From Haloarchaeobius amylolyticus (GTDB lineage: Archaea > Halobacteriota > Halobacteria > Halobacteriales > Natrialbaceae): a stretch of 64,000 bases of DNA. The stretch is taken from the NCBI RefSeq assembly GCF_026616195.1, contig NZ_JANHDH010000002.1, forward strand, positions 992,001-1,056,000, written 5' to 3'. Shown here piece by piece: positions 1-64,000 of the stretch; the first letter of the stretch is position 1; every line of letters starts with the position of its first letter. The position numbers were made by a program, and so were the translations under genes. Below the pieces are notes generated by a model. The model searched no databases and was not told where the DNA came from. It was given only the letters and a program-made list of their open reading frames with translations.

Positions 1-1555
1 CGCCGCGAAGAAGGCGTTCCTCGTCACCCGCTTCGGGGACTACTTCTTCCTCGTCGGCGTGGTCGGCATCATCGCGACGTTCGGGACCGGCATGTTCGTG
101 AGCACGGAGTCCCAGCAGTCGTTCCCGGTCCTGGCCGAGGCGGCCCTGGCCGGTGAGACCCCCGAGGTCGTCGCCGGCTTCCTCGACATCGTCGGCATGG
201 GCGCAGACGCCTGGTTCCCGATCCTCGGGCTCCTCGTCCTCGGTGGCGTCATCGGCAAGTCCGCGCAGTTCCCCCTGCACACGTGGCTGCCAGACGCCAT
301 GGAGGGTCCGACGCCCGTCTCCGCGCTCATCCACGCCGCGACGATGGTCGCAGCCGGTGTATACCTCGTCGCCCGGATGTACGGCTTCTACGCGCTGCTC
401 CCGACGGTGCTCGCGGTCGTCGCGCTCACCGGTGGGTTCACCGCACTGTTCGCCGCGACGATGGGTGTCGTGAAGGACGAGATCAAGCAGGTCCTCGCGT
501 ACTCCACCATCTCCCAGTACGGCTACATGATGCTCGCGCTGGGTGGCGGTGGCTACGTCGCCGCGACCTTCCACCTCATGACCCACGCCTTCTTCAAGGC
601 GCTGCTGTTCCTCGGTGCTGGCTCGGTCATCATCGCCATGCACCACAACGAGGACATGTGGGACATGGGTGGCCTGAAGGACAAGATGCCGGTGACCTAC
701 GCGACGTTCCTCGCCGGGTCGCTCGCGCTCGCGGGTATCGTCCCGTTCGCCGGCTTCTGGTCGAAGGACGAGGTCCTGTTCAAGACGCTCGTTCACGGCC
801 TCGGCACGGACGGCATGGTCGGTACCCTGCTGCTCGTGGCCTACGGGATGGGCCTGGTCTCGGTGCTGTTCACCGGCTTCTACACCTTCCGGATGGTCTT
901 CCTGACCTTCCACGGTGAAGCACGGACCGACACCGCCCGCGACCCGCACGGGGTCCGCTGGAACGTGAAGGTCCCGCTCGTCGCACTCGGCGTGCTCGCG
1001 ACCTTCGCCGGGTTCGTCAACGCGGTGCCGGTGCTCGGCATCCACGAGCTCGAGCACTTCCTGAACATCGGCGCCCACCACGGCGGTGAGGCGTTCGCCA
1101 ACCTGTCGGTCGAGCACTACGAGACGCTCATCAAGGACAGCGCTGGCATCGGTACCGCCGAGTTCAGCATCTTGGCCAGCTCGGCACTCTCGCTGGCCAT
1201 CGCGCTGGCCGGCGTCGGGCTCGCGTACCTGCTGTACGGTCGCGACGCGACGCCGACCGAGCACACGGCCAAGCTCGGCCCGCTCAAGACGCTCTGGTAC
1301 AACAACTACTACCAGGACGAGTACCAGGTCTTCCTGGCCGAGAACGTGACCCTGCCCCTGTCGAAGGCCGCCGATACCTTCGACCAGGGCGTCATCGACG
1401 GCGTCGTCAACGGCGTCTCCAGTGTGAGCCTCTCCGGTGGGTCGCGCATGAAGAAGATCCAGACGGGTATCGTGACCAACTACGCGGCCCTGCTCTCGCT
1501 GGGCCTGGTCATCCTGCTCGTCATCGTCGGTATCACAGGGGGGTGGTTCGCATGA
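1..1555 (+). CDS. nuoL: NADH-quinone oxidoreductase subunit L, 5' end outside window
   Basis: This is an antiporter-like membrane subunit of respiratory complex I, which couples quinone reduction to cation pumping. The frame is open from base 2, and the first codons read AAKKAFLVTRFGDYFF, a conserved internal NuoL segment. The true start is therefore upstream of the window, and the GTG at 59 is not the start. The HTWLPDAMEGPTPVSALIH motif of the proton-translocating helices lies around bases 278-335. Many hydrophobic helices follow, and there is a long C-terminal extension. The stop overlaps the nuoM start (ATGA), so L, M and N form one operon. In haloarchaea the complex usually lacks the NADH-input module, so the electron donor is uncertain. 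Confidence 0.95.
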   Translation, partial: AAKKAFLVTRFGDYFFLVGVVGIIATFGTGMFVSTESQQSFPVLAEAALAGETPEVVAGFLDIVGMGADAWFPILGLLVLGGVIGKSAQFPLHTWLPDAMEGPTPVSALIHAATMVAAGVYLVARMYGFYALLPTVLAVVALTGGFTALFAATMGVVKDEIKQVLAYSTISQYGYMMLALGGGGYVAATFHLMTHAFFKALLFLGAGSVIIAMHHNEDMWDMGGLKDKMPVTYATFLAGSLALAGIVPFAGFWSKDEVLFKTLVHGLGTDGMVGTLLLVAYGMGLVSVLFTGFYTFRMVFLTFHGEARTDTARDPHGVRWNVKVPLVALGVLATFAGFVNAVPVLGIHELEHFLNIGAHHGGEAFANLSVEHYETLIKDSAGIGTAEFSILASSALSLAIALAGVGLAYLLYGRDATPTEHTAKLGPLKTLWYNNYYQDEYQVFLAENVTLPLSKAADTFDQGVIDGVVNGVSSVSLSGGSRMKKIQTGIVTNYAALLSLGLVILLVIVGITGGWFA

Positions 1556-3111
1556 TAAACGGAACGATAGAAGCGCTCATCGCGATAACGTTGGTCGGAT
1601 CGTTCGTCGTCATGGCCAGCCCCGACCGCTACGCGGCGAAGCTGGCGACGGCCTGGAGTCTGCTGCCGGTCGTCGGTAGCCTGTACATGTGGGCCAACTT
1701 CGACGGCGAGAAGAACGCACTGCTCGCCGACGGGAAGTTGGCCTACCAGAGCCAGGAGATGTGGCTCTCGCTGGGTCCGCTCCCGGACATCCAGTGGTAC
1801 GTCGGCGTCGACGGTATCAGCCTCCCACTGATCGTCCTGACGACCGTGCTCACGACGCTCGCGCTCGTGAGCGCGTGGACACCCATCGACGAACGGCAGG
1901 CCCAGTTCTTCGGACTGGTCCTGTTCCTCGAGGCGGGTCTCATCGGCGTCTTCACGGCGCTCGACTTCTTCGCCTGGTTCGTCTTCTGGGAGGCCGTCCT
2001 CGTCCCGATGTACTTCCTCATCGGTATCTGGGGCGGCCCGCGCCGCAAGTACGCGGCCATCAAGATGTTCGTCTACACGAACGTCGCCTCGCTGGTGATG
2101 TTCATCGGCTTCGCCGCGCTCGTGTTCGGCCTGGGCGTCGACTCGTTCGGCCTCCCGGCCGTCACGGAGGCGAGCCTCGCCGCGGACCCCGCCGCCGAGA
2201 CGTTCTTCGGCGTGAACGTGGAGACCCTCAAGGCCGCCGCGTTCTTCGCGATGTTCGCCGGCTTCGCGGTCAAGGTACCGGTCGTCCCGGTCCACACCTG
2301 GCTGCCGGACGCTCACGTCGAGGCACCGACCCCGGTGTCGGTGCTGCTGGCCGGCGTCCTGCTGAAGATGGGTACCTACGCCCTGCTGCGGTTCAACTTC
2401 ACGATGATGCCCGACATCGCGAACGTGAACGCCCCGATCATCGCGGCGTTCGCGGTCGTCTCCATCATCTACGGCGCGATGCTCGCGCTCGCACAGAGCG
2501 ACCTCAAGCGCATCGTCGCCTACTCCTCCGTGTCCTCGATGGGCTACGTCATCCTGGGGCTCGTCGCCTACACGCTCTACGGCGTCGGCGGCGCGACGTT
2601 CCAGATGATCTCTCACGGACTCATCTCGGGCCTGATGTTCATGGCCGTCGGTGTCATCTACAACACGACGCACACGCGCATGGTGACCGACATGTCCGGC
2701 ATGGCGGACAAGATGCCGTACACGGTCGGTATCCTCATCGCCGGTGCGTTCGGCTACATGGGCCTCCCGCTCATGTCCGGCTTCGCCGCGGAGTTCTACG
2801 TCTTCCTGGGCTCGTTCCAGGCGTCGTGGGGCTCCGGGCTGGTGAACGCACAGCTGTTCACCGCGCTGGGCATGTTCGGTATCGTCATCGTCGCCGGCTA
2901 CCTGCTCTTCGCGATGCAGCGTACCCTCTTCGGTGACTTCCGGCTCGAGACCGACTACGAGGTCGGTCCGGCACCGCTGCACGACGTCGCACCGCTGGCT
3001 GCACTGCTCATCATGATCATCGCGCTGGGTGTCGCCCCTGACATCTTCTTCGAGATGATCAAGGACGCGACCGGCCCGGTCGCCGACCTCGTCAACGGAG
3101 GTGGTGCCTGA
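1552..3111 (+). CDS. nuoM: NADH-quinone oxidoreductase subunit M
   Basis: This is the second antiporter-like subunit of complex I, 519 residues and close to normal family length. The signature HTWLPDAHVEAPTPVSVLL is clear (around residues 246-264), followed by LLKMGTYALLRF and the typical helices after it. I chose the ATG at 1552, which overlaps the nuoL stop in ATGA. An upstream in-frame GTG at 1543 would only add three residues inside nuoL. The gene sits between nuoL and nuoN with overlaps on both sides, so the three are probably translationally coupled. There are about 14 predicted membrane segments and no signal peptide. Confidence 0.95.
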   Translation: MINGTIEALIAITLVGSFVVMASPDRYAAKLATAWSLLPVVGSLYMWANFDGEKNALLADGKLAYQSQEMWLSLGPLPDIQWYVGVDGISLPLIVLTTVLTTLALVSAWTPIDERQAQFFGLVLFLEAGLIGVFTALDFFAWFVFWEAVLVPMYFLIGIWGGPRRKYAAIKMFVYTNVASLVMFIGFAALVFGLGVDSFGLPAVTEASLAADPAAETFFGVNVETLKAAAFFAMFAGFAVKVPVVPVHTWLPDAHVEAPTPVSVLLAGVLLKMGTYALLRFNFTMMPDIANVNAPIIAAFAVVSIIYGAMLALAQSDLKRIVAYSSVSSMGYVILGLVAYTLYGVGGATFQMISHGLISGLMFMAVGVIYNTTHTRMVTDMSGMADKMPYTVGILIAGAFGYMGLPLMSGFAAEFYVFLGSFQASWGSGLVNAQLFTALGMFGIVIVAGYLLFAMQRTLFGDFRLETDYEVGPAPLHDVAPLAALLIMIIALGVAPDIFFEMIKDATGPVADLVNGGGA

Positions 3112-4643
3112 TGGCAGGACACATGGACCTGCAGTGGCTCGCACCGGCGATCGTGCTGGGTCTGACCGGGCTGCTGTTGCTCATCGTCGACAGTATCGAC
3201 CCGCGGACGCGCAACCGCCGGCTCCTCTCCGGCATCTCGACGGCCGGCGCACTGACCGCGCTGGTCACCGCGGTCGCCCTGCTGGCGACCTACGGTGACC
3301 TCGCGAACGCGCCCGCGAAACCGCTCGGCGAGTCGCTCGTCGTCGACCAGATGGCGCTGCTGTTCGCCGTCATCGTCGCGAGCGTCACCGCCATGGTGAC
3401 CCTCGCGAGCTACAACTACATCGCGGACCACAGCTACCAGGCCGAGTACTACGCGCTCGTCCTGCTGGCCGCGACCGGGATGACGCTGATGGCGTCGGCG
3501 AACTCGCTGGCGACCGTCTTCGTCAGCCTCGAACTCGCCTCGCTCCCGTCGTACGCGCTCGTCGCGTTCCTCAAGAAGAACCGCGGCAGCGTCGAGGCGG
3601 GGCTGAAGTACTTCCTCATCGGCGCACTGTCGAGTGCCGTCTTCGCGTACGGTATCAGCCTGGTGTACGCCTCGACCGGCTCCCTGCTCCTCTCGGACGT
3701 GCAGGCAGCCATCGGCGGCGACGCCTCGGGCCTGCTCGGCATGGGTGTCGTGATGGTCGTCGGCGGCATCGCCTTCAAGACCGCCTCCGTCCCGTTCCAC
3801 TTCTGGGCGCCGGAGGCCTACGAGGGCGCACCCGCCCCCATCAGCGGCTTCCTGTCGTCGGCCTCGAAGGCCGCCGGCTTCGTCATCGCCTTCCGTGTCT
3901 TCACGGAGGCGTTCCTCGCGGTCTCGGAGTCCGCCGGGCAGTTCATCGTCCTCGGCGCGGACTGGGTGCTCATCTTCCAGATCCTCGCCGTCGTCACGAT
4001 GACGCTCGGTAACTTCGCCGCCGCGACCCAGACGAACGTCAAGCGCATGCTCGCGTACTCCTCCATCGGGCACGCCGGCTACGTCCTCATCGGACTCGCC
4101 GCGCTCACCGGTGGTGGCCCGGGCGTCGCTGCCAAGATCGAGGCCGGGCAGTTCGTCCTCGCCGGCAGCATGCTCCACCTGTTCGTCTACGGGTTCATGA
4201 ACACGGGCGCGTTCCTGTTCATCGCGCTCGCCGAGTACTGGGACGTCGGCCGGACGTTCGAGGACTACACCGGACTCGGGCGGCAGGCCCCGCTGGCCTC
4301 CGTCGCGATGACGGTGTTCATGTTCTCGCTGGCCGGGCTCCCGCCGTTCGGCGGCTTCCTCAGCAAGTACCTGCTGTTCGGCGCGGCCGTCGACAGCGGG
4401 TTCTGGTGGCTCGCCGCCTTCGGCGCGGTGAACAGTGCCCTGAGCCTGTTCTACTACAGCCGGGTCGTCAAGGCGCTCTGGATCGACGACCGCCCGGAGA
4501 GCAAGAAGCCGCTCTCGGTCGGCAGCCGACCGGTCGGCATCTACACCGCCGTCATGTTCGCGGCCGTCGTCACGGTCGTGATGTACGGCTTCTTCGGCCC
4601 GCTCTCTGACGTGGCCGTCGACGCCGCTGGCGCCCTGCTGTAG
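3111..4643 (+). CDS. nuoN: NADH-quinone oxidoreductase subunit N
   Basis: This is the third antiporter-like subunit of complex I, 510 residues. The motif HFWAPEAYEGAPAPISGFL identifies NuoN. It is multi-helical throughout. The ATG at 3111 overlaps the nuoM stop by one base (TGATG) and has a good ribosome site, GGAGGTGG at 3097-3104, which supports this start over the ATG four codons downstream. It is the last gene of the nuo operon visible here. The next gene has its own promoter after about 55 nt. Confidence 0.95.
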   Translation: MAGHMDLQWLAPAIVLGLTGLLLLIVDSIDPRTRNRRLLSGISTAGALTALVTAVALLATYGDLANAPAKPLGESLVVDQMALLFAVIVASVTAMVTLASYNYIADHSYQAEYYALVLLAATGMTLMASANSLATVFVSLELASLPSYALVAFLKKNRGSVEAGLKYFLIGALSSAVFAYGISLVYASTGSLLLSDVQAAIGGDASGLLGMGVVMVVGGIAFKTASVPFHFWAPEAYEGAPAPISGFLSSASKAAGFVIAFRVFTEAFLAVSESAGQFIVLGADWVLIFQILAVVTMTLGNFAAATQTNVKRMLAYSSIGHAGYVLIGLAALTGGGPGVAAKIEAGQFVLAGSMLHLFVYGFMNTGAFLFIALAEYWDVGRTFEDYTGLGRQAPLASVAMTVFMFSLAGLPPFGGFLSKYLLFGAAVDSGFWWLAAFGAVNSALSLFYYSRVVKALWIDDRPESKKPLSVGSRPVGIYTAVMFAAVVTVVMYGFFGPLSDVAVDAAGALL

Positions 4644-4668
4644 GCCGCCATCCCGTTCTGTTCGGTAG

Positions 4669-4676
4669 CTTTTACC
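4669..4676 (+). promoter_or_regulatory. TATA-like promoter for the DHH gene
   Basis: The sequence GCTTTTAC lies 24-30 nt before the ATG at 4699. That is the spacing of a haloarchaeal TATA box for a leaderless transcript, and it supports 4699 over the in-frame GTG at 4684. Confidence 0.5.
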
Positions 4677-4698
4677 GTTCGGAGTGGCAACGCCGGGT

Positions 4699-6261
4699 AT
4701 GGTCTCCCGGGTCGTACTGGGCTGTGGAGCCGTCGGTCAGCGACTCGCAGAGAAACTGGCCGACTGGGCCGGCGTCCAGCGTGTCGTCTGTGAGCGACAG
4801 AGCCGCGTCGAGGCCCTTCGCGAGGAGGGCGTCGACGCGCTGGGTGCCGACCCGACCGACCCGGACGTACTGGTCGACCTCGCGGACGCAGACGTGGTCA
4901 TCGTCGCCAGCGACGACCCGCACGAGAACCGGGCTATCGCGGCTGCCGCACGGAAACGGTTCGAGGACGCGCTGCTGGTCGCGTACGCCGGTATCGGCGC
5001 GAGCACGACGGACGACGCGGCACTGTCCGGGCTCGTCGACCGGGTCATCGACCCGGAGACGTCGTTCGCGTCCGTCGTGGCCGACCGCGTCGCCGGCGAA
5101 CGGGCCGAGGACTCCCTCGAACTCCGGCGCGTGCTCGAGAGCATCGACGGGAAGCTCGCGGTCGTCATGCACGACAACCCGGACCCGGACGCCATCGCGA
5201 GCGCGGTGGCGCTGTCCCGGCTCTCGAAGGCCGTGGGCACACCGGCCGAAGCCTGCTACTTCGGCGACATCTCGCACCAGCAGAACCGGGCGATGGTGAA
5301 CCTGCTCGACCTGGACCTGCGGAACCTGGACCCGGCGGACGACCTCGGCGAGTTCGACGGGTTCGCACTGGTCGACCACTCCCGCCCGGGCGTGAACGAC
5401 CAGCTCCCGGAGGAACTCCACGTCGACATCGTCGTCGACCACCATCCGCCACGCGGGGCGATACAGGGGACGTACACCGACCTCCGGTACGACGTGGGCG
5501 CGACGAGTACGCTGCTGACCGACCACTTCTACCGGTTCGGCGTGTCACTCGACAAGACCGTCGCGACGGCGCTACTGTACGGCATCCAGATCGACACACA
5601 GGAGTTCTCCCGCGAGGTCTCCACGCTCGACTTCGAGGCGGCGGCGACGCTGTTGCCTCACGTCGACGAGGTCGTCCTGGAGCGCATCGAGTCGCCGAGC
5701 ATCAGCGGCGACACGCTCGATACGATGGCGCGGGCCATCGAGAACCGGCAGGTCCGCGGGTCGGTGCTGGTGACGGGTGCGGGCCGCATCAACGACCGCG
5801 ACGCGCTCCCACAGGCCGCGGACAAACTGTTGACGATGGACGGCATCACCACGACCCTCGTCTACGGTTTCATGGAGGGCATGGTGTACATCTCGGCGCG
5901 GGCGCAGGGGACGGACATCGACCTCGGCGAGACGCTCCGCTCGGCGTTCAACCAGATCGGCAGCGCCGGCGGGCACGCCGACATGGCGGGCGCACAGATA
6001 CCCATCACGCAGGCCTTCGGCGAGTTCGAGACCGACGAGGACCGCGACGAGGCTATCCAGGAGGTCATCGAGGAGCGCTTCTTCGAGGCGACCGAGCAGC
6101 TCCCGCCGTCGGCGCGGCGGACGCGGGACCGGGACCGCCACCTGGAGTTCACCTACGACGGTGGCATCGAACTCCCGCTTCCGTCTTCGGCACCGGGCTC
6201 GGACGGCGAGGAGGACGAGTCGGTCCGCGAAGACGGTGGGTTGACCGTCGCCGACGAGTAA
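4699..6261 (+). CDS. TrkA-N/DHH-DHHA1 phosphoesterase family protein
   Basis: This is a 520-residue fusion. Residues 1-130 form a TrkA-N/Rossmann-like domain with GCGAVG at 8-13 and acidic residues after the second strand, suggesting nucleotide binding. From about 150 comes a DHH phosphoesterase domain, with HDNPDPDAIAS near 158 and VVDHHPP near 250 as metal-binding motifs. A DHHA1 domain with SAGGHADMAGAQ follows near 425. The DHH family includes RecJ nucleases and oligoribonucleases or cyclic-dinucleotide phosphodiesterases; the substrate here cannot be told. The tail is acidic and probably disordered. No signal peptide or membrane segment is visible. The neighbouring CBS-ParB gene starts 66 nt later with its own promoter. 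Confidence 0.85.
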   Translation: MVSRVVLGCGAVGQRLAEKLADWAGVQRVVCERQSRVEALREEGVDALGADPTDPDVLVDLADADVVIVASDDPHENRAIAAAARKRFEDALLVAYAGIGASTTDDAALSGLVDRVIDPETSFASVVADRVAGERAEDSLELRRVLESIDGKLAVVMHDNPDPDAIASAVALSRLSKAVGTPAEACYFGDISHQQNRAMVNLLDLDLRNLDPADDLGEFDGFALVDHSRPGVNDQLPEELHVDIVVDHHPPRGAIQGTYTDLRYDVGATSTLLTDHFYRFGVSLDKTVATALLYGIQIDTQEFSREVSTLDFEAAATLLPHVDEVVLERIESPSISGDTLDTMARAIENRQVRGSVLVTGAGRINDRDALPQAADKLLTMDGITTTLVYGFMEGMVYISARAQGTDIDLGETLRSAFNQIGSAGGHADMAGAQIPITQAFGEFETDEDRDEAIQEVIEERFFEATEQLPPSARRTRDRDRHLEFTYDGGIELPLPSSAPGSDGEEDESVREDGGLTVADE

Positions 6262-6327
6262 CCAGGGACTTCTCTCGGTCACTGCGACGCAGAAGGGCTT
6301 TTCCCATCCGCGACAGTTCTGTCGAAC

Positions 6328-7128
6328 ATGGACGACGAGTCGAGCGACCACGGGAAGCCACGAGTGAAGGAGTACATGACACAGGACGTGGTGACCGTCT
6401 CGCCTGACGTGACGGTGCGCGAGGTGGCCACGCGCATCGCCGAGAGCGAAGAGCACAGCGGGTTCCCCGTGTGTGACCGCCGCCGCGTCGAGGGGTTCGT
6501 CAGCGCGCGGGACCTGCTGCTGGCCGACGACGACGAGCCCATCTTCAAGGTCATGACGACCGACCTCATCGTCGCCCACCCGGACATGAAGGTGTCCGAC
6601 GCGGCGCGGGTCATCCTTCGCTCGGGCATCCAGAAGCTCCCGGTCGTCGACGACGCCGGCAACCTCGTCGGCATCATCTCGAACGCCGACGTCATCCGCA
6701 GCCAGATCGAGCGGGCGACCCCCGAGAAGGTCGGCAAGCTCCGGCGGACGCTGGAGAGCATCCACGGCATCAAGCTCGAACAGGAGCGCCGCGAGGTCGC
6801 GCTGCGGAACCTCATCCCGACCCAGAAGAAGGTGTACGCGGACGAACTCGAGGGGCGGCGCTACGAGCTGGAGCGCGGGCTGGCCGAACCACTCGTGGTC
6901 ATCGACAACGGTGGGACGTTGCTGCTGGCGGACGGCCACCACCGGGTCATGGCGGCCGACCGCATCGGCATCGAGAAGATGGACGCCTACGTCATCGTCA
7001 TCGAGGACCCCATCGAGCTGGGGATGGCGAAGACGGCCGAACGCGAGGGGCTGGAGTCACTCGAGGACGTGCAGGTGGTCGACTACGCGCGCCATCCGCT
7101 AGTAGAGACGACGAAGCGATTGCAGTAG
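6328..7128 (+). CDS. CBS-pair and ParB-like domain protein
   Basis: This is a 266-residue cytosolic protein. Two CBS repeats occupy roughly residues 10-135: MTQDVVTVSPDVTVREVA opens the first, and MTTDLIVAHPDMKVSDAA opens the second. CBS pairs usually bind adenosine nucleotides and regulate an attached domain. Residues 165-250 resemble the ParB/Srx nuclease-like fold, with ADGHHRVMAADRIG as the best-conserved segment. Such CBS-ParB fusions are common in haloarchaea and their role is not known. A T-rich GGGCTTTTCCC about 30 nt upstream may be the promoter. I infer an energy-responsive regulator but cannot name a target. Confidence 0.8.
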   Translation: MDDESSDHGKPRVKEYMTQDVVTVSPDVTVREVATRIAESEEHSGFPVCDRRRVEGFVSARDLLLADDDEPIFKVMTTDLIVAHPDMKVSDAARVILRSGIQKLPVVDDAGNLVGIISNADVIRSQIERATPEKVGKLRRTLESIHGIKLEQERREVALRNLIPTQKKVYADELEGRRYELERGLAEPLVVIDNGGTLLLADGHHRVMAADRIGIEKMDAYVIVIEDPIELGMAKTAEREGLESLEDVQVVDYARHPLVETTKRLQ

Positions 7129-7235
7129 GGGCGAACAGGTAGCGCGGTGGGGCTGACGAGTCGCGTGCGCCACTCACCCGCGGCGCGACCCGCCTCGCTG
7201 GTCAGGGCATACGCCCGGTGGCCGCGGTCCCGTAC

Positions 7236-7241
7236 AAAAAA
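7236..7241 (-). terminator. T-run terminator after EF-1A
   Basis: Six consecutive T residues on the minus strand lie about 20 nt past the EF-1A stop codon, a typical archaeal T-rich termination signal. The surrounding DNA is very GC-rich, so the run stands out. Confidence 0.45.
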
Positions 7242-7260
7242 TCTCGTGTCTGTGGCCGGC

Positions 7261-8556
7261 TCAGGCCGCCTTCTTCCTGTCCTTCGCGCCGACCTTGGGG
7301 GTCACCTCGAGGACCTTCCCGGCGGCGATGGTCTGGCCGGAGTCACGCAGCGCGAAGCTCCCGAGTTCGGGGAGTTCGGCCGAGCTCTCGATGACCAGCG
7401 GCTTCTGCGGGCGCAGGGTGACGATGGCGGCGTCGCCGGCTTCGATGTAGTCGGGGTTCTCCGCGACGACCTCGCCGGTCTTCGAGTCGATCTTCTTGTC
7501 GATGGACTCGAAGGTGCACGCGACCTGTGCGGTGTGGGCGTGCAGGACCGGCGTGTACCCGGCCGTGATGACCGAGGGGTGTTGCATCACGATGACCTGT
7601 GCCTGGAACGTCTCGGCGACGGTCGGCGGCTCCTCGGCGGGCCCGCAGACGTCGCCGCGCTTGATGTCGTCCTTGCCGACGCCGCGGACGTTGAACCCGA
7701 CGTTGTCGCCGGGGACGGCCTTCGGGACCTCCTCGTGGTGCATCTCGATGGAGGTCACCTCGCCGGTCGCGCCCGAGGGCATGAAGGTGACCGACATACC
7801 GGGTTCGAGGACGCCGGTCTCGACGCGGCCGACGGGGACGGTCCCGATGCCGGAGATGGTGTAGACGTCCTGGATGGGGAGCCGGAGGGGTGCCTCGGTC
7901 GGCATCTCGGGCTCCGGCAGGTCGTCGATGGCCTCGAGCAGGGTCGGCCCGGAGTACCACGGGGTGTGCTCGGAGTGCTCGGCGACGTTGTCGCCCTCGA
8001 ACGCCGAGATGGGGATGAACGTCGCGTCGTCGGAGCGGAAGTTCACCTGCTTGAGGAGCTTCGACACGTCGGCCCTGACCTCGTCGTAGCGGGCCTGGTC
8101 GTAGTCGACCATGTCCATCTTGTTGACGGCGATGATGAGCTCGCCGATGCCGAGCGTGCGCGCGAGGAAGACGTGCTCGCGGGTCTGGGGTGCGACGCCG
8201 TCGTCGGCGGCGACGACGAGGACGGCGTTGTCGGCCTGCGAGGCGCCCGTGATCATGTTCTTGACGAAGTCGCGGTGGCCGGGCGTGTCGACGATGGTGA
8301 AGAAGTACTTCTCCGTGTCGAAGCGCTTGTGTGCGATGTCGATGGTCAGGCCGCGGTCGCGCTCCTCCGCGAGGTTGTCCATCACGTACGCGAACTCCCA
8401 GCCGCCCTTCCCGCGGGATTCTGCCTCCTCGCGGTACTGTTCGATGATGTGCTCGGGGACGTTGCCTGTCTCGAACAGCAGCCGACCGACGAGCGTGCTC
8501 TTGCCGTGGTCGACGTGTCCGATGATGGCCAGGTTCTGGTGGAGTTTTGCTGCCAT
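7261..8556 (-). CDS. Translation elongation factor 1-alpha (EF-1A)
   Basis: This is a GTPase that delivers aminoacyl-tRNA to the ribosome, 431 residues. The G motifs are intact: GHVDHGKST near residue 14, DTPGHRDF for G3 and NKMD for G4. Domains 2 and 3 are complete, with [12 protein letters not shown] and [14 protein letters not shown]. Two features are unusual. The switch motif is DTPGHRDF, whereas archaeal EF-1A typically reads DCPGHRDF. The C-terminus also carries an extra [11 protein letters not shown] tail. The gene stands alone and not beside rpsJ or fusA as the main haloarchaeal copy does, so it may be a second paralogue. A TATA-like AATATTACATAAGG lies about 45 nt upstream. Confidence 0.9.
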
Positions 8557-8683
8557 AGGGTTTCACCGGCCGCTACGCTGCGGTAACGAGCCTTATGTAA
8601 TATTCGTTCGTTATGGATATTTGCCTTTCGCGCGGCGGAGACTTGGCCGAAGCCCTTACTCCTTCCCCCCGGTGAGGGCATAC

Positions 8684-9754
8684 ATGGAGGAATCAGTAGC
8701 GGGTCACGACCACCTCTCCGACTTCCACGACGCGCTGGAGGACGCCTTCTACGTGTTCGGCGACGACCGGGTGCTCGTCGACGCGAACGCGCGCGTCGGC
8801 GAGTACAGTGGAGAGGGGCGAGAGGCACTCCTCGGGCAGACGTTCGACGCGCTGGTGGAGTCCTACATCGCCGCCGCCGACCGGGCCGACCTGACGGCGG
8901 CGTACGAGCGGGTGGCGACGGGGGAGTCGTCCTCCGAGCGCGTCGAGTTCGAGTTCGTGGTCGAGGACGAGGGCGAGGGCAAGGAGACCATCCCGGCGGA
9001 CGGCCGGTTCGCCAGGTTCGAGACGTTCGTGGTCGTGGTCGTCCGCAACCTGACCGAACTCAAAGAGCGCGAACGGACCGCCCGGGACCTCTCCGAGCAA
9101 CTCGAGGTCCTCAACCGGGTCCTTCGCCACGACATCCGCAACGACATGAACGTCGTGATGGGGTGGCTCGGCGAACTCGAGGGGTACATCGACGACCCGG
9201 CGGCAGAGACGTACCTCGGCCACGTCGAGGAGGCGGTCGCGCACACCGTCGAACTCACCCACGAGGTCAGGGACCTCGCGGAGGCGCTCACCGCCGGTGG
9301 GGAGGTCCCACGGAAGGAGGTCGACCTGCCGAACGTCGTCCAGTCACAGGTCATCAAGGCCCGGAACAAGTACCCGGACGCGTCCATCACCTACGACGGC
9401 GTCTCCACGTCGGCCCGGGTGGTGGCGAACGAGATGCTCTCGTCGGTGTTCGGGAACCTGCTCAGCAACGCGGTCATCCACAACGACCGCGATTCGCCGG
9501 CCATCGCGGTGGACCTCGTGGTCGAGGACGGGACCGCCACGGTCCGGGTCGCGGACGACGGCCCCGGCATCCCCGACTCGCGGAAGACCGCCGTCTTCGG
9601 CCGGGGCGAACGCGGCGTCGACAGCCCCGGGACGGGCATCGGGCTCTACCTCGTCGACCAGCTCGTCCGGGGCTACGGCGGGACGGTCCACATCGAGGAC
9701 AACGACCCCCGCGGGAGCGTCTTCGTCGTCGAGCTCCCCCTCGAGACGAGTTGA
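8684..9754 (+). CDS. PAS-domain sensor histidine kinase
   Basis: This is a 356-residue soluble two-component kinase. An N-terminal PAS-like domain (about 10-125) is followed by the phospho-acceptor H-box LRHDIRND with His149, then a HATPase domain with N-box FGNLLSNAVIHND, G1 DDGPGIP and G2 GTGIGLYLV. No membrane helix is present, so the signal is probably cytosolic. I chose the ATG at 8684. The frame stays open much further upstream, but that part is antisense to EF-1A, and the PAS alignment starts after 8684. No response regulator is adjacent, which is common for haloarchaeal kinases. The gene is divergent from EF-1A. Confidence 0.88.
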   Translation: MEESVAGHDHLSDFHDALEDAFYVFGDDRVLVDANARVGEYSGEGREALLGQTFDALVESYIAAADRADLTAAYERVATGESSSERVEFEFVVEDEGEGKETIPADGRFARFETFVVVVVRNLTELKERERTARDLSEQLEVLNRVLRHDIRNDMNVVMGWLGELEGYIDDPAAETYLGHVEEAVAHTVELTHEVRDLAEALTAGGEVPRKEVDLPNVVQSQVIKARNKYPDASITYDGVSTSARVVANEMLSSVFGNLLSNAVIHNDRDSPAIAVDLVVEDGTATVRVADDGPGIPDSRKTAVFGRGERGVDSPGTGIGLYLVDQLVRGYGGTVHIEDNDPRGSVFVVELPLETS

Positions 9755-9818
9755 GCGAGCGAACGTTTCACTTCGCTAACGCACGAATATTTGTCGGGCG
9801 GACCCGTCAGCGACCCGT

Positions 9819-10007
9819 ATGGATGCCGAGACGCGAGCGACGGTACTGACGACGGTCGCCGTGACGACCGCACTGCTGGCGATGGGCCTCCTCGTGGTGG
9901 TCGTCGCGCCGACGGGTGGGTCGACGACGCCGGTACTCGTCTCCCTGCTGTCGGCGCTCGTGGCCGCCGGTATCGCCGGCCTCCACCATCGGCGGACGAC
10001 GCGGTAG
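9819..10007 (+). CDS. Small two-helix membrane protein
   Basis: This is a 62-residue protein with two hydrophobic segments (about 9-30 and 38-54) joined by a short Gly/Ser/Thr loop, ending in HHRRTTR. An AATATTT box near 9784-9791 lies about 30 nt before the ATG, which supports expression of this short frame. I do not recognise a family or function. Confidence 0.6.
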   Translation: MDAETRATVLTTVAVTTALLAMGLLVVVVAPTGGSTTPVLVSLLSALVAAGIAGLHHRRTTR

Positions 10008-10058
10008 GAGAGGGCAGGCAACCGAACGCTTTTGCCCTGTCTGGCAAAAATTACGTCC

Positions 10059-11759
10059 ATGTACGACGAGGACGAACTCGCCGACATCCGTTCGTCGCGC
10101 GAGGACTGGGAGGAGGAGACACTCGAACCGGTACTCGACCGGTTCGGGGAGCGCAAGGACCGGTTCGCGACGGTCTCGAACATGGAGGTCGACCGGCTGT
10201 ACACCCCCGACGACGTGGCGGACATGGACTACGGAGAGGACCTCGGCTTCCCCGGCGAACCGCCGTACACCCGCGGCCCGTACCCGACCATGTACCGTGG
10301 GCGCACCTGGACGATGCGCCAGTTCGCCGGCTTCGGGACCGCCGAGGAGACCAACGACCGCTTCCACTACCTCATCGACGAGGGCCAGACCGGCCTCTCG
10401 ACCGCCTTCGACATGCCCAGCCTGATGGGCAAGGACTCCGACGACCCCCTCTCCGACGGCGAGGTCGGCAAGGAGGGCGTCGCCGTCGACACGCTCCGTG
10501 ACATGGAGATCCTCTTCGACGGCATCGACCTCGGTGAGGTGTCGACCTCGTTCACCATCAACCCCTCCGCCCCGGTCATCTTCGCGATGTACGTCGCCCT
10601 CGCCGACCAGCGCGGCGTCCCGCGTGACCAGATCAGCGGGACCATGCAGAACGACATGCTGAAGGAGTTCATCGCCCAGAAGGAGTGGGTCATCCCGCCC
10701 GAACCCAGCCTCGACGTCGTCACGGACACGGTCGAGTTCGCCACCGAGGAGACCCCGCGCATCCACCCCATCTCGGTCTCGGGCTACCACATCCGCGAGG
10801 CCGGCTCGACCGCGGTCCAGGAGCTCGCGTTCACCCTCGCCGACGGCTTCGCCTACGTGGAGGACGCGATGGACCGCGGCCTCGACGTCGACGACTTCGC
10901 GCCCCGCCTCTCGTTCTTCTTCAACTCGCACAACTCCATCTTCGAGGAGATCGCGAAGTTCCGCGCCGCCCGGCGCATCTACGCCCGCGTGATGGACGAG
11001 TGGTACGACGCCGAGAAGCCCGAGTCCAAGCGCCTGAAGTTCCACACCCAGACCGCCGGCCAGTCCCTGACCGCCCAGCAGCCCCTCAACAACGTCGTCC
11101 GCGTCACCATCCAGGCGCTCGCGGGCGTCATGGGCGGCACCCAGTCGCTGCACACAAACTCCTTCGACGAGGCCCTGGCACTGCCCTCCGAGCGCGCGGT
11201 CCGGGTCGCCCTGCGCACCCAGCAGATCATCGCCGAGGAGTCCGGCGCAGCCGACATCGTCGACCCGCTGGGCGGTAGCTTCGCCGTCGAGGCCCTCACC
11301 GACCAGGTCGAACAGGAGGCGATGGAGTACATCGAGCACATCAAGGAGATGGGCGACGGCTCGGTCCGCGACGGCGTCCTCGAGGGCATCGACCAGGGCT
11401 TCTTCCTGCGCGAGATACAGGAGGCGTCCTACGAGTACCAGGAGCGCGTCGAGGACGACGAGGAGGTCGTCGTCGGCGTCAACAAGTACACCATCTCCGA
11501 GGACACCGAACCGGAGATACTCAAGGTCGACGAGGAGGTCCAGGAGAAGCAACTCGACCGCCTCGCCCGGGTCAAGGAGGAACGCGACGACGAGGCCGTC
11601 GAGGCCCGCCTCGACGACCTGCAAGCGGCCATCGAGAACGACGAGAACGTCATGCCGTACATCGTCGACGCGGTCAAGGAGTACGCGACGATGGGCGAGG
11701 TCATGAAGGTGTTCGAGGCGGAGTACGGCGCGTACTCCGAGCAGATCGGGCTGGCCTGA
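10059..11759 (+). CDS. B12-dependent acyl-CoA mutase large subunit (isobutyryl-CoA mutase-like pocket)
   Basis: This is a 566-residue member of the methylmalonyl-CoA mutase large-subunit family, without the cobalamin domain, so it needs a separate B12 subunit (see 34334-34750). Family motifs are strong: GPYPTMYRGRTWTMRQFAGF, GLSTAFDMPSLMG, SVSGYHIREAG, GGTQSLHTNSFDEA and IVGVNKY-like GVNKYTI. Aligned by eye to Propionibacterium MutB, the substrate-pocket Tyr89 is Phe89 here and Arg207, which binds the substrate carboxylate, is Gln207. Phe/Gln is the pair known from isobutyryl-CoA mutase; the length also matches IcmA. The family call is firm and the substrate call is an inference. The ATG at 10059 has a TTTTGCC element about 28 nt upstream. 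Confidence 0.9.
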   Translation: MYDEDELADIRSSREDWEEETLEPVLDRFGERKDRFATVSNMEVDRLYTPDDVADMDYGEDLGFPGEPPYTRGPYPTMYRGRTWTMRQFAGFGTAEETNDRFHYLIDEGQTGLSTAFDMPSLMGKDSDDPLSDGEVGKEGVAVDTLRDMEILFDGIDLGEVSTSFTINPSAPVIFAMYVALADQRGVPRDQISGTMQNDMLKEFIAQKEWVIPPEPSLDVVTDTVEFATEETPRIHPISVSGYHIREAGSTAVQELAFTLADGFAYVEDAMDRGLDVDDFAPRLSFFFNSHNSIFEEIAKFRAARRIYARVMDEWYDAEKPESKRLKFHTQTAGQSLTAQQPLNNVVRVTIQALAGVMGGTQSLHTNSFDEALALPSERAVRVALRTQQIIAEESGAADIVDPLGGSFAVEALTDQVEQEAMEYIEHIKEMGDGSVRDGVLEGIDQGFFLREIQEASYEYQERVEDDEEVVVGVNKYTISEDTEPEILKVDEEVQEKQLDRLARVKEERDDEAVEARLDDLQAAIENDENVMPYIVDAVKEYATMGEVMKVFEAEYGAYSEQIGLA

Positions 11760-11841
11760 GCCGACCCTCCAGCTCCCCCGTTCTCGGTCGCTGCCTGTCG
11801 GTTCTGTTCGACCAAACCTTTTACCAGCGGGCTACCCGTAT

Positions 11842-13782
11842 GTGGCATGCGTACACGTGGCACACGAACCCGACAGTCGCCCGCCGATATCGAGCCTCAG
11901 AGCGACCGAGACGGTCGACCCGCCGGAGTGGTTCGTCGACCAGGCGAACGTCGCCGACCCGGCGGTCTACGACCGGTTCGAGCGCGACTGGCCGGCGTGC
12001 TGGCGGACCGCGGGTTCGTTGCTCACCTGGGCGGACGCCTACGACAGCGTCCTGACGCGGGGCGACGCCGCCCTCCGGTGGTTCGACGGCGGCGTGTTGA
12101 ACGCCTCATACAACTGCGTCGACCGCCACGTCGAGGCGGGTCGCGGCGACGAGGCGGCCCTGCACTGGGCGGGGCGAACGGGTGAATCGACCACGTACAC
12201 CTACGACGACCTCCACCGCGAGGTGAACGAGACGGCGGCGGCGCTCCGGGGACTGGGTGTCGAGGCGGGCGACGTCGTCACGCTCTACATGCCGATGATG
12301 CCCGAGTTGCCGGTGACGATGCTGGCCTGCGCCCGGCTCGGCGCGCTCCACAACGTCGTGTTCTCGGGGTACTCGGCCGCCGAACTCGCCGAGCGCATCA
12401 GCCGGACCGACTCGCGGGTGCTGGTGACCTGCGACAGCTACTACCGGGGCGGGGCCGCGGTGAACCAGAAGAACAAGGCGGACAACGCCTGCCTGTCGGT
12501 CGACCACGACGTCGAGACCGTCGTCGTCAGGCGGTTCGGGGACACCTACCTCGGCGACGACCAGCACGAGTTCGACGACCTCCTCGCGGCGCAGGCGGGG
12601 GCGCAGGTCGACCCGGTCCCCCGGGCGGCCGCAGACCCGCTGTTCGTCATCTACACGTCGGGGACGACCGGCGAACCCGACCGGGTGACCCACACGACCG
12701 GCGGCTACCTCTCCTACGTCGCGTGGACGAGCCACGCCGTCCTCGACGTCGAACCCGAGGACACGTACTGGTGTGCCGCCGACATCGCCTGGATCACCGG
12801 CCACAGCTACATCGTCTACGGCCCCCTCGCGCTCGGGGCGACGACGCTGCTGTACGAGGGGTCGGCCGACCAGCCCGCCCACGACCGGCTCTGGCGGCAG
12901 GTCGAGGCCCACGACGTGGACGTGTTCTACACCGCCCCGACGGCCATCCGGTCGTTCATGAAACGCGGCGCCGACGGTCCCGACGAGTACGACCTCTCGA
13001 GCCTCCGGTTGCTCGGGTCGGTCGGCGAACCCATCAACCCGAGCGGCTGGCACTGGTACCGGACCCACGTCGGGAACAGCCGGTGTCCCGTCGTGGACAC
13101 GTGGTGGCAGACGGAGACGGGCGGCATCATGGTCTCGACGCTCCCCGGCGTCGACCAGATGAAGCCGGGTGCGGCCGGCCGGGGCGTCCCCGGCATCGCG
13201 GTCTCGGTCGTCGACGACGACGGGGCCGAGGTCGGCCCCAACGTGGCCGGGTCGCTCGCCATCACCCGCCCCTGGCCGGGGATGCCGCGGTCGATGCTGA
13301 CCGAGGCGACCGACCCGGACTGGGCGTACGTCACCGGCGACCGGGCCGTCCAGGAGGCGGACGGCTACGTCACCCTGCTGGGCCGGGCGGACGACACGCT
13401 GACCGTCGACGACGAACCCGTCGGGGTCACCTCGGTCGAGGGGGCCATCGTCGAGGTCGACGGGGTCGCCGAGGCGGCGGTCGTCGAATCGGCGCGTCGA
13501 GAGGACGTGGTCGCGTACGTGAGCACGACCCGCGACCGGCAGGCCGACCAGCAGCTCCGGGGAGACATCGTCGACCACGTCATCCAGGTGCTCGGTCAGG
13601 AGACCTGCCCCCGCCGGTTCGTGTTCACCGCCGAACTCCCGAAGACCCACTCCGGGAAGATCATGCGGCGGGTGCTGGCCGCCATCGTCGACGGCGACGA
13701 CTACGGCGACACGAGCGCCCTCCGCAACCCGGAGACCGTCGGGGAGATCGAACTAGTCGTCGGCCGCGAGGTTTCGGACTAG
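11842..13782 (+). CDS. Divergent AMP-forming acyl-CoA synthetase (Acs-like) with altered core motifs
   Basis: This is a 646-residue homologue of acetyl-CoA synthetase, aligning end to end with the two other Acs proteins in the window. DTWWQTETGG, the YVTGD hinge region and the acetylatable lysine in PKTHSGKIMRR (Lys606) are kept. The A3 phosphate loop reads TSGTTGEPDRV where TSGTTGKPKGV is expected, losing the conserved PKG. The A8 region (about 514-530) reads GRADDTLTVDDEPVG, lacking the NVSGHRLG segment, and the stretch before A7 is shortened. Activity may be changed or lost. The start is GTG; 11842 sits about 26 nt after a CCTTTTAC box, and the GTG at 11857 is an alternative. It follows the mutase by 82 nt. 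Confidence 0.85.
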   Translation: MACVHVAHEPDSRPPISSLRATETVDPPEWFVDQANVADPAVYDRFERDWPACWRTAGSLLTWADAYDSVLTRGDAALRWFDGGVLNASYNCVDRHVEAGRGDEAALHWAGRTGESTTYTYDDLHREVNETAAALRGLGVEAGDVVTLYMPMMPELPVTMLACARLGALHNVVFSGYSAAELAERISRTDSRVLVTCDSYYRGGAAVNQKNKADNACLSVDHDVETVVVRRFGDTYLGDDQHEFDDLLAAQAGAQVDPVPRAAADPLFVIYTSGTTGEPDRVTHTTGGYLSYVAWTSHAVLDVEPEDTYWCAADIAWITGHSYIVYGPLALGATTLLYEGSADQPAHDRLWRQVEAHDVDVFYTAPTAIRSFMKRGADGPDEYDLSSLRLLGSVGEPINPSGWHWYRTHVGNSRCPVVDTWWQTETGGIMVSTLPGVDQMKPGAAGRGVPGIAVSVVDDDGAEVGPNVAGSLAITRPWPGMPRSMLTEATDPDWAYVTGDRAVQEADGYVTLLGRADDTLTVDDEPVGVTSVEGAIVEVDGVAEAAVVESARREDVVAYVSTTRDRQADQQLRGDIVDHVIQVLGQETCPRRFVFTAELPKTHSGKIMRRVLAAIVDGDDYGDTSALRNPETVGEIELVVGREVSD

Positions 13783-14064
13783 CCGGGCCGACAGCCCCCG
13801 GCGCGGTACTGTGCAACACCGGCCAGAGAGACGGGTTCGTCCAGCGACGCTCTCGGTCGCCCCGAGGGGGCGGTCCCGTGCCGACCGGTGAGCTCCGACC
13901 CGCGGAGACTTCGTTCCAGCCTGCAGGGACGAAACGGCGACCGGTCTTCTCACCGGTGGATAACGTCTCGCCGGGACCGAACTGCGGGACACAGACGCGA
14001 CGTCTCAGACGACTGAACCCGTCGATTCCGAGGAACTGCCTGACAAACGATACCAACGTTTTAT
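13783..14064. other. Intergenic region without a gene
   Basis: This is a gap between the divergent acyl-CoA synthetase and the Bat-type regulator. I see no coding frame with haloarchaeal character and no tRNA. The right end carries the AACGTTTTATT promoter element (about 14055-14064) of the regulator. Nothing else can be supported. Confidence 0.5.
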
Positions 14065-14089
14065 TTCGTGGTAGCGACGATACCACGAA
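14065..14089. promoter_or_regulatory. Perfect 9-bp inverted repeat between TATA box and start codon
   Basis: TTCGTGGTA (14065-14073) and TACCACGAA (14081-14089) are exact reverse complements separated by 7 nt. The repeat begins right after the TATA-like TTTTATT and ends 2 nt before the ATG at 14092, so it covers the expected transcription start. A protein bound here would block initiation; autoregulation by the downstream regulator is an inference. Confidence 0.5.
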
Positions 14090-14091
14090 GC

Positions 14092-16203
14092 ATGGCACTC
14101 GGCAACACGAACCGCGGTGCCGGTGGGGGCCTCGACCGGCACGGCTACGAGTGCCTCCTGCGGGCGGCGACGACGCCCCGGGAGCGCCTCGTCCTCCGGC
14201 TCGGCGGGGAGGTCGGCCTGCGGCCGTTCGAGATGGTCGCCGTGCGGCCGATGGACGTCGCGCCGCACGTCGTCGACGGGCGCGTCCGGTTCCTGCTCCG
14301 GGTGGCCGGGGGCGAGGAGCCACGCGACGCCTACCTGCCGAGCGAGCTCGAACGTGCCATCTCGCGATACGCCCGCGACGAAGGTGTCGAACCCGCGGAA
14401 CCGCTGTTCGACGTCTCGGTGCGACGGCTCCAGATGCTCGTCTCGGAGGTCTCCTCGCGGGCGGCCGACCAGACCGGCCGCGAGTCGCTCGCGGGCGTCT
14501 CCAGCCGGGACCTGCGGCACTACTTCGCACGCAGTCTCCTCGTCGACCGGGAGGTCCCGGCCTCGGTCGTCATGGCCGTGGGTGGCTGGTCGGAGCTGTC
14601 GAGTCTCGACACCTACGTCGACGACCCGACCCCCGGTGAGGTCCTGGCCGCGTTCGACGACGAGGCCGGGACCGCCGGCGAGCCGCGGGTCGAGCGCCGC
14701 CACGACGCCGACCAGCCGACCCTCGTCCTCGACGCCGAGGCGACCATCACCCGCGTGAACCAGCGCTTCGAGGCCCGGGTCGGTCGGACCGCCGACGCCA
14801 TCGTCGGCGAGCCGCTCACGGCGGCCACGACCGCCGACCCGGACACCGTCGGCGGGGTCAGGGACGCGATGGCCGCGCTCGAACCGTGGCACGGGACCCT
14901 CACGTTCTGTCTGGGCCCGGACTGTTCGCTCCGGGGGCAGACGACCATCACCCCGGCGAACCCGACCGCCGCCGACCCCTCGCGCTTCGTCGCGGTCGTG
15001 ACCACCGACCGGCCGCAGGGCCCGGTGCCGGACGACCGGTTCGCCAGCGTCCAGCAGGCCATCCGCGAGGTGGGCGACGCCTACGCCGACGCGACGACTC
15101 ACGAGGGCGTGCTCGAGGCGGTGTGTGCCCACCTCACCGACAGCGACGCCTACGAGTGCGCGTGGGCCAGCGAGGCGCCGCCCGGCAGCCAGACCGTCCC
15201 GACCGTCTGGGCCGGTGCGGACGACGGCACCATCGAGCGTCTCGCGTTCACGGGCCCCGGATCGGACGGGGACACGCTGGCCGAGACGGTGGTCGAGACC
15301 GGCGAGGTCGAGACCAGTCTCCGGGATGGCCCCGACCCGGGACAGGCCGGCGAGTCCCACCCCCGGCTGGTCGTCGGGACACCGCTGGTCCACGGGGACT
15401 CGGTCTACGGGGCGCTGTGTCTGGTCGCCCCGACGGCCTCCATCGGCGAGTACGAACGGCGGGCGCTGGCCACGCTCGGCGAGCGCGTCGGCGAGGCGCT
15501 CACGGGCGCCGAACGCAAGCGCCTGCTGCTGGCCGACACCGTCGTCGAACTGGAGTTCGCCTGCACGGACCCGGACTCGTTCGTCGTGGCGCTCTCGGCG
15601 GAGCTCTCCTGTACCATCCGGCTCGAGGGCGTCGTCCCGGTCGACGACCGGGCCCTGCTGTGCTACGTCAGCGCCGTCGGGCGGACCCCAGAGACGGTCC
15701 ACCCCGTGGCCGAACGCCTCGTGGACGACGCCCGCCTCGTCACGGACCACGAGGACGCGTCCCTGCTGGAGGTCACCGTCTCCAGCGAGACGGTCGCCGG
15801 CACCCTGGTCGACCACGGCGGCAGCGTCGAGGAACTGGTCGCCGAGGACGGACAGGCGCGGCTTCGCGCCGAGTTCGCGCCGGAGACCGACGTCCGGGCG
15901 GTCGCGGACGCGGTCACGACGGCGTTCCCGGAGACGGAACTCGTGGCCAAGCGCGAGGTCGCCGCGGACGCGACGGGGACGACCGGCTTCCAGCAGTCGC
16001 TGTCCTCGTCGCTGACCGAGAAGCAACTCGCCGTGCTGCAGGCGGCCTACCACGCGGGCTACTTCGACTGGCCGCGTGACTCGACGGCCGAGGAGCTCGC
16101 GGAGTCGATGGGCGTCTCCTCGCCCACCCTCCACAACCACCTGCGGCGCAGCCAGTACAAGCTCCTCGACGCGTTCCTCGACGGGAGCGACGTCGGGACG
16201 TGA
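14092..16203 (+). CDS. Bat-type HTH_10 regulator with integrase-like N-terminal domain
   Basis: This is a 703-residue multidomain regulator. Residues 15-185 resemble the catalytic domain of tyrosine recombinases: Arg44 in EVGLRPFEM, Arg142-His143 in DLRHYFARSLL, Trp166 and Tyr175 in LDTYV. The usual first His of the HxLRH box is Arg139. A PAS-like segment (about 205-310), a GAF-like segment (about 325-480), a Bat/DmsR-type sensory domain (about 480-630) and a C-terminal HTH_10 (from LTEKQLAVLQAAYHAGYFDWP) follow. Bacterio-opsin-activator proteins regulate transcription; the integrase-like part may act in DNA binding. The gene lies directly upstream of an acs on the same strand, which suggests control of acetate or fatty-acid activation. 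The ATG at 14092 fits the TATA spacing. Confidence 0.85.
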   Translation: MALGNTNRGAGGGLDRHGYECLLRAATTPRERLVLRLGGEVGLRPFEMVAVRPMDVAPHVVDGRVRFLLRVAGGEEPRDAYLPSELERAISRYARDEGVEPAEPLFDVSVRRLQMLVSEVSSRAADQTGRESLAGVSSRDLRHYFARSLLVDREVPASVVMAVGGWSELSSLDTYVDDPTPGEVLAAFDDEAGTAGEPRVERRHDADQPTLVLDAEATITRVNQRFEARVGRTADAIVGEPLTAATTADPDTVGGVRDAMAALEPWHGTLTFCLGPDCSLRGQTTITPANPTAADPSRFVAVVTTDRPQGPVPDDRFASVQQAIREVGDAYADATTHEGVLEAVCAHLTDSDAYECAWASEAPPGSQTVPTVWAGADDGTIERLAFTGPGSDGDTLAETVVETGEVETSLRDGPDPGQAGESHPRLVVGTPLVHGDSVYGALCLVAPTASIGEYERRALATLGERVGEALTGAERKRLLLADTVVELEFACTDPDSFVVALSAELSCTIRLEGVVPVDDRALLCYVSAVGRTPETVHPVAERLVDDARLVTDHEDASLLEVTVSSETVAGTLVDHGGSVEELVAEDGQARLRAEFAPETDVRAVADAVTTAFPETELVAKREVAADATGTTGFQQSLSSSLTEKQLAVLQAAYHAGYFDWPRDSTAEELAESMGVSSPTLHNHLRRSQYKLLDAFLDGSDVGT

Positions 16204-16385
16204 CCGGGGGCCCGTCACTGTCGACTCGCGGCTCTAGGTGACTAGCGTTTCGAACGGGAGACAAGGCCCAGTATCCCCGTCTTAGCACCCGTCTCCCCCG
16301 CGTTTCGAATCGCACGACTGCACAGAGACTATCCTGATTTATCATAGTTAGATACGCCGGTTATTGTGGTTGTCACTTATCCTCA

Positions 16386-16400
16386 TGGCATAGTATGCCA
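16386..16400. promoter_or_regulatory. Inverted repeat overlapping the acs start codon
   Basis: TGGCATA and TATGCCA are exact reverse complements around a single G. The repeat covers the ATG at 16395, and a TTATTGTGG box lies about 27 nt upstream. A few such 15-mers are expected by chance in 64 kb, so only the position makes it interesting. Confidence 0.3.
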
Positions 16401-18380
16401 AACGAGGGGCAGCCAGACGCGACGATCGAGGCACGGTTGCGAGAGCAAGAGTACTTCCGACCGCCGCCGGCGTTCGTGGGGCAGGCGAACGTCTCGGACC
16501 CGGCCATCTACGACGAGGTCGGGGACTTCCCGGAGGGGTTCGAGCGGTACGCCGAGTTGCTCGACTGGGACGAGCGCTGGGATCGGACCTTCGACGGGTC
16601 CGACCCACCCTTCTTCGAGTGGTTCGTCGGTGGGAAGTTGAACGCGAGTCACAACTGCATCGACCGCCACCTGGCGGACCGGAAGAACCAGACCGCGCTC
16701 CTGTGGGAGGGTGAGGACGGGGAACAGCGCAACATCACCTACCAGGACCTCTACCGCGAGGTGAACGAGTTCGCGGCGGCGCTGCGCTCGATGGGCGTCG
16801 AGGAGGACGACGTGGTGACCGTCCACCTGCCGATGGTCCCGGCCCTGCCCATCACGATGCTCGCGTGTGCGCGCATCGGGGCGCCGCACTCGGTGGTGTT
16901 CGCGGGCTTCTCGGCGTCGGCGCTGGCCGAGCGCGTCGACTCCGCGGACTCGGACTACGTGGTCACCATCGACGGCTACTACCGCCGCGGGGAGTTCCTC
17001 ACCCACCTCGACAAGACCGACACCGCGATGGCCGAGCTGGACAGCGAGCCCGAGGTGCTCACCTGGACACGCCACGAGGAGCCACGGACCGACGTGGCCG
17101 ACGAGTACACGCTCGTCTCCGAGCTGCTCGCCGACCACCGCCGCGAGCGCGTCGAGCCGGTGTCGCGCGACGCCGAGGACCCGCTGTTCCTGATGTACAC
17201 GTCGGGGACGACCGGGAAGCCGAAGGGGTGTCAGCACCGGACCGGCGGCTACCTCGCGTACGCCGCCGCCACGTCGAAGAACGTCCTCGACATCGAGCCC
17301 GAGGACACGTACTGGTGTGCCGCGGACATCGGCTGGATCACCGGGCACAGCTACATCGTCTACGGCCCGCTCGCCCTCGGCACCACCTCGGTGATGTACG
17401 AGGGGACCCCGGACCACCCGCACAAGGGGCGCATCTGGGAGATCGCCGAGCGGTACGACGTCGACATCTTCCACACCTCGCCGACGGCCGTCCGGATGTT
17501 CATGAAGTGGGGCGAGGAGTACCCCGCGGAGTACGACTTCGACTTCCGGCACATGACCACCGTCGGCGAACCCATCCAGCCCGAGGCGTGGCTGTGGTAC
17601 TACAAGCACATCGGCGACGAGGACGCCGTCATCGTCGACACGTGGTGGCAGACCGAGACCGGCGGCCACCTCATCACGAACCTCCCGGCGCTCGACGACA
17701 TGAAACCCGGGAGTGCGGGGCGGGCCTGTCCCGGTATCGAGCCGGCCATCGTCGACGACCAGGGCGAGGAGATCGACCCAGCCAGCGGGAAGGCGGGCAA
17801 CCTCGTCATCACGCGCCCGTGGCCGAGCATGCTCCAGACGGTGTACGGGAACGACGAGCGGTTCATCGACACGTACTGGCGCGAGTTCTCCGACGTCGAC
17901 AGCGACGACTGGCGCGACTGGAACTACAAGGCCGGCGACGGCGCGGTCCAGGCCGAGGACGGCTACTACCGCATCCTCGGCCGGCTCGACGACGTGATGA
18001 ACGTCGCCGGCCACCGCCTCGGGACGATGGAGCTCGAATCGGCCGTCGCCGAGGTCGAGGACGTGGCCGAGGCCGCCGTGGCGGCGCGCGAACACCCGGA
18101 GAAGGGCGAGGTACCGGACGTGTACGTCGTGTTGCGGGAGGGGATGGACGCGAGCGACGAGGTCCGCGACCGTATCGTCGCCGCCGTCGAGGACGAGATC
18201 GGCCCGTTCGCCCGGCCCGCGAACGTCGCCTTCGTCGCCGACCTGCCGAAGACCCGGTCTGGCAAGATCATGCGCCGGCTGCTGGAGGACATCTCGAACG
18301 GCGAGGAACTGGGGAACACCACGACGCTCCGGGACCCGAGCGTGCCCGAGGAGATCCGCGCCCAGGTGCAGGGCGACTGA
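16395..18380 (+). CDS. acs: Acetate--CoA ligase family enzyme (AMP-forming)
   Basis: This enzyme activates acetate or a similar short acid to its CoA thioester through an acyl-adenylate; it is 661 residues, normal for Acs. All core motifs are intact: A3 YTSGTTGKPKG, A5 VDTWWQTETGG, A7/A8 GRLDDVMNVAGHRLGTMELE and the A10 lysine in PKTRSGKIMRR. The double Trp in DTWWQTETGG is typical of enzymes that prefer small acyl chains. Compared with the 23659 copy it has Gly-Cys-Gln instead of Gly-Val-Lys after A3 and a slightly different adenylation pocket, so the substrate may differ. It is preceded by the Bat-type regulator and followed by the LIV-type importer. Cytosolic. Confidence 0.9.
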   Translation: MPNEGQPDATIEARLREQEYFRPPPAFVGQANVSDPAIYDEVGDFPEGFERYAELLDWDERWDRTFDGSDPPFFEWFVGGKLNASHNCIDRHLADRKNQTALLWEGEDGEQRNITYQDLYREVNEFAAALRSMGVEEDDVVTVHLPMVPALPITMLACARIGAPHSVVFAGFSASALAERVDSADSDYVVTIDGYYRRGEFLTHLDKTDTAMAELDSEPEVLTWTRHEEPRTDVADEYTLVSELLADHRRERVEPVSRDAEDPLFLMYTSGTTGKPKGCQHRTGGYLAYAAATSKNVLDIEPEDTYWCAADIGWITGHSYIVYGPLALGTTSVMYEGTPDHPHKGRIWEIAERYDVDIFHTSPTAVRMFMKWGEEYPAEYDFDFRHMTTVGEPIQPEAWLWYYKHIGDEDAVIVDTWWQTETGGHLITNLPALDDMKPGSAGRACPGIEPAIVDDQGEEIDPASGKAGNLVITRPWPSMLQTVYGNDERFIDTYWREFSDVDSDDWRDWNYKAGDGAVQAEDGYYRILGRLDDVMNVAGHRLGTMELESAVAEVEDVAEAAVAAREHPEKGEVPDVYVVLREGMDASDEVRDRIVAAVEDEIGPFARPANVAFVADLPKTRSGKIMRRLLEDISNGEELGNTTTLRDPSVPEEIRAQVQGD

Positions 18381-18494
18381 CCGGCCGGCGGGCCTGGTCA
18401 GCACCCCGATAAAGGTATTTAAAAGATTTTAGATTGTGTTCTATTGTGGACATAGAGGGCTTCAAGAGAGCGTTTAGAAGAAATATCCAGTACT

Positions 18495-18502
18495 TTTATT
18501 AT
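18495..18502 (+). promoter_or_regulatory. TATA-like promoter of the ABC importer operon
   Basis: TTTTATTA in an unusually AT-rich stretch (18415-18512). It lies about 27 nt before the in-frame GTG at 18528 but only 11 nt before the ATG at 18513, so a leaderless transcript would start translation at 18528. Confidence 0.45.
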
Positions 18503-18512
18503 ACTATGTTTC

Positions 18513-19865
18513 ATGGTAGCTGTTGACGTGGCACGAAATAGCCAACACTCCCGGCGCGACCTGCTGAAGGCGACGACCGCGACCGGCATCGGGGCGGCGT
18601 TCGCCGGCTGTACCGGGAGCCTGACCAGCGGTGGAGGACAGGAACAGATCGGGAACTTCCCGATCGACGGGGACACGGCGACCTACGGGTTCAACGTTCC
18701 ACTGTCGGGACCGTACGGTTCCGAGGGGAAGGACGAGCTGCGAGCATACAAGCTCGCCGTCAAGCACCTCAACAACGGGGGTGGCTGGGTGGACACCCAG
18801 TTCGACGACCTGAGCGGTGACGGGGTCGCCGGGAAGCAGATAGACTGGGTGAAGGCGGACACGGCCACGGACAAGAAGAAGGCCCGCGAGAACGCCCGCC
18901 AGCTCATCGAGCGCGACAACGCCATCATGATCTCCGGCGGGTCGTCCTCGTCGGTGGCGATCAACGTCCAGGACGAGTGCCAGAAGCAGAAGGTGGTGTT
19001 CATGGCGTGTCTGACCCACTCGAACGACACGACCGGGGCCGACTGTGTCCGGTACGGCTTCCGTGAGATGTTCGACGCCTACCACACGGCGGCGGCGCTC
19101 GCACCCGTCCTGAAGAGCGAGTACGGCACGGGCAAGAAGTTCTACCAGCTGTACGCCGACTACACCTGGGGGGCGTCCGTCGAGCAGTCGATGCGCCAGT
19201 TCATGACCGAGCAGGCGAACTGGAGCCAGGTCGACTCCGTCGCGACCCCGCTGGGGACGAAGAACTACTCCTCGTACCTCTCGGACGTATCGAACTCCGA
19301 CGCCGACGTCCTGATGCTCGACCACTACGGGCTGGACCTGGCGAAGTCGCTGACGCAGGCGACCGAGGCCGGCATGAAGGAGGACCTGACCATCGTGGTG
19401 CCCCTGTACAACCGGCCGATGGCGAAGGCCGCGGGCTCGGCCATCTCCGGCGTGTTCGGGACCGTCGCCTGGGACTCCGCCATCGACAACGAGCCGTCGA
19501 ACCAGTTCACGCAGGCGTTCAAGAACGAGTACAACGGGCGCATCCCGTCCGGGCCGGCACAGCTCGCGTACGCGCAGACGCTGCAGTACTCCGCGGCGGT
19601 CGAGCGCGCCGGCTCGTTCAACCCGGAGAAGGTCATCAAGGAACTCGAGGACCACCAGTACAACAACATCGGGATGGGGTCGGAGACGATGCGCAAGTGC
19701 GACCACCAGGCCCAGCGGGCGGTACCGGTCGTCAGGGGGCTCCCCGAGGACCAGATCTCGAAGGCGAACTACTACGAGATCGTCGAACTCACGCCCGCGG
19801 ACAAGGTCACGTACGGCTGCAACGAGGGTCCCGCAGGGAAGTGCGACCTCGGGCCGTACAAGTGA
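18513..19865 (+). CDS. livJ: LIV-type ABC transporter substrate-binding lipoprotein
   Basis: This is an extracytoplasmic solute receptor of the branched-chain amino acid/amide family, 450 residues from the ATG at 18513. An N-terminal Tat motif SRRDLLK and lipobox AFAGC (Cys33) mark it as a Tat-exported lipoprotein. The rest has the periplasmic-binding fold; GVFGTVAWDS and MRKCDHQAQRAV are family-like segments. Promoter spacing favours the GTG at 18528, which would remove five residues and still keep the Tat signal. It heads an operon with two permeases and two ATPases. Family members bind amino acids, urea, amides or carboxylates. CoA ligases on both sides hint at a carboxylate, which is inference only. 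Confidence 0.88.
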   Translation: MVAVDVARNSQHSRRDLLKATTATGIGAAFAGCTGSLTSGGGQEQIGNFPIDGDTATYGFNVPLSGPYGSEGKDELRAYKLAVKHLNNGGGWVDTQFDDLSGDGVAGKQIDWVKADTATDKKKARENARQLIERDNAIMISGGSSSSVAINVQDECQKQKVVFMACLTHSNDTTGADCVRYGFREMFDAYHTAAALAPVLKSEYGTGKKFYQLYADYTWGASVEQSMRQFMTEQANWSQVDSVATPLGTKNYSSYLSDVSNSDADVLMLDHYGLDLAKSLTQATEAGMKEDLTIVVPLYNRPMAKAAGSAISGVFGTVAWDSAIDNEPSNQFTQAFKNEYNGRIPSGPAQLAYAQTLQYSAAVERAGSFNPEKVIKELEDHQYNNIGMGSETMRKCDHQAQRAVPVVRGLPEDQISKANYYEIVELTPADKVTYGCNEGPAGKCDLGPYK

Positions 19866-19935
19866 GGACACAGCCGCGTAGCCGTCGAACTTCACAGAAA
19901 TTGTATATGAATTTACACGAAAACAAGGGTCGCAC

Positions 19936-20880
19936 ATGAGTCTCGCTACCACCGTCGTCTCGATACTACTGAACGGGCTCCAGCAGGGGTCGATATACGT
20001 CCTGCTGGCGGTCGGGCTGTCGATCATCCTCGGAACGCTCGAGTTCGTCAACTTCGCCCACGGGGCGCTGTACATCGTCGGCGCGTACTTCGGCCTCTAC
20101 GTGGCCGGGACGCTCACGCTCTCGGAGGGGTACCTCTCGAGCTGGGGATTCAGTTCGCTCGGGCTGGAGGCCGGGTTCCTCCTCGCGCTGGTCGCCGTCA
20201 TCGTGGTCGTCTTCCTCCTCGGACTGCTCATGGAGCGGTTCGTGACACGGGCGTTCTACGACAGGCCGGATACAGACCAGATACTCGTGACGTTCGGGCT
20301 GGCGATCGTCGTCCAGGAGTCGCTCCGGCTGCTGTTCGGCTCCAGCAGCCAGAGCTTCGCCCAGCCCATCCAGGGGTCGGTGCCCATCGAGGGCGTCGCG
20401 ACCACGTGGTGGCGCATCGCCGTCATCGGCATCACCGCCGTCCTCGTCCTCGGGGTGTACCTGCTCATCGAGTACACCGACTTCGGCCTCGTGGTCCGGG
20501 CCGGGACCGAGGACGCCGAGATGGTCAGACTGCTCGGCATCCGCATCACCCGCCCGTACGTCGTCGTCTTCGGCATCGGGGCGGCCCTGGCCGGCGTCGC
20601 CGGCGTGGTCGGCGGGCCGCTGAACCCCATCAACCCGACCGCGGGGACCGACATCCTGGTGCCCGCGTTCGTCACCGTCGTCATCGGTGGGGTCGGGAGC
20701 ATCAGGGGCGCGGTCCTCGGCGGCGTCACACTGGGACTGATACAGTCGTTCTTCATCCAGACGTCCATCGGGACGTACAACCTGGCGCCGTGGGCGCAGG
20801 TGGCCATCTACGCGATGGCCGCGGTCATCCTGCTCTGGCGGCCACAGGGCATCATGGGTGAGGAGGTGAGTACCGCATGA
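19936..20880 (+). CDS. livH: LIV-type ABC transporter permease (LivH-like)
   Basis: This is a membrane subunit of the importer, 314 residues with about eight helices. It begins with the typical LLNGLQQGSIYVLLAVGLSI and contains the conserved EFVNFAHGALYIVGAY segment. The ATPase-coupling loop is around GIRITRPYVVVFG, followed by GGVGSIRGAVLGG near the C-terminus. A short AT-rich stretch (GTATATGAATTTACAC) precedes the gene by about 30 nt and might be a secondary promoter. The end overlaps the next permease in ATGA, so the operon continues. Confidence 0.9.
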   Translation: MSLATTVVSILLNGLQQGSIYVLLAVGLSIILGTLEFVNFAHGALYIVGAYFGLYVAGTLTLSEGYLSSWGFSSLGLEAGFLLALVAVIVVVFLLGLLMERFVTRAFYDRPDTDQILVTFGLAIVVQESLRLLFGSSSQSFAQPIQGSVPIEGVATTWWRIAVIGITAVLVLGVYLLIEYTDFGLVVRAGTEDAEMVRLLGIRITRPYVVVFGIGAALAGVAGVVGGPLNPINPTAGTDILVPAFVTVVIGGVGSIRGAVLGGVTLGLIQSFFIQTSIGTYNLAPWAQVAIYAMAAVILLWRPQGIMGEEVSTA

Positions 20881-22016
20881 CCGACGGTCGTGCCGACGGC
20901 GGTCACGGGACCGCGGGCGGGTCCGCCCGCGAGGAGTCCGGCGACGGCCTCCTCGACCACTACGCGACGGTCATCGGCGACGAGGGGACGGTGGTACTCC
21001 TGACCCTGCTCACCGTGTTGCTGTTCCCGTACCTCTTCGCGGGCGCACCGGTCATCAGCGACCTGCTGAGTGGGTACTACGGGCTGACGACGCTCATCCT
21101 CATCTGGGGCATCTTCACCATGGGGTACGACCTGCTGCACGGCTACACCGGCCTGCTCTCGTTCGGCCACGCGGCCTTCTGGGGCACCGGCAGCATCGTC
21201 GCCGGCCTGCTCGTCGAGTACGCGGGCATCGGCTACCCCCTCGTACTGGTCGCGGCCGGCCTGCTCGCGAGCATCGCGGTGGCGTGGATACTCGGGGTCC
21301 TCTCGCTGCGACGCGGGGGGATCTACTTCTCCATCCTCACGCTCGCGTTCGGCCAGATGCTGTACTTCACCATCTTCGGACCACTCGGGCCCATCACGGG
21401 CGGCGAGGACGGCCTCCTGCTCGAGATCGGCGGGCTCGTCGGCGTCATCCCCCTGTCGGCGGGCGTGCCCATCCTGACCCCGCTCGGACTGGTCGGCAGC
21501 TGGCTCTACCTCCTGGTGGCCATCTTCACCGTCATCTCCGTGGCGGTCGCCTACCGCATCCTCAGGTCGCCCTACGGGCTGGTGTTCAAGGCCATCCGCG
21601 AGAACGAACAGCGCGCCGAGTTCGTCGGCCTGAACGTGTGGCGGTACAAGCTCGTCGCGTTCGTCATCTCGGGCGCGTTCGCCGGCGTCGCCGGCGCACT
21701 GTTCACGGTGTACAACGGGTCGACCTCCGCCGAGACGTTCTACTGGCTGGTCAGCGGCGAGGTCGTCATCATGAGCATCCTCGGGGGCGTCGGCACGCTG
21801 TTCGGCGCCTTCCTCGGAGCCGGCGTGTACCTCTACATGTCGAACGTGCTGAGTTCGACCGTCGGGGACAGCTGGCACCTCATGCTCGGGCTCCTGTTCG
21901 TGCTCGTGGTCTGGCTCGTCCCGCGCGGCCTCTGGGGCGGCGTCCAGGACCTGAAGGCCCGGCTCACGGGCGAAGAACGCGACAGGCAGGCCCGTGCCGA
22001 CGGGGGTGAGTCCTGA
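20877..22016 (+). CDS. livM: LIV-type ABC transporter permease (LivM-like)
   Basis: This is the second membrane subunit, 379 residues with about nine helices. Family landmarks are YTGLLSFGHAAFWGTGS, RGGIYFSILTLAFGQM, the coupling segment FKAIRENEQRAEFVGLNV and GGVGTLFGAFLGAG. The N-terminus has about 40 hydrophilic residues rich in Asp and Gly before the first helix, and the C-terminus ends in a charged cytoplasmic tail. The gene overlaps livH by four bases and livG by one base, indicating a tightly coupled operon. Confidence 0.9.
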   Translation: MTDGRADGGHGTAGGSAREESGDGLLDHYATVIGDEGTVVLLTLLTVLLFPYLFAGAPVISDLLSGYYGLTTLILIWGIFTMGYDLLHGYTGLLSFGHAAFWGTGSIVAGLLVEYAGIGYPLVLVAAGLLASIAVAWILGVLSLRRGGIYFSILTLAFGQMLYFTIFGPLGPITGGEDGLLLEIGGLVGVIPLSAGVPILTPLGLVGSWLYLLVAIFTVISVAVAYRILRSPYGLVFKAIRENEQRAEFVGLNVWRYKLVAFVISGAFAGVAGALFTVYNGSTSAETFYWLVSGEVVIMSILGGVGTLFGAFLGAGVYLYMSNVLSSTVGDSWHLMLGLLFVLVVWLVPRGLWGGVQDLKARLTGEERDRQARADGGES

Positions 22017-22771
22017 TGGCGCTGCTCGAGACGGACAACCTCGTCAAGCGCTTCGGCGGGGTCACCGCGACCGACGACGTCTCCATCGACATCCACGAGG
22101 ACGAACGCGTCAGCCTCATCGGACCGAACGGGGCCGGGAAGTCGACGCTCATCAACCTGATGACCCGCCGGCTGGAGCCGACCGAGGGCGACATCCGGTT
22201 CAAGGGCGAGTCCATCGTCGGCCTCGACCCCCACGAGGTCGTCCAGCGCGGCGTGAGCAAGTCGTTCCAGACGGCCTCCATCTTCCCGGACCTCACGGTC
22301 GAGGAGAACGCCCGCATCGCCGCCCTCGGCGCGGAACACGGCTCGTTCCGGTACAACTTCTTCCGTCGGCTCGACGGCTACGCCGAGGTCGAGGGCGTGG
22401 CCAGAGACACGCTCCAGTCGGTCGGCCTCTGGGACCAGCACGACCAGCGGGCCGCCGACCTGCCCTACGGCGACAAGCGGCGCCTGGAGATCGGCATCGC
22501 CCTCGCGGCCGACCCCGACCTGTTGCTCATGGACGAGCCGACGGCGGGGATGTCGCCCGAGGAGACCGAAGCGACGGTCGACCTCATCGAGCGCGTCAAG
22601 GAGGAGCGGGGCCTGACGTTCCTGCTCGTCGAGCACGACATGGAGATCATCTTCGAGGTCTCCGACCGCATCATCGTGCTCAACCGCGGGCAGGTCATCG
22701 CGGAGGGGCCACCGGACGCCATCAGAAAGAACGAGGCGGTCCAGCAGGCCTACCTCGGAGGTGCCGAGTGA
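22016..22771 (+). CDS. livG: LIV-type ABC transporter ATPase (LivG-like)
   Basis: This ATP-hydrolysing subunit is 251 residues. Walker A is GPNGAGKST, and Walker B reads LLLMDEPTAGMSPEE, followed by the H-loop His in VEHDMEII. The signature motif is LPYGDKRRLEIG, where LSYGxQR is usual in LivG proteins, so the Gln is changed. The start ATG overlaps the livM stop (TGATG) with GGGGGTGA as ribosome site. It pairs with the next gene to energise the importer at the cytoplasmic face. Confidence 0.9.
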   Translation: MALLETDNLVKRFGGVTATDDVSIDIHEDERVSLIGPNGAGKSTLINLMTRRLEPTEGDIRFKGESIVGLDPHEVVQRGVSKSFQTASIFPDLTVEENARIAALGAEHGSFRYNFFRRLDGYAEVEGVARDTLQSVGLWDQHDQRAADLPYGDKRRLEIGIALAADPDLLLMDEPTAGMSPEETEATVDLIERVKEERGLTFLLVEHDMEIIFEVSDRIIVLNRGQVIAEGPPDAIRKNEAVQQAYLGGAE

Positions 22772-23511
22772 TGCTGCTGGAACTGTCCGACGTGAACGCC
22801 CACTACGGGGAGAGCCACATCCTGCGGGACGTGTCGATGTCGGTCTCGGAGGGCGAGATCTGTGCCCTGCTCGGCCGGAACGGCGCGGGGAAGACGACGA
22901 CGCTGCGCTCCATCGCGGGCACCGAACCCCCCGCGGTCCGGTCCGGCACCGTCCAGTTCGACGGCGCCGACATCACCGCACAGAACCCGGAGGACGTGGC
23001 GGCACGCGGTATCTCGTTCGTCCCCGAGGAGCGACGCGTGTTCACCGAGTTGACCGTCGCCGAGAACCTCCGGCTCCCGGAGGTCGCCCGTAACCCCTCG
23101 AACCGCTGGGGGCGGTCGGCCGCGACGACCGACACCGGGCTGTCGCTGGAGGCGGTGTTCGAGTACTTCCCCCGGCTGGAGGAACGCCAGCAACAGGCCG
23201 GTGGGACCCTCTCCGGTGGCGAACAGCAGATGCTCGCCATCGCGCGGGCGCTCAGGCAGCCGACGGAACTGCTGTTGCTCGACGAACCCTACGAGGGGCT
23301 GGCGCCACAGATCATCGAATCGGTCGAGGCCGCCATCGAGCGCATCAGGGCCGACGGCCAGACGATACTGCTGGTCGAACAGAACGCCCGGGCGGCGATG
23401 AACATCGCTGACCGCTGTTACGTCATCGACCAGGGCGAGATCGTCTTCGAGGGCGAATCGGACACGCTGGCCGCCGACGAGGAGACGCGCCAGCGCTACC
23501 TCGGCGTCTGA
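22771..23511 (+). CDS. livF: LIV-type ABC transporter ATPase (LivF-like)
   Basis: This is the second ATPase, 246 residues. Motifs are Walker A GRNGAGKTT, signature LSGGEQQMLAIARAL, Walker B LLLLDEPYEGLAP and the switch region LLVEQNARAA, where Gln replaces the usual H-loop His-Asp as in other LivF proteins. The ATG at 22771 overlaps the livG stop by one base and has GGAGGTG at 22757-22763. An insertion of about 15 residues rich in Trp, Ser and Thr follows LPEVARNPSNRWGR. It is the last gene of the importer operon. Confidence 0.9.
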   Translation: MLLELSDVNAHYGESHILRDVSMSVSEGEICALLGRNGAGKTTTLRSIAGTEPPAVRSGTVQFDGADITAQNPEDVAARGISFVPEERRVFTELTVAENLRLPEVARNPSNRWGRSAATTDTGLSLEAVFEYFPRLEERQQQAGGTLSGGEQQMLAIARALRQPTELLLLDEPYEGLAPQIIESVEAAIERIRADGQTILLVEQNARAAMNIADRCYVIDQGEIVFEGESDTLAADEETRQRYLGV

Positions 23512-23658
23512 GCCGGGGCGCTCCTTCTTCGACGCGTTCCGGACGCGTCACTCGAGTCTCTCGTCGACGGTCGCGTCGTCTTCGAAGACTGACCGAAAAC
23601 CGACCGAAAGCGTCGGGGGCGGGGGAATTTTTATCCCCGTGATGGGAGAAGGAGTACC

Positions 23659-25650
23659 ATGGCCGACGACAGCGATGCACCCGAGGTCGAACTGGAGGCA
23701 CGGCTGGCCGAACAGGATTCGTTCGAACCACCGGCCGCGTTCGTCGAGCAGGCGAACGTCTCGGACCCGGGGATCTACGACGAGTTCGAGGAGAACTGGC
23801 CCGAGTGCTGGGAGCGGGCGGCCGACCTCCTCGACTGGGAGCAGGAGTACACCGAGCTACTCGACGACAGCGACGCGCCCTTCTACGAGTGGTTCGGCGA
23901 CGGCACGCTCAACGCCTCGTACAACTGCATCGACCGCCACATCGAGAACGGGCGGAAGAACCAGGCCGCCATCCGGTGGGAGGGCGAGCCGGGCGACACC
24001 CGGACCTACACCTACCAGGACCTCTACCGCGAGGTGAACGCCTTCGCGGCCGGCCTGCGCGAGCTGGGCGTCGGCGAGGACGACGTCGTCACACTCTACA
24101 TGCCGATGATTCCGGAGCTGCCCATCGCCATGCTGGCGTGTGCCCGCATCGGCGCGCCGCACTCGGTCGTCTTCGCGGGCTTCTCCGCGGACGCGCTCGC
24201 GACCCGCATGAACGCGGCCGACTCGGAGTACCTCGTCACCTGCGACGGCTACTACCGCCGCGGCGACGCGCTCAACCACAAGGAGAAGGCCGACCGCGGG
24301 CTGCGGGGTGTCGACCACGACGTCGAGACCGTCGTCGTGGATCGCCTCGGCGACGACCTGAAGCACTTCCTCGGCACGCACCACCACGACTACGACGAGC
24401 TGGTCGACGCCCACGAGGGCGAGGAGGTCGAGCCGGTCGAGCGCAGCGCCGAGGACATGCTCTTTCTCATGTACACCTCGGGCACCACCGGCCAGCCCAA
24501 GGGCGTCAAGCACACGACGGGTGGCTACCTCGCCTACGCGGCCTGGACCAGTCACGCCGTCCTGGACGTGAAACCGGAGGACACGTACTGGTGTGCCGCG
24601 GACATCGGCTGGATCACCGGCCACAGCTACATCGTCTACGGCCCACTCGCGCTCGGGACGACCACGATGATGTACGAGGGGACGCCGGACTACCCCGACC
24701 GCGACCGGCTCTGGGAGCTGGTCGAGAAGTACCGCGTCGACCAGTTCTACACCGCGCCGACGGCCATCCGGGCGTTCATGAAGTGGGGCGCGGAGTACCC
24801 CGACCGACACGACCTCTCCAGCCTGCGTCTCCTCGGGACCGTCGGCGAACCCATCAACCCGCGGGCGTGGAAGTGGTACTACAAGCACATCGGCGACGAG
24901 TCCTGCCCCGTCGTGGACACGTGGTGGCAGACCGAGACCGGCGGGATGATGATAACCACCCTCCCCGGCGTCGGGGAGATGAAACCCGGCTCGGCGGGCC
25001 CGCCACTCCCCGGCGTCTCGGCCGACGTGGTCGACGCGGGCGGTGACCCGGTCGGAGCCGGCGAAGCGGGCTATCTCGTGGTGAACAAACCGTGGCCGGG
25101 GATGCTCCGCACCCTCTACCAGAACGACGACCGCTTCATCGACGAGTACTGGCGAGAGTACTCCGACCCCGACGCGGACGAGTGGGTGTACTTCCCGGAG
25201 GACGGCGCGAAGATCGACGAGGACGGCTACATCACGGTGCTGGGCCGCGTCGACGACGTCATCAACGTCTCCGGCCACCGCCTCGGCACGATGGAGATCG
25301 AGTCCGCCATCGTCGGCGTCCCCGGCGTCGCCGAGGCCGCGGTCGTCGGTGGCCACCACGACGTGAAGGGTGAGGCGGTGTACGCCTACGTCATCACCGA
25401 GGACGGCGTCGAGGGTGACGACGACCTCCGCCAGAAGATCGTCGACGGCGTCGACGAGGCTATCGGCCCCATCGCCAAGCCCGAGCGCGTCGTCTTCACG
25501 CCCGAGCTGCCGAAGACCCGCTCGGGCAAGATAATGCGGCGCTTGCTCGAGGACATCGCGAACGACGCGGAACTGGGCGACACTTCGACGCTCCGGAACC
25601 CCGAGGTCGTCGAGGACATCGCCGCGAAGGTCCGCGAGGACGAGGTCTAG
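23659..25650 (+). CDS. acs: Acetate--CoA ligase (AMP-forming)
   Basis: This enzyme makes acetyl-CoA (or a related short acyl-CoA) from acid, ATP and CoA; it is 663 residues with all canonical motifs: YTSGTTGQPKGVKH, VDTWWQTETGG, GRVDDVINVSGHRLGTMEIE and PKTRSGKIMRR with the acetylation lysine. Of the three copies in the window it is closest to textbook Acs. A TTTTTATCC element at about 23626-23634 lies 25-32 nt before the ATG, and GGAGTACC just before the ATG gives little leader. It follows the importer operon by 147 nt on the same strand. A small zinc-binding gene converges on its end. Confidence 0.93.
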   Translation: MADDSDAPEVELEARLAEQDSFEPPAAFVEQANVSDPGIYDEFEENWPECWERAADLLDWEQEYTELLDDSDAPFYEWFGDGTLNASYNCIDRHIENGRKNQAAIRWEGEPGDTRTYTYQDLYREVNAFAAGLRELGVGEDDVVTLYMPMIPELPIAMLACARIGAPHSVVFAGFSADALATRMNAADSEYLVTCDGYYRRGDALNHKEKADRGLRGVDHDVETVVVDRLGDDLKHFLGTHHHDYDELVDAHEGEEVEPVERSAEDMLFLMYTSGTTGQPKGVKHTTGGYLAYAAWTSHAVLDVKPEDTYWCAADIGWITGHSYIVYGPLALGTTTMMYEGTPDYPDRDRLWELVEKYRVDQFYTAPTAIRAFMKWGAEYPDRHDLSSLRLLGTVGEPINPRAWKWYYKHIGDESCPVVDTWWQTETGGMMITTLPGVGEMKPGSAGPPLPGVSADVVDAGGDPVGAGEAGYLVVNKPWPGMLRTLYQNDDRFIDEYWREYSDPDADEWVYFPEDGAKIDEDGYITVLGRVDDVINVSGHRLGTMEIESAIVGVPGVAEAAVVGGHHDVKGEAVYAYVITEDGVEGDDDLRQKIVDGVDEAIGPIAKPERVVFTPELPKTRSGKIMRRLLEDIANDAELGDTSTLRNPEVVEDIAAKVREDEV

Positions 25651-25651
25651 C

Positions 25652-25894
25652 TCAGCCCTCGAACCACTCGTCGAGACACCGCTCGTTCTGGAAGAACAGC
25701 CGGTCCGTCTCGCCGGTCTCCTCGTCCTCGACCTCGACGAGGACGTGCCTGCTGGCGAGGTCGAGTTCCTCGCCGCAGTGTGCACACGGTTCCGTTCGAT
25801 TCCTGCCCGGTCGCCAGTGGCTGTGGGGTGCGACGCGAACGACGGTCGCGCCGCCGGTCGGCGACGGACGACCGACGTACTCGGAGAGTGCCAT
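25652..25894 (-). CDS. Small zinc-ribbon-like protein
   Basis: This is an 80-residue protein with CAHCGEEL (Cys37, Cys40) and a later Cys73 in NERCLDEWFEG, the pattern of a short treble-clef or ribbon zinc site. The C-terminal part is acidic. The function is unknown; similar small haloarchaeal proteins are uncharacterised. Its stop lies one base from the end of the converging acs. An AT-rich block with ATATCAAAATTTG (25930s) upstream on the minus strand may hold the promoter. Confidence 0.7.
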   Translation of the reverse strand: MALSEYVGRPSPTGGATVVRVAPHSHWRPGRNRTEPCAHCGEELDLASRHVLVEVEDEETGETDRLFFQNERCLDEWFEG

Positions 25895-26002
25895 ACGGCG
25901 AGTTCCGCCCCGCCGCGTATAGAAGTTTACAAATTTTGATATATTGTGCCCACGTCCCGTAACGACCGGTCGATACCCGTCTCGACCGCTATTGAGGACT
26001 CC

Positions 26003-26287
26003 TTACTCAGAGATCTTCTCGTCGTCGTATCGCGAGACGAACGTGACGAGCAACAGCAAGAGACCGAGGCTGATGCCGACCATCGCCATCCCGTAGATGG
26101 CGAAGTTCAGCGGCGTGACGGCGAACTCGAACCCGGCGATGCTCGCGACGTCCACGTCGCGCCCCACGTCGACCGGCAGCAGGACGCCCACCGCGGCGCC
26201 GAAGACGCCCGAGAGCGCGACCACGACGGCGTAGACGGTGAGGACGACCCGGGTCCCGCGGAGTCGTCCGGAGATGAGATTGCTCAC
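26003..26287 (-). CDS. Small membrane protein of the oxidase region
   Basis: This is a 94-residue protein with two long hydrophobic segments (about 12-38 and 57-83) and a charged C-terminus DDEKISE. It sits beside the heme-copper oxidase gene, where haloarchaea often carry small uncharacterised membrane proteins, so a role in oxidase assembly or stability is possible but not shown. A second, shorter frame also reads through here but is Arg-rich and not credible. Confidence 0.65.
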   Translation of the reverse strand: MSNLISGRLRGTRVVLTVYAVVVALSGVFGAAVGVLLPVDVGRDVDVASIAGFEFAVTPLNFAIYGMAMVGISLGLLLLLVTFVSRYDDEKISE

Positions 26288-26346
26288 GTTCGGAGGTTGG
26301 CCCTCGCAACGATTAGCCTTTCCCTCTCGACTCCTAACGCCGCGAT

Positions 26347-26433
26347 ATGAGCGAAAAGGAACTCATCGGCCTCGTCCTCGGTGCTATCGTCCTCCTGATG
26401 TTCGTGACCGGGTTCGTCCTCGTTCTCAGCTAA
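26347..26433 (+). CDS. Predicted 28-residue single-helix membrane peptide
   Basis: An ATG-TAA frame encodes 28 residues: five polar residues (MSEKE), then one continuous hydrophobic helix (LIGLVLGAIVLLMFVTGF...) ending in Leu-Ser. Nearly all codons end in C or G, as in real genes here. It lies between a small membrane protein and the oxidase subunit I, both on the other strand. Very small single-helix subunits are known in ba3-type oxidases (subunit IIa, about 34 residues), so it could be an oxidase accessory subunit; that is inference. Confidence 0.5.
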   Translation: MSEKELIGLVLGAIVLLMFVTGFVLVLS

Positions 26434-26533
26434 CGTTCTCTGGGCGGTTGGGTACCTGCTCTCTTGGAATCGACGGACAGAGAGACGCGTCTCTCGAACC
26501 GGAACGCAGTAGAAGAGAGAGAACGGTCGTTCG

Positions 26534-28390
26534 TTACTCGTCGTCGTCGACGACCTCGCCGCCGTCCGTGGCGACCTCCTGTTCCTCACCGCCGTCGGCG
26601 AGGGCCGTCTCCTGCTGGTCCGCGAACCAGTCCCACTCGTGGGACGGCAGCCCGTCCTCTTCGAGGTTCCACGGGTCGGGGCCGACGCGCGGGCCCTCGA
26701 GGTAGGACTGGACCATGTTCAGCAGCCAGATGACGGTCGCGACGGTCAGGATCGCCGCCCCGACGGTCGCGAGCTGGTGCATCAGCGTGATGAGGTCGAT
26801 GGGGCCGACCGTGATGCCCGCGTAGCCGGCGTACCGGCGCGGCATCCCGGCGTAGCCCATCAGGATCATCGCGAAGAACGTCAGGTTGGTCCCGACCATC
26901 GTCAGCCAGAAGTGTGCCTTGGCCAGGGTGACTTGGTACATCCGGCCGGTGACGAGCGGGAACCAGTAGTAGACGCCCGCGAAGACCGCGAACGCGATGG
27001 CGCCCATGATGACGTAGTGGAAGTGCCCGACGACGTAGTAGGTGTCGTGGAGCAGCAGGTCGACGGGGACCGCGGCGAGGAAGACGCCGGTGACACCGCC
27101 GATGATGAAGTTCGAGATGAACCCGATGCAGAACAGCATCGGCGTCGTGAGCCGGAGCTTGCCGTTCCACATCGTGGTGATCCAGTTGAACGTCTTCACC
27201 GCACTCGGTATCGCGATGGCCAGCGAGACGGCCATGAACGAGGCGCGGATGCGCGGGTCGATACCGGACGCGAACATGTGGTGCGCCCAGACGCCGAAGC
27301 TCAGCACGCCGATAGCCAGCGTGGAGTAGACGACGAACTTGAACCCGAACAGTTTCCGGCCCGAGAAGCGGGGCAGCACGTAGCTGATGATGCCCATCGG
27401 GGGCAGCACGAGGATGTACACCTCGGGGTGGCCGAAGAACCAGAACAGGTGCTGGTACAGGATGGTGCCACCGCCGTCGACCGTGAAGAACGTCGTCGCG
27501 AGGTTCCGGTCGAGCAGCAGCATCACGAGTGCGCTGCCGAGCAGCGGGAACGAGAACAGGATGAGTGCGGACTGGGTCAGGATGGTCCACGAGAAGATGT
27601 CAAGCTTGTCCCAGCCGACGTCCTCGCCGCGCTCGGCGAAGATGGTCGCGATGAAGTTGATGGCACCCATGGTGGCCGAGACACCGGTCAGGTGCAGGCC
27701 GAGCAGCATGAGGTCGGTCCCGGCGTTGAGCTGGGCGATGGTCTGTGCGGCACCACCGGTCGCCGTCTGTGCGGTCGACTGCGGTGGGTACATCGTCCAG
27801 CTGATCATCGAGGGTGCGACGCTGTCCATGAACGGCGCGAGGAAGAACCCACCCCAGATGAGGATGGCGCCCGGCGGCAGCAGCCAGAACGCGATGGCGT
27901 TGATGCGCGGGAACGCCATGTCGTCCGCGCCGATGAGCAGCGGGATGAGGTAGTTCGAGAACGCCGCGAGGATGGGCGTCCCGAAGAGGAACAGCATCGT
28001 GATGCCGTGGCTCGTGAGCAGCGAGTTGTACAGGAGCTGGCCCTGTCCGACGCCAGCGGCGCCCGCGAGCGCGGAGGTGACGTCGACCTCCGCCGTGGCG
28101 AGTTCGGCCCGCATGAGGACGACGGCGAGGCCGCCCCACGCGAACGCGATGATCGCGTAGATGCCGTAGAGGATGCCGATGTCTTTGTGGTCGACGGTCG
28201 TGAACCACCGAATCAGTCCGCCGGGTTTCTCTTCGTGGCCGTAGCCTGTCTCACGACTGACGATGCCCGTGCCACCGCCGGCCAGCGGTGTGTACGTGCG
28301 CCAGTCCTCGAGGCGCGTTATGAAGAAGAACACGCCGAAGAGGACCGCCGCCATCAGGGCAGTCAGCAGTATCTGTCCGCTAAGGTCCAT
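26534..28390 (-). CDS. coxA: Heme-copper terminal oxidase subunit I
   Basis: This is the catalytic subunit of an aerobic terminal oxidase, 618 residues. Heme and copper ligands are present: His128 in LLTSHGITM, the CuB His and cross-linked Tyr in FFGHPEVYILVLPP, the His pair in WAHHMF, and both hemes' axial His in HDTYYVVGHFHYV. Glu in GHPEVY and Lys in AVKTFNW mark an A1-type enzyme with D- and K-channels. About twelve core helices plus one N-terminal and one C-terminal helix are expected, then an acidic cytoplasmic tail. No subunit II or III gene is adjacent. It is flanked by small membrane genes on the same strand. Confidence 0.95.
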   Translation of the reverse strand: MDLSGQILLTALMAAVLFGVFFFITRLEDWRTYTPLAGGGTGIVSRETGYGHEEKPGGLIRWFTTVDHKDIGILYGIYAIIAFAWGGLAVVLMRAELATAEVDVTSALAGAAGVGQGQLLYNSLLTSHGITMLFLFGTPILAAFSNYLIPLLIGADDMAFPRINAIAFWLLPPGAILIWGGFFLAPFMDSVAPSMISWTMYPPQSTAQTATGGAAQTIAQLNAGTDLMLLGLHLTGVSATMGAINFIATIFAERGEDVGWDKLDIFSWTILTQSALILFSFPLLGSALVMLLLDRNLATTFFTVDGGGTILYQHLFWFFGHPEVYILVLPPMGIISYVLPRFSGRKLFGFKFVVYSTLAIGVLSFGVWAHHMFASGIDPRIRASFMAVSLAIAIPSAVKTFNWITTMWNGKLRLTTPMLFCIGFISNFIIGGVTGVFLAAVPVDLLLHDTYYVVGHFHYVIMGAIAFAVFAGVYYWFPLVTGRMYQVTLAKAHFWLTMVGTNLTFFAMILMGYAGMPRRYAGYAGITVGPIDLITLMHQLATVGAAILTVATVIWLLNMVQSYLEGPRVGPDPWNLEEDGLPSHEWDWFADQQETALADGGEEQEVATDGGEVVDDDE

Positions 28391-28470
28391 GTAGGGGGCT
28401 GAGGCTTACACCCTAAAGAAAGATTCGGGACGCTCGCGGTGTGTCGATTTCGAGAGAAGATACCGCGCGG

Positions 28471-28827
28471 TCACTCGGCGGCCGCGGCCTCGGAGGTCGA
28501 TTCGCCGTCGCTGTCGGTCTGCTCCTCGTCCTCGTCGGTGCCGTACGCCCGGTCGTGGTGCTCCTGGGTCATGTGTCCCTCGCCCTCGCTCTCGTGGGCG
28601 TCACCCTCGATGGCCAGCGCGGAGAAGTACGTCAGGATCGCCAGCAGCACGAACGGGGCGACGATGAGGGCCAGCATGAGGATCGAGTACGTCGAGTCCC
28701 ACGAGAACGGCCCGTAGACCATCGGGACGAACAGGACCAGGAAGAACAGCATGATCCCCAGCGGGATGATGTTGACCGTGAGGTCCAGGAGAGTATCCTT
28801 GTCGAATATCTTCCGTTGTTGCGCCAT
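28471..28827 (-). CDS. Small two-helix membrane protein upstream of coxA
   Basis: This is a 118-residue protein starting MAQQRKIFDKDT. There are two hydrophobic helices (about 20-40 and 50-75), then a very acidic Glu/Asp/Ser tail. I placed the start at 28827, ten codons inside the longest frame, because a TATTTGG box on the minus strand (28854-28861) is 27-34 nt upstream. It lies 80 nt before coxA on the same strand and is probably part of the oxidase locus. The family is known in haloarchaea only as an uncharacterised domain. Confidence 0.7.
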   Translation of the reverse strand: MAQQRKIFDKDTLLDLTVNIIPLGIMLFFLVLFVPMVYGPFSWDSTYSILMLALIVAPFVLLAILTYFSALAIEGDAHESEGEGHMTQEHHDRAYGTDEDEEQTDSDGESTSEAAAAE

Positions 28828-28879
28828 CGTTGTCGGTGGCTTCGGCGCGGCGACCAAATAGGTTGTTGATTCGGCGCGG

Positions 28880-29296
28880 TCAGGAGGCGGCCGAGGTGTC
28901 GAGCGAGGTCTGGAACATCCCGACCACCGCGGCGACGAGCGTCACGACGCCGGCCATCGCGATGGCGACGCCGCGGTACGCGATGCGGTTGTCGACGCCG
29001 ACGAGCTCCGCGCCGCCCAGCGTGCCGCCGTAGCCGACGAACAGGTAGCCACCGACGACGACGAGGACGACCGCGAACCCCGTCATGACGGACCAGGGGT
29101 GGTCGACGTAGCCGGTCTCCGCGAGGATGCCACCGACGCTGCCGGAGAACATGAGGAGGCCGAACACCGAGATGGGGAGGCTCCCGAACAACACGCCGAC
29201 CTCTGAGAGGGCGAGTCCGACGGCGACGAGCATGGGCCAGGCACTCGCCTTCGACCGCTTCGGAGCGCGCGTGGACGACTGCGGTTCCTCTGCCAT
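28880..29296 (-). CDS. Four-helix membrane protein of the oxidase locus
   Basis: This is a 138-residue protein. A short polar N-terminus (MAEEPQSSTRAPKRSK) is followed by four hydrophobic segments spread over residues 17-130. The start at 29296 fits a TTTATAC box at 29318-29324 on the minus strand; the longer frame would add 12 residues upstream of that promoter. It is co-oriented with the next two oxidase-region genes, with 52 nt to the next. I do not recognise a biochemical function. Confidence 0.68.
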   Translation of the reverse strand: MAEEPQSSTRAPKRSKASAWPMLVAVGLALSEVGVLFGSLPISVFGLLMFSGSVGGILAETGYVDHPWSVMTGFAVVLVVVGGYLFVGYGGTLGGAELVGVDNRIAYRGVAIAMAGVVTLVAAVVGMFQTSLDTSAAS

Positions 29297-29467
29297 GTGC
29301 CCGGGTTGGGAACGGAAGTATAAACAGGTCACGAAGGGTGGTGCCCCGCCCGCGCCACGAGTATTGTTTCGAACCCGAGTAAACTATTCTCCGTGTATAG
29401 CCGCTCTCTGTGGGTTTCGGCGCGTTAACCACGACATATTAAACGCCGCGTGGAGTAGTCGGAAACG

Positions 29468-30634
29468 ATGACAGAGGTACGCATCGCAGGTGTCGGACTG
29501 ACGAAGTTCGGTGCCTCCCCGGAACGCACGGGCCGGGACCTGTTCGCGGAGGCTGGACTCGACGCCCTCGAGGACGCTGGGGTTGGGAGAGAGCACGTGG
29601 AATCGCTGTTCTACGGGAACTTCATGGGCGAACTCGCGGAGCACCAGGGCCACCAGGGGCCGCTGATGGCGGAGGCCGTCGGCGTCGACGCGCCGGCGAC
29701 CCGCTACGAGGCAGCGTGTGCCTCCTCCGGTGTCGCGGTCCGCGAAGCCGTCAAGAACATCCGGAACGGCGAGACGGACGTCATCCTCGTCGGCGGCGCC
29801 GAGCGGATGACGAACCTGGGCACCGCGGGCGCGACGGAGGCGCTCGCCATCGCGGCCGACGACCTCTGGGAGGTCAAGGCCGGGATGACGTTCCCGGGCG
29901 CCTACGCGCTCATGGCCAACGCCTACTTCAGCGAGTACGGCGGCACGCGCGAGGACCTCGCCGCCATCGCGGTGAAGAACCACGAGAACGCGGTCCCGAA
30001 CGAGAAGGCACAGTACCAGCGCGAGATCACGCCCGAGGACGTCATCGAGGCACCGATGGTCGCCGAACCGCTCGGCCTGTACGACTCCTGTCCCATCTCG
30101 GACGGCGCGAGCGCGCTCGTGCTCGTCTCCGACGAGTTCGCCGAGGAGCACGACCTCGAGGCCCCGGTCAGCATCACCGGCACCGGGCAGGGCGGCGACC
30201 TGATGGCCCTGCACGACCGCGACTACCTCGCTCGCTCGCCCGCGGCCGACGAGGCCGCCGACGAGGCCTACGCGGACGCCGGCATCTCGGCGAGCGACGT
30301 GGACGTCGCGGAGGTCCACGACTGCTTCACCATCGCCGAGGTTCTGGCGATGGAGTCCCTCGGCCTGTTCGAGGTCGGCGAGGGCATCTCGGCCGCCCGC
30401 GAGGGCACGACGACCAGAGAGGGCGACCTGCCGGTCAACCTCTCCGGCGGGCTCAAGGCCAAGGGTCACCCGGTCGGCGCGACCGGCGCGTCCCAGGTCG
30501 CCGAGCTGACGCAGATCCTGCGCGGCGACCACCCGAACAGCGAGTACGTCGACGGCGCGACGACCGGCATCACCCACAACGCGGGTGGGACGGTTGCCAG
30601 TGCTGTCGTCCACGTCCTGGAGGTGAGAGGATGA
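29468..30634 (+). CDS. Thiolase family acyl-CoA acetyltransferase
   Basis: This 388-residue thiolase-fold enzyme catalyses reversible condensation or cleavage of 3-ketoacyl-CoA. The active Cys84 is in YEAACASSG, the oxyanion His is in AEVHDCF (SCP2-type spacing) and the catalytic His is in GGLKAKGHPVGATG. The usual second cysteine near the end is replaced in GITHNAGGT. The next gene encodes the DUF35 partner and overlaps by four bases. In archaea such thiolase/DUF35 pairs form a complex with HMG-CoA synthase for mevalonate synthesis, but paralogues act in fatty-acid degradation. No HMG-CoA synthase gene is adjacent here. Confidence 0.88.
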   Translation: MTEVRIAGVGLTKFGASPERTGRDLFAEAGLDALEDAGVGREHVESLFYGNFMGELAEHQGHQGPLMAEAVGVDAPATRYEAACASSGVAVREAVKNIRNGETDVILVGGAERMTNLGTAGATEALAIAADDLWEVKAGMTFPGAYALMANAYFSEYGGTREDLAAIAVKNHENAVPNEKAQYQREITPEDVIEAPMVAEPLGLYDSCPISDGASALVLVSDEFAEEHDLEAPVSITGTGQGGDLMALHDRDYLARSPAADEAADEAYADAGISASDVDVAEVHDCFTIAEVLAMESLGLFEVGEGISAAREGTTTREGDLPVNLSGGLKAKGHPVGATGASQVAELTQILRGDHPNSEYVDGATTGITHNAGGTVASAVVHVLEVRG

Positions 30635-31020
30635 GCGACGGAACCGCGGTCAACGCCGGCTACGATGACTGGCTCGACGCCATCGAGGACGGCGAGCCGT
30701 ACTACCTCGAAGGGCCCGAGGGCGACGGCTGGCTGCCGCCCCGGCGCGTCGACCCCGCCACCGGGTCGACCGAACTGACCGAAGAGGCACTGCCGAAGAC
30801 CGGCGAGGTCGAGACGTTCACCATCGTCCACGTCCCGACGCCGAACTTCAGCGAGGACGCACCGTTCGCGACCGCCATCGCGCGGTTCGGCCCGGTCCGC
30901 GTGACCGGTATCGTCACCGGCGTCGCCCCCGACGAGGTCGAGGTCGGCATGTCGGTGACCCTCGGCGTCGACGAGACGGAGACGACCGGCGACCGCGTCA
31001 TCGTCTTCCGCGCGGACTGA
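30631..31020 (+). CDS. DUF35 OB-fold protein, thiolase partner
   Basis: This is a 129-residue protein with the DUF35 pattern: a short N-terminal helix (YDDWLDAIEDGEPYYL), WLPPRRVDPATGS, and a C-terminal OB fold with FTIVHVPTPNF and FGPVRVTGIV. Archaeal DUF35 proteins bridge thiolase and HMG-CoA synthase and hold the CoA arm. The rubredoxin-like zinc ribbon normally has four Cys around PPRxxCPxC; this protein has no Cys at all, so the metal site is lost. The start ATG overlaps the thiolase stop and follows GGAGGTGA at 30619-30626. Confidence 0.85.
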   Translation: MSDGTAVNAGYDDWLDAIEDGEPYYLEGPEGDGWLPPRRVDPATGSTELTEEALPKTGEVETFTIVHVPTPNFSEDAPFATAIARFGPVRVTGIVTGVAPDEVEVGMSVTLGVDETETTGDRVIVFRAD

Positions 31021-31047
31021 GACGCAGGAAAAGCGGCCGGCGTCGCT

Positions 31048-32151
31048 TCAGTTCTCGCCGGTGTCTTCGACGTCTATCTCGACAGCCCCTGCCGAGTCGC
31101 TGGCGTCGCGCTCGTTCTCGACGGTGACGCCGACGTCACCGGGATGGTCCTTGCCCTCGCGCTCGCGCTGGCGGCGCTTCTCGAGGCTCTGCTTGCGCTC
31201 CTCCTTGAACGTCTCCGCCGAGATCTCGGGGAGGTCCTCCTCGATGGCCTCGACGAACTTGTCGGGGTGCTCGTCGTGCGGGACGAGCATCGCGTAGTCG
31301 ATGACGACCAGTTTCGCGCCGGTCGCGTCGGCGAGGCGGCGGCCCTCCGCAAGCGGCGTGGTCTCGGCCTCGCGGCCCCAGACCAGCGTCACGGGGGCGT
31401 CGACCTCGTCGAGGGCGGTCGCGAGGTCGATGTCGGCGTCGAGGTACCCCGAGAGGAACGACGCGGGCGCGTAGCGCGCACCGGGCTGGTGGGTGGTCTG
31501 CCACTGGTACTCCTGTTTCTTGTGGCTGTACCCGGCCATGTCGTAGTAGCCGTGGTCCGAACTGAAGTACTCCAGCGACGGGTTCGACGAGATGGCGTTG
31601 AACAGCGCCGTCCCGACGAAGGGCGCACGCATCAGGGTGCGGACGAACGGTTTCCGGCCGCCGGGCATGCTCGTCGCGGTCGGGCAGACGAGGATGAGGC
31701 GTTCGACCGCGGTCTGCTTGGCCGCGCTCGTGGCGTAGGCCGACGAGAGCGAGGAGGCGATGACCGTCGGGTCGTCGGTCACGTCGCGGATGAAGTCCGA
31801 CACGAAGTCGGTGTAGAGGTCGGCAGTGTAGACGAGCGGCGGGCGGTCAGAGAGCCCGTACCCCGGGAGGTCGGGCGCGATGACGTGGTAGGCCTTCGAG
31901 AGCGGCTCGAAGATCTCGCGCCACTCGTGGCTCGTCCCCGCGGCGTTGATGCCGTGCAGGAACAGGAGGTCGGGCGCGTCGGGGTCGCCCGCCTCGGTGT
32001 AGGAGACGTCCATCCCGCGCCAGCGGTAGGTGTGTTGCTCGCCCGGGAGCGGCGGGCCGAGCGGGTCCGCCTTGCGCGAGAGCGCTGCGTTCGCCACGGC
32101 GACAGCACCGACACCGACGCCTGCTGTTGCTACCGCCTTCTTGAGGTTCAT
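31048..32151 (-). CDS. Alpha/beta hydrolase fold protein, altered catalytic site
   Basis: This is a 367-residue protein. A hydrophobic N-terminal segment (about 5-22) may be a membrane anchor or signal. FLHGINAAG and APDLPGYGLSDRP are typical hydrolase segments. The nucleophile elbow is ASSLSSA with Ser134, where GxSxG is usual. At the C-terminal catalytic His position the sequence is MLVPHDEHPDKF, so by alignment with HxPHxExPxxF the His is Leu289, although His292 lies close. The last 60 residues are charged, with an EERKQSLEKRRQREREG coiled-coil-like stretch. It could be a non-catalytic member or use other residues. A CTTAAT-type TATA box is at 32178-32188. Confidence 0.72.
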   Translation of the reverse strand: MNLKKAVATAGVGVGAVAVANAALSRKADPLGPPLPGEQHTYRWRGMDVSYTEAGDPDAPDLLFLHGINAAGTSHEWREIFEPLSKAYHVIAPDLPGYGLSDRPPLVYTADLYTDFVSDFIRDVTDDPTVIASSLSSAYATSAAKQTAVERLILVCPTATSMPGGRKPFVRTLMRAPFVGTALFNAISSNPSLEYFSSDHGYYDMAGYSHKKQEYQWQTTHQPGARYAPASFLSGYLDADIDLATALDEVDAPVTLVWGREAETTPLAEGRRLADATGAKLVVIDYAMLVPHDEHPDKFVEAIEEDLPEISAETFKEERKQSLEKRRQREREGKDHPGDVGVTVENERDASDSAGAVEIDVEDTGEN

Positions 32152-32284
32152 ACCAGACCTTCGTCCGGCTGTAACTTAATCTTGCCGACAGTTGGGGTGG
32201 AAGGACCGCCGTGGGGACCACCGCGACGGAAGTGTCGTCGAACCGATTGCAGGTGGTCGCGGGCCGTGTGGGGGATGGGGGGTT

Positions 32285-32470
32285 GACCACCGACCAGCCC
32301 GCTCGCCCGCGCCGGTGCAGGCAGTGAGGACCCTGCCCGCGAAGCCTTCGACCGGGGGGTGGGCTGGCCGAAGGAACCCCACTTCGACGACGCGCTGTGG
32401 CCGCTCCGCAGCACTCTGTTCGAGGGTAGTGAGGCGTTCCAGACTTGGACGGGCGAGCGCTTAGTCCGCC
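32285..32470 (-). ncRNA. Candidate structured RNA in a 413-nt gap
   Basis: The gap 32152-32564 has no convincing gene. Within it, CGCTCGCCCG (32300-32309) is an exact reverse complement of CGGGCGAGCG (32450-32459), enclosing hairpins GGCAG/CTGCC (32320-32337) and CCTTCG/CGAAGG (32345-32374). On the minus strand a CTTATGA box (32492-32498) would start a transcript near 32468. I found no RNase P, SRP or tRNA signature. GC-rich DNA pairs easily by chance, so this is tentative and the strand is a guess. Confidence 0.25.
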
Positions 32471-32564
32471 ACCAGTAATACTCCCGTCGTTCATAAGGCA
32501 GGGCGTCTCCGCCCCCGCGACCGCCCCCGTGACGCCGACCGGGTCTTAACGTCCCTTCGTGCGA

Positions 32565-33263
32565 ATGGCGACGATTGAATCTGCCGTACCAGAGACCGCT
32601 GTAGTACCGACGATGCTGGTGCTGGAGTTCAGTCTCGACGTCCCGATGCTGCGCGAGACCCGCGCCGAGGTCCCCGAGATGGCCATGCGCGTCGAGCGGT
32701 TCGACGCGACCGACGGTCGGCGGGTCCGGATGCTGCTGTGGGCCGGCGGCGGCGACTTCGCGACGTTCGAGGCCGCCCTCGAAGCCGACCGCACGGTCGC
32801 GACGCCGACGCGCGTGGTCGACTTCCGGAACGGCCGCCTGTACCAGACCGAACTGGTCGGCGCGGGCCTCGAGACCAGCGTCTACCCCACCATCGTCGAG
32901 GTCGGTGGGGTCGTCTACGAGGTGCTGGCCGACGGCGAGGGCTGGCGGTACAAGGTCGGGTTCCCGGACCAGCGCACGTTCGAGCGCTTCTGGCGGTTCT
33001 GTGCGCGCCACGAGCTCCGGTTCGCGCTCCATCGGCGGTACGAGGGCCGCGACCTGACCGGTGCCGGGGCGTACGGCCTGACCGAGGCCCAGTGCGAGGT
33101 CCTCCAGACGGCGCTCGCCGCCGGCTACCTGGAGATACCCCGGCACAGTTCGCTGGCGGAGCTGGCCGAGCGACTCGGCATCTCCGAGAACGCCGCCTCG
33201 GAACGGTTCCGGCGGGCGGCGAAGGCGCTCGTCGCGGCGACGGTCGGCAGCGACGAGCGTTGA
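32565..33263 (+). CDS. HTH_10 (bacterio-opsin activator type) regulator
   Basis: This is a 232-residue transcription regulator. Residues 1-165 form the Bat/DmsR-type sensory domain (begins MLVLEFSLDVPML; contains WRYKVGFPDQRTFERF). The HTH_10 follows, with YGLTEAQCEVLQTALAAGYL and the recognition part LAERLGISENAASERFRRA (about 172-225). I chose the ATG at 32565, just after an in-frame GTG at 32559; a CTTAAC element lies about 20 nt upstream. No ligand site is evident. The gene converges on the MeaB gene, with 12 nt between stops. Confidence 0.82.
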   Translation: MATIESAVPETAVVPTMLVLEFSLDVPMLRETRAEVPEMAMRVERFDATDGRRVRMLLWAGGGDFATFEAALEADRTVATPTRVVDFRNGRLYQTELVGAGLETSVYPTIVEVGGVVYEVLADGEGWRYKVGFPDQRTFERFWRFCARHELRFALHRRYEGRDLTGAGAYGLTEAQCEVLQTALAAGYLEIPRHSSLAELAERLGISENAASERFRRAAKALVAATVGSDER

Positions 33264-33275
33264 GAATCGTGCCGG

Positions 33276-34337
33276 CTACTCCTCTTCGACGCAGTCGGCG
33301 ATGGGTTCGATGATCTCGTCCGAGACGGTGTAGGGGTCCGTCTCGCCCGCGACGACGCGGTCGACGATGTCGTCCAGTCCGCCGAGCCCCTCGAGTTCCC
33401 GCTGGACGAGGCCGGCGGCGTCGTCGCGCAGCAGGGTCCGTATCTCCTCGGCGATGCGCTGGCGGCGCTTGCGTTCGAGTTGCCCCGACTCGACGAGGTA
33501 CTCGTGGTGCTCGTCGAACGTCTCGATGAGTTCGTCGACGCCGGTCCCCTCGGTGGCGACGGCCTCGAGCACGGGCGGGTCCCACGGTTCGAAATCGGGT
33601 TCGCCGGCGTCGTCCCCGGCCCCGGGCATGTCGAGGTCGACGTCGACGTCGTCGAAGCCGTGGTGACCGGCGTCGACCCGCATCGAGCCCGAGCCCATGT
33701 GGACCATCTCCCTGAGTTCCTGGACGGTCCGGTCCGCGCCGTCCATGTCCGCCTTGTTCACGACGAAGAGGTCGCCGATCTCGAGGATGCCCGCCTTGAG
33801 CATCTGGACGTTGTCGCCCGAGCCCGGCGGGACGAGGACGCAGACCGTGTCGGCCGCCTGCACGATGTCGATCTCGTTCTGGCCGGCCCCGACCGTCTCG
33901 ATGATGACCTTGTCCTTGCCGAAGGCGTCCATCGCCTTCACCGCGTCCGCGGTCGCGGTCGAGAGGCCACCGAGGTTGCCCCTGGCGCTCATCGACCGGA
34001 AGAACACGTCCATGTCGCCGACGTTCGACGCCATGCGGATGCGGTCGCCGAGCACCGCCCCGCCGGTGTACGGCGAGGACGGGTCGATGGCGACGATGCC
34101 GACGGTGTCGCCCTGCTCGCGGTAGCGGCTCGCGAGCTTGTCGACGAGCGTCGACTTGCCGGCGCCGGGACTGCCCGTGATGCCGATGACCTCGGCGTCG
34201 CCGGTGTGTTCGTACAGCGCCGAGACGAGGTCGCGGTAGCCCGCCTCGCGGTTCTCTATCTTCGTGATGGCCCGCGCGAGGGCGCGGTGCTTCCCGGCGA
34301 GGAGGTCCTCGAGCAGGTCGGCCGTGCTCGTGCTCAT
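33276..34337 (-). CDS. meaB: MeaB/ArgK-type GTPase, acyl-CoA mutase chaperone
   Basis: This G-protein protects and reloads B12-dependent acyl-CoA mutases; it is 353 residues. G motifs are Walker A TGSPGAGKS near residue 54, AIDPSSPYTGGA, the family-specific IETVGAGQ and NKADMD. A low-complexity Asp/Gly/His insert follows RELREMVHMGSGS, longer than in bacterial MeaB. The C-terminal helical part is acidic. The start at 34337 overlaps the stop of the B12-binding mutase subunit (ATGA), so the two are co-translated. The frame continues upstream in the wrong direction of coding logic (Arg-rich) and was cut here. Confidence 0.92.
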   Translation of the reverse strand: MSTSTADLLEDLLAGKHRALARAITKIENREAGYRDLVSALYEHTGDAEVIGITGSPGAGKSTLVDKLASRYREQGDTVGIVAIDPSSPYTGGAVLGDRIRMASNVGDMDVFFRSMSARGNLGGLSTATADAVKAMDAFGKDKVIIETVGAGQNEIDIVQAADTVCVLVPPGSGDNVQMLKAGILEIGDLFVVNKADMDGADRTVQELREMVHMGSGSMRVDAGHHGFDDVDVDLDMPGAGDDAGEPDFEPWDPPVLEAVATEGTGVDELIETFDEHHEYLVESGQLERKRRQRIAEEIRTLLRDDAAGLVQRELEGLGGLDDIVDRVVAGETDPYTVSDEIIEPIADCVEEE

Positions 34338-34750
34338 CGTTCCGGCGCGTTGTCCCGGACGAACTGGACCGTCTCCTGCATCGAGGTCCCCGGCCCGAAC
34401 ACCTCGGCGACGCCCAGCTCCTTGAGGTGCTCCTTGTCGTCGTCGGGGATGACGCCGCCGACGAGGATGAGGGTGTCCTCGAACGCGTCGTACTCTTTGA
34501 GCCCGTCGATGATCTTCGGGACGAGCGTGTTGTGTGCGCCCGAGAGGATGGAGATGCCCACCACGTCGACGTCCTCCTGGACCGCCGCCTGCACGATCTC
34601 GTCGGGGGCCTTGTGCAACCCGGAGTAGATGACTTCGAACCCCGCGTCGCGGAAGGCCCGTGCGATGACGTGTGCGCCGCGGTCGTGGCCGTCCAATCCG
34701 ACCTTGGCCACGAGGCAACGAATCGACCGCTGGGACTGGTCGGTACTCAT
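34334..34750 (-). CDS. B12-binding small subunit of acyl-CoA mutase
   Basis: This is a 138-residue cobalamin-binding domain with the base-off/His-on motif GLDGHDRG (DxHxxG), then SGLHKAPDEIV, ISILSGAHNTL and ILVGGVIPDDD, all standard for the mutase C-terminal domain. It complements large subunits that lack this domain, such as the one at 10059-11759, 22 kb away. The length matches the stand-alone IcmB-type subunit (about 136). It heads the operon with meaB. The same small subunit may serve more than one large subunit in the genome. Confidence 0.92.
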   Translation of the reverse strand: MSTDQSQRSIRCLVAKVGLDGHDRGAHVIARAFRDAGFEVIYSGLHKAPDEIVQAAVQEDVDVVGISILSGAHNTLVPKIIDGLKEYDAFEDTLILVGGVIPDDDKEHLKELGVAEVFGPGTSMQETVQFVRDNAPER

Positions 34751-34936
34751 GTCTGGGGTTTCCCCTGCGGCAGGTTTTACTTTAACGGAAAATCCGGGAG
34801 GTCTCGGCGCCGTCGCCTACAACTCAGGCTGGATTAGCGCAACGACGGTAGGATTCCGGGCGGGTCGCCGGCCACCCGGCTGCCCGGGGGCCCGCAAACG
34901 AAAGCGGTATTCCACCCTCGTCCTAATCCCCCGCCA

Positions 34937-35539
34937 ATGAGTACCGCAGACGTCAGGGCGACCGTCCGGGAGAACGTCCGCGCGACGACCGTCCTGCTCA
35001 CGGTCGTCGGGTACGCGCTCGTCCTCGGCACCTTCGCCGGGTTGCTCCCCATCTACCCGGACATCTCCCGCGAGTTGACGAACCAGCTGTCCCACGCCAT
35101 CGCCGTCGTGAACACCATCGCCACCGTCAGCCTCGCGCTCGGCTGGTACTGGATCCGCAACGGCGAGGTCGACAGGCACCGCAAGGCGATGCTGACCTCG
35201 TTCTCGCTCATCATCGTGTTCCTCGTGCTGTACCTCGTGAAGGTCGGGGGCGGCGGCGAGAAGGAGATCGTCGGCGCGACCGGCGTCGTCTACTGGGCGT
35301 ACATCGCGATGCTCGCCATCCACATCGTGCTCTCGGTCGTCTCCGTCCCGGTCGTCCTCTACGCGCTCGTGCTCGGGCTGACCCACACGCCGAGCGAACT
35401 CAAGCAGACGCCGCACAAGAAGATCGGCCGCATCGCCGCCGGCTCGTGGATCCTCTCGCTCACGCTCGGCGTGGTCACCTACGTCATGCTGAACCACATC
35501 TACGACTACCGGTTCATGCTGGTCGGGCCGCTGTTCTGA
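34937..35539 (+). CDS. DUF420 membrane protein (CtaM/YozB-like)
   Basis: This is a 200-residue membrane protein with five predicted helices. Conserved family positions are LSHAIAVVNTIATVSL, NGEVDRHRKAMLTSF and HKKIGRIAAGSWIL, rich in His as in DUF420. The Bacillus/Staphylococcus homologue CtaM is needed for maturation of heme-copper oxidase, so an oxidase-assembly role is likely. It is followed by disulfide/thioredoxin-type genes that fit cytochrome biogenesis. The coxA locus is 6 kb away. Confidence 0.85.
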   Translation: MSTADVRATVRENVRATTVLLTVVGYALVLGTFAGLLPIYPDISRELTNQLSHAIAVVNTIATVSLALGWYWIRNGEVDRHRKAMLTSFSLIIVFLVLYLVKVGGGGEKEIVGATGVVYWAYIAMLAIHIVLSVVSVPVVLYALVLGLTHTPSELKQTPHKKIGRIAAGSWILSLTLGVVTYVMLNHIYDYRFMLVGPLF

Positions 35540-35603
35540 GGCCTGTTGACGGCTCTTCGACCCCGAATCGGTCGTGCGCGGGCCACGCACTGCCCGGTTG
35601 CGC

Positions 35604-35610
35604 TTTATAT
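35604..35610 (+). promoter_or_regulatory. TATA box of the TlpA/CcdA operon
   Basis: TTTATAT lies 24-30 nt before the ATG at 35634, a good haloarchaeal TATA for a leaderless message, and it excludes the longer in-frame start at 35574. Confidence 0.55.
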
Positions 35611-35633
35611 CTCACCCGTCCTCCATATCCGAC

Positions 35634-36203
35634 ATGGATTCGCTCTCCCGCAGGGATGCCCTCCGACTGGCAGGCCTCGGCACGGTCGGCCTGGCCGGCT
35701 GCCTCTCCGGTGGCGGTACGGACGACACGGGAACCGACGGTACCGGCGGTGGCACCGACGGCGGCGGCTCCGGCGACACCGCTTGGTACGACACCGAACT
35801 GACGAACGTCCTCTCTGGCGAGACGTTCACCGTCTCCCAGTTCGAGAAACCGGTCCTCGTGGAGACATTCGCCGTCTGGTGCTCGAACTGCAAGCGCCAG
35901 CAGGACGAACTCATCGAGTTCCACGAGGCGGTCGGCGACGACGTGGTCAGCGTCGCGCTCAACACGGACCAGAACGAGGACGCCGAGAAGGTGCGCCAGC
36001 ACGCCGAATCGAACGGCTACGACTGGTACTACGCCGTCTCTCCGCCCGCCGTGACCCGCCAGCTCGTCGACGAGTTCGGGTCGTCGATGGCCTCGCCGCC
36101 GGTGGTCCCGATGCTCCGGCGCTGTCCCGACGGGTCCACGACCCGGCTGAAGGACGGCCACAAGAGCACGAGCTTCCTCCAGGAGAAGACCCGGGAATGC
36201 TAG
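35634..36203 (+). CDS. TlpA-like thioredoxin-fold lipoprotein
   Basis: This is a 189-residue protein exported by Tat (LSRRDALRLAG) with lipobox GLAGC, then a Gly/Thr/Asp linker to about residue 45. The thioredoxin fold has the redox pair WCSNCKRQQ and a cis-Pro in PPVVP. Proteins of this type reduce or oxidise disulfides of exported cytochromes or copper proteins. Its stop lies 7 nt inside the next gene, a CcdA-like electron carrier, which would supply reducing power across the membrane. Two extra Cys occur near the C-terminus (RRCPDG, TREC). Confidence 0.88.
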   Translation: MDSLSRRDALRLAGLGTVGLAGCLSGGGTDDTGTDGTGGGTDGGGSGDTAWYDTELTNVLSGETFTVSQFEKPVLVETFAVWCSNCKRQQDELIEFHEAVGDDVVSVALNTDQNEDAEKVRQHAESNGYDWYYAVSPPAVTRQLVDEFGSSMASPPVVPMLRRCPDGSTTRLKDGHKSTSFLQEKTREC

Positions 36204-36916
36204 GGCGGTTCGTCGAGGTGTTCGTCATCGGGTTCGCCACCCCGCTGACGGCGGCGTGTGCCCTCCCGCTGTACCCCGGGTTCCTCGCGTACCTCTCCTC
36301 GCAGGGCGAGGAGACCGCGCTGCCCTCGGGCGTGCTCGCGGGGCTCGTCACCCTCGGCGTCATCGCGTTCATGGGACTGGTGGGCGTGCTGTTCTCGTTC
36401 CTCCTCGGCGAGTCGCTGACGACCGTCGTGGAGGTGGTGTCGCCGGTCGCCTTCGGCGTGCTCGCGGTCCTGAGCGTCGCCCTCATCTTCGACCTCGACC
36501 TCGCACACCGGCTGCCGACGAAGGAACCGCCACAGACCAGCCACCCGGCCTCGACCGCCTTCGGCTACGGGTTCTTCTTCGGGGCCATCGTGCTGCCCTG
36601 CAACCCCGGCCTGCTGGCGCTCTTCTTCGCCCGCGCCCCGGTGCTGTTCGACACGCCGGTCGAGGGTCTCCTCGGCTTCCTGCTGTTCGGCATCGGGATG
36701 GGGACGCCCCTGCTGCTGTTCGGGCTGGTCTCGCAGTCCGCCGGCCAGCGCGTGACCCGCACCCTCGCCCAGCACAGTTCGGGCATCAACCGGGTCACCG
36801 GCGCGGTGATGCTGCTGGTCGCGAGCTACTACCTGCTCGTCGTGTTCGACGTGGCCGGCGTCTCGCCCGTCGTCGGCCCGTACTTCGAGGCGGTCTTCGG
36901 GGCGTTCTCGGCGTAG
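36197..36916 (+). CDS. CcdA/DsbD-like thiol-disulfide transmembrane carrier
   Basis: This is a 239-residue six-helix protein. The two redox Cys of the family are visible: AACALPLYPGFLAYL in helix 1 and VLPCNPGLL in helix 4. It moves electrons from cytosolic thioredoxin to the outside, here probably to the TlpA-like lipoprotein encoded just upstream with a 7-nt overlap. The ATG at 36197 is the first credible start; longer frames are antisense-like. There is no SoxW or cytochrome c gene next to it. Confidence 0.88.
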   Translation: MLGRFVEVFVIGFATPLTAACALPLYPGFLAYLSSQGEETALPSGVLAGLVTLGVIAFMGLVGVLFSFLLGESLTTVVEVVSPVAFGVLAVLSVALIFDLDLAHRLPTKEPPQTSHPASTAFGYGFFFGAIVLPCNPGLLALFFARAPVLFDTPVEGLLGFLLFGIGMGTPLLLFGLVSQSAGQRVTRTLAQHSSGINRVTGAVMLLVASYYLLVVFDVAGVSPVVGPYFEAVFGAFSA

Positions 36917-36964
36917 ACCGGCGCCCCGGGGAAAGCATTTACCCGCCCCGTGACAGGTCCCGGT

Positions 36965-37414
36965 ATGCGCAAGTCGCCCTCCACCTCCTACCTCGCAGCG
37001 ACCGCCCTCGCCGGCGTGCTCGCGGTCGCGAGCGCGTGGCTGCCCTGGGTGCGCAAGCTCCCGGTCGGCTACACCGACGGCCAGCCCTACTACACCAGCG
37101 AGTTCGTCGCCGGCATGGAGACCGGCTTCCGCGGGACCGATATGGCCATCCTCGGGCCGGTCGCGGTCGCGCTCGTCGTGGTCGTCATCTCCCGCGTCCG
37201 GCGCTGGCGACCCGACGTGGTGGTCGCGCTCGCCGGCGCGTTCGTCACCCTGGTCGGCTGGACCCGGTTCCAGACGTTCGCCGGCGTGGACCGCTACGCG
37301 CCAGAACCGGGGGTGTACCTCGCCCTCGCGACCGGCCTGCTCCTGCTGCTGACCGGCGGTGGTGCGTACCTCCGCGGCGTCGTCCGGCGACGCCGAAACG
37401 GACAGACCGCCTGA
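36965..37414 (+). CDS. Four-helix membrane protein
   Basis: This is a 149-residue protein with hydrophobic segments at about 8-25, 60-78, 85-100 and 118-138. The loop after helix 1 carries WLPWVRKLPVGYTDGQPYY. The end is Arg-rich (RRRRNGQ), probably cytoplasmic. An AGCATTTACC element lies about 25 nt before the ATG at 36965. I do not recognise the family. Confidence 0.6.
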   Translation: MRKSPSTSYLAATALAGVLAVASAWLPWVRKLPVGYTDGQPYYTSEFVAGMETGFRGTDMAILGPVAVALVVVVISRVRRWRPDVVVALAGAFVTLVGWTRFQTFAGVDRYAPEPGVYLALATGLLLLLTGGGAYLRGVVRRRRNGQTA

Positions 37415-37429
37415 CTGCTCCCCGGCGCC

Positions 37430-38404
37430 TCACCATTCCGGCACCGCGAGCCGCCAGCCGACCAGCCCGAGCAACGCGAACCCGAACGCGTTCAGCGACC
37501 CGTGCACCCGGACCATCACCGGGATGCGGAGCCCGAGCACGTCGGTCCCGGTGAACACCGAGACGGCGTAGCCGAGCGCGAGCGCCATAGACACCGGCAG
37601 TGCGAGTGAAGACAGGCCGAGCAGGAGGCCCTGCCGCCGCGGTCTGGCCGGTGCGACCCGCGTCGCGACGAAGCCACCGAGGACCGTCACGGCGAGGGTG
37701 AACGCGGAGACTGCCAGCACCTCGATGGTCGGCGAGAACGAGATGCCGACCGCGACGAGCCCCGGCCCGACGAGCACGACCGCGGCGACCGCCCGGTACA
37801 GGCCGACCTCCCTGTCGAGGGTCCGACCCGCGAGGCCGGTGACGACCGGGAGCACGAACCCGGCGTAGTGGAAGTGGACCGCGGTCAGCCGGACGATCGT
37901 CGGGTCGAACCAGAACGTGAGTCCGAGGTGGAACAGCACGAGGGCGACCGCGCCGACCACCGCGTAGGCGAGGCCGGCGTCCAGGACGGTCTCCGACAGT
38001 GGTGCGAGCGCGACCTCGGTATCCCGGGTCCGGGTTCGGACCCGCGCCCGGACCCGCACCGCAGCGACGAGTGCGAGGAGTCCGGTGACCAGCACCCAGG
38101 GGGTTGCCAGCAGCGCCGCGGTCGTGCCCTCGACTGGCGCGACGACCGACGCGACGAACAGGCCCGCGCCGATGGGCTGGCCGAGCACCGCGAGCCGGTG
38201 GAGTCGCCCGGCGAGCCCGGCGAACGAGGGCGTCGCCGCCATCCCGAGACCCAGCGGGACGAGCACCAGCGGGGCCAGCGCCAGTGCGCGGTCGATAGCG
38301 TCGAGGTCGGCCACGGCGACCAGCACCAGCCAGCCGACGCCCCCGAGGACGGCGCTCAGGTCGGTCGGGTCCAGCCCCGTCTGCTCCCCGCCCGCGTCGC
38401 TCAT
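37430..38404 (-). CDS. YndJ-like membrane protein
   Basis: This is a 324-residue protein with about ten helices. The HFHYAGFVLPV motif and the terminal VRVHGSLNAFGFALLGL are the typical YndJ signature, His-containing helix ends of unknown purpose. The start at 38404 overlaps the stop of the DUF4166-like gene in ATGA. In Bacillus YndJ and DUF4166 are fused or adjacent, so this pair likely works together. The substrate and reaction are unknown. Confidence 0.75.
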   Translation of the reverse strand: MSDAGGEQTGLDPTDLSAVLGGVGWLVLVAVADLDAIDRALALAPLVLVPLGLGMAATPSFAGLAGRLHRLAVLGQPIGAGLFVASVVAPVEGTTAALLATPWVLVTGLLALVAAVRVRARVRTRTRDTEVALAPLSETVLDAGLAYAVVGAVALVLFHLGLTFWFDPTIVRLTAVHFHYAGFVLPVVTGLAGRTLDREVGLYRAVAAVVLVGPGLVAVGISFSPTIEVLAVSAFTLAVTVLGGFVATRVAPARPRRQGLLLGLSSLALPVSMALALGYAVSVFTGTDVLGLRIPVMVRVHGSLNAFGFALLGLVGWRLAVPEW

Positions 38405-39075
38405 CGCGACGGCAGCGTCGAGACGTTGCGGGAGGGTCGGATGTCCGCGGGAACCGGCTCTCGCTCCTCGAAGGTCTGCGTGAAGCTCCCGCGGTAGCTC
38501 AGGATGTGGCCGGCCAGCGGGTTCTCCACGGTCGCGTCCACGTGGAACTGCTCGTCGGCCTCGTCGTAGCGGTCGCGCACCTCGACGGTGGCCGCCAGGG
38601 GGCCCGGCAGGGGCAGGTACCGCGAACCGACGCGGACCCACTGTTTCCCGCCCTCGACGACGAGTGCGCCGTTCTCGACCCGCGGGTGCAACTCGGAGGC
38701 GATGAGGCCGTCCGTCCCGAGGAAGTCGAGCAGGCGGCCGCGGACGTGGTCCCAGACGGTCAGGGAGTCGAAGTGACGACGCCTGTCACCGAAGTCGAAC
38801 TCGCGCCGCGTCGTGAGTACCTCGTAGCCGGCGTCGTTCTTCCAGCCGACGGTCGTGACGGTGAATGGCACGTCCTTGCCCGCCTCCGGGAACAGCAGGT
38901 TCTGGGTCGTCATCGCGTACAGCACCGGCAGGGTGTGCGTCCCGCGGGTGATGTCCATCCGCCCCTCGCCGACGCAGGCGACCCTGTCGTCCGGGCCGAG
39001 GTCGTATCGTTCGCGGACCTTCGGGTGCAGGTCGTCGGCCGCCTCGCCCAGTGCGCGCTCGTAGACGCCAGTCAT
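38401..39075 (-). CDS. DUF4166-like protein, partner of YndJ
   Basis: This is a 224-residue soluble protein with all-beta character. Segments such as VYERALGEAADDLHPKVRERY near the start, REFDFGDRRRHFDS and GGKQWVRVGSRYLPLPGP match the DUF4166 family. It is translated just before the YndJ gene with overlapping stop and start. I chose the ATG at 39075; the frame upstream has no further credible start before the promoter of the divergent protease gene. The function is not known. Confidence 0.7.
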   Translation of the reverse strand: MTGVYERALGEAADDLHPKVRERYDLGPDDRVACVGEGRMDITRGTHTLPVLYAMTTQNLLFPEAGKDVPFTVTTVGWKNDAGYEVLTTRREFDFGDRRRHFDSLTVWDHVRGRLLDFLGTDGLIASELHPRVENGALVVEGGKQWVRVGSRYLPLPGPLAATVEVRDRYDEADEQFHVDATVENPLAGHILSYRGSFTQTFEEREPVPADIRPSRNVSTLPSR

Positions 39076-39195
39076 GCCCCGCACTTCTCGGGCATGGGAT
39101 ATGATAGTTGGTCTGGACGAGTCGCCGAGAGGTGGCGCCTCGGTTAAGTACGACCGACACTTACCCAAGGTTAGTGCGAACGCCTCGCACACCTC

Positions 39196-40266
39196 ATGAC
39201 ATCACACGACCAGTCCTACGCGGCCCTGTACCGTCGAACCAGCCCGGCGGTGGTCTCCATCTACCCGACCTCCGGTGACGGCCTCCACGGCGCCGGTTCA
39301 GGGTTCGTCTACGACGAGGCCGGCCACGTCGTCACGAACCACCACGTCGTCTTCGGGAACGGGCACGGGCGCGGGCACAATCGCGGCCCCGAACCGGACG
39401 CCGCCGGCCCGGTCCGGCTGGAGGTCCGCTTCTCCCGCGGCGAGTGGCGGACCGCCACGCTCGTCGGGTCGGACCCGGCGACGGACCTCGCGGTGCTCCG
39501 GGTCGACGACGTCCCCGAGTACGTCGCGCCCCTCCCGGTCGCGGCGTCGAACCCCGAGCCGGGCATCCCGGTCGCCGCCCTCGGCAACCCGATGGGGCTC
39601 GACGGGACCATCTCGGCCGGCATCGTCTCCGGCGTCAACCGGTCGATGCCGACCCACGAGGGGTTCACCATTCCCGACACGGTCCAGACCGACGCCCCCA
39701 TCAACCCCGGCAACTCCGGTGGCCCCCTCGTCACCATGGCGGGCGAGGTCGTCGGCGTCAACCGCGCCAGACAGGGCGACAACATCGGGTTCGCCATCTC
39801 GCCCGAACTCGTCCACCGGGTCGTCCCCGAACTCGTCGCGACCGGCCACGTCGAGCACGCGACCCTGCACGTCCGGACGATGGACGTCTCGCCCACGGTC
39901 GCGGAGGCGAACGGCCTCGACGAGCCCCGCGGGGTCCTCGTCGTCGAGGTTCGTGAGGGGCCCGCGAGTGGCGTCCTCGGTGGCTGCACCGACACGATGA
40001 CCATCCGGGGTCGGCAGGTCCCCGTCGGCGGCGACGTCATCACCGGCATCGACGGCCGGGAACTGCACGCCCACGAGGAGCTCGTCCGCTACCTCATGAC
40101 CGAGGTGCGACCGGGCGACACCGTCGAGGTGACCGTCAGGCGCCCCGCGGGCGAGACGACCGAACGACTGGTCGTGACCGACCGGACGAACTCCCACGAG
40201 GCAGACGTGGGCGCCCCCGACTGGGACGGGGAAACCAGCGGCGGAACGCGGATTCCCCTCGACTGA
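39196..40266 (+). CDS. HtrA/DegP-like serine protease with PDZ domain
   Basis: This is a 356-residue trypsin-like protease with catalytic His50 (VVTNHHVV), Asp97 (ATDLAVL) and Ser174 (PGNSGGPL). A C-terminal PDZ domain covers about 240-335 (GVLVVEVREGPASG; VGGDVITGIDG). No signal peptide or membrane helix is visible, so it would be cytoplasmic unless exported otherwise; most haloarchaeal HtrA proteins have a Tat signal. A His/Gly insert GNGHGRGHNRG sits between the His and Asp. It is divergent from the DUF4166/YndJ pair. Confidence 0.88.
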   Translation: MTSHDQSYAALYRRTSPAVVSIYPTSGDGLHGAGSGFVYDEAGHVVTNHHVVFGNGHGRGHNRGPEPDAAGPVRLEVRFSRGEWRTATLVGSDPATDLAVLRVDDVPEYVAPLPVAASNPEPGIPVAALGNPMGLDGTISAGIVSGVNRSMPTHEGFTIPDTVQTDAPINPGNSGGPLVTMAGEVVGVNRARQGDNIGFAISPELVHRVVPELVATGHVEHATLHVRTMDVSPTVAEANGLDEPRGVLVVEVREGPASGVLGGCTDTMTIRGRQVPVGGDVITGIDGRELHAHEELVRYLMTEVRPGDTVEVTVRRPAGETTERLVVTDRTNSHEADVGAPDWDGETSGGTRIPLD

Positions 40267-40353
40267 GCCGGTCTGGCCCCACGCTTCACCAACAATAGTT
40301 CTTGCAACCGATAGATATCTTTGGTGACTTCGAGAGCTTCGTTTCCGAATTAG

Positions 40354-42534
<2,181 letters not shown>

Positions 42535-42605
42535 CTCCCCCGCCAACGGTCGCCGCGACCGCGAACCGACTACCTTTTTCGTGCCGTCGCCGGAACCCGA
42601 GAGCC

Positions 42606-43397
42606 ATGACGACGGAACGACACCACGCGCCCGACGCCGAGACGGTCGAGCGCGTCGTACGCGAGGGGCTCCGCGACGGGGCCATGGTCTCGGTCATGGC
42701 CGAGTGCGAGGTCGAGTACGACGGTCGCAGCGGCGGCTACCTCGGTCCCGGCGACCGCATGGTGGTCTGCAAGCCCGACGGCACCCTGCTCGTCCACCGG
42801 CCCTCGGGGCACAAGCCGGTGAACTGGATGCCCGGCGGCGCGACCATCAAGGTCGAGATCGACGAGGGCGAGGGGGACGGCGACGAGCCGGCCGACGCGG
42901 GCGCGCCCCTGCTCTACGCCCGGCGGTCGAACCCCAACGAGTACCTGCGCGTCTACCTCCACGACCCGTACCTCCTCACCAGGTTCGACGCCGACGACCC
43001 CGTCGAGTACCAGGAGCGCGGCACCGAGGCCGAGATGCACGAGTACATCGAGCGCAACCCCGAGACCGCGCTGGAGCCCGGCATCCGCATCGTCGAGCAC
43101 GAGCGCGAGACGAAGTACGGCTTCGTCGACTTCTTCGCGAAGGACGAGTCGGGCGTTCCGGTCGTCGTCGAGGTCAAGCGCCGGCAGGCGACGCTGAACA
43201 ACTTCGACCAGCTCAAACGGTACATCGAGCTGTACCGCGAGTCGAACCCCGAGGTCCGCGGGATGCTCGTCGCGCCGTCGGCCAGCGACCGGGTGAAGCG
43301 GGCACTGCGGGACAACGACATGGAGTTCGTCCGGCTCGCCGAGTTCGACGTGGAGACGCGCGAGGCGAGCGAGAAGACGCTCTCGGACTTCCTCTGA
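42606..43397 (+). CDS. nucS: Endonuclease NucS/EndoMS
   Basis: This is a mismatch-specific DNA endonuclease that cuts both strands at mismatches and replaces MutSL in many archaea; it is 263 residues. An N-terminal beta domain (about 1-110, with DGTLLVHRPSGHKPVNWMP) dimerises and binds DNA. The RecB-like catalytic part has Asp in GFVDFFAKD and VVVEVKRRQA (ExK), then FDQLKRYIELY. Full-length and all motifs intact. The ATG at 42606 has a CTTTTTC box about 28 nt upstream. In other archaea NucS works with the PCNA clamp; I did not identify a clear PIP box. Confidence 0.9.
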   Translation: MTTERHHAPDAETVERVVREGLRDGAMVSVMAECEVEYDGRSGGYLGPGDRMVVCKPDGTLLVHRPSGHKPVNWMPGGATIKVEIDEGEGDGDEPADAGAPLLYARRSNPNEYLRVYLHDPYLLTRFDADDPVEYQERGTEAEMHEYIERNPETALEPGIRIVEHERETKYGFVDFFAKDESGVPVVVEVKRRQATLNNFDQLKRYIELYRESNPEVRGMLVAPSASDRVKRALRDNDMEFVRLAEFDVETREASEKTLSDFL

Positions 43398-43411
43398 CCC
43401 CGGACCCGTTC

Positions 43412-44185
43412 TCAGTCCGCCCGCGGAATCGCCCGGGCACCCAGCGCGAAGAAGACGACCGCGAGCACCGCGAGCACCGCCAGCGACTGGACCGCGTCGA
43501 GTCCGAGTACCACGGTCCCGGACTCCGCGCCCGCCCAGATGGCCTGTCGCAGGCCGTGAGCGAAGTACGTCAGCGGCGAGAGCGCGACGATGGGGTGGAA
43601 CCAGTCGGGGAGCATGCTCGGCGGGACGAACGTCTCCGAGAGGAACAGCAGGGGGAGCCCGATGGCGTTCGCCGCGGTGATGGCACCGTCCTGCGAGTCG
43701 GCGAAGCTCCCGAGCAGGGAGCCGACCCCGCAGAAGCAGACCACGCCGAGGGGGACGAACGCGAGGATGAGCGGCGAGAACGTGACGGTCGCGCCCGTCA
43801 GCAGCACCGTCAGCACGAGCAGGACGAAGCCGGCGATGGCGATGATGACGGTGTTCACGAGCGTGTGGGCGGCGAGCCACTCCGCCCGCGAGAGCGGCGT
43901 CGTCGCCAGTTTCTCGAACCGGCTGCCCTCGCGGTAGCGGGCGACCTCCGAGCCCATGCGCGACAGCGGCGTCTGCAGGACGACCACCGCGAGGTAGCCC
44001 GGCACGTAGTACGCCGGGTCCTCGGCGAACAGGCCGCCGCCGGCCGGGTTCGTCTGTACGAGCGCCCCGAAGATGCCGATGAGCAACACCGGGAAGAAGA
44101 ACGTGAAGAACACTGCCACGCGGCGGCGCAGGAACGAGTGCCACGCCGCGACGAACTCCGAGCGGACGCGTCTCACCGTCGTCAT
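43412..44185 (-). CDS. ABC-2 type transporter permease
   Basis: This is a 257-residue six-helix permease. The first segment (WHSFLRRRVAVFFTFFFPVLL) and the amphipathic region REGSRFEKLATTPLSRAEWLAAHT are typical of ABC-2 exporters, as is LPLLFLSETFVPPSMLP before the last helices. It needs an ATPase, which is probably the gene at 45435-46367, with a TrmB regulator encoded between them on the same strand. The cargo is unknown. Confidence 0.85.
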   Translation of the reverse strand: MTTVRRVRSEFVAAWHSFLRRRVAVFFTFFFPVLLIGIFGALVQTNPAGGGLFAEDPAYYVPGYLAVVVLQTPLSRMGSEVARYREGSRFEKLATTPLSRAEWLAAHTLVNTVIIAIAGFVLLVLTVLLTGATVTFSPLILAFVPLGVVCFCGVGSLLGSFADSQDGAITAANAIGLPLLFLSETFVPPSMLPDWFHPIVALSPLTYFAHGLRQAIWAGAESGTVVLGLDAVQSLAVLAVLAVVFFALGARAIPRAD

Positions 44186-44256
44186 ACCTCGGGGTCGGGC
44201 GTCGACCCGCTAAGGCGCGTCGGTTTCGTCGTGGGTGCGCGCGAGGGGTGCCGACC

Positions 44257-45333
44257 CTACTCCGCCGCTTCGAGCCGCACCGACTGCGCCTCGTAGTCCT
44301 CGATGAACGCGCCGGGGCCACCGATGGAGACCTCGGTGACCTCGCCGTCGTCCTCGACCGCGAGGACCAGCGAGTTCTCGACCGCGATGGAGCTCTTCAC
44401 GACGGGCGTGACCAGCGTCTGGTGGACCTCGACGACACGCCCCCGGAGCGTCTCGACCTCGCCGTCGCCCGGGACCGCCTTCGCCTCCACCGTCGCGACC
44501 AGTTCGATGCCCTTGTTGCGGTAGCGCGTCGCGGCGAAGACCGCGTGCCGGAAGCCCTGGTAGGTGACCGGCAGCGGCTCGGGTTCGGCGACGACGGCCT
44601 CCTCGGCGACGGGCCAGTAGTTGCCGAAGAACGAGCCGACGAGGATGGGGACGAGCTGTTCCTGTGCGATGGCGACCGCCTGCTCGCCGGTGTTCGACCG
44701 GGCCAGCAGGTCGTAGGGCGCGAACACGCCGAGGCGGGTGTCGACCGTGAACAGCACCGGGGCGCGCTCCTCCCACACCCGGACGACGCTCGCGACGGGG
44801 TCGTCCTCGTCGCCGACGTCGGCGGCCGACGACTCCGCGCCAGTCAGGATGAGGAAGACGAGCACGTCGCGGTCGACCGTCTCCCGGAGTTCGTCCTCGA
44901 TCTCGGGCAGGACGCTGGCCGGAATCGAGAGCGTCACCTCGTCCTCGGCGGTCGAGAGGAACTCCCGGATGCGCTTGAGTACCGTCGCGCGGGCCTTGAT
45001 GACCTCGAACTCGCGTTGCTCCTCGGTGACGCGGTTCCAGCGCTCGGCGAGGTCGGGCCCCAGCGAGCGCAACTCGGTCGTGAGGCGCTCGATGACCTCC
45101 TCGGGCGGGTTCGCCCGGATGAGCGTCGGGACGGCGTGGTCGTTCACCTCGACGAAGCCGCGCTCTTCCAGTTTCTCGCTCACGCTGTAGACGTAGCGCT
45201 TCGAGACGCCCGCGTCCTGTGCGATGGTGCTCGCCTTCGCCTCCCCGTGGTCGAGGATGGTGAGGTAGGTGTCTATCTCCTTCTCGGAGAGGCCGAGTCG
45301 TTCCAGCCGGTCGGTCAGGTCCCTGTCGTCCAT
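44257..45333 (-). CDS. TrmB family transcriptional regulator
   Basis: This is a 358-residue regulator. The N-terminal winged helix (about 8-80) contains LERLGLSEKEIDTYLTILDHG and DAGVSKRYVYSVSEKLEERGF, then a coiled linker (LTTELRSLGPDLAERWNRV) and a C-terminal TrmB effector domain ending IGGPGAFIEDYEAQSVRLE. TrmB proteins usually sense sugars or related metabolites. It lies between the ATPase and permease of an ABC exporter, 72 nt before the permease, so it may control that exporter. It starts from ATG at 45333. Confidence 0.85.
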   Translation of the reverse strand: MDDRDLTDRLERLGLSEKEIDTYLTILDHGEAKASTIAQDAGVSKRYVYSVSEKLEERGFVEVNDHAVPTLIRANPPEEVIERLTTELRSLGPDLAERWNRVTEEQREFEVIKARATVLKRIREFLSTAEDEVTLSIPASVLPEIEDELRETVDRDVLVFLILTGAESSAADVGDEDDPVASVVRVWEERAPVLFTVDTRLGVFAPYDLLARSNTGEQAVAIAQEQLVPILVGSFFGNYWPVAEEAVVAEPEPLPVTYQGFRHAVFAATRYRNKGIELVATVEAKAVPGDGEVETLRGRVVEVHQTLVTPVVKSSIAVENSLVLAVEDDGEVTEVSIGGPGAFIEDYEAQSVRLEAAE

Positions 45334-45434
45334 TGTATCGTGCTCACGTGGTTGCTACGCGAAAACATGACCCTGTGTGCCTTACCGCTTTCGTGACGAT
45401 TCGCCGTGTGTGCGTGTCACCTGTCCCGACCGCC

Positions 45435-46367
45435 TCAGTCGGCAGGCGACTCCACCGGGACCGAGGTGCGCCCCTCGAACGCCTCGCCGGTGAGCGAGAG
45501 GTAGACGTCCTCGAGGTCCGGTTCCGCCCACGAGAGTTCGGTGTAGGCGACGCCGGCGTCGTCGAGCGCGTCGACCACGTCGCCGATGGCCTGCGGGTCG
45601 AACCCCTCCAGGACCACCTGGTTGCCGGCGGTTCGATGGCTCCAGGCACCGAGCACCGCTGCTGCTGCCGTCACGTCCCCGTCGACCGTGACGGTGAGCC
45701 GGCGGTCGCCACCGTGGGCCCGGACGAGTTCCTGCGGCGTCCCGACCGCGACCAGTTCCCCGTCGGAGAGCAGGCCGACCCGGTCCGCGAGGCGTTCCGC
45801 CTCGGCCATGTCGTGGGTGGTCAGGAAGACGGTCGTCCCGCCGGCGGCCAGCGATTCGATGCGGTCCCAGAGGGTGCGCCGGCCCGCCGGGTCGATGCCG
45901 GTCGTCGGCTCGTCGAGGAACAGCACGTCGGGGTCGTTGACGAGCGTCGCGCCGAGGCAGACCCGGCGCTGCTGGCCGCCCGAGAGGTTCTCGTACCACG
46001 TGTCGGCCGCGTCCGCGACGCCGACCTCCCTGAGAATCTCGTCGACGTCCCGCGGGTCGTCGTACAGCCCGGCGTAGTACGAGACGACCTCGCGCGCCGA
46101 GAGCCGCGCCGGCGGCGCGAACGACTGCGGGAGCACGCCGAGGCGCTCCTTCGAGACCGCCTCGGGGGCCGACCCGAGCAACTTCGCCGTCCCCGAATCC
46201 GGTGCGACCGACCCGGTCAGCGCCCGGACGAGCGTGGTCTTGCCGGCCCCGTTCGGCCCGATGAGCGCGAACACGTCGCCCGCGCCGACGGCGAAGGAGA
46301 CGCCGTCGAGCGCGACCGTCTCGTCGTACGCCTTCCGGAGGCCGTCGGCGACTATCGCGTCGGTCAT
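45435..46367 (-). CDS. ABC-2 type exporter ATPase
   Basis: This is a 310-residue ATP-binding subunit. Walker A GPNGAGKTT, Q-loop VLPQSFAPP, signature LSGGQQRR, Walker B VLFLDEPTTGID and H-loop TTHDMAEAE are complete. The C-terminal 90 residues form the DrrA-like extra domain ending in PDLEDVYLSLTGEAFEG. I chose the ATG at 46367. Its matching permease is probably 43412-44185; both are on the minus strand with the TrmB gene between. Such pairs export drugs, lipids or other hydrophobic molecules. Confidence 0.9.
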   Translation of the reverse strand: MTDAIVADGLRKAYDETVALDGVSFAVGAGDVFALIGPNGAGKTTLVRALTGSVAPDSGTAKLLGSAPEAVSKERLGVLPQSFAPPARLSAREVVSYYAGLYDDPRDVDEILREVGVADAADTWYENLSGGQQRRVCLGATLVNDPDVLFLDEPTTGIDPAGRRTLWDRIESLAAGGTTVFLTTHDMAEAERLADRVGLLSDGELVAVGTPQELVRAHGGDRRLTVTVDGDVTAAAAVLGAWSHRTAGNQVVLEGFDPQAIGDVVDALDDAGVAYTELSWAEPDLEDVYLSLTGEAFEGRTSVPVESPAD

Positions 46368-46471
46368 GGCCGAGCGTTGGTGGGCCGGGGGTAAGAAGGC
46401 TCGATTTCGTCCCGGGGCGTCGGTGGCCCGCCAGCCGACCAACTAAGCACCCGGCCCACCTAGGCGCCGGC

Positions 46472-47635
46472 ATGAAGGTCGCCGTACTCGGTGCCGGCTA
46501 CGCTGGCGTCACCCTCACCAAGAAGTTAGAGAAGTCCCTGCCCGCCGACGTGGAGGTCGTGCTCGTCAACGACACCGACGACCACCTCGTCCAGCACGAG
46601 TTGCACCGGGTCGTCCGCCGCCCGGCCGTCGCCGACTTCATCACGGTCCCACTCTCCGACGTGGTCGACCGGGCGACGGTCCGCATCGGCCGGGTCACCG
46701 ACGTCGACACCGACGCCCGGACCGTCCAGTTCGCGGACGACTCCTCGCTCTCCTACGACGTGGCCGCGGTCTGCCTCGGCGCGGAGACCGCCTACTACGA
46801 CCTGCCGGGCGTCGAAGAACACTCGACACCCCTGAAGCGCCTCGAGGACGCCCACGAGATCCGCGAGGAGTTCATGGAACTGGTCGAGGACGGCCCGGCA
46901 GGTGGCCGGGTCGTCGTCGGCGGGGCCGGCCTCTCGGGCATCCAGGTCGCCGGGGAACTCGCCGAACTCGCCGACGAGACGGGCGCCGACGTGACCGTCA
47001 CGGTCCTCGAACAGCTCGACAGCGTCGCGCCCGCCTTCCCGGAGAACTTCCAGCGGGCGGTCCACGACGCACTCGTCGCCCGGGGCGTCGAGGTCCGGAC
47101 GAACGCGGCCGTGACCGAGGCGACAGCCGACACGCTCGAACTGGCCGACGGGCAGTCGCTCGACTACGACCAGCTCGTCTGGACCGGCGGCATCCGCGGC
47201 CCCGACGCCCTCCACGGCGAGCGCCCGGTCGTCCGGAGCAACCTGCGACTCGACGGGACAACCTTCGTCGTCGGGGACGCGGCGAAGGTCGTCGACGACG
47301 CGGGCACGGCCGTCCCGGCCAGCGCGCAGGCGGCAATCCGGGAGGCCCGGGTCGCCGGGAAGAACGTCGAGCGGCTCGTCTCGCACCTGCGAGACGGCGA
47401 CGCCGGCGACTTCCAGCCCCGGCTGGAGCGTTACACCTTCGACTCGCCGGGCTGGCTCGTCACGGTCGGGAACGGCGCGGTCGCACAGGTCGGCCCGAGC
47501 GTCTTCACCGGGCGCGGAGCGCTGACGCTGAAGACGACCGTCGGCGCCGGCTACCTCTCCTCGGTCGGGGCCGTCGAGGAGGCGGTCGATCTCGTGAACG
47601 AGGAACTCGGCATCGCCCCCCACGAAGAGGCCTGA
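46472..47635 (+). CDS. FAD-dependent NADH:quinone oxidoreductase-like protein (NDH-2 family)
   Basis: This is a 387-residue pyridine-nucleotide disulfide oxidoreductase fold. The FAD motif GAGYAGVTL at residues 7-15 and the NAD(P) motif VVGGAGLSGIQVAGEL near 150 are present, and FVVGDAAKV near 270 is the second FAD motif. No redox Cys pair is seen, as in type II NADH dehydrogenases. It is membrane-associated without a pump function. Sulfide:quinone reductase is excluded by the missing Cys. It is divergent from the ABC ATPase, with a gap of about 100 nt. Confidence 0.85.
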   Translation: MKVAVLGAGYAGVTLTKKLEKSLPADVEVVLVNDTDDHLVQHELHRVVRRPAVADFITVPLSDVVDRATVRIGRVTDVDTDARTVQFADDSSLSYDVAAVCLGAETAYYDLPGVEEHSTPLKRLEDAHEIREEFMELVEDGPAGGRVVVGGAGLSGIQVAGELAELADETGADVTVTVLEQLDSVAPAFPENFQRAVHDALVARGVEVRTNAAVTEATADTLELADGQSLDYDQLVWTGGIRGPDALHGERPVVRSNLRLDGTTFVVGDAAKVVDDAGTAVPASAQAAIREARVAGKNVERLVSHLRDGDAGDFQPRLERYTFDSPGWLVTVGNGAVAQVGPSVFTGRGALTLKTTVGAGYLSSVGAVEEAVDLVNEELGIAPHEEA

Positions 47636-47888
47636 CCGAACGCCCCGTTCGACGGTTCACCACCACGGTACCGTCGTGTTCGGATACCCGGGGCACCGGC
47701 CGGTAATCGGTCGTTCCTAACGCCCCGTTTTCACCGGTATGCTCTCCTTTACCGCCGGCGAGTGGCGCCCTCGAAACACGGAGTGACCCGTGCCAGCGCC
47801 AGTACGAAGCACATAACTTTTAGCAAATCTGCCGTCTGTTATCACGTCGCAATCTCGGGGTCCTCGCGATTGCACGACCGGGGGGAGT

Positions 47889-48011
47889 ATGAAACAGCAA
47901 GAGAGCAAATGCAAACTGGTGTACTGTACGAACGGCTGGGTCGAGATCAAGGAGCTGGGGAAGAAGGACGCGTGGATCGCGACGGACACGCCGGTCCCGA
48001 TACTGGAGTAG
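47889..48011 (+). CDS. Predicted 40-residue conserved-looking small protein
   Basis: An ATG-TAG frame of 40 residues, MKQQESKCKLVYCTNGW and then a Lys/Glu-rich part ending DAWIATDTPVPILE. The two Cys (8, 13) and the Trp-Ile-x-x-Asp-Thr ending look like the small haloarchaeal proteins often found alone. A TAACTTTTAGC element lies about 75 nt upstream, too far for leaderless expression, so a 5' leader would be needed; GGGGGAGT just before the ATG could act as ribosome site. No function can be assigned. Confidence 0.5.
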   Translation: MKQQESKCKLVYCTNGWVEIKELGKKDAWIATDTPVPILE

Positions 48012-48141
48012 CCGCGGCTCGCGGCGTGCGTGCCGGGCGGAACCCGGCATGGCGGTCGCGACCGACCAGCCGCGAACCGGGGGGTCGCGTCGCTGGTCGA
48101 CAGCCGCGACTGCGAAGAACGACCGCGCGGCGAGTGCTTTT

Positions 48142-48510
48142 CTAGCCGTGCGAGAGGCCGCGCTCGGCGGCGCCGATGAGGAACAGCGCGAACAGGGCGA
48201 CGACGAGCCACTGCCCGGTCTGGGTCGAGAGCGCGTCGGCGAACGCGCCGAGCAGGTCGACGCCGAACGCCTGGCCGAGCGAGAACAGCAGCAGGACGAC
48301 GCCGATGGCCGCGAGGCCGAACCGGACGACCGTCGTCGCCAGGTAGTCCCTGAGCCGCGAGCCGACCGACCGCCGTCCCGAGCCCCTGGACGCCTGCTGC
48401 TGCTGGGGCTGTTGCTGGGACTGCTGTCCCTGCGGCTGCTGTCCCTGATTCTGTCCCTGGTTCTGCTGTCGACCGTCGGTACCGCCCGTCGTCCGGTCGT
48501 CCTGTGGCAT
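48142..48510 (-). CDS. Gln-rich membrane protein
   Basis: This is a 122-residue protein. Residues 14-40 are dominated by Gln (runs of QQ, QQQ and QNQGQ), followed by a basic stretch (RGSGRRSVGSRLRDY) and two hydrophobic helices (about 60-80 and 98-115). The Gln region is probably disordered and exposed to the cytosol. Some haloarchaeal membrane proteins carry such tails; the role is unknown. Confidence 0.6.
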   Translation of the reverse strand: MPQDDRTTGGTDGRQQNQGQNQGQQPQGQQSQQQPQQQQASRGSGRRSVGSRLRDYLATTVVRFGLAAIGVVLLLFSLGQAFGVDLLGAFADALSTQTGQWLVVALFALFLIGAAERGLSHG

Positions 48511-48649
48511 GGTATCGTCCTCATCGGAGCATTCGACGCCGCGCGCCTAACTCATCACCCAAGGTAGAAAGGCGAGAATTCGTATCGTCACGGTACCGAG
48601 ACGGTACGAATCGGCGGTTTCAGGGTTCTCCGACTGCGCCGCCAGCCCG

Positions 48650-48940
48650 TCAGCGGTCGGCGACCCGCCCGCGAACGTGGCGGTAGAGGCCGCCGAAGAC
48701 GACCGACAGCCCGTAAGAGGCGACCACGAACGGCCCCCAGTACACCCAGAGTTCGTACGCCGGGGCGATGCGGTTCCCGATGGCGCTCCCGATGGCCAGG
48801 ACGAGGTAGCCCGGGAGTGCGAGTGGGTTGTGGTAGCCGTACTTCAGGAGGACGACCGGGAACACCAGCAGCGAGAACGTCACGGCCACGGCGCGCCCGG
48901 CGAACCAGCGCCGGAACGGCGGGGACTCGGGGTCGGTCAC
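48650..48940 (-). CDS. Three-helix membrane protein coupled to a metallohydrolase
   Basis: This is a 96-residue protein with three hydrophobic segments (about 15-33, 40-56, 66-85) and a basic end (RHVRGRVADR). It starts from GTG at 48940, which overlaps the stop of the upstream hydrolase gene in GTGA, so both are translated from one message. The longer frame upstream is Arg-rich and antisense-like. The function is unknown; the coupling suggests work at the membrane with the exported hydrolase. Confidence 0.62.
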   Translation of the reverse strand: MTDPESPPFRRWFAGRAVAVTFSLLVFPVVLLKYGYHNPLALPGYLVLAIGSAIGNRIAPAYELWVYWGPFVVASYGLSVVFGGLYRHVRGRVADR

Positions 48941-49764
48941 GTGTTGGCCCTCGCCGGTGGCTGTCGGTCGAGACCGTGCTGTGCGAGCAGGTGTTCGGCC
49001 GCGGCCGTCGTCCAGTCGACCCGGGTGCCGAGGTCGGTGAGGAACGTGGTCGTCTCGACGACGTACGCCGGCGTCCCGAGCTCGGCGCCGACCTTGTGGG
49101 CGAGCAGGGGCGACCCGCCGCCCATCGCGGGCCCGGTCGTGAAGTCGTGGAGTGGCATCGACCACGGGACCTGCGTCTCGTTCAGGTGGGTGCAGGTCGC
49201 CTCGGCGTTGGCGGTCGCGTCGCCCGCCGCCGTCGGGAAGATGGCCTGCCCCACGTTCCGCGGGTGGAGCCGGTAGATGCCACGCGAGCGATGGAGGTCG
49301 AGCACCACGTCGGGGTCGTGCTCCTCGACCAGCGACCAGATGGCACGGGCGAGCTTCGTCGCGGGCTCCTCGCCGGGCGTGAACTGGCGGTTCAGGTCCC
49401 CGTTGTCGTTCTCGCGGGTCCCCCGCCTGATGGCCGGCTGGTTGGCTCGCGGGAGGACCACCACGGTCCCTGCCTCGAACGACCACTCGGCGACGGCCCC
49501 GGCGGCCCGGTAGCCGCTGCGTTCGTCGCCGTGGAGCCCACCGACCACGACCGCGGTCGGGCCCGGCTGGCCGCCGTCGATGGTCACCACCGGCGTCTCG
49601 TACGTCGTCCCGGGGAGCAGTGTCCCGCGGGTGCGGTCGTCCGCGGCTGGCTGGGCGGTCGCCATCGTCTCGTCACGACCGCCGAACCCGCCGAGCCCGC
49701 CGAAGCCGACAGCGGTCGCTGCGAGTCCGGCGAGTGCCCGTCGCAGAAACGTCCGTCGTTGCAT
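48937..49764 (-). CDS. Tat-exported succinylglutamate desuccinylase/aspartoacylase-like zinc hydrolase
   Basis: This is a 275-residue protein with Tat motif QRRTFLRRA at the N-terminus and a Gly-rich hydrophobic stretch to about residue 30. The zinc site follows the AspA/AstE/M14 pattern: GGLHGDER (HxxE), later DLHRSRG with the third ligand His. RANQPAIRRGTREN and DLNRQF are typical substrate-binding segments. The enzyme would act outside the cell on amide or peptide bonds; the exact substrate is not known. It is followed by an overlapping small membrane protein gene. Confidence 0.82.
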   Translation of the reverse strand: MQRRTFLRRALAGLAATAVGFGGLGGFGGRDETMATAQPAADDRTRGTLLPGTTYETPVVTIDGGQPGPTAVVVGGLHGDERSGYRAAGAVAEWSFEAGTVVVLPRANQPAIRRGTRENDNGDLNRQFTPGEEPATKLARAIWSLVEEHDPDVVLDLHRSRGIYRLHPRNVGQAIFPTAAGDATANAEATCTHLNETQVPWSMPLHDFTTGPAMGGGSPLLAHKVGAELGTPAYVVETTTFLTDLGTRVDWTTAAAEHLLAQHGLDRQPPARANT

Positions 49765-49843
49765 CGGTACAGACCAGCGGACCCGGCCCCAAGATTATGT
49801 CCCGGCTAACGGCGGGACGGTGGCCTGCCCGTGTGGACCCCTC

Positions 49844-50245
49844 TCATTCGGTCCCGGCCGTCGAGCCGCCGTCGGTCTCGACGCGCTCGGGGGCGGTCTC
49901 GTCCTCGTCGCCGCCCTCGGTCGAGATCCACTCCTCGGCCCACTCGCCGATGGCGTCGAACACCGGGCAGAGCGACTCGCCCTTCTCGGTCAGCGAGTAG
50001 TAGGTCGCGACGGGGGCGTCCTCCTCCAGCCGGCGGTCGACGAACCCCATCTCCTGGAGGTCGTCGAGCACCCGCGAGAGGGTGCGCGAACTCGCGTCGG
50101 TCGAGCGCTTGAGCTCGTTGAAGCGCTTCTCACCGCCCTGCAGGTCGTGCAGGACGACGAGTCGCCACTGCGAACCGATCTGTTCGAGGGAGTCGATGAC
50201 GGGACAGGCAGCCGCGTTGGGGTTCTCGTCGGAACTCGTCGCCAT
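49844..50245 (-). CDS. HxlR family transcriptional regulator
   Basis: This is a 133-residue winged-helix regulator. ACPVIDSLEQIGSQWRLVVL opens the domain and contains the conserved Cys of HxlR proteins (residue 14); RFNELKRSTDASSRTLSRVL is the recognition helix region, and SLTEKGESLCPVF holds a second Cys (about 93). The acidic tail is typical of haloarchaea. HxlR proteins often sense aldehydes, quinones or redox stress through Cys. The promoter contains an inverted repeat (50277-50292). The neighbouring glyoxalase operon is a possible target but its operators look different. Confidence 0.88.
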   Translation of the reverse strand: MATSSDENPNAAACPVIDSLEQIGSQWRLVVLHDLQGGEKRFNELKRSTDASSRTLSRVLDDLQEMGFVDRRLEEDAPVATYYSLTEKGESLCPVFDAIGEWAEEWISTEGGDEDETAPERVETDGGSTAGTE

Positions 50246-50276
50246 TGCCCCACCGTTGGCCGCCGCCACACTTAGA

Positions 50277-50292
50277 GGTTCGTATCCGAACC
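50277..50292. promoter_or_regulatory. Inverted repeat in the hxlR promoter
   Basis: GGTTCG and CGAACC are exact reverse complements separated by TATC. The repeat is 32-47 nt before the hxlR start, next to the predicted TATA (CTAAGT on the minus strand, about 50270-50275). A second overlapping pair, AACCAG (50289-50294) and CTGGTT (50309-50314), shares the AACC half. Autoregulation by HxlR is a reasonable inference. Confidence 0.4.
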
Positions 50293-50320
50293 AGCTATCA
50301 GATGAGAACTGGTTTGCCGA

Positions 50321-51031
50321 CTACCCCATCGCCGCGAGCCGGTCGAGGACCTCGTCGGTCGTCCGGGCGTCGTAGGTCCAGAACCCGTAGAACTCGTTGT
50401 CGCCGGTCTCCTGGGCGAGCAGCGCAGCCTTGCGGTCGTCGCGACCGTTCCCGTCGTAGACGACCCACCAGTGCTTCGTGACCTCCTTCGCGTCGCTCGC
50501 GTGGACGGTGAGGTCGAGGTCGTCCGGGCGCTCCCAGTCGGCCTGCCCGTAGACGTGGACGTCGAGGTCGCTCCGGGAGAGGTTCCGGTAGACGTTCCGC
50601 TGGAAGTCGACCTTCGAGAGCTGCTGGAACCCCGAGTGGAGGGTCCCCTCCCCATCGTTCCACGCCCGGAACTCGACGTTGCGCGACGCCATGATCATCC
50701 GACGCTTGTCGTACGACCGGAAGCGCGTCCCGTCCAGATGCTGGATGACGGCGGGAATCTCCGCACGGTCCGACGGCTGGTCGTCCCGGCTGGCGAACCG
50801 GGCGACCGTCTGGATCGAGTTCGCGGCGACGAATCGCCCGTCGGACTGCAACACGAGGGTGTCCCTGGGCTGGCCAGACGCCGTCTTGTCCTTGACCTTC
50901 TCCACCTCGTGCTTCGAGAGGAACCGACTCACGGTGGCCAGCGCGCTCTCGTCGGTCACGTTGCAGGCGTGCAACGTCTTCGATTGGAGGTCCGTCTCGC
51001 CGACGATGCGCCCGAGTGGTTTCGTAGTCAT
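50321..51031 (-). CDS. Probable DICT sensory domain protein
   Basis: This is a 236-residue soluble protein. VARFASRDDQ, FRSYDKRRMIMASRNVEFR and FYGFWTYDARTTDEVLDR resemble the DICT domain found in haloarchaeal and cyanobacterial signalling proteins. The middle has GTLHSGFQQLSKVDFQRNVYR and DVHVYGQADW. No catalytic or DNA-binding part is attached. A possible TATA (CATACCTAAC) lies about 40 nt upstream on the minus strand. The family call is from memory of the motif pattern and should be taken as likely rather than proven. Confidence 0.5.
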   Translation of the reverse strand: MTTKPLGRIVGETDLQSKTLHACNVTDESALATVSRFLSKHEVEKVKDKTASGQPRDTLVLQSDGRFVAANSIQTVARFASRDDQPSDRAEIPAVIQHLDGTRFRSYDKRRMIMASRNVEFRAWNDGEGTLHSGFQQLSKVDFQRNVYRNLSRSDLDVHVYGQADWERPDDLDLTVHASDAKEVTKHWWVVYDGNGRDDRKAALLAQETGDNEFYGFWTYDARTTDEVLDRLAAMG

Positions 51032-51135
51032 ACGGGTGCATTCTCGGCGGGTCCTGTACGCTCCCTGCCCATCCTGTTAGGTATGCAACCGGTACGGGGT
51101 CGTCCGGTCGCCCGACCACGCCCTCACTGCCCACC

Positions 51136-51168
51136 TGACATCGATGTCCCCTGGTGACACCACTGTCA
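51136..51168. promoter_or_regulatory. Two tandem TGACA-N4-TGTC operators
   Basis: TGACATCGATGTCC (51136-51149, containing the perfect 12-bp palindrome GACATCGATGTC) and TGACACCACTGTCA (51155-51168) share the same half-sites and spacing. Their starts are 19 bp apart, so both face nearly the same side of the helix. They end 5 nt before the TATA region of the glyoxalase operon, the place for an activator or a repressor that blocks TBP/TFB. Confidence 0.6.
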
Positions 51169-51172
51169 GATT

Positions 51173-51180
51173 AGGTATAT
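51173..51180 (+). promoter_or_regulatory. TATA box of the glyoxalase-esterase operon
   Basis: AGGTATAT lies 26-33 nt before the ATG at 51206, right after the tandem operators; it also rules out the upstream in-frame ATG at 51179 as start. Confidence 0.55.
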
Positions 51181-51205
51181 GTCCGTGGGGTCCCTAGGAT
51201 GGTCC

Positions 51206-52153
51206 ATGCAGACAGACGGTATCCACCACGTCACCGCGGTCGCCAGCGACCCCCAGCGGAACGTGGACTTCTACACCGAGGTCCTCGGGCTGCGGCTGGT
51301 CAAGCGGACCGTGAACTTCGACGACACGTCGACGTACCACCTCTACTACGGCGACGAGACGGGCACGCCGGGGACCATCCTGACGTTCTTCCCCTTCGAC
51401 GGCGGCCAGCAGGGCCAGCCCGGGAAGGGACAGGCGACGGCCACCGCGTTCGCCATCCCCGAAGGCGCGGTCGACTACTGGCTCGACCGGTTCGCGACGC
51501 TGGACGTCGACCACGACGAGCCCCTGTCGCGCTTCGACGAGACGGTCGTCCCCTTCCGCGACCACGACGGCCAGCCGATGGAACTCGTCGCGACCGACAC
51601 CGACGACGCCACCGACCTCGAGCCCTGGACCGAGAGCCCGGTCCCTGCCGAGTACGCCATCCGCGGGTTCCACGGTGTCACCCTGCACTCGATGGACCCA
51701 GACGTGACCGGGTCGGTCCTCGAGACCCTCGGCTACGAGCGCGCCGCCGAGAGCGACGACCGGGTCCGCTACCGCGTCGGCGGCGACCGCGCCAGCGTCG
51801 TCGACGTCTTCCGTGGCGTCGGCGGCCGCGGGGTCCCCGGCGCGGGCACGGTCCACCACGTCGCCTTCCGGGTGCCCGACGACGCGGCACAGGAGGCCAT
51901 CGCGGCCGACCTCGACGAGATCGGCCTGTACGTCACCGAGCAGAAGGACCGCAACTACTTCCGGTCCATCTACTTCCGCGAGCCCGGCGGGGTGCTGTTC
52001 GAGGTCGCCACCGACGACCCCGGGTTCACCGTCGACGAACCGGCCGAGACCCTGGGGACCGAACTCAGGCTCCCGGCGTGGCTCGAGGACGACCGCGAGC
52101 AACTGGAGGCGAGCCTGCCCTCGCTCTCCGCCCCGGAGGTGACGAGCGAGTGA
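51206..52153 (+). CDS. VOC family ring-cleaving dioxygenase-like protein (MhqO-like)
   Basis: This is a 315-residue protein made of two vicinal-oxygen-chelate modules. DGIHHVTAVASDPQRNVDFY opens the first; GFHGVTLHSMD and AGTVHHVAFRV belong to the second; metal-ligand candidates are His7, His in VHHVAF and Glu in LFEVATDDPG. The pattern matches MhqO/YkcA-type ring-cleaving dioxygenases that in Bacillus detoxify quinones and act with an esterase. The gene is first in a three-gene operon and overlaps the esterase by four bases (GTGA). Confidence 0.85.
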   Translation: MQTDGIHHVTAVASDPQRNVDFYTEVLGLRLVKRTVNFDDTSTYHLYYGDETGTPGTILTFFPFDGGQQGQPGKGQATATAFAIPEGAVDYWLDRFATLDVDHDEPLSRFDETVVPFRDHDGQPMELVATDTDDATDLEPWTESPVPAEYAIRGFHGVTLHSMDPDVTGSVLETLGYERAAESDDRVRYRVGGDRASVVDVFRGVGGRGVPGAGTVHHVAFRVPDDAAQEAIAADLDEIGLYVTEQKDRNYFRSIYFREPGGVLFEVATDDPGFTVDEPAETLGTELRLPAWLEDDREQLEASLPSLSAPEVTSE

Positions 52154-52854
52154 GTTCCGGCGTCCACCAGGACCAGCCACTCGCCAGCGCGGGCGCCCCA
52201 CTCGCGGTCGCCGACGGCGCGGTGGTCATGTGCCACGGCCGCGGCGCGAGCGCCCGCAGCATGCTCGCGATGGCCGACGAGTTCCTCGAACACGGCGTCG
52301 CGTTCCTCGCTCCGCAGGCCCAGCGCGGCACCTGGTACCCGAACTCGTTCATGGCCCCCATCGAGTCGAACGAGCCCTACCTCACCTCGGCGCTGCAGGC
52401 CGTCGAGGACGCCGTCGAGACGGCGAGAGAGGCGGGCATCCCGTACGACCGCATCGCACTCATGGGCTTCTCGCAGGGGGCCTGCCTCGCCAGCGAGTAC
52501 GTCGCCCGGAACGCCCGGCGCTACGGCGGCCTGATGGCGCTCTCGGGCGGGGTCATCGGACCCGAGGGCACGCCCCGCGACTACGAGGGGTCGCTCGAGG
52601 GGACGCCGGTGTTCCTCGGGTGCAGCGACGTGGACCCGCACATCCCACTCGAACGGGTCGAAGAGACGACGCAGGTGTTCGAGCGCCTCGATGCCGACGT
52701 GACCGAGCGCATCTACCAGGGGATGGGCCACACGGTCAACGAAGACGAGATCGAGCACGTCCGCGACATCGTCGCGGGGCTGGTCGACAGCGACGGCGAC
52801 GACGGTGAGGACGGTTCGGACGGCCCGAAGGCAGCCGACGAGGGTGAGAACTGA
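52150..52854 (+). CDS. Carboxylesterase/phospholipase family hydrolase (MhqD-like)
   Basis: This is a 234-residue alpha/beta hydrolase. The nucleophile Ser108 is in GFSQG, the acid is Asp160 or Asp162 in CSDVDPHIP, and the His is His194 in GMGHT. CHGRGASA forms the oxyanion loop. The last 25 residues are acidic. In Bacillus the MhqD esterase is encoded with MhqO and both respond to quinone stress, so a role in clearing electrophilic products is likely. The start GTG at 52150 overlaps the previous stop; the next gene begins immediately after the stop. Confidence 0.86.
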   Translation: MSSGVHQDQPLASAGAPLAVADGAVVMCHGRGASARSMLAMADEFLEHGVAFLAPQAQRGTWYPNSFMAPIESNEPYLTSALQAVEDAVETAREAGIPYDRIALMGFSQGACLASEYVARNARRYGGLMALSGGVIGPEGTPRDYEGSLEGTPVFLGCSDVDPHIPLERVEETTQVFERLDADVTERIYQGMGHTVNEDEIEHVRDIVAGLVDSDGDDGEDGSDGPKAADEGEN

Positions 52855-53862
52855 GTGACTGGACACGACGACGAGTCCCGGCCGGAGACCGGGACGGCGG
52901 ACGGGCCGCCGCCGGTCACCGGGCTCCACCACGTCTCCGCGCTCTCGGGTGACCCCCAGACAGTCGTCGACTTCTTCGCCGACGTGCTCGGCCTGCGCCT
53001 CGTCAAGCGCACCGTGAACTACGAGGACCAGTTCGCCCACCACGTCTACTTCGGTGACGGGGCCGGGAGCCTCGGTTCCCTGCTCACGCTGTTCCCGTCC
53101 AACGCCGGCCCCGACGGGCGGGTCGGGCCGCCTCAGCCCGGTGCCACCGCGCTGGCGGTGCCCCCGGACTCGCTCGACTACTGGGGCGGTCGGCTCGCCG
53201 ACCACGGTGTCGAGGTGACCCGGTTCTCGCGCTTCGACGAGCAGGGCCTCGCGTTCGAGGCTCCCGACGGGCTCCCGCTGGAACTCGTCGGTGTGCCGAG
53301 CGCGAGCGTAGCCGAGGCCGCGGTCTGGGATGCCGGGCCGGTCCCGGCCGAGCACGCGATTCGGGGCCTCCACGGGACGACGTTGCTCTCACCCGCGCCC
53401 TACCAGACCGCCCGCGTCCTCGAACACTTCGGGTACGACCTCGCGGGCGAGACCGACGACCGGGTTCGCTACCGGGCGTCCGGGGAGCGCGCGACCGTGG
53501 TCGACCTGTCGCTCCGGGGAGCCGGCGACGGCGCGCCGGGCGGGTTCGGCCGTGACGGGAAGGGGACCGTCCACCACGTCGCCTTCAGCGTGCCAGACCG
53601 CGACGCCGTGCTGGCGTGGCACCGCCGGCTGCGCGACCTCGGGCTGGAGCCGACCCGCGTCAAGGACCGGACGTACTTCCAGTCGCTGTACGTCCGCGAA
53701 CCGGGCGGCATCCGGTTCGAACTGGCCTCCGCCGGGCCGGGCCTGACGGTCGACGAACCCGAGAGCGACCTCGGCGGCTCCCTCCAGCTCCCCCGCTGGG
53801 TCGAGGACGACCGCGACGAGATCGAGAAGCGGCTGCCGCCGGTCGAGTGGCCGGACCGCTGA
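52855..53862 (+). CDS. Second VOC family dioxygenase-like protein
   Basis: This is a 335-residue paralogue of the first VOC protein, sharing VLGLRLVKRTVN, IRGLHGTTL, GTVHHVAFSV and FELASAGPGL with its fold. It has an extra polar N-terminus of about 20 residues. The GTG start directly follows the esterase stop with no gap, so translation is coupled. Two related VOC proteins around one esterase suggest different substrates or a heteromeric enzyme. Third and last gene of the operon. Confidence 0.85.
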   Translation: MTGHDDESRPETGTADGPPPVTGLHHVSALSGDPQTVVDFFADVLGLRLVKRTVNYEDQFAHHVYFGDGAGSLGSLLTLFPSNAGPDGRVGPPQPGATALAVPPDSLDYWGGRLADHGVEVTRFSRFDEQGLAFEAPDGLPLELVGVPSASVAEAAVWDAGPVPAEHAIRGLHGTTLLSPAPYQTARVLEHFGYDLAGETDDRVRYRASGERATVVDLSLRGAGDGAPGGFGRDGKGTVHHVAFSVPDRDAVLAWHRRLRDLGLEPTRVKDRTYFQSLYVREPGGIRFELASAGPGLTVDEPESDLGGSLQLPRWVEDDRDEIEKRLPPVEWPDR

Positions 53863-53923
53863 CCGTACCAGGGTTCGCCGGGTCGACCACGAGACCGGAT
53901 TCGATGCCCGAACCAGATTGCCC

Positions 53924-53930
53924 TAATATA
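53924..53930 (+). promoter_or_regulatory. TATA box of the SCO1 operon
   Basis: TAATATA 21-27 nt before the ATG at 53951, in otherwise GC-rich DNA. Confidence 0.5.
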
Positions 53931-53950
53931 CGAGTCCGCAATGGTCCAGT

Positions 53951-54628
53951 ATGCAACGGCGGACCTTCCTCACCTCGGCGGCCGCGGTCGGGAGCATCGG
54001 CGGCCTCGCGGGCTGCCTGGGCTCTGTCGGACTCGGCGACGACACCCCGAACGTCGCCCTCCCCGACCCGGACCGCCCCTACGAGAGCAGCGACGTGGCG
54101 TTCCCCGCGTGGGGCCAGGAGATTCCCGACGTGACGCTCACGGCCCCCATCGCCGACCGCGAGGTCGCCCTGCGCGAGGTCGACCAGCCCGCGCTGCTCA
54201 CGTTCTTCTACAGCCACTGCAAGACCGTCTGTCCCCTCCTCATCTCCGCCATGCGGAACGTGCACGTCCACGCCAGGAACGAGGGCTACGCCGACGCGGT
54301 GTCGTTCCTCCCGGTGACCTTCGACCCGGAACGAGACGACGCTGCCCGCCTGCAGACCTACAGCGAGAAGATGAACGTCGACACCGCGACGGGGAACTGG
54401 CACTACCTCCGTCCCGCCTCGACGGCCCGCGCGAAGGCGGTCGTCGAGGACCAGTTCGGCGTCGGCTTCCAGCGGACCGAACCCGAGGACATGGACATGT
54501 ACATGTTCGCCCACTCCTCGCTCACCCTGCTCGTCAACGCCGACGGCTACGTCGAGCGCGCCTACACCGCGAAGTCGCCCGACGAGGATGTCATCATCGA
54601 CGACCTCGCGACGGTGAGAGCGGCGTGA
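53951..54628 (+). CDS. SCO1/SenC copper chaperone lipoprotein
   Basis: This is a 225-residue Tat-exported lipoprotein (QRRTFLTSA; lipobox LAGC, Cys22). The thioredoxin-like fold has the copper motif SHCKTVCP with Cys90 and Cys94, and the third ligand His188 in MFAHSSLTLLV. SCO proteins deliver copper to the CuA site of terminal oxidase or act as thiol reductases. The stop overlaps a TlpA-like gene by four bases, the usual pairing for CuA maturation. It supports the copper theme of the next genes. Confidence 0.92.
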   Translation: MQRRTFLTSAAAVGSIGGLAGCLGSVGLGDDTPNVALPDPDRPYESSDVAFPAWGQEIPDVTLTAPIADREVALREVDQPALLTFFYSHCKTVCPLLISAMRNVHVHARNEGYADAVSFLPVTFDPERDDAARLQTYSEKMNVDTATGNWHYLRPASTARAKAVVEDQFGVGFQRTEPEDMDMYMFAHSSLTLLVNADGYVERAYTAKSPDEDVIIDDLATVRAA

Positions 54629-55146
54629 GACGACGGCAAGCCCTCGCGGCTATCGCCAGCGCCGGCCTGGCCGGTGGCGGCCTCTGGGTCGCACAGCACG
54701 GCCTCCCGGGAGGCAGTGACGGAGCGAGCCTCCCCGTCCGCGTCGAGACCCTCGACGCGCCGGGCTCGTCGGCCGGCGAGGCACTCGTCCCGACCCCCGG
54801 GACGGTCACGGTCGTCGACCTCTTCGCGACGTGGTGTGCCCCCTGCAAGAAGCAACTGGACGTCCTGAACGCGGTCCGCGGCGAATACGACGACGTCTCC
54901 TTCGTCTCGGTGACCAACGAACGCGTCGGCGACTCGTTCACCCGTGCCGACATCGCCGACTGGTGGCGCCGCCACGACGGCCACTGGACCGTCGGCCTCG
55001 AACCCGGCGGTGAGATACTGAAAGCCTTCGGCGCGACCGGCCTCCCCCACGTCGCCATCGCAGACAGCGATGGCAGGCTGGTCTTCGAACACGGCGGCCT
55101 CCTTGAGGCAGCGACGCTTCGCTCACAGCTCGCCGAGGTGGTGTGA
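54625..55146 (+). CDS. TlpA-like thioredoxin-fold protein
   Basis: This is a 173-residue exported protein with a Tat-like start RRRQALAAIASAGLAGGGL. The redox motif is FATWCAPCKKQL, and the cis-Pro is in TGLPHVAI. It is probably the reductant for SCO1 or for oxidase cysteines. The GTG start at 54625 overlaps the SCO1 stop (GTGA). The first part has no lipobox Cys, so a cleaved or anchored form is possible. It is the second such protein in the window (the other is at 35634). Confidence 0.88.
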   Translation: MRRRQALAAIASAGLAGGGLWVAQHGLPGGSDGASLPVRVETLDAPGSSAGEALVPTPGTVTVVDLFATWCAPCKKQLDVLNAVRGEYDDVSFVSVTNERVGDSFTRADIADWWRRHDGHWTVGLEPGGEILKAFGATGLPHVAIADSDGRLVFEHGGLLEAATLRSQLAEVV

Positions 55147-55184
55147 GTGCTGTTCGTTAGGATGTGAAGCGTCACGCGGACAAG

Positions 55185-55202
55185 TGGGCGCTGGAGGGTT
55201 CG
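55185..55202 (+). repeat. Imperfect copy of the tRNA-Arg 3' end
   Basis: Bases 55185-55202 match the tRNA-Arg 3' end at 58495-58512 in 15 of 18 positions, including the first nine (TGGGCGCTG). The orientation is the same. The segment between has lower GC. It could be a remnant attachment site from integration at the tRNA; chance similarity is possible because only nine bases are exact. Confidence 0.25.
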
Positions 55203-55313
55203 GCCCTACGGCCACCCAGCGACGGCCTCACCGCGCCTGACGACGCGACCGTGCAGGCGGGTCCGACGCCACGTTCGGTCGGCGAGCCCAGCAGTTGCGA
55301 CCCCGAAGAAGTA

Positions 55314-55327
55314 CCCCTCGCGAGGGG
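55314..55327. terminator. Perfect palindrome between convergent genes
   Basis: CCCCTCGCGAGGGG folds into a GC-rich hairpin. It lies between the TlpA-like gene end (55146) and the end of the converging membrane gene (55354). It may be a structural terminator, but no T-run follows. Confidence 0.3.
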
Positions 55328-55353
55328 ACTGGGACGGCACCGGATTCGACGTC

Positions 55354-55641
55354 TCAGTCGTCGACCCGAATACCACGGGAACCGTACAGCGAGTACAGTA
55401 TCGTGACCATCCCGAGCAGTGCGATGGCCGTCTGGATTGTGCTTGCGAGGAAGATGTCGACGTTCACCACCTCGAACAGCAGGCCCTCGATACCGCTGGC
55501 TAAGCTGATGAGCCCGAACCCGACCGCGAGATACAACATCGGTTCGCTGCCGTGGTCTCGATACCCGGTGTAGGCTCGGTACGCGATGAACGTCCCGATG
55601 AAGATGACGAGAAGTTTCCCGGCGACGAGCGGTTCGTGCAT
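55354..55641 (-). CDS. Three-helix membrane protein paired with a winged-helix regulator
   Basis: This is a 95-residue protein with three hydrophobic helices (about 8-22, 33-52, 62-85). The start codon shares one base with the stop of the upstream regulator gene (TGATG), so both are co-translated. Small membrane proteins beside ArsR-type regulators are common in haloarchaea and are thought to be membrane partners of the regulator; the function is unproven. Confidence 0.68.
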   Translation of the reverse strand: MHEPLVAGKLLVIFIGTFIAYRAYTGYRDHGSEPMLYLAVGFGLISLASGIEGLLFEVVNVDIFLASTIQTAIALLGMVTILYSLYGSRGIRVDD

Positions 55642-56015
55642 CAGCGATCACCTCGGATGCGCTCCCAGATTCGCGCGAAGCGCTCGGCGACGTCTTCGTT
55701 CGGTTCCACGTGCGTCCTTACGCCGTCGCCGTCGATGTCGACGCCGACGTGTGTAATCGTTGCCTGGTACATTTTGTGGTGGTCTCCCGACATGTCGACG
55801 CGAAGACGCTCGTCGATCAATCCATCTCCCTCGAGTTGTTCCAGTCGTCGATAGATCGTCGATAGCGAGACGTCGACGTGATCCGCGAGCTCGTTGGCCG
55901 ACCGTGGTTGGTCGCTCGTCCGCGACAGGATTGTCCGCGTGGTGTCGTCTGCCAGTGCTCTGAACAGGGCGTTCTCGTTCAGGTCCCAATCATCACGGGG
56001 GAACGATTCGTCCAC
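55641..56015 (-). CDS. Winged-helix (ArsR-like) transcriptional regulator
   Basis: This is a 124-residue regulator. ALFRALADDTTRTIL, the helix pair ANELADHVDVSLSTIYRRLEQL and GDGLIDER form the winged helix; the rest has VDMSGDHHKMYQATI. I placed the start at GTG 56015; a TTTAAG box about 27-33 nt upstream supports it, while the longer frame would run into the promoter of the divergent exported-protein gene. The two divergent genes share the 127-nt control region. No metal-binding Cys is seen, but His-His in GDHHKMY is present. Confidence 0.8.
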   Translation of the reverse strand: MDESFPRDDWDLNENALFRALADDTTRTILSRTSDQPRSANELADHVDVSLSTIYRRLEQLEGDGLIDERLRVDMSGDHHKMYQATITHVGVDIDGDGVRTHVEPNEDVAERFARIWERIRGDR

Positions 56016-56142
56016 GACGCTCCTACGAAAGATTACGACCCACTTAAACACCCTCACTATTGAGCGAATCCCAAACTGGATTTGCAAGGGGTGTGAACGC
56101 GCTCAGGGCTCTATTATCACGGTGGCTCGATGTTCACCTGTG

Positions 56143-56874
56143 ATGAGCTCGAAACGATCACTCCTGGCGATCGCGTTGGCCAGCATGCTGCTACTCAGTG
56201 GTATCGGAACCGTCTCTGCCCACAGTTGGCAGACGACGGTAACGCAAGGAGAGATGGAACTCGGTGTGAGCAGTTCGCCTGAACAGCCCGTCGCGGGGAT
56301 GCAGGCCGAATTCTCCGCCCGTATCATGGACGCGAACCCCGAAGGAGATGCGGACCGACTGGACTGGGGTGGCGTTACGAACCGCACCGTGGAAGTCCAC
56401 ATCCGCGGCCCTGACGGCTATCACGACCACGTGAAAGTCGAGATTCCCGAGGACGAAGCGCATTTCCACTGGACGTACATGTTCCCGGAAGCCGGGAACT
56501 ACACCATCGCCGTCGTGACGGAGATCGAAGGGAACGAGTACGCGTTCGAATTCCAGCGGACCGTCCAGCTCCTCCCGGCGAAAGCGACCGGTGAGGAGGT
56601 CGAGCACATGTCCGAAGAACTGCACACTGTAAAGAAGGGCGTGGACTCGACCAACAGTGAAGTCAAGGATGTCAACAAGAAGGTCGACAAACTTCAAACG
56701 CAGGTGACCGAACTCAACGAACAGATCGATTCCCTCGAGAAGAAGCTCGACGCCCAGGAAGAGGCGAAGAGTCAAGACGATGCCGCCAACGCTCAGCTCC
56801 CCGGGATGGGCGTCGTCGCAGCGCTGACGGCACTCGCAGGTATCGGTGCCTTCGCCCTCGGCCGACGAACCTAG
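56143..56874 (+). CDS. Exported His-rich protein with coiled coil and C-terminal anchor
   Basis: This is a 243-residue secreted protein. The Sec signal ends VSA-HSW, so cleavage would leave His27 at the N-terminus, as in copper-binding CopC-type proteins. More His residues cluster in GYHDHVKVE (94, 96) and DEAHFHW (107, 109) of an Ig-like beta domain (about 30-145). A coiled coil (about 150-210) leads to a C-terminal anchor that begins LPGMGVVAAL and ends GRRT, a PGF-CTERM-like arrangement with Met in place of Phe. A CTCTATTATC box precedes the ATG at 56143. Copper binding is inferred, not shown. Codon use is more AT-rich than in neighbours. Confidence 0.72.
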   Translation: MSSKRSLLAIALASMLLLSGIGTVSAHSWQTTVTQGEMELGVSSSPEQPVAGMQAEFSARIMDANPEGDADRLDWGGVTNRTVEVHIRGPDGYHDHVKVEIPEDEAHFHWTYMFPEAGNYTIAVVTEIEGNEYAFEFQRTVQLLPAKATGEEVEHMSEELHTVKKGVDSTNSEVKDVNKKVDKLQTQVTELNEQIDSLEKKLDAQEEAKSQDDAANAQLPGMGVVAALTALAGIGAFALGRRT

Positions 56875-56908
56875 TCACTGAATCACGACCTTCCCACAGA
56901 GAGTACTC

Positions 56909-57541
56909 ATGATCCCCAACCAGTCGTCCCGTCGTCGGTTCGTCGCGAGCGTTGGATCCGCCGCGTTCGTCGCCATCGCCGGCTGCGGGGCCCAACAATC
57001 CGAGCCAGCGGAGACGACCGCTCGCGAGACGACTACGACAGTGCAGTCAGAGACGGCCGCGTCGCCCGATACCGAGACGACTGCTCCGGCCACGACCGCC
57101 GAATCGACGGCAGCGGACTCGGCTGGGCCCGTCGTTCGGATGATAACGGACAACGATGGATCGTACTTCGACCCGAAGGGACTCCTCGTCGAACCAGGGA
57201 CGACCGTTCGGTTCGTGAACGACTCCGGGAGCCACTCGACGGTTGCCTACCATCCCGACAACGGCGACCAGCCACTTCGCATCCCGGAGGGGGCGACGCC
57301 GTGGCAGTCGAAAGCGTACTCGAGCACCGACGCGGTGTTTGAGCACACGTTCGAGACCGAAGGGGTGTACGACTACTACTGCACTCCACACGAGATGCTC
57401 GGGATGGTCGGCCGTATCGTCGTCGGTGAACCACAGGGCGGTCCTGCAACGACTGCGCCGACAGATCTACCGCCGGCGGCAAAGGAGTCGTTCCCGTCGA
57501 TCGACGACATCCTCGAGAAGCAGCGTATAGCCGGGCCCTGA
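56909..57541 (+). CDS. Blue copper (halocyanin-like) lipoprotein
   Basis: This is a 210-residue protein exported by Tat (SSRRRFVASVGS) with lipobox IAGC (Cys26), a Thr/Glu-rich linker to about 70, and a cupredoxin domain. Type 1 copper ligands are His109 in GSHSTVAYH, Cys158, His161 and Met166 in YYCTPHEMLGM. It carries electrons outside the membrane, probably towards or away from an oxidase. It follows the exported His-rich protein by 34 nt on the same strand and precedes a Cys-rich regulator. Confidence 0.92.
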   Translation: MIPNQSSRRRFVASVGSAAFVAIAGCGAQQSEPAETTARETTTTVQSETAASPDTETTAPATTAESTAADSAGPVVRMITDNDGSYFDPKGLLVEPGTTVRFVNDSGSHSTVAYHPDNGDQPLRIPEGATPWQSKAYSSTDAVFEHTFETEGVYDYYCTPHEMLGMVGRIVVGEPQGGPATTAPTDLPPAAKESFPSIDDILEKQRIAGP

Positions 57542-57780
57542 CGCGCCCATTATATCCAGAGAGAACGACTGGCGACATCCGACGCTCGGCTCTGCCCTCC
57601 TCACTTCGTCCGCCCGTGGAGAGCGAGCAGACCGGACAGGACGTTCTCGCGTCGTGACCGCTGGCTGCCCCGGCGAGACCCCGACGAGCACCGCCCGACA
57701 CCGCGAAGCCCTGACCATACTACTTGTATTTTGGGGACTTATCTGGCCTGCTGGAAACGAACGTGCGGTTAAACGGTTCC

Positions 57781-57794
57781 AGGAGAGATCTCCT
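57781..57794. promoter_or_regulatory. Inverted repeat before the Cys-rich regulator
   Basis: AGGAGA and TCTCCT are exact reverse complements separated by GA. The repeat lies between a GTTAAAC box (57768-57774) and the ATG at 57798, covering the likely transcription start, so it may be an operator. The site also contains GAGATCTC. Confidence 0.4.
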
Positions 57795-57797
57795 CGT

Positions 57798-58439
57798 ATG
57801 GTCGGGACTATCTTGGCGCAAATCGGTGTCGAAGCACCTGCAGGCTGCCCGCTCGCACGAGCGTCCGCCGATATCGACTCGACCGTCGAGCACGTCGCTC
57901 AGACCAGGACCGATGCGACCGGCGATACAGTCACAGAAGAGTTCGCGACCGATGCCGACATCTCGATTGATCACCCCGACGTCAAGCAGGTCTTCGAGAC
58001 CGACGGTCGGCGAGTCTATCGGTTCGACCGCACCACCGATTGCCCCTGCGTCTGTGCCTGCACGGAACGCCACGGCTGCCCAGTGTTCGACGTTCACGCC
58101 AGCGACGGTATCCTCTACCTCACCATCCACGCTCTCGACGTCGACACCGTTCAGGCCGTCGTCGACGACCTCCACGACCAGTACGAAGACATTCACGTCC
58201 ACAATCTCACAGCCAGTGGTGAGTACGACACCAGCGACCCGGTACTCGTAGATCGCGACGCGCTCACTGACCGCCAACGAGAGGTCCTCGAAACCTGCCA
58301 CGAGATGGGCTATTTCGATCACGATGACGGTGCGAACGCCACTGCAGTCGCTCGAGAGCTCGATATCGCGACCTCTACCTTCCGTGAACACCTGAACGCG
58401 GCCCAGCGCAAACTTCTCGACGCTGTGCTCGGTCCCTGA
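57798..58439 (+). CDS. HTH_10 regulator with Cys-rich metal-like motif
   Basis: This is a 213-residue regulator. The middle holds TDCPCVCACTERHGCP with Cys82, 84, 86, 88 and 94, plus Cys17 near the N-terminus. Alternating Cys of this kind are typical of Cu(I) or other soft-metal sites, though redox sensing is also possible. The C-terminal HTH_10 (from LTDRQREVLETCHEMGYFD, about 155) is intact. The ATG at 57798 fits the promoter. The gene sits next to a blue copper protein and near SCO1, so copper sensing is a sensible inference. No ligand has been shown. Confidence 0.8.
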   Translation: MVGTILAQIGVEAPAGCPLARASADIDSTVEHVAQTRTDATGDTVTEEFATDADISIDHPDVKQVFETDGRRVYRFDRTTDCPCVCACTERHGCPVFDVHASDGILYLTIHALDVDTVQAVVDDLHDQYEDIHVHNLTASGEYDTSDPVLVDRDALTDRQREVLETCHEMGYFDHDDGANATAVARELDIATSTFREHLNAAQRKLLDAVLGP

Positions 58440-58494
58440 ACCGAATACTCACACGCACACGATTCACTCGTCACGTCCGTTCCTCAGAGAATCA

Positions 58495-58569
58495 TGGGCG
58501 CTGCAGGATTTGAACCCGCGACAACTTGGTCCGAAGCCAAGCACTCTGTCCAGACTGAGCTAAGCGCCC
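58495..58569 (-). tRNA. tRNA-Arg (anticodon TCG)
   Basis: On the minus strand a full cloverleaf is seen: acceptor GGGCGCT/AGCGCCC with discriminator A, anticodon stem CTTGG/CCAAG and loop CTTCGGA giving anticodon TCG (bases 58532-58534), and T-arm with GGTTCAAATCC. CCA is not encoded. It reads CGA codons for arginine. The lower-GC segment with the copper genes lies on its 3' side, the usual place for integrated elements. Confidence 0.95.
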
Positions 58570-58633
58570 AAGCAACCAATGCTACTCGTCTGCCCTTTTT
58601 AACTCCCGCGATTTCCACCGAAACGAGGTGTGG

Positions 58634-59392
58634 TCACTGGAACTCGACGTCGATGACGGTGACCCGGACGACGACAGACTGGGCGTCACAGGTGTAGGCA
58701 CCGTCGCCGTCGGGGTCCTCCCAGCCGGACGCGTCCTCGAAGTAGCGGGTCCAGGCCTGGTCGAAACTGGTCGTGGGCACGTCCACGGTGACGTTGTCGG
58801 CGGTGACCGAACTCCCCCGGGAGATGTTGGGATAGAGGACGCTCGTCGAGTTCTCGCGGCTGATGATCTCCGCGTTGACCTCGCCCCCGATGGCGTTGCT
58901 CTCGCCGTTGAGGACGACGATGGAGACCACGGCCTGGTCGGACGAGTCCGAGCAGACGAACGAGGGCTCTTCGAGCATGACGCTGGCGGAGCCGTCCTTC
59001 CGGAAGACGGCGCCGTTCTCGTAGGCGACGTCGGTGTTCTCGAAGGAGTACTGGAGCGACCCGGTCGTCTCGGTGGCGACGGTCCAGGTGGTCCCGTTCG
59101 AGAGCCCGACCTCGACGGTCATCTGTGACTGCTCTTCCACCTGAAGGGTGCCTTCACTGAGTTGAATCGCGCCGGAGCGGCCGGGTGCTGCCCCGGACTG
59201 GATGTCGTCGAGGCTCACCGAGAGTGCCTGAAAGGCACGGGCCGCGTTGGTCTTCTGCTCGCCCTCCTGGAACTCGCCGAGGCTGCTGAACCCGATGCCG
59301 TAGACCACGCCGACGGAGGTGATGATGATGGAGAAGACGATGACGAACGCCAGCACGTCGCTGACCGCGCGTCGGTCCCCGTCAGTTCTCAT
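58634..59392 (-). CDS. Pilin-like exported protein 1
   Basis: This is a 252-residue protein with a short charged N-terminus (RTDGDRRAVSDVLA) and one hydrophobic helix to about residue 33, as in haloarchaeal type IV pilin-like proteins; the rest is an extracellular beta domain. Three Cys (CSDSS, YTCDA) might pair. It is the last gene of a five-gene minus-strand cluster with the PilC-like protein; its start overlaps the neighbour by four bases. It may be a minor pilin or surface component. Confidence 0.72.
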   Translation of the reverse strand: MRTDGDRRAVSDVLAFVIVFSIIITSVGVVYGIGFSSLGEFQEGEQKTNAARAFQALSVSLDDIQSGAAPGRSGAIQLSEGTLQVEEQSQMTVEVGLSNGTTWTVATETTGSLQYSFENTDVAYENGAVFRKDGSASVMLEEPSFVCSDSSDQAVVSIVVLNGESNAIGGEVNAEIISRENSTSVLYPNISRGSSVTADNVTVDVPTTSFDQAWTRYFEDASGWEDPDGDGAYTCDAQSVVVRVTVIDVEFQ

Positions 59393-59913
59393 GCTCGCAC
59401 CTCCACGCTGGGAAGTCCCGGCGGCTGGAGCTTCGGGTTCGCCGGCTCGCTCGCGAGTTTGATGTCCGACCCGTCGTAGACGATGTAGATGTCACCGCCC
59501 GAGACCCGTGTCTCGGTAACCGTGGTCGAGGTGTTGAACGGGACGTACACCGTCGTATCGGTAGACGTGGCGTTCAACACGAGACACGGGTTCGAGTACA
59601 CCGCACAGACAGACCCCGGTTTGAGGTGGACGGTGTAGGTCGACCCCGAGACCGACGAGGGATGGACGGACCGGACGCTCATCGTCGAACTGGTGCCGTC
59701 GGCCGCGCGGTCGACGCTCGCGATGTCGGTCGCCATCCGGTTGCCGATGGTCCGCATCTCGTCGCGGGCCGCGTCCGCGCGTTCGTCCTGCAGGAGGCCA
59801 CTGGCGCCCACGAGCAGCCCGGTGATGAGAATGGTCGTGATACCGATGGTGAGCACGTGCGTGACGGCTATCGAGACGCCGCGGTCGTCGGAGAGGGGGA
59901 GGTTCGGGGTCAT
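59389..59913 (-). CDS. Pilin-like exported protein 2
   Basis: This is a 174-residue protein with N-terminal DDRGVSIAVTHVLTIGIT and one hydrophobic helix, then a beta-rich exterior with CAVYSNPC (possible disulfide). The start overlaps the previous gene's stop by four bases. It is part of the pilus-like cluster. Confidence 0.7.
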   Translation of the reverse strand: MTPNLPLSDDRGVSIAVTHVLTIGITTILITGLLVGASGLLQDERADAARDEMRTIGNRMATDIASVDRAADGTSSTMSVRSVHPSSVSGSTYTVHLKPGSVCAVYSNPCLVLNATSTDTTVYVPFNTSTTVTETRVSGGDIYIVYDGSDIKLASEPANPKLQPPGLPSVEVRA

Positions 59914-60947
59914 CGTGAGGTGTTGTACGCTGGTTCTGACTGGAACGTTTCGCGGTACGAGATGGTTGGGGTGTCGTACTCGACCGTGACGCCGGCACGC
60001 CAGACGATATCGGTATAGTACTGGCCGGAGCCGGGCGTGCCAGTGGCTTCCTGGTACTGCGCGGACGAGACGAACTCGCCGGGTTCGCTGAGGACGAACG
60101 AGTAGGTCCCCGACGCGTTCTCCGAGTCACGGAACCAGATGTCGTAGCCCTCGGAACCGGTCTCGTAGTCGATACCGTCGGTGAAGTTGAACGTACACGA
60201 GGTCCCTTCGACCGTCCCCTCGGAGACGTCGACCTCGAACGTCGACCCGACCGCCATGTCGTTGCACGCAGACGTCGGTGATTCCATCTGGTCATACCAG
60301 TTGCCGGGAGCAGAACCCGACCCGTGGGCGACCGCGAGGTCGATACCGGCCCCGCTATCGTTGTAGATGCGGACGACGCGCCACTCCTCGGCGCCGGTCT
60401 CGTTGGTTCCCTTGACCGCGATGTGGAACGAGTCGGTCGCCTGGTTCGACAGCTGTGACCGGGTAAGGTCCATCTCGAACCGGACGATCTCGGAGGGCGT
60501 GCTGTCGGTCAGGTGCCAGTTGTCGCTCCCGGTGTCGTCCGGGTCGTCGTAGAAGTCCGACGTGTTCGTCTGGAACACCCGGACGCCGTACTTGGTGTTG
60601 CTCTGGTTGTAGTTAATGTCGACGAGCGCTGCGGAATCCTGGGCATAGGACTCCTGCAACAGGGTACTGTAGTTCGATGCGTTCTGCGAGAGGAGCGTGT
60701 CCCGGCCCGCCCTGTCCATGTTTCCCTCGTTCACGTATCGGGCTATCTGACCCATCGTGTCTGCACTCACGCGTTCGACAGCCTCGGAGTCGTCCACCGC
60801 GATACCACTGCCCGTGCTGTCGACGTTCTCCGTGAACAGCACCGTATTGAACACGACCACGATGCCGAGGATGATGAACGCGATGGCGACCGCGCCGACC
60901 AGCACCAACTGTGCCCGCGACCGGGGGCCGTCGTCGAGGCCTACCAT
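59910..60947 (-). CDS. Pilin-like exported protein 3
   Basis: This is a 345-residue protein with start MVGLDDGPRSRAQLVLVG and one N-terminal hydrophobic helix, then a large Asn/Ser/Thr-rich extracellular domain with many N-glycosylation sequons (NAS, NQS, NTS, NET, NDS) and two Cys. The long frame continues upstream with Arg/Gln-rich antisense-like residues, so I cut it at 60947. It overlaps both neighbours slightly. It may be a large minor pilin or adhesin-like tip component. Confidence 0.7.
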   Translation of the reverse strand: MVGLDDGPRSRAQLVLVGAVAIAFIILGIVVVFNTVLFTENVDSTGSGIAVDDSEAVERVSADTMGQIARYVNEGNMDRAGRDTLLSQNASNYSTLLQESYAQDSAALVDINYNQSNTKYGVRVFQTNTSDFYDDPDDTGSDNWHLTDSTPSEIVRFEMDLTRSQLSNQATDSFHIAVKGTNETGAEEWRVVRIYNDSGAGIDLAVAHGSGSAPGNWYDQMESPTSACNDMAVGSTFEVDVSEGTVEGTSCTFNFTDGIDYETGSEGYDIWFRDSENASGTYSFVLSEPGEFVSSAQYQEATGTPGSGQYYTDIVWRAGVTVEYDTPTISYRETFQSEPAYNTSR

Positions 60948-61582
60948 ATGACGATGCGCACCTCCACGACGTTGTACACCGGGCTGTTCGGTGCGGCGTC
61001 CCTGATGGGGAACTCGCTCTTGCTGGTCTCCCAGAGCTCCGGACAGCCGGGTTGACATCCCTGTCCGGTCAGCGTCTGGTTGTCGTACAGCGTCACCGTG
61101 TAGGTCGCCACGATGGCGGACTCGGTCGGGACGCCACGGTAGACCATCCGCTCGGACCGGGTGATCGTCGGGTCCGAGGGGTGGCGGTAGGAGACGATGA
61201 TATTGTACTCGCGGCCCTGTTCGCCGAACGTCTGGTTCAGCATCGCACCGAACTGTGTCCCGTCCGCGTCACAGGTCGTTATATTGGGTGGTGGGTCGGG
61301 CCCGTAGCCGATGCGTTCGTCGATGGCACCCGCGAAAGTGTCTTCGCTCGAGGTGCCGTTCCAGTGCCGTATCTGGCACGAGAGCGACTCCTCCTGGGCG
61401 CTGATGGTGAGGACGTCGTCCGCCTCGACCCGCAGCTGTTCCTGTACGTCACGACTCACCTTCCCGGAGGTCGTCGGCATGATGACGACAGACTGGAGGG
61501 CGAAGAGGACGGCCGCGAGGACGAGGACCGACCCGATGAACCCTTCCAGCGTGTACGCCTGTGCGCGTTCGTCCTGTCTCAT
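60941..61582 (-). CDS. Pilin-like exported protein 4
   Basis: This is a 213-residue protein starting MRQDERAQAYTLEGFIGS with one hydrophobic helix of about 20 residues, then an exterior with Cys in LSCQIRH, TTCDADG and GCQPGCP. The start at 61582 was chosen over one ten codons upstream because RAQAYTLEG directly precedes the helix, as in the family. The end overlaps the next gene by 7 nt. Confidence 0.7.
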   Translation of the reverse strand: MRQDERAQAYTLEGFIGSVLVLAAVLFALQSVVIMPTTSGKVSRDVQEQLRVEADDVLTISAQEESLSCQIRHWNGTSSEDTFAGAIDERIGYGPDPPPNITTCDADGTQFGAMLNQTFGEQGREYNIIVSYRHPSDPTITRSERMVYRGVPTESAIVATYTVTLYDNQTLTGQGCQPGCPELWETSKSEFPIRDAAPNSPVYNVVEVRIVIW

Positions 61583-61584
61583 GA

Positions 61585-62091
61585 TTACCACACCTTCACC
61601 ACGACGAAACACTGCACGTCACAGCGGTCGCCGGTGAGGACGACGACGCGTGACGTGGACGCTGCCGGTGTCTGTCCCTCGTAGTCGGTCCCGGCAGTCA
61701 GGTTGCCGGACCCGTCAGCCAGGACCTCTCTCGTCCCGTTGTCGTAGACGTTGACGATGGTGATGTTGACGTCGGCAGTACTTCGCAGCCCGAAGTGGTC
61801 CTGGAGCGCGGACTCGTTGTTCGTACTCGCCAGGAAGCTCTCGAGCTGGGTGTAGTTCAGCGTTCGGGGCTCGCCGTCGACGTGGTTCTCCTCGATGAGC
61901 GTCGCGGCGACCCGGTCGGACTTCGCCGTGATGTCGTCGCCGAGGGGCGAGCCGAAGGGCGTCAGCAGGCTCGGGAGGAACCCGAAGGTGAACCCGACCG
62001 TCAGCAGGAAGATGCTGATGCCGATGGCGAAGTCCTGGGTCGTCTGGGCGCGGTCGTCGCCGCACTCGATAGTTGTTCCCACCGATTTCAT
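61585..62091 (-). CDS. Pilin-like exported protein 5
   Basis: This is a 168-residue protein starting MKSVGTTIECGDDRAQTTQDF with the hydrophobic helix IGISIFLLTVGFTFGFLP, then a beta-rich domain ending with GDRCDVQCFVVVKVW (possible disulfide). It lies directly after the PilC-like gene with 5 nt between, so it is probably translated with it. It could be a minor pilin recognised by the machine. Confidence 0.7.
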   Translation of the reverse strand: MKSVGTTIECGDDRAQTTQDFAIGISIFLLTVGFTFGFLPSLLTPFGSPLGDDITAKSDRVAATLIEENHVDGEPRTLNYTQLESFLASTNNESALQDHFGLRSTADVNITIVNVYDNGTREVLADGSGNLTAGTDYEGQTPAASTSRVVVLTGDRCDVQCFVVVKVW

Positions 62092-62096
62092 CGTTC

Positions 62097-64000
62097 TCAC
62101 GCGACCGCCGCCCACACCACCAGTGCGATCGTCATCAGGATGAGCACGAACTTGAGGCCGCTGAGGATGTCGGCGTCCCGGATGTAGCCCGCGATGAGCC
62201 CGGAGAGCAACGCCTGCATCGTCACCGCGTGGAAGAACAGCAACGAGAGCAGGTTCGTGTTGACGTTGCCCCCGAAGCTGGGGCCGCCGGCGCCCGCCGC
62301 ACCGCCGCCACCGCCCGAGCTCGCGTCGGTCAGGCCCGTCAGCACGTCGAGGAACTGCGTCTTCAGGATGGCCATGACCGCGAGCAGGGTGAGGTAGGTC
62401 ATGATGATGATGACCACCTGCATCCGGGTGCGGGACTTGCGTTCGCGCTCGATGTCGTCCTGGTTCTCCGAGGCCTGTGCCGCCGTCGTCAGCACGTCCG
62501 TGATCTGGCTGGAGGCCTCCTGTGCCTTCGAGATGAGCTTGACCGTGCGCGCCAGCCGGGGGATGTGGTACTTGTTGTTGAACTCGACCAGCGCGTGCTT
62601 GAGGCTCATCCCGTAGTTGACCTTCGCGTGCATGGTCTCGAACTCGGTCGCCAGTTTCCCGCTGGTCGTGTCCGAGACGGTCCGCAGGGACTCCAGCAGC
62701 GTCTGCCCGGTGTCGTTCGCGCTGGAGAGCTTCCGGAGGTTGTCAGAGATGTTCGAGATGACGCCCTTGCGCGAGCGGACGTTCCACTCTCGGAAGACGG
62801 TCAGGGGCAGGAACATCATGTAGACCGGCAGGTAGACGTACATGAACGTCCCCCAGACGGGGTTTTCGACCAGCCCGCCCCAGGACGTTGGGATGGCCCC
62901 CGACACCATCGCGACCACCAGCAACACCAGCACCGCCGGCACGGTCAGTGCCAGCGTGTACAGGGGGTTGTCGCGGAAGAAGATGTGCGGGGCCCTGAGG
63001 ACCTGGATGGTCTCGTAGGTGCCCTCGCGGTTCTTGATGCGGTCGAAGACGCTGTACTCGCCCGTGAACTGCTCGATGAGGCCGAGGTCGAGGAGGCCGG
63101 CGCCCTGCTGGACGCTCAGCCGGTCGTCGGCGTCGTCGGGCAGGAGGTAGCCGTCACCGGGTTCGTCCTCCTTGACCGTCGAGACCAGCACCAGGAACCC
63201 GGCGCCGGTCAGGGGGATGAGGCCGTAGACGGTCCCGAACAGCATGTTCACCTGCGCCTCGCCCAGCATCCGCATGATGACCAGGATGATGATGAGCAAG
63301 AGCGGGAACAGCGAGAGCGTCATGTACATCTCGCCGAACAGCTCCAAGGTCTCGAGGGTCATCTCCTGTTGCTGCTTGGCGGTCCGCATGTGCTTCTCCT
63401 TCTTGTCGTAGAGGAAGCCCTCCATGTCACCGCCGGAGTTGACGATGGAGAGCATGTCGGTGAGGAACTGCGAGAGCTCGTTACTGGGCGTCTCCATCGC
63501 CTGGTTCCGGATGGCGGTCCGGTAGTCGGTGTCGAAGTACTCGGTCTCCTGGACGATGGACTGGAACTCCTTGGACACCTCGCCGTAGGTGTCCTCCGCC
63601 CGGGCCATCGCCTCGAGGATCTCGAGCTGGTTCAGGCCACCGACCGAGAGCGCGTACATGAACGAGACGGCGTCGGTCAGGAGCATGTCGATCTCGCGTT
63701 TCCGGGTCGACGCCCGCGAGTACGGCACCGCGACCAGCGCGCCGAACCCCATCGCGAAGCCGATGGAACCCAGGAACAGCCCCGTTATCAGGATGAGTGC
63801 GGGGACCTTGATCGCCTGGATGATGGCGACCAGCGTCGGGTTCGGGATGGTCGCCCCGAGCAGGCTCTCGGTCTGGATGAGGCCGGTCGCGAAGATGAAG
63901 TAGCCGATGAGCGTCCCGAGGAGCCACAGCATCCCGCCGGTGAGGACGCCGATGGCGAGCGACCGGGAGAGGTACATCTCGACCGTGTCGGCCATCCGGG
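62097..64000 (-). CDS. pilC: Type IV pilus assembly platform protein PilC (TadC/GspF-like), N-terminus possibly outside window
   Basis: This is an integral membrane platform of a type IV pilus or related machine; 632 residues are visible from an ATG at 63995. Two GspF/TadC modules are present (about 95-240, with LLTDAVSFMYALSVGGLNQLE, and about 410-520, with LRKLSSANDTGQTLLESL), each before membrane helices. The frame continues to the window edge, and PilC proteins of haloarchaea are often longer, so the true start may lie to the right, where a PilB ATPase gene would be expected. A Gly/Ala-rich insert (SSGGGGGAAGAGG) precedes the last helices. Confidence 0.88.
   Translation of the reverse strand, partial: RMADTVEMYLSRSLAIGVLTGGMLWLLGTLIGYFIFATGLIQTESLLGATIPNPTLVAIIQAIKVPALILITGLFLGSIGFAMGFGALVAVPYSRASTRKREIDMLLTDAVSFMYALSVGGLNQLEILEAMARAEDTYGEVSKEFQSIVQETEYFDTDYRTAIRNQAMETPSNELSQFLTDMLSIVNSGGDMEGFLYDKKEKHMRTAKQQQEMTLETLELFGEMYMTLSLFPLLLIIILVIMRMLGEAQVNMLFGTVYGLIPLTGAGFLVLVSTVKEDEPGDGYLLPDDADDRLSVQQGAGLLDLGLIEQFTGEYSVFDRIKNREGTYETIQVLRAPHIFFRDNPLYTLALTVPAVLVLLVVAMVSGAIPTSWGGLVENPVWGTFMYVYLPVYMMFLPLTVFREWNVRSRKGVISNISDNLRKLSSANDTGQTLLESLRTVSDTTSGKLATEFETMHAKVNYGMSLKHALVEFNNKYHIPRLARTVKLISKAQEASSQITDVLTTAAQASENQDDIERERKSRTRMQVVIIIMTYLTLLAVMAILKTQFLDVLTGLTDASSGGGGGAAGAGGPSFGGNVNTNLLSLLFFHAVTMQALLSGLIAGYIRDADILSGLKFVLILMTIALVVWAAVA

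Follow-up and report, generated by a model that had tools for sequence, protein, structure and literature searches.

Two closely spaced palindromes stand in front of a dioxygenase-esterase operon in the haloarchaeon Haloarchaeobius amylolyticus, within a stretch of 64,000 nucleotides that was analysed as a whole (the window). They raise the question of which protein reads them, and to what end. An earlier note on this DNA had taken them for tandem operators of a specific regulator of quinone or aldehyde detoxification and had found the regulator not obvious. The comparative evidence points instead to an HxlR-type gene (hxlR) 0.94 kb away, and the paired site, which we call operator A, is most likely the predicted binding site of its product.

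Paired palindromes upstream of the dioxygenase operon

Operator A was modelled by an EM motif search as a 37-bp tandem motif at 51136-51172 (plus strand), including a BRE-side tail. Its distal dyad, TGACATCGATGTC, at 51136-51148 (plus), was assigned by sequence inspection and the held-out matrix score of the tandem; its proximal dyad, TGACACCACTGTCA, at 51155-51168 (plus), by sequence and the presence of the same tandem in 42 out of 42 best homologous loci. The two dyads are 19 bp apart, start to start, and the distal site contains a perfect palindrome, GACATCGATGTC, at 51137-51148. A TATA-like element, TATATG, follows at 51177-51182 (plus), about 10 bp after the last GTC of operator A and 29 bp before the dioxygenase start at 51206; it was assigned from the sequence and from an A/T peak at fixed offset in 44 promoters. 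The earlier description of the two sites, their spacing, the palindrome and their position before the TATA region was accurate.

A matrix trained without the window and its nearest relative, L139, gave the window tandem 36.3 bits, against 3.2 bits for the next best score on that strand within 14 kb. With the full matrix, the tandem reached 39.9 bits and the next best scores in the window were 3.4 (plus) and 4.2 (minus); the maximum over 30 simulated sequences of 64 kb, one strand scored, was 18.0 bits. The window tandem is far beyond chance. A third exact copy of the single site, TGACATCCCTGTC at 61053-61065, lies inside a predicted gene (60941-61612, minus). It was considered as a further operator and dropped, being a single site within a predicted gene, and is probably a chance occurrence.

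The operon comprises three genes on the plus strand. The first, VOC1 (51206-52153), is a predicted MhqO-type ring-cleaving dioxygenase: its residues 2-310 align to MhqO (phmmer, 3oaj, E=3e-83), as expected of a full-length two-module VOC protein, and it also matches 2,6-dichloro-p-hydroquinone 1,2-dioxygenase (4huz, E=1.7e-51). The HH, VHH and LFE motifs of both proteins are kept in VOC1, and we take these motifs to hold its iron ligands. Its start was placed at 51206 (ATGCAGACAGACGG) because several homologues begin with the same residues, and is probably leaderless. The second gene, EST (52150-52854), encodes an MhqD-like phospholipase/carboxylesterase (PF02230, E=4.7e-22; 4h0c, E=1.8e-52), and its GTG start overlaps the VOC1 stop. 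A second VOC/dioxygenase-like gene (52855-53862; PF00903, E=7.6e-24) completes the operon.

Conservation and reach of the tandem motif

Homologues of the dioxygenase were found in 283 out of 392 sampled genomes of the order (E<=1e-60). We fetched 60 homologous loci in score order and searched 61 promoters, window included. The EM search returned one tandem motif, TGACAccGGtGTcACCTGgTgaCaCcg..GTCcGcGA, with a posterior of 1.00 in 44 out of 61 promoters. Whole-locus scans with leave-one-out matrices ranked the tandem first in each of the 42 best homologues (L139-L180), which are 55-86% identical and span seven families (f1, f4, f5, f6, f7, f12 and f17), with scores of 22.6-42.3 bits. It stands there before VOC1 or before the gene just upstream of VOC1; in 8 of the 42 loci VOC1 is preceded by a co-directional gene and the tandem stands ahead of that gene, some 600 bp upstream of VOC1. 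Among the 18 more distant homologues, the VOC1 promoter of two (L194 and L195) carries a site scoring 20 bits or more, L188, L189 and L191 have theirs about 0.9 kb upstream of VOC1, before other genes, and the remaining 13 have neither. Tandem sites also occur at 4470 and -4564 relative to VOC1 in L186, where several lie within 13 kb; the sites in L186, L188, L189 and L191 may mark larger regulon clusters.

A homologue search of genome contigs returned mostly Alphaproteobacteria, with one haloarchaeon among the 80 matches kept. This genome, Halobellus rarus YC21 (L029), has a divergent hxlR, an operator A of 39.6 bits and the VOC1-EST pair. Across 44 sites, A/T content peaks about 9-15 bp after the last GTC at a constant offset, indicating a rigid spacing between operator and TATA box. 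As far as the genome sequences speak, the paired sites are real and conserved across the order.

A genome scan, as suggested in the earlier note, had different outcomes for the single half-pair and for the tandem. In the 4.6-Mb genome, TGACA-N4-TGTC gave 15+13 matches against 14+12 for the reversed control, which is no enrichment; since the single motif is no commoner than its control, the finding rests on the tandem arrangement. The tandem pattern (<=1 mismatch) was present in 53 out of 117 genomes, and its reversed control in none of the 117. Equal frequency inside genes and absence from orthologous promoters, the observations that the note had named against its proposal, were not found for the tandem. 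With conserved orthologous promoters and a shared regulon, the claim of tandem operators for a specific regulator before a detoxification operon was supported.

Three distinct tandem sites with no more than one mismatch occur in the window genome, and all are followed by a TATA-like element at 9-10 bp. One belongs to the window operon, another stands before a second VOC gene (L229:842-1462, minus), and the third before a gene with a LUD domain (start at 1374 in L231, minus; C2 near 347646). Elsewhere, the genes that follow tandem sites encode DoxX, LUD, VOC and carboxylesterase proteins; this target list is incomplete, as a simple codon score called no gene on either side in 6 out of 30 scan loci. 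LUD-like genes also stand after sites in L258, L260, L266 and L267. The identities of the genes (MhqO-like dioxygenase, carboxylesterase, DoxX and VOC genes) suggest a role of the regulon in quinone/electrophile detoxification, and to that extent support the earlier proposal. The haloarchaeal set resembles the CatR/YodB regulon in content (PMC6212828), as well as the QsrR and MhqR regulons of S. aureus (PMC6798810).

An HxlR-type protein as candidate regulator

The candidate binder is encoded at 49844-50269 on the minus strand, with a likely ATG at 50245. It is an HxlR/DUF24-type regulator (PF01638, E=1.5e-21) whose HxlR winged-helix domain scores 76.5 bits over a cut-off of 20.8, and its sequence matches the structures of YodB, HypR (YybR), HxlR (7bze, 7bzd) and QsrR. 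An hxlR orthologue is the divergent upstream neighbour of VOC1 in 25 out of 61 loci, a count that includes the window and L139, where a DICT gene lies between, and some others with the VOC1-upstream gene between. Among the sites for which an hxlR position was listed, 21 out of 35 lie within 150 bp upstream of hxlR (35 being 60 minus 25 in genomes without a listed position, own-genome and both-strand duplicates removed). Orthologues are present in 360 out of 392 genomes, most of which hold a single one at this similarity; the window genome has seven HxlR-family genes in all. The motif was found in none of the 21 genomes without an orthologue (E<=1e-30) versus 53 of the 96 with one (Fisher 7e-7, phylogeny ignored), and, among genomes at least 90% complete, in 0 out of 10 versus 48 out of 87 (0.001, phylogeny ignored).

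In 45 distinct hxlR loci, the divergent partner gene varies (DoxX, EST, VOC1 or VOC4) and hxlR is constant. The motif beside hxlR and a divergent target were both present in 29 of these loci and both absent in 13; two had the motif only and one the target only. Being repeats of L203 and L206, L268 and L269 were excluded from the hxlR-locus and cysteine counts, and the intergenic site of 3 of the 45 (L204, L207 and L223) was also in the training set. Autoregulation of hxlR through form A, suggested by adjacency, was rejected, because the motif tracks the divergent target (29+13 of 45 concordant). Form A therefore belongs to the targets, and a second form, operator B, to hxlR. In L272 (G259), the hxlR locus has neither operator A nor B nearby, and the same genome has A before VOC1.

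Operator B emerged from a separate EM search on the 45 hxlR promoters, as tGGTaTCATTacGtTACCTGGTTC.a.tcCGAACCt.TaT in 44 of them, window included. The window copy, at 50272-50311 (minus), is a variant tandem just before the hxlR TATA-like element; its proximal dyad is perfect (GGTTCGGATACGAACC, GGTTCG-N4-CGAACC) and its distal dyad degenerate. The core ACCTGGT and the tandem layout are common to A and B, with a distal dyad of 17 bp in B versus 18 bp in A, and both forms presumably bind the same protein. Form A was not found at the window hxlR promoter: the earlier statement that this promoter has no such motif is correct for TGACA-N4-TGTC and overlooks the related tandem.

Of the 61 loci, just the window and L139 have a DICT-domain gene (50321-51031, minus; PF10069, E=1e-8) inserted between the dioxygenase operon and hxlR. 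It splits what elsewhere is often a single divergent promoter, which explains why the link to hxlR had been missed. The DICT protein may sense and modulate the same response. In L243, L245, L246, L248, L249 and L251-L253, the called hxlR start falls inside the operator A of the divergent gene, in its CGATGTCA half, and binding there could block that start.

An N-terminal cysteine at the start of helix 1 is found in 68 out of 69 distinct HxlR orthologues, aligned with the N-terminal cysteine of YodB and HypR; a second cysteine is present in 51 of the 69. We propose that the protein is a thiol-based electrophile sensor. The window protein reads C-P-V-I-D at this position and has no Cys-X-Lys crosslink pair; formaldehyde sensing of the Bacillus HxlR type was rejected, as the lysine partner is missing.

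Predicted mode of action and relation to known systems

We consider it likely that both palindromes belong to a single operator, on which two dimers of the HxlR encoded at 49844-50269 would sit. From its constant position just ahead of the BRE/TATA of a probably leaderless promoter, operator A would control the ring-cleaving dioxygenase, the carboxylesterase and the second dioxygenase-like protein. Through its conserved N-terminal cysteine, HxlR would sense electrophiles (quinones, catechol products, perhaps aldehydes) and switch a small regulon, here the window operon, the second VOC gene and the LUD-domain gene, and elsewhere also DoxX and esterase genes; it would act on its own gene through operator B. 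Physical binding, stoichiometry, inducer and sign are what we infer from sequence comparison. Regarding the sign, we lean slightly towards activation over repression by BRE occlusion, because the operator lies directly upstream of BRE/TATA at rigid spacing.

Repression holds a smaller, still appreciable share of our confidence. HxlR on operator A would then block TFB/BRE entry and leave upon cysteine alkylation or oxidation, much as YodB and CatR repress the catDE dioxygenase operon (PMC6212828); the resemblance in gene content to the QsrR and MhqR regulons (PMC6798810) and the conserved motif tail, which abuts or overlaps the BRE region, fit this mode as well. However, a whole tandem upstream of TATA at rigid spacing suits an activator, and Bacillus HxlR is an activator according to its PDB entry name, with FA-enhanced DNA binding (PMC7835342).

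More tentatively, a single HxlR might run a regulon against electrophiles across the order, with two operator grammars, A for targets and B for hxlR, each a tandem dyad locked to BRE/TATA, with the pair in a shared intergenic region serving as a bidirectional toggle. In such a short region, A would cover the hxlR start and B would lie downstream of the target TATA: occupation of A would turn detoxification on and hxlR off, and occupation of B would do the opposite. The DICT sensor-domain gene would have split this toggle in the lineage of the window.

A single dimer on the palindrome at the junction of the two sites (GTCACC-T-GGTGAC in relatives), with this as the functional dyad and the outer halves secondary, is unlikely. 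Matrix complementarity does peak there, at centre 17 (0.57), between centres 7.5 (0.61) and 26.5 (0.43), and the ACCTGGT core shared by A and B falls to its credit, but symmetry is highest at the distal dyad, and the window junction, GTCCCCTGGTGAC, is imperfect whereas both outer dyads are near perfect.

That another regulator binds the tandem, hxlR being only one more target with a neighbouring promoter, seems to us quite improbable. The candidates would be an HxlR paralogue, the DICT protein, the ArsR-like protein at 55644-56087 or a global regulator. The seven family members in the window genome, the window hxlR promoter without form A and the DICT gene as immediate divergent neighbour would accommodate this. 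Yet most genomes hold one orthologue, hxlR is the one gene constantly beside the sites while the targets change, genomes without it also lack the motif, and the DICT gene adjoins in just 2 out of 61 loci. Chance palindromes, or a conserved DNA or RNA feature without a regulator, would agree with the unenriched single motif and have a negligible probability given the held-out scores in 42 out of 42 loci and the zero reversed-pattern matches in 117 genomes.

Under the preferred reading, a detoxification system found across haloarchaea, in which we found little on quinone and electrophile sensing, would gain a regulator together with its operator and regulon. Full-text searches of open-licence PMC papers listed none that describes an operator or regulon of a haloarchaeal HxlR; PMC11665356 and PMC3403918, on haloarchaeal genomes, just count or list HxlR genes. 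Systems of this kind are known from Firmicutes, and the one described here is best read as an archaeal equivalent of the YodB/CatR/QsrR regulons for quinones and electrophiles.

Within haloarchaea, OxsR of Haloferax volcanii is likewise a thiol-based regulator with sites upstream of BRE/TATA, though of the TrmB family and with a CG-repeat motif (PMC9426492). OxsR was rejected as binder: its motif is CG-rich, inspection of 51136-51172 revealed no CG repeat, setting the operator apart from the OxsR-regulon motif, and the words glyoxalase, dioxygenase and HxlR have no occurrence in the OxsR text (PMC9426492). The formaldehyde-sensing activator HxlR of Bacillus subtilis shares the family, by sequence (7bze, 7bzd), and the N-terminal cysteine; it differs in its target operon and in its Cys11-Lys13 crosslink pair (PMC7835342), where the window protein reads C-P-V. 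In S. aureus, QsrR is an HxlR-family sensor whose conserved N-terminal Cys5 is alkylated by quinones, and mhqED pairs a dioxygenase with a phospholipase/carboxylesterase (PMC6798810); the window HxlR, with its sequence match and conserved cysteine, parallels the former, and VOC1-EST the latter. MhqR itself is of MarR type and uses one inverted repeat that spans the start site (PMC6798810), in contrast to an HxlR-type regulator and tandem dyads upstream of TATA.

As in the CatR/YodB-catDE system of Bacillus subtilis, a DUF24/HxlR regulator is combined here with a VOC-type ring-cleaving dioxygenase. CatD is a DoxX protein. The word DoxX does not occur in PMC6212828, which describes CatR and YodB as MarR/DUF24 repressors of the catechol dioxygenase operon catDE and two CatR boxes in its promoter, paired in one promoter as here. 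The haloarchaeal operator motif was derived independently of the CatR/YodB operator. Unlike catDE, the haloarchaeal system has an archaeal BRE/TATA promoter, esterase, LUD and VOC genes in its regulon, a regulator usually divergent from a target and another form of the operator in front of the regulator gene itself. This suggests that the DUF24 thiol-sensor strategy of Firmicutes may also work on an archaeal TBP/TFB promoter, where the rigid operator-TATA spacing makes the sign of regulation directly testable.
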